Made by a program: the position numbers and the translations under genes. This document shows, piece after piece, positions 1 through 21,672 of a stretch of 21,672 bases of DNA (position 1 is the stretch's first letter; every line of letters begins with the position of its first letter). The notes beneath the pieces were generated by a model. The model was not told the DNA's origin and did not search any database. It was given only the letters and a program-made list of their open reading frames with translations. Source of the DNA: a virus; IMG/VR virus record IMGVR_UViG_3300008261_000183, positions 1 through 21,672 of that record; one strand, written 5' to 3'.

Positions 1-234
1 ACTTATGGACAGGGTGGACAAGCAAAAGAACTATCAAGTATCACTATTAAATTTGATGCAGTTGTTTATTATGAAACTACAATTAGTGCAACTGGAGAAA
101 CTGTTGCAATAGAATCAGAACCATTCCCTGTAAGTATGCGTTTAAAATGGGGCACAGTTCTATTTGATGATACTGAGATAAATAACTATAGTTTTTATCA
201 ATTACTTAATACTCCTGAAGGGAATAAGAGGTAA
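1..234 (+). CDS. C-terminal fragment of unidentified protein, probably tail-associated (5' partial)
   Basis: An open reading frame enters from the left edge in frame 1 and stops at TAA 232-234, giving 77 residues that end in LLNTPEGNKR. The fragment is rich in beta-prone residues (for example ITIKFDAVVYYETTIS and VSMRLKWGTVLF). I recognise no family motif. It lies 3 nt upstream of the LysM baseplate gene, on the same strand and with similar AT-rich composition, so a tail or baseplate role is likely from position alone. The start and most of the protein lie outside the window. Confidence 0.6.
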   Translation, partial: TYGQGGQAKELSSITIKFDAVVYYETTISATGETVAIESEPFPVSMRLKWGTVLFDDTEINNYSFYQLLNTPEGNKR

Positions 235-237
235 TCT

Positions 238-498
238 ATGGCTCTACCAACAACTTCCAGATATCTTAAAATAAACGAAGAAAAAGACAACGAAGTGATC
301 GTTGCAGCAGTGCGTAAAACTTTATTACCAAGTTCTTATATTATTCATGTAACTAACGATGGTGATTCATTTGCTTCATTGGCATCTAACTACTTAGGTG
401 ATGAGCGTCTATTTTGGATAATTGCTGACATTAACCCACAAGTTAAGTTTCCAGACTTAATTACTATCGGTACGTCTATCCGCATACCTTTGCTATGA
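238..498 (+). CDS. LysM-domain baseplate protein (gp53/XkdP-like)
   Basis: This 86-residue protein has one LysM-like module at about residues 34-84: YIIHVTNDGDSFASLA near its start, then NYLGDERLFWIIADIN, and a closing IGTSIRIP. Small LysM proteins of this kind are standard between the tape measure and hub genes of contractile tails, with T4 gp53 as the best known relative. In tails the LysM fold acts as a baseplate assembly module rather than a cell-wall enzyme. The gene starts 3 nt after the preceding stop and its TGA overlaps the next ATG (ATGA). A preceding AAGAGG can serve as ribosome-binding site. Family assignment rests on motif and position. Confidence 0.85.
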   Translation: MALPTTSRYLKINEEKDNEVIVAAVRKTLLPSSYIIHVTNDGDSFASLASNYLGDERLFWIIADINPQVKFPDLITIGTSIRIPLL

Positions 499-1670
499 TT
501 ACCACCTCATTATCACCTTTAGGTATTTCTTGGAATGTATCAATAGATAATTCCCCAGTAGATTCACGCACAGTACAGCGTGTGTCCATTGACCTAAAAG
601 AAAACCACCATGACTCTGCAATCATTGAGGTTATGGGTGTTCCTACTGTATACCTATCAGAGTATGTAGATAAGCCAATATATGTGCAACTTATGATTAG
701 TGGCAATGCGGCACAAGAGTTCTATGGGTACGTTAAACACATTGATGCTAGTTCTACTACGCACACTGGACTAGTTAATAACTCCCCATTCCAAGTTGTT
801 CGTATTGTTTGTTTTGGCGCAAGTTACATACTTCGTTCTAAGAAAAATAAAATATGGCAAGATGTGTCCTTAAAAGACATTGTGTATGAAATAACTAATT
901 TAAAAAGGTTTTCATTTTCTATACCTAATGACTCTTTCAGGTTTAAGCGTTTGGTACAAAAACAGACTTCCGATTGGAAATTTTTAGTAGATATATCAGC
1001 CCAACTTGGCTATAAGTTATCTTCTCACGGCAGTCACTTACATATATGGGACGCTACCAAAGCAATAGGTCGTCAAAACTCTTATACCGTACTGAGGAAC
1101 TTGATTTCATCTAAAGGAGACTACCGCCCTATTCCTGGAACAATCATTTACTTTGAACCAGTAATTGGTAGTAGTACTCCAAAAAGTGAGAATGTAAACA
1201 ACATTGTTCATTTTATAGATGAGCAAGGAGTTACTTCAACAATACAAAACAACGATTTAGATACTGCGTCTGGTTTTGGAAAACCATTACCAATTGATTC
1301 AGACGATGAACTTGCGGTAAATGCTTCGTCTTTTGAGGTTGCAGAAAGAATAGTCCAAAGTATTCAAAAAGAAAAAGCATTCACTTACTATTGTCAAGCA
1401 ACCATATTAAGTGACCCTTCTATTGTCCCAGGAGGAGTTGTCAAAGTTGAAGGGTATGGAAACAACTTTGATGGCTTTTGGTATGTAAATAGTGTTACCC
1501 ATTCCTTAGCATCTGAGTCCATGTTGTCCACTCTTTCTCTAAGTAAAAGCAGTGCTGATACTACCTACGATTACTTTCCAATCGTTGCTCAATATCAAAA
1601 ACCACCACAAACAATATTAATTAATAACGCATGGGTTTCTCAAACGGAGTTTTCAAATGTTTACAACTAA
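495..1670 (+). CDS. Baseplate hub protein (gpD / gp27-like, VgrG-type fold)
   Basis: A 391-residue protein located between the LysM and spike genes, the usual place of the late-control gpD/gp27-type hub. The N-terminal part (about 20-100) has the pattern VSIDLKENHHDSAIIEVMG ... YVQLMISG ... FYGYVKHID, typical of the first barrel domain of this family. A middle part with WKFLVDISAQLGYKLSSHGSHLHIWD (about 155-190) matches the segment in which hub proteins test for a sub-ring domain. A late segment around 300-340 has VPGGVVKVEGYGNNFDGFWYVNSVTHS, the closing barrel. The start overlaps the preceding stop (ATGA), and the 3' end overlaps the next gene by 14 nt. The protein likely forms a trimeric hub joining the tail tube to the spike. 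Confidence 0.8.
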   Translation: MITTSLSPLGISWNVSIDNSPVDSRTVQRVSIDLKENHHDSAIIEVMGVPTVYLSEYVDKPIYVQLMISGNAAQEFYGYVKHIDASSTTHTGLVNNSPFQVVRIVCFGASYILRSKKNKIWQDVSLKDIVYEITNLKRFSFSIPNDSFRFKRLVQKQTSDWKFLVDISAQLGYKLSSHGSHLHIWDATKAIGRQNSYTVLRNLISSKGDYRPIPGTIIYFEPVIGSSTPKSENVNNIVHFIDEQGVTSTIQNNDLDTASGFGKPLPIDSDDELAVNASSFEVAERIVQSIQKEKAFTYYCQATILSDPSIVPGGVVKVEGYGNNFDGFWYVNSVTHSLASESMLSTLSLSKSSADTTYDYFPIVAQYQKPPQTILINNAWVSQTEFSNVYN

Positions 1671-2073
1671 CGAACCTACTTTGTATCATCAAGCAAGCAC
1701 TGGGCCGTATAGAGCCATAGTTACGTACACAAACCAAAACACTGGCGAAATTCGTGTAAAGATACCTTCAGTATTTTCTAACAGTAGTGAAGCAACCATA
1801 TCTTATATAGGTAGAACAAAGTACAATAGCGTATGGCCTGTACCTGACGTAGGGTCACAAATAGTTGTAGCAGCAGACGATGAAAGTCTTACAAACCTTT
1901 TTTGGGTACAGGTTAACCCAGACCAACCAACTTCACTAACGCAGATACAAAGTGAAGTAGATACAAACGCTTCAAATATAAGTACAAACGCTTCAAATAT
2001 AACAGCACTTACTGAACGTGTTCAATCGTTAGAAAATTACAAAGATGCTTTACTTTTAGGAGTATTTAATTAA
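1657..2073 (+). CDS. Baseplate spike protein with gp5/gpV-like OB domain and C-terminal coiled coil
   Basis: A 138-residue protein. Residues about 14-85 resemble the OB-fold domain of gp5/gpV spike proteins: GPYRAIVTYTNQNTGEIRVKIPSVF, then VWPVPDVGSQIVVAADDES and LFWVQVNP. The remainder (about 95-135) is a predicted coiled coil with a duplicated NASNIS/NASNIT heptad-like segment and a final ALTERVQSLENYKDALLLGVFN. No lysozyme or beta-helix domain is present, so this is a minimal spike or hub cap. It begins 14 nt inside the hub gene, after a GGAG box. It would sit under the hub and the coiled coil could trimerise it. A 20-bp tandem DNA repeat lies in the coil. Confidence 0.75.
   Translation: MFTTNEPTLYHQASTGPYRAIVTYTNQNTGEIRVKIPSVFSNSSEATISYIGRTKYNSVWPVPDVGSQIVVAADDESLTNLFWVQVNPDQPTSLTQIQSEVDTNASNISTNASNITALTERVQSLENYKDALLLGVFN
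1962..2002 (+). repeat. Two 20-bp tandem direct repeats in the spike coiled coil
   Basis: The sequence tacaaacgcttcaaatataa occurs at 1962-1981 and again at 1983-2002, identical over 20 bases, with a period of 21 bp. It encodes two copies of a seven-residue TNASNIS/T unit, so one heptad of the predicted coiled coil is duplicated in frame. Identity at synonymous positions points to a recent slippage or unequal-exchange event. Confidence 0.9.
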
Positions 2074-2074
2074 T

Positions 2075-2485
2075 ATGAAAACTATAAATGTTCCATTTTC
2101 TTTTACGGGGTCTGGTGGTGTTGGCAGCACCTCTAATCTAGAAAACATTGTTAAACAGCAGGTCATTGACTTCTTTTCCACAAGCGTAGGTGAACGCATA
2201 CAGAACTACAGATACGGTGGAAATATACGGAGCATGGCATTTGAGTTGTTGGATTCCCTAGTCTTTGCTGACTATAAAATGGATGCTTTAGCAGAGGTAA
2301 ATAGACATCTGTCTAAGGGTAAAGTTACGGATATTAGGGTTGCTCCAAAGGACGTAGCGTTTGGAGGGTACGATGAAGAAAGTACTATTACTATTACGGT
2401 TAATTACTCTATAACACCGTCAAGGGTTTCTACTATAAAATTGTTAGTGACAGGTACTAAACTTACCGAGGAAAGTGATCTTTAA
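2075..2485 (+). CDS. Baseplate wedge protein, gp25/GPW-like
   Basis: A 136-residue protein of the size and order expected for gp25/GPW wedge proteins, directly upstream of the J/gp47-like gene. The signature is the early NLENIVKQQVIDFFSTSVGERIQNYRYGGNIR stretch (about 21-52; quoted key residues are the GER at 39-41 and the YGG that follows). In this family that loop anchors the wedge to the sheath. It continues with LDSLVFADYKMDALAEVNRHL and a beta-rich end (ESTITITVNYSI). The start lies 1 nt after the preceding stop and the 3' end overlaps the next ATG by one base. Confidence 0.85.
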   Translation: MKTINVPFSFTGSGGVGSTSNLENIVKQQVIDFFSTSVGERIQNYRYGGNIRSMAFELLDSLVFADYKMDALAEVNRHLSKGKVTDIRVAPKDVAFGGYDEESTITITVNYSITPSRVSTIKLLVTGTKLTEESDL

Positions 2486-3942
2486 TGGCAACCGTTAACT
2501 ATTCTAATCGTGACTATACGTCCATTCGCCAAGACCTATTGACACGTGCTTCTACATTAATACCTGAATGGACTTCACGAGACTCCTCAGACTTTGGTGT
2601 AATGCTCGTAGACCTTTGGGCATACATGGGTGATATTTTGCATTATTACGTAGACCGTGCAGCAGCAGAAGCATTTATTGACACGGCTACCCAGCGTGAA
2701 TCTTTGTTATCACTTGCTAACTTGTTTGATTACATTCCACAATACCAAACCGCTTCTACCGCAGAAATTACGGTTAGCGGAGCCAACATCCCAACAGGAG
2801 TTACTGTAGAGATACCTGCTGGAACTATTTTTGTTGCCCCAGCAACATCTACATCACCTGTTATTTACTTTAGTTCTTCTGAAAGTGCGTCTGCAACATC
2901 TGTTTCCGATGCAGTAATTACTGTAATGGAAGGAGAAAAAGTAACTGATGAACTGGTTGGTAGGAGTAATGGTTCTGCTGGGCAACGTTATAAGTTGTTC
3001 TATAAGAACGTTATTGGAAATAGTATTACTGTTAACGTGTATGAAGGTACTGTAGTTGGTGGTCAACCTTCTGCTGTGTCATACAGGTATGTTTCTAGAT
3101 TACTTAATACTACTTCTACTGATCGTGTTTATACTATTGATGTAAACGCTAACAATGAAACTTCTATTGTTTTTGGTAATGGTGTTAATGGAAAAATACC
3201 AGCGTCTAACCAAAGGATTGTGGTCTCGTATCGCAAAGGTAAAGGGGTGCTGGGTAACTTAGATGCAGGTAAAATTACACAAATTTACCAATCACCAAGT
3301 CCTTACTTGTCTAACATTCAATCTACAGCAGCAACAGGTGGAGCAAACGTAGAAAGTATTACAAACTTAAAAACAAATATACCTGCATCAGTGGCCTCTC
3401 AAGACCGTGCGGTATCTTTACAAGACTACGCTTCTCTTGCATTATTTGTTGCTGGTATTGCCAAAGCAACTGTTGCTTATGACTCAATAAACCAAGTAGT
3501 CAACGTATACGCTGTACCATTTGTTAGTGATTACTTAAACTACGTAGGTGGAACTATCACACTTAGTGCTGCGCTAGACGAAGACCTTTTGGCATACTAC
3601 GAACCTCGTTCATTAGTTGGGGCAAGCGTAAATATTGTAAATACGGTAAACCTAACTGCGGTTAACGTTACAGGAACCATTTACGTACAAGATGGACACA
3701 TTGCTAGTTATGTATCCGACCAAGTTAAAACTGCATTAGATTCCTTGTTTGAATTTGACAATGTTACATTTAATCAAACCCTATCTAAAGGTAGAATTTA
3801 TAGAACAATGCTAGATGTAGAAGGTGTGGATTACGTGACACTTACGCTACCGTCTACAGACGTTGTTACATCTGGAGCATATGGGCTTCTTAAAAAAGGA
3901 ACATACACACTAGCCACTGTTGGTGGAGTTACAGGTTCGTAA
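2485..3942 (+). CDS. Baseplate J-like wedge protein (gp47/gp6-like)
   Basis: A 485-residue protein of the baseplate J / Mu gp47 family, which forms the wedge arms of contractile baseplates. Residues about 30-90 carry the familial start: WTSRDSSDFGVMLVDLWAYM, then HYYVDRAAAEAFIDTATQR and LANLFDYIPQ. A central domain includes VFGNGVNGKIPASNQRIVVSYRKG (about 230-252), and the C-terminal half has VASQDRAVSLQDYASLALFV (about 310), the segment found in most J proteins. The start base is shared with the preceding stop codon (TAATG), and the 3' end overlaps the tail protein I-like gene in the same way. Confidence 0.88.
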   Translation: MATVNYSNRDYTSIRQDLLTRASTLIPEWTSRDSSDFGVMLVDLWAYMGDILHYYVDRAAAEAFIDTATQRESLLSLANLFDYIPQYQTASTAEITVSGANIPTGVTVEIPAGTIFVAPATSTSPVIYFSSSESASATSVSDAVITVMEGEKVTDELVGRSNGSAGQRYKLFYKNVIGNSITVNVYEGTVVGGQPSAVSYRYVSRLLNTTSTDRVYTIDVNANNETSIVFGNGVNGKIPASNQRIVVSYRKGKGVLGNLDAGKITQIYQSPSPYLSNIQSTAATGGANVESITNLKTNIPASVASQDRAVSLQDYASLALFVAGIAKATVAYDSINQVVNVYAVPFVSDYLNYVGGTITLSAALDEDLLAYYEPRSLVGASVNIVNTVNLTAVNVTGTIYVQDGHIASYVSDQVKTALDSLFEFDNVTFNQTLSKGRIYRTMLDVEGVDYVTLTLPSTDVVTSGAYGLLKKGTYTLATVGGVTGS

Positions 3943-5909
3943 TGCCATCTATATCTTTTAGGTTACGCAGAAGTGATGACAATGGTTCTATTGTCCGTCA
4001 ACTAGGCGCAGAAGACAATGCGTTACGAAGTGACGGATATACGCAACCATTTAGAGATTCAGGTATCTCGTCCTTTAATGTTTATGTTTTAGATGCACTA
4101 TTTGAAACAATTGCTGACCCAGAACGCACTGGTGGTTCATACCAAGCCTATAAATCAACTGTTAACTTAGACTGGACTATTGAGAGACCTCTTGTTGCTT
4201 CCCCAACTGTATCTACAGAACCAACAAATATTGTAATAGTTGTATCTACTGAGGGCGAACCTGTAACGGTAGAGGATGGCACTGTTGTATTTTCATGTGA
4301 TTCAGAAACATATGCGGAACAATATTCGCATGAAAGTTATTTATATAGTGAAGCAACTTGGTTGTATTACGGAATGTTTATTAGGTACTCTGACGGGATT
4401 ACTGCTTGGTATGAGCGAGTAGCCGATACCTATGTACAACTTCCAACACTTTATAGTTCTGTAGATAATTTGTGGCAAAGAATTCCTAACTACTACAGGA
4501 CATTGGACGCATCCCAAGCAAATAATGATTTGTATAACTATCTATCTTTGTTTGGGTGGGAGGTAGACAAAACTAGAACTTTGTTAGATAGTTTGATGCA
4601 CGTTAATGACCCTATGTTAGCCACACCTGTTGCATTAGATGGTTTAGCAAAACAACTAGGATTAGAAATAGGATTAGTAGATGTTGGTACAAAACGATTG
4701 CGTGCGGTACTAGATAACATCTTTGAATTACGAAAGAGAAAAGGAACTGTTTCTGGAATACTTTCGTACATTTCTGCAATATCTGGATGTAAGTCAGCGT
4801 ATGACCCACTTACTGCTACGTTTAAAGTGTATACACAACGTGTCAATCTTTTGTCCGACCCTTTGTTTAGGGAGTTGACATTAACTACTTTTAAGGGTGC
4901 TCCAGCCACCATTAACCGTAACCCATTTACATTGCGAGGAACTGGTGATGGTTCCTCACTACGCAATACATTGCGAACAGACTTAGCAATTCGTGGAAGT
5001 ACTACTAACACTAGTGGTTACTTACTATACGATTACACAACTACACAAAGTGCAATTGCTGCTGCATCTGTTGGTTGGGGTGTGTACACCTATGGTGGGG
5101 TAATGCCTAGTGGAGCATCTGTACCAACCATTGAACATGTTCAGTATTCTGGAAATAATCTGAATGGCGCATCTGTACCAGTAGTACTAAGTGATGGAAA
5201 TGGTATTAAGATAACAGTTCCTGCTGACTCTGATGGTCCTCAAAATGTTGTTGTCTATGGTAGAAAACCATTTAAATATGCTGACAATGTTGTGTATTAC
5301 ACATCTTTTAATTGTGTACTTAGTGGTGCTTCCTTTAACAACTTGCGTTTTATACCCTTTGATAATGTGACAAATGCCATTGAAAGTTCACCTCCAGACG
5401 CATTGGGTGAAGATTTGTTTTATGACCAATGGAACTATTTACGTGCTGTAGACGCAAACCACTTCTTAATCACAGATGACACCTACTATAACAATAATAC
5501 TAACATTGGAAATTCTACATTTGGTAGGTTTGCTTTAGAGCATCCATTGGTAGATAACTACACGTTTAGTGACGAGTACGTTGTCCCCGCTCTTACTTTT
5601 ACTATTAGTCCAGGTTCTTCAGTAGTTGTTTCTAGTTGGTTAGTGGAGCCTGAAAGTATTGGAAAGTACTTTGATGGTAATGAGGAATTTGGTGGGTTTA
5701 TCCGACAAGCAAACCAAGTATCTAGCGTTGGTTTGTCTGATTACCGATGGGGAGCAAGTGGCGGTTCGCCTAACCAAGACTTCTCACATTACACCCTAGA
5801 CTACGGTAGGGTCGTTGCTACCGTGGAACGAGTATTAGAAAATAATTTAATACCTGTAACAATGTTAGGAAACTACTCAATAGAGTGGAACAAAATACCA
5901 GGAGAATAA
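3942..5909 (+). CDS. Tail protein I-like baseplate protein with large C-terminal extension
   Basis: A 655-residue protein immediately after the J-like gene, where P2 gpI-type proteins lie. The recognisable part is about residues 185-285: YLSLFGWEVDKTRTLLDSLM, then LDGLAKQLGLEIG, and ELRKRKGTVSGILSYISAIS (about 263-282), the helical pattern of gpI-type proteins that fix fibres to the baseplate. The remaining ~370 residues (GGVMPSGASVPTIEHVQYSG and other beta-rich stretches) are unlike gpI and may form a carbohydrate-binding or fibre-attachment domain. No separate long tail fibre gene appears downstream in the window, so this extension may contribute to receptor binding; that is inference. It shares one base with the J-like gene and ends directly before the next ATG. 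Confidence 0.75.
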   Translation: MPSISFRLRRSDDNGSIVRQLGAEDNALRSDGYTQPFRDSGISSFNVYVLDALFETIADPERTGGSYQAYKSTVNLDWTIERPLVASPTVSTEPTNIVIVVSTEGEPVTVEDGTVVFSCDSETYAEQYSHESYLYSEATWLYYGMFIRYSDGITAWYERVADTYVQLPTLYSSVDNLWQRIPNYYRTLDASQANNDLYNYLSLFGWEVDKTRTLLDSLMHVNDPMLATPVALDGLAKQLGLEIGLVDVGTKRLRAVLDNIFELRKRKGTVSGILSYISAISGCKSAYDPLTATFKVYTQRVNLLSDPLFRELTLTTFKGAPATINRNPFTLRGTGDGSSLRNTLRTDLAIRGSTTNTSGYLLYDYTTTQSAIAAASVGWGVYTYGGVMPSGASVPTIEHVQYSGNNLNGASVPVVLSDGNGIKITVPADSDGPQNVVVYGRKPFKYADNVVYYTSFNCVLSGASFNNLRFIPFDNVTNAIESSPPDALGEDLFYDQWNYLRAVDANHFLITDDTYYNNNTNIGNSTFGRFALEHPLVDNYTFSDEYVVPALTFTISPGSSVVVSSWLVEPESIGKYFDGNEEFGGFIRQANQVSSVGLSDYRWGASGGSPNQDFSHYTLDYGRVVATVERVLENNLIPVTMLGNYSIEWNKIPGE

Positions 5910-6164
5910 ATGGAACTCATAATTGGAGCATTAGCCGTATACAAAGTGGTGCAACTACTTGACATGTTTACCCCAAAAGAAGCAATGGCTTGGGTGAAGG
6001 TTGTTGTTACCCTCGCACTGTCTTATGCTATTGTGCTCATCCTCTGGACAAGTAATCCTTGGATGGACGGACTCGCAGTAGCAACATTGGCTGGCGCAAC
6101 ACACGCCATTATACGAATGTTTCTTCTTATGGGTGATATGGCAAGACACAAATCAGTACGTTAG
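5910..6164 (+). CDS. Small multi-pass membrane protein (holin candidate)
   Basis: An 84-residue protein with three hydrophobic stretches: a short one at about 4-17 (IIGALAVYKVVQLL), a clear one at 28-47 (WVKVVVTLALSYAIVLILWT) and another at 52-74 (MDGLAVATLAGATHAIIRMF). It ends in a basic tail (MARHKSVR). Two to three membrane segments, small size and position after the tail genes are all compatible with a holin. No endolysin gene is visible nearby, so the holin call is only a possibility. The ATG directly follows the previous stop, with a GGAGAA ribosome-binding site at about 5900. Confidence 0.7.
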   Translation: MELIIGALAVYKVVQLLDMFTPKEAMAWVKVVVTLALSYAIVLILWTSNPWMDGLAVATLAGATHAIIRMFLLMGDMARHKSVR

Positions 6165-6173
6165 GAGTACAAA

Positions 6174-6881
6174 ATGAAGGACAAATACCTCATCGCAGGT
6201 ACGGGAAATGCTAAGAAGAATGTCATTGAGGACGGATTGGCTGATGTCATTTCTTCTCGTGATGTCACATTCTTGTTAAGCGCTAGGCGTGGAGCGTCAG
6301 AGGGGGAGAGGCGTGTTTACGATTATCTCTTAGACCACGGCGCAAAGTTTTATTTGATTGGTAATGCTGAAGTACCAACTGTGTTGGAAAAAGCAGCACT
6401 TGGAAAGATTGATGTGATTTCAGAATCACCTGAATCTATTGAAGTTCTTTACCTATGGGATGAGACAGACGAAGAAACATCAGAAGAAGATGTAGCACGT
6501 TGGTGCGAGGGTGGATATGTGGTTAAAGACTTGACGCAAGGTCTTACACCTCTACGCCTTGCTGACGCAATTGAATCAGTAGATGTTGCAACAAAGACAG
6601 ATGAAGAATTGCAACCATTTACTAAAGCAGAACTCAGTGGTATGGCTATTGGAGTTTTGCGTAAACAAGCAGAAGCACAAGGGATTCAACACAAGGCACT
6701 AACGAAAGAAGAACTCGTGGAAAAGTTATTGGGTGAAGAACCTGTAGTTAAGTCAAGCACTCGTCCTACTCAAGAGATTGAGGAAGGCGTAATGATTGTT
6801 GTCGTATTCCCAAATGGAACAGTTGTGTCCACTCCAGGAACAATGGCAGAAGCACGCACATTGCTTGGAATGAGTAATTAA
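6174..6881 (+). CDS. Unrecognised protein with possible SAP/Rho-N-like helical segment
   Basis: A 235-residue acidic protein of unknown function. The N-terminal half (1-120) alternates beta and alpha elements (DKYLIAGTGNAKKNVIEDGL, VTFLLSARRGASEGERRVY, HGAKFYLIGN, IEVLYLWDETDEETSEEDV), suggesting a Rossmann-like fold, but I identify no catalytic motif. Residues about 149-187 (FTKAELSGMAIGVLRK, then GIQHKALTKEELVEKLLG) resemble SAP/Rho-N helix-extended-helix modules, which bind nucleic acid. The short C-terminal part (MIVVVFPNGTVVSTPGTMAEART) may be a separate beta unit. It is the last gene before the intergenic gap, and its leader TTAGGAGTACAAA is nearly the same as that of the SpoVS-like gene. 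Confidence 0.75.
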   Translation: MKDKYLIAGTGNAKKNVIEDGLADVISSRDVTFLLSARRGASEGERRVYDYLLDHGAKFYLIGNAEVPTVLEKAALGKIDVISESPESIEVLYLWDETDEETSEEDVARWCEGGYVVKDLTQGLTPLRLADAIESVDVATKTDEELQPFTKAELSGMAIGVLRKQAEAQGIQHKALTKEELVEKLLGEEPVVKSSTRPTQEIEEGVMIVVVFPNGTVVSTPGTMAEARTLLGMSN

Positions 6882-6888
6882 ACGAGGG

Positions 6889-6932
6889 GGGTCGGAGGAG
6901 GAAGAAAGGAGGTAAAAAGCCTCCCCCGACCC
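6889..6932 (+). promoter_or_regulatory. Long GC-rich hairpin in the operon-boundary gap, with an internal Shine-Dalgarno-like box
   Basis: Left arm gggtcggaggagg (6889-6901) and right arm cctcccccgaccc (6920-6932) pair at 12 of 13 positions around an 18-nt loop. The loop contains AAAGGAGGT, a full Shine-Dalgarno match, at 6905-6913, but no start codon lies within reach downstream. A competing shorter hairpin pairs ggagg 6908-6912 with cctcc 6920-6924, so the two structures exclude each other. No U-tract follows the right arm, so this is not a classical intrinsic terminator. It lies 8 nt after the last gene of the structural block. Confidence 0.6.
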
Positions 6933-6946
6933 ACACCCTCAAGGCA

Positions 6947-7005
6947 TGAGGACAGGCATGCCAGAACAGAGTGTAGCACGCAACTAACAGATTGAGGATA
7001 GGCAT
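6947..7005 (+). repeat. Duplicated 13-bp leader motif before the initiator gene
   Basis: TGAGGACAGGCAT (6947-6959) and TGAGGATAGGCAT (6993-7005) match at 12 of 13 positions. The second copy ends at the ATG at 7006 and supplies its GAGGA ribosome-binding site; the first is followed by the palindrome GGCATGCC (6955-6962) instead of a start codon. A small hairpin (CCTCA 6937-6941 with TGAGG 6947-6951) overlaps the first copy. The 124-nt gap 6882-7005 otherwise holds no gene, and I see no convincing -35/-10 promoter. It may be a duplicated leader or an operator pair. Confidence 0.55.
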
Positions 7006-7524
7006 ATGACAAAAAAAGCAAGCAAGTTCGGTGGACCATTTTTACCATTCCCTAGGTGGGCACTTGAGTACCTACAGGGCGATGATGTTGGAATCGTAGT
7101 TTTAGTAACAATTTTGCAATACATGGATTCTGATACGCAAGAACTAACTACCTCTTACCAGTGGATTGGTAAGTTGATTAAACGGGATAGGCGCACAGTT
7201 ATCCGTGCTATGAACCGTTTGGTTTCTATTGGGGTCATTTATCGGACCCCTAGGGTTGGAAAGAAGGGGAGCCTTTCCAATCGCTATTTGGTCAACTTTA
7301 ATAATCCAAATGTGAATAAAGAGATGACTTCTAAGAAGACCCCAGTGTCACGTGTGACACCCCCCCTAGTGTCACTGGAGACACTACCTAGTGACACGGG
7401 TGACACTCCCCCCAGTGTCACGGGTGACACCCAATCAAGAATAACCAATAACAAGAATAACTCTTTCAAGAAGGGGACTGACGGGATTGACCCTCGTTTA
7501 AAGAGGAAAAAGGATAATGGCTAA
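7006..7524 (+). CDS. Winged-helix replication initiator-like protein (lambda O-like role)
   Basis: A 172-residue protein, first gene after the intergenic gap. Residues about 27-100 form a helix-turn-helix/winged-helix domain of the kind found in phage replication initiators: VVLVTILQYMDSDTQ, then SYQWIGKLIKRDRRTVIRAM (recognition helices), and RLVSIGVIYRTPRVGKKG with NRYLVNF (wing). Residues 112-150 are a Pro/Thr/Ser-rich linker encoded by the four iterons. The tail is basic and includes IDPRLK, shared with the next protein. Downstream lie a DnaC-like loader and a DnaB-like helicase, so a role in binding the origin and recruiting the loader, as lambda O does, is likely. The start follows GAGGA at 6994-6998. 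It overlaps the next gene by 8 nt. No O-family similarity is claimed beyond layout and domain type. Confidence 0.75.
   Translation: MTKKASKFGGPFLPFPRWALEYLQGDDVGIVVLVTILQYMDSDTQELTTSYQWIGKLIKRDRRTVIRAMNRLVSIGVIYRTPRVGKKGSLSNRYLVNFNNPNVNKEMTSKKTPVSRVTPPLVSLETLPSDTGDTPPSVTGDTQSRITNNKNNSFKKGTDGIDPRLKRKKDNG
7345..7430 (+). repeat. Four 16-bp inverted-repeat iterons (candidate replication origin)
   Basis: Four copies of GTGTCAC-NN-GTGACAC lie at 7345-7360 (perfect), 7369-7384 (one mismatch, right half GAGACAC), 7391-7406 (one mismatch, left half GTGACAC) and 7415-7430 (perfect). Each is preceded by A, and the spacers between them are 8, 6 and 8 nt, mostly C-rich. Centre spacings are 24, 22 and 24 bp, close to two helical turns, so bound dimers would sit on one face. 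Copies 1-2 and copies 3-4 are read in different frames of the initiator gene, which shows that the DNA rather than the peptide is conserved. This is the layout of an initiator-binding origin inside the initiator gene. Confidence 0.85.
7433..7472 (+). other. AT-rich stretch beside the iterons (candidate DNA unwinding element)
   Basis: Directly after the fourth iteron lie 40 bases with only 10 G or C. AATAAC occurs three times (7440-7445, 7447-7452, 7456-7461), and AAGAATAAC occurs twice (7437-7445, 7453-7461, period 16). The strands are purine/pyrimidine-biased (A-rich on +). This fits an unwinding region next to an iteron array. It encodes the Asn/Lys-rich ITNNKNNSFKK stretch of the initiator, so codon bias of that peptide is an alternative reason for the composition. 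Confidence 0.55.
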
Positions 7525-7906
7525 GAAACAACTAACAGATGATTGGGGCACAGCATTAGGACAAAGCCCCGAAAAGGAGACACCAGTGATTAAGACCAGC
7601 ACCGTAGGACTTCCCTACTACTTCAGGGATTCCCTCCCAGCGTCTATGTCCAGTTTGTATTCAACAATCAACGGTCCTGCTTTGTCTAAAGGTTTTGCCC
7701 ACATGCGGAAAGAAGGGCTAACTACAGAAGACATCAAAGCAACCATTGACAAGTTCATGCAAGACATTGTTGCTAAACCTTTACCAAGTCATGTTGTACC
7801 GTGGAGGGGGTTTTTGGCACGGGTTGATGAATTGGTTAAATGGTCTAAGACAAACCAAACCGAAGACCTTACTGCCCACACAATTGACCCAAGGTTGAAA
7901 AAATGA
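7517..7906 (+). CDS. Unknown replication-module protein sharing a C-terminal IDPRLK motif with the initiator
   Basis: A 129-residue protein without recognised domain. The centre is mostly helical (RDSLPASMSSLYSTINGP, FAHMRKEGLTTEDIKATI, KFMQDIVAK), followed by VVPWRGFLARVDELVKWSK. Its C-terminus AHTIDPRLKK repeats the IDPRLK found near the end of the preceding initiator, but with different codons, so it is a protein-level similarity. Position between initiator and helicase loader suggests a helper in origin assembly or loader recruitment, which is inference. The start lies 8 nt inside the initiator gene and the stop overlaps the next ATG (ATGA). Confidence 0.7.
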   Translation: MAKKQLTDDWGTALGQSPEKETPVIKTSTVGLPYYFRDSLPASMSSLYSTINGPALSKGFAHMRKEGLTTEDIKATIDKFMQDIVAKPLPSHVVPWRGFLARVDELVKWSKTNQTEDLTAHTIDPRLKK

Positions 7907-8106
7907 AAGAGTTTTGGAACAAGTTCTTTGGAAAAACAAACGACCTGTCTTTAAATGATTATGACTTAGATGAATACACTTGTGAATTATGTAACGTTGT
8001 TTTCTCTGAGTACAATCAGTATCTTCTACACTTCGCAAAAGAGCAATGCGTATTAGTTTTTACAGGACTTCCAGACGGACTAGAAATTAGGTTGAAAGAT
8101 GAGTGA
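7903..8106 (+). CDS. Small C2HC zinc-finger-like protein
   Basis: A 67-residue protein. It contains C27-X2-C30-X12-H43-X5-C49 (YTCELCNVVFSEYNQYLLHF...QC), the spacing of a classical zinc finger with a final Cys instead of His. The N-terminus (MKEFWNKFFGK) is basic and amphipathic. It may bind DNA or mediate protein contact at the origin or loader; there is no direct evidence. It is joined to its neighbours by overlaps: ATGA with the preceding gene and 8 nt with the DnaC-like gene. Confidence 0.65.
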   Translation: MKEFWNKFFGKTNDLSLNDYDLDEYTCELCNVVFSEYNQYLLHFAKEQCVLVFTGLPDGLEIRLKDE

Positions 8107-8746
8107 GTGGAAAAGTGCTAAGTACTGGAAGAACCGTCCAGTAGCAGAACGCTTAGATAACTTAAAGATTCCTCGTAGGTACAAGAACACCACGATGTCT
8201 ACCTACAATCCAAACATAGGTGACAAGAATGCTTACGAAGCAATCCTTACTTGGAAGCAAGAGGCATTGAGTCATGTTTCCGAAGGTATGGGTCTTTTGA
8301 TTTACGGAGATTCAGGTGTAGGTAAAACACACCTTGCCCAAGCACTTCTCAAAGAACTTATTACAGAACATCCACTGAGTGGAATGTTTATTCCAGCAAC
8401 TACCTACATTGAAATGATGTACGACGAAATTCGCAATGACGGAGAACTGCCCGAAGAATACGCAGACCAAAATGTGGCTAAGTACCTTCGCCGTATTTAC
8501 GATGTAGTTGTGTTGGACTCACTAGGGGAAGAACACGACAGTGACTTTACAAAGCGTTCATTGATGGCGTTTTTAGAGAATCGTTACAACTGTAAACTAA
8601 CTACCATTGTCACTTCTAACTTGAGTCCAGTGCGTATCAAGGCTCGTTACGGTGAACGCTTTCATTCAATCTTGCATGATTGTTGTATGTCTATTCCAGT
8701 ACTTGGTGACAACCAAAGGGTGACACAGGACTATGCAGGGGAATGA
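8099..8746 (+). CDS. DnaC-like AAA+ helicase loader
   Basis: A 215-residue AAA+ ATPase of the DnaC/IstB-like group. Walker A GDSGVGKT is at 70-77, after LLIYG; Walker B VVVLD at 136-140 is followed by SLGEEHDSDFTKRSLMAFLENR, and a sensor-like TIVTSNLSP comes near 178-186. Length and motif order match phage and bacterial DnaC loaders, which open or place the DnaB hexamer on ssDNA. The short N-terminal region (1-60) would contact helicase. It lies upstream of the DnaB-like gene and downstream of the initiator, as expected for a loader. The start overlaps the previous gene by 8 nt. Confidence 0.9.
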   Translation: MSEWKSAKYWKNRPVAERLDNLKIPRRYKNTTMSTYNPNIGDKNAYEAILTWKQEALSHVSEGMGLLIYGDSGVGKTHLAQALLKELITEHPLSGMFIPATTYIEMMYDEIRNDGELPEEYADQNVAKYLRRIYDVVVLDSLGEEHDSDFTKRSLMAFLENRYNCKLTTIVTSNLSPVRIKARYGERFHSILHDCCMSIPVLGDNQRVTQDYAGE

Positions 8747-9176
8747 CCTCTTAGACTTCTCATCAGTTACTCAAGGTGTAATTTTTGAAGGAGTCCTAGC
8801 AATACCACCAACAAGTACTGTTGCTTTAACCAAGGCTGCTTTTTTTAAGAACCGTGAAAACTGGGCAGCATACTTGCGTATGTGGGAACCAAATGACTTA
8901 CCACTTAAAGCAATGATTGATAGTGCAACACGCTTAGGTGTTGGAACAGATGTATACACTTTTGTTTCTCAAGGTTTTGCAGAAGAAGTAGATAAGTGGC
9001 TCATGCGTAAAGGAATTTCAGTAGCAGTCATGTATTATGGCTCCGTTGAAGAACTCGCATATGACTTGCGCTTTCAACGACAAATCAGGACAATATACAC
9101 AGCAACACAAGAACAGGCAGCCGTAATTGGAATACGTTCTCATGTTGTTGACCCAAAGAAAGCATGGATTTCATAA
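8733..9176 (+). CDS. Unknown protein between loader and helicase
   Basis: A 147-residue protein lying between the loader and helicase genes, overlapping the loader by 14 nt. The fold looks alpha/beta: GVIFEGVLAIPP at 15-26, GVGTDVYTFVSQGFAEEVDK in the middle, GISVAVMYYGS, and TIYTATQEQAAVIGIRSHVV near the end. This loosely recalls the strand order of HAD-type proteins (first strand VIFEGVLA against the usual DxD, final TATQEQAAVIGIRSHVV). The first catalytic Asp is absent, so an active HAD enzyme is not supported. A structural or regulatory role in helicase loading is possible from position only. Start ATG 8733 is the only in-frame ATG near the junction. Confidence 0.6.
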   Translation: MQGNDLLDFSSVTQGVIFEGVLAIPPTSTVALTKAAFFKNRENWAAYLRMWEPNDLPLKAMIDSATRLGVGTDVYTFVSQGFAEEVDKWLMRKGISVAVMYYGSVEELAYDLRFQRQIRTIYTATQEQAAVIGIRSHVVDPKKAWIS

Positions 9177-10432
9177 TGGCTAGTGCCGAACACCTCCTCA
9201 TTAGTAAGGTCATCAACGACAATGACATTTCACATGTTGTTGAGGCTGGTATTCGTCCTAACCACTTCAGCCCACAATGGGAAGGCGTGTGGTTGTGGGT
9301 ACTGGATTACTGGAGGACGCATGCGGCTATTCCAAGTATCCGTGCTCTTAACCAAGAGTTTGCAGATTTAGAACTTGCTGATTCAGGGCGTGAACAGTTC
9401 TCCAACCTTATTGACGAAGTACTGAACTCGTACCGTCACCAGAAGTTGGTTGAAACTATCTCATCGGCTATGCCGTTATTGAATAACAACAGCACCAATG
9501 AAGCAATTCAAATGCTTTCAGATGGTTTGCAAACAGCCTCTGCTGAGGTGGCTCGTCTTCGTGATGTTGACTTGATTCAATCATGGGAAGAACGCATTGC
9601 TCGCTACAACCTGATGAGGGAAACCCCTAACGCTATTCGTGGTATCCCTACAGGGTTTACAGGTCTAGACAGGATTACTGCTGGTCTTCGCCCACAACAG
9701 TTGATTACGTTTGTTGGTGAAGCAAAGAAAGGTAAGTCCCTTATCACTTTGATTATTGCCAACGCAGTACACACTCACGGAAAAGTTCCAATGTTTATTT
9801 CATTTGAAATGAGTATTGAAGAACAGGCTGCTCGGTATGACGCAATCGTTTCAAATATCTCCCACACAAAGATTATTCGTGGAGACTTGACTAAAAAAGA
9901 AGTAGAGAAGATTGAGAAAACACTTAGCATGCGTAAGAACATGCACCCGTTCTTGATGTCCGAAGATAGTTCGTCCCTAACTACTGTTAGTGCTATCGCT
10001 GGAAAGATTCAACAACACCGTCCAGACATGCTTATTGTTGACGGTGTGTACCTCATGGACGATGAGCAAGGTGAGCCAAAAGGTTCTCCTCAAGCACTTA
10101 CTAATATCACTCGTTCTTTAAAGCGCATTGCACAGCGCTTTGATATTCCAATCATTGGTACTACGCAGGTACTCGGTTGGAAGTTAGGTAATAAAAAGTC
10201 ACGCAAGATTACGGCAGACTCAATTGGATACACCTCGTCATTCTCACAAGACTCTGACTTGGTTATTGGTGTTGAGTCTGACCCTGATATTGATAACCAA
10301 GCAATTTTGCGTGTAGTACTTGCTCGCTCTGCCCCAATGGGCGAAGTCAAGATTAAATGGGACTGGGAGAACATGGACTTTTCGGAGGTATTTGAGGATG
10401 AGTCAGGCGACAGCGACGACTGGTATTACTGA
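9176..10432 (+). CDS. dnaB: DnaB-family replicative helicase
   Basis: A 418-residue hexameric-helicase-type protein. The N-terminal domain (1-110) is helical and starts MASAEHLLISKVINDNDI, as in DnaB. The RecA-like C-terminal domain has Walker A GEAKKGKS at 181-188, MFISFEMSIEEQAARYDA (H1a-type motif) near 206-223, Walker B MLIVDG with D289, and PIIGTTQV about 325. DnaB proteins unwind the fork 5'-3'. The start was placed at ATG 9176, which shares its A with the preceding stop (TAATG); ATG 9164 in the same frame adds four residues and cannot be excluded. It overlaps the primase gene by 35 nt. Confidence 0.9.
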   Translation: MASAEHLLISKVINDNDISHVVEAGIRPNHFSPQWEGVWLWVLDYWRTHAAIPSIRALNQEFADLELADSGREQFSNLIDEVLNSYRHQKLVETISSAMPLLNNNSTNEAIQMLSDGLQTASAEVARLRDVDLIQSWEERIARYNLMRETPNAIRGIPTGFTGLDRITAGLRPQQLITFVGEAKKGKSLITLIIANAVHTHGKVPMFISFEMSIEEQAARYDAIVSNISHTKIIRGDLTKKEVEKIEKTLSMRKNMHPFLMSEDSSSLTTVSAIAGKIQQHRPDMLIVDGVYLMDDEQGEPKGSPQALTNITRSLKRIAQRFDIPIIGTTQVLGWKLGNKKSRKITADSIGYTSSFSQDSDLVIGVESDPDIDNQAILRVVLARSAPMGEVKIKWDWENMDFSEVFEDESGDSDDWYY

Positions 10433-11324
10433 CCTACCGAACATTCTCCGTTCAATCGGAGTAGATGTTCGTAAGGAAAATGGAAAAGAGATTGTGGGTT
10501 GTTGCCCTGTGCATGAGAAGCGCACGGGTAAAGCCGACAGGTCTCCATCATGGTCAATGAATAGCACCAACGGTTTATGGATTTGTCATTCCTGTGGTGC
10601 TCGTGGAAACTTACCTATTCTTGTTTCAGAGGTCACAGGTGAGACTGACGCAATTATGGCGGTCCACAACTTAATCATTAGTGCGGGTCTCAATCAGTTA
10701 CAGAACCCTGTGTTTGATAACACTCCAGCACAACCAGTGGACTGGCTTACCTTCAGCGCCTTTGAAAAGCCACCATCGGAAGAACTAACTAATCGTAGGA
10801 TTACTAAAGAATCCTCGGACGAGTACGGGCTTAGGTGGAACACCAGCAAGCAGGCTTGGGTATTGCCTATTGTCTCTCCATTGGGAGAACTCTGGGGATG
10901 GCAGGAAAAAGCAACGGACTATGTGCGTAACTACCCTGTTGGTATAACCAAGAGTCATACTTTATTTGGCATTGAGCGTTTTAAAAGTAGCACGGTGGTA
11001 CTAGTGGAATCCCCATTAGATGTTGTCAGGTTTGCCTCATCCTTTTCAGGAATGCAATGTCTCTCTAGTTTTGGGGTCAACGTCAGTACACAGCAGTTGC
11101 ATTTATTGGCTTCTGTGGCAAACAAGTTAATCGTTGCTTTAGACAATGACGTTGCTGGCCTGACCAAGAGTAAAGAATTATTTAAAACAATGCCTATGTT
11201 TAGGAAAGGCGTGTACTGGTTTGACTACAACGGGACAGACGCAAAGGACATTGGGGAAATGACAGATTCTGAAATTGAGGTTGCATTGAGTGCCTCATCG
11301 GTTATACCGTGGTGGGTGCAATGA
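10398..11324 (+). CDS. DnaG-like primase with CHC2 zinc finger and TOPRIM domain
   Basis: A 308-residue primase. The N-terminal zinc site is C35/C36-x-x-H39 (CCPVH) and C63-x-x-C66 (CHSC), the CHC2-type arrangement. The TOPRIM core has E204 in VVLVESPLDVVRF and D249/D251 in LIVALDNDVAGL, the acidic residues that hold Mg2+. The gene makes RNA primers at the fork and follows the helicase gene, its usual partner. The start was set at ATG 10398, 10 nt after GGAGG (10383-10387). An in-frame upstream start at 10320 would overlap the helicase by 113 nt and adds a sequence unlike primase N-termini. The stop overlaps the next ATG (ATGA). Confidence 0.88.
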   Translation: MSQATATTGITDLPNILRSIGVDVRKENGKEIVGCCPVHEKRTGKADRSPSWSMNSTNGLWICHSCGARGNLPILVSEVTGETDAIMAVHNLIISAGLNQLQNPVFDNTPAQPVDWLTFSAFEKPPSEELTNRRITKESSDEYGLRWNTSKQAWVLPIVSPLGELWGWQEKATDYVRNYPVGITKSHTLFGIERFKSSTVVLVESPLDVVRFASSFSGMQCLSSFGVNVSTQQLHLLASVANKLIVALDNDVAGLTKSKELFKTMPMFRKGVYWFDYNGTDAKDIGEMTDSEIEVALSASSVIPWWVQ

Positions 11325-12871
11325 CATTCAACGGCAAACTATACCCATTCCAACAAGAAGCAGTAGAGCACATGGCTGACCGTGGTCAGATGCTCCTTGC
11401 TGTTGTGATGGGTGGCGGTAAGACTGTTATCACTATTGCAACCTTAGAACACCTTATTGAAAGCGGTGATGTCTCTAGGATTATCGTAGTTGTCCCATCA
11501 TCCCTCAAGTTTCAATGGCTTCGTGAAATTAACAAGTTCACCAAGTCTAAAGCAATTGTTATTGATGGACCAGTAAAGAATCGGCACAACCTTTGGCGTG
11601 CCTCACTAAACGCCAAGTATGTCATTATCAATCCAGAGACATTGGTAAATGACCAAGAACACTTTGAAAAAGTTAAGTTTGAGGCAATGGTGATTGATGA
11701 AGCCACCATGATTAAATCACCACGAGCAAAGCGTTCTAAGTTGTTAAAGAAACTAGGCAAGCGTTGCCAGTATCGTTTTGCACTTACTGGTCAACCGATT
11801 GAGAACAAGCCTGAAGAACTTTTTTCTATTATGGAGTTTGTTGACCCAACAGTGTTAGGTCGGTTTGATGTCTTTGATAAAACCTTCATCATTCGCAACA
11901 GTTACGGCATGCCTGTAAAATATAGGAACCTAAACCAATTGAATGAGTCACTAGGTGAGGCAATGGTTCGTAAGACTCGTGCCGATATTGCAGACCAACT
12001 TCCTAAAGTAGTTACTCAGGTAGTACCTGTTGAGTTTGACAAAGTGTCAGCAAGTTTGTATAACTACATCTCAGATGACTTGCTTGACCAAATTCAAAAG
12101 GCTTTAGCCCAACACGGAAAAGGTTTTGACCTATGGTCGCACTATAACGGTGGCGGTGGTGCTAATGAAGCACAAGGTCAAATCATGTCACGCCTCACCA
12201 TTCTTAGGATGTTGTGTGACAACCCACTATTGATTACAGGTTCTGCCAAAGAATATATTGCTTCTGGTGGTACTAGTGGTAGCCAGTATGCAGCCCAGTT
12301 GGTGTCTCGTAATCTGCTCCCACAAGAACCAGCAATGCCAAAACTTACTGCCGTAGTTGATTACATCACGGATATTCTAAATGAAGACCCAAATAACAAA
12401 GTAGTTTTATTTTCGTTCTTTAAAAAGAACTTGCACTTTATACAACAAATGACAGCGCAACTAACTAAGAGCGTGTTGTTTATGGGTGGCATGGATGCCA
12501 AAGCCCGTGATACGGCTAAACAAACCTTTGCTACAGACCCCAAGACTAGGCTGTTCCTATCATCAGACGCTGGTGGTTACGGTGTGGACTTGCCTGGGGC
12601 TAACTACCTGATATCGTATGACCTGCCGTGGAGCGCTGGAAAACTAGACCAGCGTGAGGCTCGCATTATCCGTCTATCTTCAACACACCCCCATGTTACG
12701 CTTACATCGTTCGTTATGCACGGGAGCATTGAAGAAAGGCAATATGAAATGCTCATGCAAAAACGAGCAATCAATGAAGCGTTCATTGATAAAGGTTACG
12801 ATACACAAGGTAAATTTGAACTAACGCTTAGTTCACTATCAGATTTCTTACGGACATCGGAGGTTAAATAA
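11321..12871 (+). CDS. SNF2/SSL2-type superfamily 2 helicase
   Basis: A 516-residue SF2 ATPase. Motif I MGGGKTVITIA (GGGKT at 31-35), motif II VIDEATMIKSP (D126-E-A-T129), motif III ALTGQPIENKPEELFSIM (the SNF2 pattern), and in the second lobe VVLFSFFKKNL, LFLSSDAGGYGVDLPGANYL (motif V) and QREARIIR (motif VI, from Q444). Motif III followed by IENKPEEL is characteristic of SNF2-family translocases. In phages such proteins are assumed to remodel replication or recombination intermediates. ATG 11321 overlaps the primase stop (ATGA); a GTG at 11309 would add four residues. The last A is shared with the next ATG (TAATG). Confidence 0.9.
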   Translation: MTFNGKLYPFQQEAVEHMADRGQMLLAVVMGGGKTVITIATLEHLIESGDVSRIIVVVPSSLKFQWLREINKFTKSKAIVIDGPVKNRHNLWRASLNAKYVIINPETLVNDQEHFEKVKFEAMVIDEATMIKSPRAKRSKLLKKLGKRCQYRFALTGQPIENKPEELFSIMEFVDPTVLGRFDVFDKTFIIRNSYGMPVKYRNLNQLNESLGEAMVRKTRADIADQLPKVVTQVVPVEFDKVSASLYNYISDDLLDQIQKALAQHGKGFDLWSHYNGGGGANEAQGQIMSRLTILRMLCDNPLLITGSAKEYIASGGTSGSQYAAQLVSRNLLPQEPAMPKLTAVVDYITDILNEDPNNKVVLFSFFKKNLHFIQQMTAQLTKSVLFMGGMDAKARDTAKQTFATDPKTRLFLSSDAGGYGVDLPGANYLISYDLPWSAGKLDQREARIIRLSSTHPHVTLTSFVMHGSIEERQYEMLMQKRAINEAFIDKGYDTQGKFELTLSSLSDFLRTSEVK

Positions 12872-13269
12872 TGGAAACATTTGACGAAAACTATTACACC
12901 AAACTTGCAGACGATTTCAAAAAGCAAAAGGCTTTTGGCGCTGAGATTGAAAAGCGTTTGGAAGCAATGAAGAAAGAACTAACGGTTGCTGTAGAAAAGT
13001 ACGGACAACCAGATAGCAGTGGACACATTTGGCTCAAGGTAGGAGACATTGAACTCAAGCGTGAGCGCCGTGTATCTCGTTCTTTTGATGCTAACGCCGC
13101 AGAATCATGGGCTAAAGAGAATGGCTTGTGGGAAGAACTTAAGCAAGTAGTAGTCATTGAAAGCATTAGTGAAGATGCACTACTTGGTTACGCATGGAAA
13201 AACAAAGATGTTTCAGACACCGTTCAAGGTTTCTATGTAGAAAAAGAAACGTGGGCGTTCAAGGCGTAA
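12871..13269 (+). CDS. Unknown charged protein
   Basis: A 132-residue protein, rich in Lys and Glu, with no motif that I recognise. An N-terminal coiled-coil-prone region (about 8-45: KLADDFKKQKAFGAEIEKRL, MKKELTVAVEKYG) is followed by a beta-rich middle (HIWLKVGDIELKRERRVS) and VVVIESISEDALLGY with a final YVEKETWAFKA. The combination of helical stalk and small beta domain is seen in many uncharacterised phage replication-module proteins. It is translationally linked to the helicase (TAATG) and lies 1 nt before the MerR-type regulator gene. Confidence 0.7.
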   Translation: METFDENYYTKLADDFKKQKAFGAEIEKRLEAMKKELTVAVEKYGQPDSSGHIWLKVGDIELKRERRVSRSFDANAAESWAKENGLWEELKQVVVIESISEDALLGYAWKNKDVSDTVQGFYVEKETWAFKA

Positions 13270-13270
13270 C

Positions 13271-13705
13271 ATGCAAGACCCGTTGGCTTACTTTAAAGAC
13301 CTTCCTGACTTTCCAGGAAAACGTCAACCTAAGAATAGGCTTAAAGAAAAGGTAACTAAAGAACTCGCTATTGACCGTTTCAATGGTGCTACTTCTAAGA
13401 AGTACATCATCAATGGACAAGAGCATCAGATGTTTACACTAGGTGAAGTTGCTAAAGCACTTGGAAAGAGTGCAAGTACTTTGCGGGTGTGGGAACACCG
13501 TGGCTGGCTACCAAAAGCCAGTTACCGAACTCCTCCACCAAAGGGTGAACAAATTCCAGGAAAAACTTCTCGTGGACGTAGGTTATACACCTTAGTGCAG
13601 GTAGAGTTTCTCCTAGAAGCAATGGAACAGTTCAATATCTATGAGATTAATCATGGAGACTGGGACGGCTTCCGAAAACATATAAGAAATAATTGGCCCA
13701 AATAA
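13271..13705 (+). CDS. MerR-type helix-turn-helix DNA-binding protein
   Basis: A 144-residue protein with a MerR-like HTH at about 55-83: FTLGEVAKALGKSASTLRVW, then EHRGWLPKASYRTPP, followed by RGRRLYTLVQVEFLLEAMEQ, the wing/second helical pair in which R-x-Y-T introduces the next helix. Phage MerR-like proteins act as transcription regulators or excisionase-like DNA benders. The N-terminal 50 residues (basic, NRLKEKVTKELAIDRF) are outside the domain. No effector-binding C-terminal domain exists. Location in the middle of the replication operon suggests a regulator of early/late expression rather than an excisionase, since no integrase is present. Confidence 0.8.
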   Translation: MQDPLAYFKDLPDFPGKRQPKNRLKEKVTKELAIDRFNGATSKKYIINGQEHQMFTLGEVAKALGKSASTLRVWEHRGWLPKASYRTPPPKGEQIPGKTSRGRRLYTLVQVEFLLEAMEQFNIYEINHGDWDGFRKHIRNNWPK

Positions 13706-13719
13706 CGAAAGAAAAAACC

Positions 13720-14394
13720 ATGACACGCAATTACGACGAAGATGAAACAACAACTACAACGACAGAAGTAACACGCAAACCAAATGCAAACGGGGATACT
13801 CCTCGTGCAAGCCGCATTGTTCGTGGCGGTTGGACAGCAGTAGACGCAGTAAAGAATGCAGACTCACCATTTGCACAACGCCTGCGTGTAACTGAAGAAG
13901 TTCAGTTGATTAAGTTTATTGATGACGAACCATACGCAGCATGGCGTCAACACTGGATTGAGCGCACAGGTCAAAAGTCATTTACATGCCTTGCAGACCT
14001 TGATGAGCGTGGATGTCCACTTTGTGAAGCAGGTGACCGTCCGTCACTTCGCTTTGCGTTTAACGTAGCACTCCTTACTCCAGGTGAGGCTCCTGTGAAC
14101 AAGTCCCTTGAAGTTGGTCCTCGTGTAATTGACCAACTGAAGAACTTCCACAACACGCCACACACTGGTCCACTTACAAAGCACTACTGGGCTATCTCAC
14201 GCACAGGCAAGGGCGCAACCAGCGCAACCAACTTGCAAGTAGTTCGTGAGCGTGACTTGGTTGAATGGAAGTGTGAACCTGCTGACGAACAAATCGCTGT
14301 CTACCTAAAGCACAGTGCTTACACAGCAGATGTAATTCAAATCCCTAATCGTGCAGATTTGGTGAGGATTGCAGCCGAAGAATTCGGCAACTAA
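13720..14394 (+). CDS. gp32-like zinc-containing ssDNA-binding protein (SSB)
   Basis: A 224-residue protein. It has H77-X11-C89-X8-C98-X2-C101 (HW..., FTCLADLDERGCPLCEAGDR), very close to the zinc site of T4 gp32 (His, then Cys-X9-Cys-X2-Cys). Following segments (RFAFNVALLTPG, KHYWAISRTGKG) are beta-rich as in an OB fold. A gp32-type SSB just before the DNA polymerase is the expected arrangement. The N-terminal region has a Thr run (DETTTTTTEVTRK) and is flexible. Unlike gp32, the C-terminus has only a few acidic residues (AAEEFGN). ATG 13720 is preferred over TTG 13693 because the latter overlaps the previous gene and adds a weak N-terminus; the ribosome-binding site is poor (GAAAGAAAA). Confidence 0.72.
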   Translation: MTRNYDEDETTTTTTEVTRKPNANGDTPRASRIVRGGWTAVDAVKNADSPFAQRLRVTEEVQLIKFIDDEPYAAWRQHWIERTGQKSFTCLADLDERGCPLCEAGDRPSLRFAFNVALLTPGEAPVNKSLEVGPRVIDQLKNFHNTPHTGPLTKHYWAISRTGKGATSATNLQVVRERDLVEWKCEPADEQIAVYLKHSAYTADVIQIPNRADLVRIAAEEFGN

Positions 14395-14406
14395 TAGTCA
14401 TTAGTT
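14389..14406 (+). promoter_or_regulatory. Perfect 7-bp inverted repeat across the SSB stop codon
   Basis: AACTAAT (14389-14395), loop agtc (14396-14399) and ATTAGTT (14400-14406) form an AT-rich 7-bp stem with a 4-nt loop. It covers the TAA of the SSB gene (14392-14394) and ends just before the AAAGGA ribosome-binding site (14410-14415) of the polymerase. The low GC makes it weak alone. It could modulate reinitiation or protein binding at the SSB/polymerase junction. Confidence 0.45.
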
Positions 14407-14418
14407 TAGAAAGGACTT

Positions 14419-16473
14419 ATGACTACTTTGGATATCGTTACTACCCTTGACCAGTTACACACGCTGGTCAAGGTAGTACAAGACGCAGGTGCATTTGCTT
14501 TTGACATTGAAAGCCGTGCAGTACTAGAACGCCATCCTGACCTTCAAAAGATTATGGAGGATGAGTTCAAAAAGAAAGCCCTCAGCCTTAAGAGCAAGTC
14601 TCCTGATGTATTGGAGAACTCTCGTAGGGTTATTGAGGAATCCTATAAAAAGGATATTGCTGTCAATCCTCTACGCAATGAGGTCTTTTGGATTGCCATA
14701 GCCACCTTTGGTCATTCTTGGGCTATCCCTATGGGTCACAAGTTAGGTACGCTCCTAGAGCCAGAGGAGGTCGGAGATGGCTCTACAGTGCCTCCAGAGG
14801 GCTATAGGAAGCGTTTAAAGAGCGGTGAGGAGTCAATGGCTAAGGCTCGCTATATCAAGCCAGCCGTCTACGCAGAGCCTCCTAAGCAGTTGAGCCGTTC
14901 TGAGGTCTTTGAGGCTCTAAAGCCCATATTCTTTAGTGACCTAGTTAAGGTTGGACATAACGTCAAGTTTGACGCTCGCTCTATCAGCAAGTACTACGAC
15001 CAGATACCACCTGGACCTTACCTAGACACGATGGTTCTCCAGCACATAGTTTCTGAGAACTTGATGAGTTACTCACTAGAAAAGGTCATTGCACACAACT
15101 ATGACGGGTTAGAAGCCTATGCAAAGGGTGGCAAGTTGGGTAAGTTGATTACCCAAGTTCCTATTGAAGACGCAACGACTTACGTACATCGTGACGCCCG
15201 TTGGACATGGATGCTGTACCAGCGCCTACACAAGCAAATTATTACTAAGCCTGACTTGCTATCAGCACTTCAATTAGATAGCGAAGTGCTTGAGGTAATC
15301 ATGCACATGGAGAACAACGGTATCCCTGTAGATGTCAAAGACTTAAAGAACCTCAACTTGGAGTTAGACCAAGAACTCCGTGACATCTTATTTAAAATCT
15401 TTGAGCACGCTCCAGCAGGATTCAACCCTGACTCAAATAAAAGTAAACAAGAGTTCTTATTCAATCCTAAAAAAGAGGGTGGCTTAGGTTTAAAGCCATA
15501 TAAGAAAACAGACAAGGGTGCACCGTCTGTAGACGAAGAATCACTTCGTAACCTTCAATCAAAGCACCCAATCATTCCCTTGCTCTTAGAGTGGGCTGAA
15601 ATGAAGAAGTTGAAATCAACATATGTTGACGGATTGCTCCCCAAGATGTACAAGAACAGGTTGCACCCTTCGTTCCACCTACACCGCACGGCAACAGGAC
15701 GCTTGTCCTCGTCAGACCCAAACCTACAGAACATTCCTCGTGAATCAAGTATTCGTAAGTTGTTTGTAGCCCCACAACATCATCAGTTGTTTGTGGCTGA
15801 CTATGACCAAATTGAGTTGCGTATCATGGCAATGTTTAGCCAAGACCCACAACTAGTTCGGATTTTTAATACTGGTGAGGATATTCATACGGCTACTGCT
15901 TCTGCGGTGTTTAAGAAAGAGCCTAAAGACATCACCTCTGAGGAGCGTCAGATTGGTAAGGGCGTAAACTTCCTTACCGCATACGGTGGTGGTGCTGCAA
16001 AGTTGGCACGTACTACAGGCATTGAGGAAGAACACGCCATGGAAATCCTTAGCAACTACTACAAGAGTTTCGCAGGTCTTACCGCTTGGAAACAGTCTGT
16101 GGTGGCTACTGGACGTAAGAATGGCTATGTGTCCACCCTTGAGGGAAGGCGTAGGCGGTTACCAGACCTGACTTCCAACGACAACATGCTTCGGTCAAGG
16201 GCAGAGCGCCAAGCCGTTAATGCTGTAATTCAAGGAAGTGCGGCAGATATCTGTAAAAAAGCCATGATAAATGTCCATAACGCTTTACATAACAAGGGCG
16301 TGCGCCTCTTAGTACAGGTACATGACGAACTTATAGCCGCAGTCCCTGACAAAATTGTAGAAGAATCCACACAACCGTTCCTAGACGCTATGGGAGATGG
16401 TACGGTTATTCAACAGATACCGCTAAAGGTGTCTTACGAATACGCAACTAACTGGGCTGAGGCTAAGGGATGA
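14419..16473 (+). CDS. polA: Family A DNA polymerase (Pol I type) with 3'-5' exonuclease
   Basis: A 684-residue replicative polymerase. Exonuclease motifs are FAFDIES (D29, E31; Exo I), VGHNVKFD (Exo II) and YVHRDARWTW (Exo III). The polymerase domain has HRTATGRLSSSDPNLQNIP, motif A VADYDQIELRIMA (D461), motif B RQIGKGVNFLTAYGG (R510, K514), and motif C VQVHDELIAAVP (H635-D636-E637). The Phe of NFLTAYG is at the position that distinguishes dNTPs from dideoxynucleotides (Phe in E. coli Pol I, Tyr in T7). There is no 5'-3' exonuclease domain. About 100 residues between Exo I and Exo II are longer than usual. The gene starts 8 nt after AAAGGA. A strong hairpin lies in its first codons. Confidence 0.95.
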   Translation: MTTLDIVTTLDQLHTLVKVVQDAGAFAFDIESRAVLERHPDLQKIMEDEFKKKALSLKSKSPDVLENSRRVIEESYKKDIAVNPLRNEVFWIAIATFGHSWAIPMGHKLGTLLEPEEVGDGSTVPPEGYRKRLKSGEESMAKARYIKPAVYAEPPKQLSRSEVFEALKPIFFSDLVKVGHNVKFDARSISKYYDQIPPGPYLDTMVLQHIVSENLMSYSLEKVIAHNYDGLEAYAKGGKLGKLITQVPIEDATTYVHRDARWTWMLYQRLHKQIITKPDLLSALQLDSEVLEVIMHMENNGIPVDVKDLKNLNLELDQELRDILFKIFEHAPAGFNPDSNKSKQEFLFNPKKEGGLGLKPYKKTDKGAPSVDEESLRNLQSKHPIIPLLLEWAEMKKLKSTYVDGLLPKMYKNRLHPSFHLHRTATGRLSSSDPNLQNIPRESSIRKLFVAPQHHQLFVADYDQIELRIMAMFSQDPQLVRIFNTGEDIHTATASAVFKKEPKDITSEERQIGKGVNFLTAYGGGAAKLARTTGIEEEHAMEILSNYYKSFAGLTAWKQSVVATGRKNGYVSTLEGRRRRLPDLTSNDNMLRSRAERQAVNAVIQGSAADICKKAMINVHNALHNKGVRLLVQVHDELIAAVPDKIVEESTQPFLDAMGDGTVIQQIPLKVSYEYATNWAEAKG
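14439..14478 (+). promoter_or_regulatory. Long hairpin inside the first codons of the DNA polymerase gene
   Basis: Left arm tactacccttgaccag (14439-14454) and right arm ctggtcaaggtagta (14464-14478) pair over 15 bp with one bulged C and a 9-nt loop (ttacacacg). It begins 20 nt after the start codon of the polymerase, within the region covered by an initiating ribosome. It can therefore lower or regulate translation of the polymerase. T4 regulates its own polymerase through a hairpin at the ribosome-binding site; a similar autoregulation is inference here. The arms encode VTTLDQ and LVKVVQ, so no peptide constraint requires such pairing. Confidence 0.65.
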
Positions 16474-16820
16474 TGGATACAATAAACAAAAGATTTTTCT
16501 ACCTCATGCTTTCAATAGCCAGAGGTCAAAGTTATGCAAACTCTATGGGCTTCTCAAACCCTTCAGAAGATGTAGGCGATGCAGAAACCGTAGAGATAAT
16601 CCAAAGGTGGGCGCTGTTCATCAATGAAGGTATCTTTGATGAAGTGGTAGTTGCCACAGACTGGATACTTGATTTACTAGAAGAAAACGATAAACTAGTA
16701 ACTCCTCGTGAGGAACTGCATCCATTGTTTGTTTCTTTTGGGGTAGCACTTATCAATATGCTTTTGGATGTTGATAACCTAGCAATCGTATTACAAAACC
16801 CAGAGGACTATTATGAGTGA
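16470..16820 (+). CDS. Unknown acidic protein
   Basis: A 116-residue, mostly helical acidic protein (pI low by inspection; EDVGDAETVEIIQRW, EEVVATDWILDLLEENDKL in part). No motif recognised. It starts at ATG 16470 or the adjacent ATG 16473, overlapping the polymerase stop, and ends 8 nt inside the zinc-ribbon gene. Helical small proteins next to a polymerase may be processivity or inhibitor-type partners, but nothing in the sequence supports a specific role. Confidence 0.6.
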   Translation: MMDTINKRFFYLMLSIARGQSYANSMGFSNPSEDVGDAETVEIIQRWALFINEGIFDEVVVATDWILDLLEENDKLVTPREELHPLFVSFGVALINMLLDVDNLAIVLQNPEDYYE

Positions 16821-17202
16821 TTGGTGGAGTAAAAAACTAGCAGGAGAGAAACCATCTACCCCCCGTGTTTCTCCTACGCCTCCTACACAACCTGTAATTA
16901 GGCTTCCTGCAACGCAACAGACTGTTCCGCAAGAACAGCAACGGCAAGAAGTCTTGAACCCAAATCGTGCACCAACAGAGAACATCTCTATGGGTGAAGC
17001 GATTCGTTTATGGAAAGGTGGGGAAGCCCATCGCCGTGACGGTGGTTTGACATGTCCAGATTGTGGAAGTAAGAATGTATTTTCACGAACTGGTCGTGGA
17101 GCCAATAGCATGGTAAACGGAGCACAACCAGCACCTCGTTGTTTTGAGTGTGGCTGGAACGGATTATATGACCAAGCGTCACAAGCGTCTTGGAATAGTT
17201 AA
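16813..17202 (+). CDS. Zinc-ribbon protein with Pro/Gln-rich linker
   Basis: A 129-residue protein. Residues 10-55 are Pro/Thr/Gln-rich and disordered in appearance. A zinc ribbon follows: C81-x-x-C84 (TCPDCGSKNVFSR) and C110-x-x-C113 (RCFECGWNG), with GANSMVNGAQPAP in between. The short helical segment GEAIRLWKGG (61-70) sits just before it. Ribbon proteins of this form are common in phage replication modules and typically contact DNA or polymerase. It lies 14 nt before the RecA gene. The start overlaps the preceding gene by 8 nt. Confidence 0.75.
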   Translation: MSDWWSKKLAGEKPSTPRVSPTPPTQPVIRLPATQQTVPQEQQRQEVLNPNRAPTENISMGEAIRLWKGGEAHRRDGGLTCPDCGSKNVFSRTGRGANSMVNGAQPAPRCFECGWNGLYDQASQASWNS

Positions 17203-17216
17203 CAAAAGGAATACAC

Positions 17217-18242
17217 ATGTCAGATTTTGAGTCGTTGCAATCTATTTTGTCTGCCCTTACTAAGAAGTATGGCGATGATGTAATCATTAAAGGTTCACAA
17301 GTCATTGAAGCAACACCACGTATTACTACTGGTGTTCTTGCTTATGACCTCATGCTTGGTGGTGGTTGGCCTGTAAACCAGTGGAGCGAAATCATTGGTG
17401 AGGAATCATCAGGTAAGACTGCTCTTGCTTATAAAACAATTGCGGCTAACCAAGCGCTTGACCCTGAGTACACAGCGATGTGGGTAGCGGCTGAAGCATA
17501 TGTCCCAGAGTATGCCAAGGCTATTGGTGTAGACCTTGACCGTCTATGGGTAGTTGAAACCAACATCATGGAAGAAGTGTATGACTTGGTTATTCGTGTG
17601 CTGGATAATCGTGCTGTTGACTTGATTGTTATTGACTCACTTCCTTCACTAGTTCCTGGCGATGAGTCAGAAAAGATGATGGAAGAATTCACTGTAGGTC
17701 TTGGTGCTCGTCTTACTGGAAAGTTCTTCCGTAAAGCCTCTAAGTCTCAGAAGCGCTCACTCATTCGTGAAGACCGTGGATGCACTGGACTTATCATTAA
17801 CCAGTGGCGTGAAAAGATTGGTGTGATGTGGGGAGACAACCGAACTACCCCAGGTGGTAAGGCTAAGAACTTCCATTACTTCTGCCGTGTTGAAGTGAAG
17901 CGTGACGAGTGGATTAAAGCCAAGGATGAGACTGTTGGTCAAACCATCAAGGCTCGCACTATGAAGAACAAGACATACCGTCCACAACAAGTGGCAGTAG
18001 TGGACTTCTACTTTGCAGATTCACAAGGGTTTCAGTTTGGAGACTTTGACACAGTAAAAGATATTGTGAACATCGCAATCTCATCAGAACTCATTACTCG
18101 TGCAGGTGCCTATTACTCCTACGGAGACCAGAAGTGGCAAGGTAAAGATGGAGTGCTTCAAGCAGTTCGTGAAGACCTTGACCTACAAGCAGGTATTCGT
18201 GAGGCTGTATTCAAGAAGTTCAACATTGAGATGCCTTCGTGA
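17217..18242 (+). CDS. recA: RecA-family recombinase
   Basis: A 341-residue RecA protein. Walker A GEESSGKT is at 61-68, Walker B LIVIDS at 136-141, and the characteristic TTPGGKAKNFHYFCRVEVKR (loop and strand after L2) is present. An early VIEATPRITTGVLAYDLMLG aligns with the RecA core start. The catalytic Glu expected after the first ATPase strand is probably in the VAAEAYVPEYAKAIGVD segment. It pairs strands for repair and for recombination-dependent replication. The leader AAAAGGAATACAC precedes the ATG. It overlaps the next gene (GTGA). The sequence is shorter at the C-terminus than host RecA. Confidence 0.95.
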   Translation: MSDFESLQSILSALTKKYGDDVIIKGSQVIEATPRITTGVLAYDLMLGGGWPVNQWSEIIGEESSGKTALAYKTIAANQALDPEYTAMWVAAEAYVPEYAKAIGVDLDRLWVVETNIMEEVYDLVIRVLDNRAVDLIVIDSLPSLVPGDESEKMMEEFTVGLGARLTGKFFRKASKSQKRSLIREDRGCTGLIINQWREKIGVMWGDNRTTPGGKAKNFHYFCRVEVKRDEWIKAKDETVGQTIKARTMKNKTYRPQQVAVVDFYFADSQGFQFGDFDTVKDIVNIAISSELITRAGAYYSYGDQKWQGKDGVLQAVREDLDLQAGIREAVFKKFNIEMPS

Positions 18243-18577
18243 TATTTGGGTCTGACGCAGACAAACAGCGCAAAGTTATGAAGCGCTCTAAGAAGCAAGA
18301 GCGCCGTACAGCAGACCGTTACAAGGGAAGTCGTAATGCTGGTTCAGGTAGTGGTTGGGTTCAAAAGAATGATGTTCGCACCCATGATTACCTGATTGAA
18401 AACAAGTTCACAGATAACAAGAAGTCATATTCAATCAAGTTCACAGATTTAAAGGAACTCAATGAGCGTGCAATATTGGAAGATCGCATTCCTGTCCTTC
18501 AGTTTGACTTGGGTGGCAATAGGTATATCATCCTTACTGAAGATGATTTTTTAATGATTACGGAACCAAATGGCTGA
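18239..18577 (+). CDS. Hjc/VRR-type PD-(D/E)XK nuclease, probable Holliday-junction resolvase
   Basis: A 112-residue protein. RYKGSRNAGSGSGWVQKNDVRTHDYLIENKF carries the PD-(D/E)XK pattern: D45 or D50, then E54-N-K56. The helix before it (KRSKKQERRTAD) provides the usual N-terminal Glu. This resembles Hjc-like and VRR-NUC resolvases, which cut branched DNA. The start is GTG 18239, overlapping the recA stop (GTGA); no ATG lies nearby. The end overlaps the next gene by 8 nt. It is the first of two nucleases of this general type in the window; their sequences are not similar enough to be tandem duplicates by eye. Confidence 0.75.
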   Translation: MIFGSDADKQRKVMKRSKKQERRTADRYKGSRNAGSGSGWVQKNDVRTHDYLIENKFTDNKKSYSIKFTDLKELNERAILEDRIPVLQFDLGGNRYIILTEDDFLMITEPNG

Positions 18578-19484
18578 ACTAGATGCAGTTGCTATGCAAC
18601 AAGTGATTAAGACACAGGGTCGCTTAAAGCAACCTGCGTATCAATACGCCCTTAAATCTAATATGGTGTCGTCTGAAGAACGGGACACAAAGCACTTTCA
18701 CCCAAGTGAAATCTGTAAGAAAGACTGGTGTCCACGTTCGTCTTGGTACAAAGTCAAAGGCTATCCAGAAGAAGTAACTTCAGTACCTCAGTTCACTACA
18801 TTGAATATATTTCAAACAGGACATGACATCCATAACAAATGGCAACACTGGTTGCTTTTGTCTGGCGTATTAGAAGAAGCAGAAGTAGCCATCTACGATG
18901 AGGAACATCATCTATTGGGACATGCTGATGGGATTGTGTCAGATGCTAAAGGTCGTGCTGTATTAGAGATTAAAAGCATAGGTATGGGTTCACTTCGTTT
19001 AGAAGAACCTGAAATCTTTGAGAAGTACAGCAAAAAAGAAATAACTGCTGACGAGGCTTGGAAAGCAATTAGGAAACCATTTGAAACCCATCTCCGTCAA
19101 ATAAACCTATACATGTATGTATTGGGTATACATGACGGGATTGTTTTATATGAAAACAAAGCCAACCAAGAAGTAAAAGAATTTGAAATCAAGTATCAAC
19201 CAGAGTTGATTGAAAGTATCTTGGCTACTTGCCATAACCTAAAGAAGGCTCTAGAGTTAGATACGCCGCCACAGCGACCAACGTGGCTATCAAGTAAAGA
19301 ATCTAGGACCTGCAAATATTGCCCTTACAAGACGGAGTGTTGGAAAGATGGAAGTAATCAACAAGTCACCACTGGAGAATTCACCACTGCTACAGGAGTT
19401 TCGCAAGAAGTTCACACTTCCACTGCGCCCAGCGGAGGAGATTCCGAACATCCCAAGTCATCTGGACGAGTTATCCGACGCTAG
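18570..19484 (+). CDS. RecB/Cas4-like PD-(D/E)XK exonuclease with Fe-S cluster
   Basis: A 304-residue nuclease. Active-site residues are visible: H88 (GHDIHNKW), D120 (LGHADGI), E133-x-K135 (AVLEIKS), and QINLYMYVLG (the QhxxY motif). A first Cys (C49 or C54 in EICKKDWCP) and C248/C251/C257 (CKYCPYKTEC) form the [4Fe-4S] site that holds such nucleases together. RecB/Cas4-type nucleases resect DNA ends, here probably for RecA. There is no cas1/cas2 nearby, so a CRISPR role is unlikely. The final 45 codons after the Fe-S site (TTGEFTTATGVSQEVHTST...) are low-complexity and overlap the next gene in another frame. Confidence 0.87.
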   Translation: MAELDAVAMQQVIKTQGRLKQPAYQYALKSNMVSSEERDTKHFHPSEICKKDWCPRSSWYKVKGYPEEVTSVPQFTTLNIFQTGHDIHNKWQHWLLLSGVLEEAEVAIYDEEHHLLGHADGIVSDAKGRAVLEIKSIGMGSLRLEEPEIFEKYSKKEITADEAWKAIRKPFETHLRQINLYMYVLGIHDGIVLYENKANQEVKEFEIKYQPELIESILATCHNLKKALELDTPPQRPTWLSSKESRTCKYCPYKTECWKDGSNQQVTTGEFTTATGVSQEVHTSTAPSGGDSEHPKSSGRVIRR

Positions 19485-19845
19485 TTTGATGGAGTTTTAT
19501 ACAGAGTTTATGAGTTGGCTTTCATATGCCAAGTCAGAACTTGTTGCTTCTGAGATTGAAGAAGAACGTTGCGCTAATGAGTGCCGTTTGACTGAAGCCA
19601 AGACTTTGATTAAGCAGTGGGGTAATGAAAAGGGAGACACAGTAACCCTTGCTAAGGCTCGCCGTGACGTAGATGAACTGGTGATTGCGGCACAGGAAGC
19701 ACACTTTTATTCCCGTGCTTACCGCAAACTAGTTGAGTCTGTCTTTGAACGCTGTGAGCGTGGAGCACAGGTACTGTCTCGTGAACTTAGTCGCCGTATT
19801 GGTTTAGGACCAAAAGAACGGCAATACGGAAGGTACAGCGCATGA
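19348..19845 (+). CDS. Unknown coiled-coil protein overlapping the nuclease gene
   Basis: A 165-residue, mainly helical protein: IPSHLDELSDASLMEFYTEF, WLSYAKSELVASEIEEER, LTLAKARRDVDELVIAAQEA and a basic end (RELSRRIGLGPKERQYGRYS). It is an unrecognised phage family with a probable coiled coil. The start at ATG 19348 is 137 nt inside the nuclease gene, after GGAG (19334-19337). A start at ATG 19489 would avoid overlap but would remove the IPSHLDELSD... segment, which continues seamlessly into the rest, so the longer form is preferred. Its stop overlaps the next small gene (ATGA). Confidence 0.65.
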   Translation: MEVINKSPLENSPLLQEFRKKFTLPLRPAEEIPNIPSHLDELSDASLMEFYTEFMSWLSYAKSELVASEIEEERCANECRLTEAKTLIKQWGNEKGDTVTLAKARRDVDELVIAAQEAHFYSRAYRKLVESVFERCERGAQVLSRELSRRIGLGPKERQYGRYSA

Positions 19846-20009
19846 TTTCGGTGCAATGTGAAAAGTGCAACGCTACGATAATGCACGACACCAAGCAGTT
19901 GACAGGTTGTTTATGTGACCCAGATGCCCCAACTTGGTGTTGGATAGAAACAGACGGACGAGTGCGAGGATTCTCTCACTCCAAATATAAGGTGTTAAGT
20001 AATGAGTAA
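19842..20009 (+). CDS. Small zinc-binding protein (55 aa)
   Basis: A short gene read by hand: 55 residues, beginning MISVQCEKCNATIMHDT, with C6-x-x-C9 and C23-x-C25 as a likely zinc knuckle or ribbon, followed by WCWIETDGRVRGFSHSKY. It uses ATG 19842, overlapping the previous stop (ATGA), and its TAA (20007-20009) overlaps the next gene by 8 nt. The tight overlaps on both sides and the ordered cysteines support a real gene. Function is unknown. Confidence 0.7.
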   Translation: MISVQCEKCNATIMHDTKQLTGCLCDPDAPTWCWIETDGRVRGFSHSKYKVLSNE

Positions 20010-20196
20010 CCCATATGGACAAAACACGCAGTTCTTTGCAAAGGATTCAAGCAACACACCCTCAGTAGAGGCAAAGCGCTGGAAAGAACTTGCAGAAGAC
20101 TTAATGGAGTTAGTAGATATGTTTGCATGTAACCATGTAGACATGAAGTTTTACCAACGGACACGCAGGTCATTTGAAAGGAACATCCGTGGCTAA
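20002..20196 (+). CDS. Unknown small protein
   Basis: A 64-residue protein with a disordered start (SNPYGQNTQFFAKDSSNTPS) and an amphipathic helical body (KRWKELAEDLMELVDMF) with ACNHVDMKFYQRTRRSFERN at the end. No known motif; one Cys and one His are too few for a zinc site. It overlaps its neighbours by 8 nt on each side, like most genes of this block. Function unknown. Confidence 0.6.
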   Translation: MSNPYGQNTQFFAKDSSNTPSVEAKRWKELAEDLMELVDMFACNHVDMKFYQRTRRSFERNIRG

Positions 20197-20347
20197 CGAA
20201 GATTTTATGCCCCTCAGTGAAACCATTCGTTTGATGGCAGATGTTATTCGTAAAGGTAAAGGCAAAGTACAAGTTAACTTTGAACCTTCTTTTCTTTATG
20301 AAGTTGCCAACATTTTAGAAGACTACGAGCAGCAAGAACTATGGTAA
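20189..20347 (+). CDS. Small unknown protein (52 aa, GTG start)
   Basis: A short gene read by hand, starting at GTG 20189 and ending at TAA 20345-20347. It encodes 52 residues: ANEDFMPLSETIRLMADVIR, then KGKGKVQVNFEPSFLYEVA and NILEDYEQQELW. AAAGGA (20177-20182) lies 6 nt before the GTG. It overlaps the previous gene by 8 nt and the next by 7 nt, filling exactly what would otherwise be a gap. The peptide is acidic and helical at both ends. Function unknown. Confidence 0.65.
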   Translation: MANEDFMPLSETIRLMADVIRKGKGKVQVNFEPSFLYEVANILEDYEQQELW

Positions 20348-20568
20348 CCAATACAACTAAAGGTTTTGTTGTTGGAGCATTGTTTGCTACTGCACTTATG
20401 GTTGTTTCACTAATCATTGGTGGTTACTTAGGAACTAATGCAAAAAGGGATGCTTGTGCCAAATATGGTGAAGCAACTCAACAGGAAACTACTTTCATCA
20501 CCTATGGACTTACTGAGTCAAAGTGCTTTACAAATTACAATCAAGAATGGTTGGATATAAACCCATAA
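20341..20568 (+). CDS. Small single-pass membrane protein
   Basis: A 75-residue protein with one hydrophobic segment at about 8-30 (GFVVGALFATALMVVSLIIG) after a short polar N-terminus, then a 45-residue tail with C39 and C62. A signal-anchor topology with the tail outside the membrane is plausible, with the two Cys perhaps forming a disulfide. Small membrane proteins of this type in phages include host-defence or lysis modulators; no specific function can be read. It shares a TAATG overlap with the next nuclease gene. Confidence 0.7.
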   Translation: MVTNTTKGFVVGALFATALMVVSLIIGGYLGTNAKRDACAKYGEATQQETTFITYGLTESKCFTNYNQEWLDINP

Positions 20569-20933
20569 TGGGAAATAAGAACAAAGCCAAAGGAACCTCG
20601 TTTGAGGTGCTAGTACGTGATTACTTGCGTGAGCGTGGGTTTATTCATGCACACCGCCCAGCCTTATCAGGTGGCAAAGATACTGGAGATGTCAATGGTG
20701 TTATCCAACGGGATACCTTGGCTGAAGTAGCAGTCCAATGTAAGAATCAAAAGTCATTCAAACTAAGTGAATGGCTTGATGCCACGGTAGAACAAGCAAA
20801 GAACTTGCGAGAAGGTTTACCTATACTTGTAGTCAAGCGTGCTGGCAAAGGCGCAAAAGCCTTGGGTGACTCATACGTAGTGATGAGATTAGATGATGTA
20901 ATCAGACTCTTAAGTGACGCCGATTACTCCTAA
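20568..20933 (+). CDS. Second PD-(D/E)XK nuclease, archaeal Hjc-like resolvase
   Basis: A 121-residue protein starting KNKAKGTSFEVLVRDYLRE. E13 is the N-terminal acidic residue, D41 lies in GGKDTGDVNGV, and the E-x-K position reads Q57-C-K59 (AVQCKNQ), with E53 nearby. The pattern (NKxKGxxFE ... D-hydrophobic ... CKN) is typical of Hjc-type Holliday-junction resolvases and related endonucleases of phages. Start ATG 20568 overlaps the previous stop (TAATG); an upstream GTG frame extension (20523) would overlap the membrane protein. Together with recA and the other nuclease it suggests recombination-dependent replication. Confidence 0.8.
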   Translation: MGNKNKAKGTSFEVLVRDYLRERGFIHAHRPALSGGKDTGDVNGVIQRDTLAEVAVQCKNQKSFKLSEWLDATVEQAKNLREGLPILVVKRAGKGAKALGDSYVVMRLDDVIRLLSDADYS

Positions 20934-20966
20934 AATTATAGGGTTATTCAACCGTAACCCTAGGAG
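20927..20966 (+). promoter_or_regulatory. Hairpin that can mask the ribosome-binding site of the SpoVS gene
   Basis: TAGGGTTA (20939-20946) and TAACCCTA (20955-20962) form a perfect 8-bp stem with an 8-nt loop. The right arm runs on into TAGGAG (20961-20966), the ribosome-binding site of the gene starting at 20972. CTCCTA (20927-20932), the end of the upstream gene, is complementary to TAGGAG. A composite stem (CTCCT, bulge, AGGGTTA with TAACCCTAGGAG) would hide the site until a ribosome reaches the upstream stop codon (20931-20933), giving translational coupling or a protein-binding switch. Confidence 0.6.
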
Positions 20967-20971
20967 TACAA

Positions 20972-21262
20972 ATGTCACAAGAACTGAACACAAACATTGA
21001 AGATGTTTTAAAAGTATCAGGAAGTAGTAACCCTCAAAGTGTGGGTTCAATTGTTGCCCGTGCAATCAATGCGGGGCAGTCCCCGAAGATTAGAGCCATC
21101 GGCGCTAGTGCCGTAAACCAAGCCGTGAAAGCATGCGCTATTGCAAGAGGCTTTGTTGCCCCACGAGGTCTTGACATTACCTTCATTATTGGCTTTGATG
21201 ATATTATTGGAGATAACGGCGAAGCAATTTCAGCCATATCCTTTAAACCAGTAGTGAGGTAA
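20972..21262 (+). CDS. SpoVS-like (Alba-fold) protein
   Basis: A 96-residue protein that matches the SpoVS family along its length: VLKVSGSSNPQSVGSIVAR, then KIRAIGASAVNQAVKACAIA, RGFVAPRGLDITFII and ISAISFKPVV. The AIGA-x-AVNQA-VKA-x-AIARG core is diagnostic. Family members have a dimeric Alba-type fold likely to bind nucleic acid; in Bacillus SpoVS affects sporulation stage progress. In a phage it may serve as nucleoid or RNA-binding protein, or influence the host developmental programme. The SD AGGAG (20962-20966) lies 5 nt before the ATG in a hairpin. Its function in the phage is inferred only. Confidence 0.9.
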   Translation: MSQELNTNIEDVLKVSGSSNPQSVGSIVARAINAGQSPKIRAIGASAVNQAVKACAIARGFVAPRGLDITFIIGFDDIIGDNGEAISAISFKPVVR

Positions 21263-21264
21263 TC

Positions 21265-21672
21265 ATGGGTATTTTTAATAAGATTCGTGGCGGTGCAGGT
21301 GCAGGTCGTGGGTATAACTCATACCGTGTTCCACCTAAACCATCAGAAACCCACACGGTTCGTGACGACAGTCAGAACACCACACAGGCAATGACCCAGC
21401 GCCGAGCAGACCGTGATGCTGCCCAACCACTTCGCCCAAGTATTCTTCAATCCAATTATGTTAATCCAGATGGTTCTTCAGTGGGGAATCCAAGGGAACG
21501 AGTAAAGATTGGTGCTGAATACACCACATACCATGAACCAGATTCTCCAGAAGGTAAGGCAATCCTTAAAGACAAGAAAAAGACTGCAAAGGCTTTGAAG
21601 AAGGTGAACAGCCCTAAAGTAATGGGTGAGGCACGAGCAGCCGCAGGTTCATTTGAAGTTGCTAAAAAAGAA
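21265..21672 (+). CDS. Unknown protein (3' partial)
   Basis: An open frame from ATG 21265 to the end of the window, 136 codons without stop. It starts MGIFNKIRGGAGAGRGYNSY and continues with a polar, basic stretch (TQAMTQRRADRDAAQPLRP) and KGKAILKDKKKTAKALKKVN-like basic region. GAGGT (21256-21260) provides a ribosome-binding site 4 nt upstream. The composition suggests a flexible nucleic-acid-binding or structural protein; no family recognised, and the C-terminal part is outside the window. Confidence 0.65.
   Translation, partial: MGIFNKIRGGAGAGRGYNSYRVPPKPSETHTVRDDSQNTTQAMTQRRADRDAAQPLRPSILQSNYVNPDGSSVGNPRERVKIGAEYTTYHEPDSPEGKAILKDKKKTAKALKKVNSPKVMGEARAAAGSFEVAKKE

Follow-up and report, generated by a model that had tools for sequence, protein, structure and literature searches.

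The replication origin of phage lambda lies midway along the initiator gene and consists of four iterons, each an inverted repeat; an AT-rich stretch adjoins them, and a gene with helicase-loader function follows downstream (PMC7466680). The rep gene of pSK41 contains four Rep boxes, and the Rep protein of pPR9, which supports autonomous replication, carries an N-terminal pfam13730 (HTH_36) helix-turn-helix domain in place of the RepA_N domain (PMC5703833). Here we analyzed a stretch of viral DNA of 21,672 nucleotides, the window, which covers positions 1 to 21,672 of record IMGVR_UViG_3300008261_000183. An array of four iterons (positions 7345 to 7430) lies within the coding sequence of a winged-helix protein (7006 to 7524). 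Our analysis indicates that this array is very probably the replication origin of the phage, an intragenic origin of the lambda O type used by the product of its own gene; that replication starts there is what we infer from the evidence described below.

The locus resembles the origin and O protein of lambda, and the origins of Stx phages, in its four intragenic iterons, the AT-rich DNA adjoining them, the matches of the initiator to O-like PHROGs families, and the loader gene downstream. The 16-bp unit is unrelated in sequence to the 19-bp imperfect repeat of lambda, and, unlike lambda, the window has a short initiator of 172 amino acids and brings replisome genes of its own, for DnaB, a primase, an SSB-like protein, and PolA. 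As its loader, the window encodes a DnaC-like protein (phrog_50) rather than one of the lambda P type, and a partner protein of no known family stands between this loader and the initiator. Therefore, the locus is not a lambdoid O/P module, though it would work like lambda ori. With pSK41-type RepA_N origins the window shares four boxes inside the initiator gene and a winged-helix N terminus, and relatives of the window protein match pfam13730, the Pfam family of the N-terminal domain of pPR9 Rep. In contrast, pSK41 and pPR9 have plasmid copy control and a host-genus-specific C-terminal domain, and the window protein has no Pfam match to RepA_N. No description of the repeat or of the initiator gene family was found in the library of open-access papers that was searched.

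Results

A first-pass annotation, made from the letters of the window, had described four 16-bp inverted repeats, two perfect and two with one mismatch, at center spacings of 24, 22, and 24 bp, and all four units were confirmed at that place. Iteron 1 (7345 to 7360; GTGTCACGTGTGACAC, 0 mismatches) is a perfect dyad with arms GTGTC and GACAC flanking ACGTGT, and a homologous unit is present in relatives. Iteron 2 (7369 to 7384; GTGTCACTGGAGACAC, one mismatch) has the same arms flanking ACTGGA, iteron 3 (7391 to 7406; GTGACACGGGTGACAC, one mismatch) pairs GTGAC with GACAC across ACGGGT, and iteron 4 (7415 to 7430; GTGTCACGGGTGACAC, 0 mismatches) has GTGTC and GACAC flanking ACGGGT and is a perfect dyad in its arms; no strand is assigned to any of these units. 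Judged on the relatives, the unit was refined to GTGWC-N6-GWCAC, which is two inverted 5-bp arms 6 bp apart, with arm centers separated by 11 bp, or about one helical turn. The inner CAC/GTG of the unit as first described varies across relatives, and conservation is confined to the two 5-bp arms.

The window contains exactly four copies of the refined core, all of them inside the array. In 300 first-order Markov simulations, the chance level in 21.7 kb was 0 (263 runs) or 1 (37 runs). A 61-kb contig of the same phage, whose initiator is 99% identical, carries the core at the four array positions only, and in one 95-kb relative (G009) it is confined to the homologous array; a second 95-kb relative (G008) carries it five times in the array and three times elsewhere. 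GC skew along three contigs of 61 and 95 kb was flat, was confounded by gene direction, and showed no turn at the array.

In order to collect relatives without reference to the motif, 14 N-terminal domains were used as queries with the repeat region excluded, which yielded 80 loci and 54 distinct complete genes. Units were counted at the homologous place, allowing up to three mismatches to a GTGWCAC-type unit. Four units were present in 45 genes, three in 5, two in 2, and one in 2, and no gene had zero; the flanking background of 413 kb held 2 units with two mismatches or fewer and 53 with three. Spacing in the homologues was mostly 24 or 22 bp, and the array persisted down to about 41% identity. 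Relatives that share the module and lack the repeats, which had been named as the finding that would speak against an origin, were searched for, and none was found. The expectation that relatives would carry iterons at the same place but with diverged sequence held for the place; most relatives keep the same word, however, and diverged words were found only where the recognition helix had changed.

The array region does encode a linker, rich in GDT and VTP, and unrelated 9-bp tandem repeats that contain GTGWCAC exist in repeat proteins. The units might thus reflect a low-complexity peptide linker or a drifting tandem repeat, in DNA that has no role of its own, an explanation to which we give a next to negligible probability. 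It is contradicted by the reading frames: copies 1 and 2 are read in one frame and copies 3 and 4 in another, as the annotation had claimed, and in relatives the four units follow the patterns (0,0,1,1), (0,1,1,1), (1,1,0,1), and (0,1,1,0). In addition, the dyad, the N6 gap, and the four-unit count remain constant in relatives though the encoded peptides differ, and changes in the iterons follow the recognition helix, as shown below. Since the frame in which a homologous unit is read differs among relatives, selection acts on the DNA and not on the peptide, and the constraint on DNA that had been proposed from the window is borne out by the four patterns found in relatives.

Three further sets of loci were observed alongside these. 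In IMGVR_UViG_3300003650_000022, the initiator is only 115 amino acids long, and the locus keeps the AT-rich stretch but just one unit, the other three appearing to be deleted. The podophage Podoviridae sp. ctCJ8213 (MW202738.1) was found through the array DNA alone; the match covers a pair of units, spaced 24 bp, within a gene whose annotation is helix-turn-helix domain. Bacteroidaceae genomes (L155, L159, and L166) contain GTGWCAC pairs arrayed at 22-bp spacing; no open reading frame of at least 80 amino acids covers these arrays, which are possibly intergenic, and those of L155 and L166 are identical over the matched stretch.

The gene that holds the array (7006 to 7524, plus strand) was assigned as an O-like winged-helix initiator of 172 amino acids on the basis of PHROGs, a sub-cutoff HTH_36 match, and an AF2 model. 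Its PHROGs matches are to O-like and other replication-initiation families, the best being phrog_391 (E = 1.4e-11), followed by phrog_270 (1.6e-11), phrog_8540 (2.7e-9), and phrog_345 (2.8e-8). HTH_36 (PF13730) scored 22.4 bits on the window protein against a cutoff of 25, and close relatives exceed the cutoff. Residues 1 to 104 were modeled as a winged helix (pLDDT of 82), in which the recognition helix starts at DRRTVIR, at about residues 61 to 67. A fold search with the model returned generic winged helices, none at E < 0.001, including the plasmid initiators 4pql, 4pt7, and 5kbj; the remote fold likeness to these three is the only resemblance to RepA_N proteins. These data, together with the downstream genes, agree with the original description of the array-bearing gene as one for a winged-helix protein with a DnaC-like loader and DnaB downstream. 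Against the origin reading, the initiator is a short protein that stops a little way past the array and lacks the C-terminal region of the longer O-like proteins found here. A tblastn search with the initiator in named phages gave a single weak group of Vibrio phages, and that locus has no array.

The nearest solved folds of the winged helix are mostly those of transcription regulators (MarR, CodY, and similar proteins). Together with the palindromic form of the sites and the position of the array inside the operon, this would fit an operator at which the winged-helix protein represses or roadblocks the replication operon, with replication starting elsewhere. We consider this improbable, as the sites lie about 340 bp into the coding sequence, which is not a promoter position, and the word is absent elsewhere in the contig, including the intergenic stretch from 6882 to 7005. 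Furthermore, PHROGs links the protein to replication initiators, the array has AT-rich DNA and helicase-loading genes next to it, and the roles of operator and origin can coexist.

Covariation between the recognition helix and the iterons was analyzed in a set enlarged by two added searches to 79 distinct genes, of which 76 had clear four-unit arrays, found de novo with no word imposed. Some loci in this pool had originally been retrieved by means of the word, but it was word-blind searches that yielded the informative exceptions. Genes were grouped by the recognition helix x-R-x-T-V-x-R. With Arg or Ser at helix residue 3, nearly all arms are GTGWC; GTA was absent with Arg (0 of 456 arms) and made up 4 of 56 arms with Ser. 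Thr at this position in the H-R-T-T clade was accompanied by GTA arms in 77 of 80 cases (GTAGC or GTAGT), Ile (L193) by GTATC in 7 of 8, and Thr in L393 by GTA in 3 of 8. Within the H-R-T-T clade, GTAGT made up 25 of 32 arms with Lys at helix residue 7 and 4 of 48 with Arg, such that the Arg-to-Lys change at this residue accompanies a C-to-T change at arm base 5.

In a tree built without the helix columns, well-supported branches require the GTA arm to have arisen separately at least twice. The switch to GTA is complete in two independent lineages and partial in a third; with only two to three independent specificity changes found, the number of cases counts against the strength of the covariation. 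The arms of L393 (IMGVR_UViG_3300027754_000003) are a mixture of GTGTC, GTATC, and GTAGC. This locus is closely related to L389 and L391; it differs from them at few positions, three of which fall in the helix, and its sequence gives the appearance of a transitional stage between two specificities.

Because changes in the iterons track the recognition helix, direct recognition of the sites by the product of the gene that carries them, as first proposed, is supported. The simplest reading of these sequence comparisons would be that the helix of this product contacts the arms of the array, and the covariation is evidence for such binding, not proof of it. The core GTGWC-N6-GWCAC is also present in other, distantly related O-like genes, as might be expected if a host protein or another phage protein bound the sites in place of the gene's own product, in which case the array could still be an origin. 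However, the coincidence of iteron changes with helix changes, in two complete cases and one partial case, would be unexpected for a host protein, and we regard a foreign binder as very improbable. Regarding the operator, the covariation would be equally expected if the protein were only a repressor here.

Directly downstream, the array adjoins an AT-rich stretch (about 7431 to 7490, plus strand), which was recognized from the AT profile and contains repeated CAAGAATAAC and CAAGAA words. In 76 relatives, the 60 nucleotides after the fourth unit had a mean AT content of 66%, versus 55% for whole loci, and a median at the 97th percentile within the locus, so that the AT-rich region anticipated beside the iterons on the pattern of lambda is present. 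The array itself is GC-rich, and a second AT-rich stretch (7280 to 7339, 72% AT) lies just upstream of it. The stretch from 7431 to 7490 is a candidate unwinding element and may serve as the site of melting.

The initiator gene is followed by genes for a 129-amino-acid partner protein (7517 to 7906, plus strand), a small open reading frame, and a DnaC-like helicase loader (8099 to 8746, plus strand; phrog_50, E = 1.4e-34) that is collinear in relatives. After a further open reading frame come a DnaB-like replicative helicase (9164 to 10432, plus strand; PF03796, 1.6e-31; phrog_19, 2.1e-61), a DnaG-like primase with a CHC2 zinc finger and a Toprim domain in Pfam (10413 to 11324, plus strand; phrog_47, 8.1e-34), and an SNF2-type helicase (11309 to 12871) with about 67% identity in the 95-kb relatives. 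A MerR-like protein, an SSB-like protein (13693 to 14394, plus strand; a weak match to phrog_14578, E = 9.7e-5), a family A DNA polymerase, PolA, with a 3'-5' exonuclease domain (14419 to 16473, plus strand; PF00476, 1.2e-117; PF01612, 8.4e-13), and RecA complete the order. The 95-kb relatives share this gene order at 36 to 82% identity. The polymerase, SSB, and primase genes attributed to the phage from the window are present, the polymerase by Pfam, the primase by Pfam and PHROGs, and the SSB-like gene by its weak match.

The partner protein belongs to no known family, was modeled by AF2 as all-helical, and has a DDWG motif at its N terminus and a C-terminal IDPRL tail like that of the initiator. 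A member of the partner family follows the array in 42 distinct initiator-partner pairs, with its gene directly after the array gene and DDWG invariant near the N terminus. A fold search with the partner model gave nothing significant, lambda P standing at rank 6 with an E value of 4.6, which is chance level, and the matches from a sequence search against the PDB were for the most part helical proteins of designed origin, with no replication protein among them. A D-x-R-L-like tail is present on the initiator in 35 of the 42 pairs and on the partner in 35 of 42, where the two sets of 35 differ and the count for the initiator accepts looser variants. Within a phage, the two tails resemble each other (IDPRL in the window; YDDLEVDGRLK and YDDLQVDIRL in L137), and in one clade a variant tail is on the initiator only. 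The matching tails suggest a shared docking site, perhaps on the loader or the helicase, and the partner is a candidate link between the initiator and the helicase loader.

Other O-like or HTH_36 prophage initiators resemble the window in having intragenic arrays directly after the winged-helix codons, often with a spacing of about 21 to 24 bp; they differ from it in that most have other words, longer proteins, and no clear sequence relation beyond the winged helix. We sampled O-like or HTH_36 prophage genes by family, regardless of repeats, from Pseudomonadota and Actinomycetota genomes, and 17 of 37 carried an array of their own word (P < 0.05, codon shuffles), a rough figure because some open reading frames were chosen automatically and possibly in the wrong frame. 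These arrays usually lie in the linker after the winged helix. On this count, it is common for initiator genes to carry iterons of their own, and the window adds a further example. We rejected the possibility that O-like genes universally share the word GTGWCAC, as most prophage O-like genes selected independently of the word lack it and have other words or none detected. In a scan across phyla for paired GTGWCAC units in bacterial genomes, the majority of hits were not origins but 9-bp tandem repeats within repeat proteins or stretches of low complexity. In distantly related O-like proteins whose genes do contain the word, most of the helices read by eye share the ending [RS]-[TS]-V-x-R with the window family.

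Discussion

We directly observed the array, its conservation at the DNA level, its restriction to one locus, the covariation of helix and iterons, and the gene order shared with relatives. The function that we infer from these observations would comprise binding by dimers, melting of the DNA, loading of the helicase, and the start of replication at the array. In the mechanism that we propose, the 172-amino-acid winged-helix protein would bind the four iterons, probably with each 16-bp unit occupied by a dimer whose two recognition helices each take one 5-bp arm, the two arms lying 11 bp apart on the same face of the DNA helix. The initiator complex on the four units would then melt the AT-rich stretch from 7431 to 7490. 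The helical partner (7517 to 7906) and the DnaC-like loader (8099 to 8746) would place the phage DnaB (9164 to 10432), after which the phage primase, SSB-like protein, and PolA would carry on replication.

A broader proposal, for which we see about even chances, is that the phage family is a natural record of specificity switching between initiator and origin, in which an O-type initiator is split into a DNA-binding protein and a partner. One to three substitutions in the helix (Arg or Ser to Thr or Ile at residue 3, Arg to Lys at residue 7, and a change to His at residue 1) would have been matched by changes from GTGTC to GTATC, GTAGC, or GTAGT in both arms of all four iterons, with L393 part-way.

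These results very likely assign an origin and an initiator to widespread uncultured phages that carry their own replisome, on contigs of up to about 97 kb; in such phages, origins are usually unknown. The covariation yields a specific recognition code that relates helix residues to arm bases, as well as a part-switched relative. With this code and this relative, a joint change of specificity in an initiator and in several copies of its origin site becomes directly testable.
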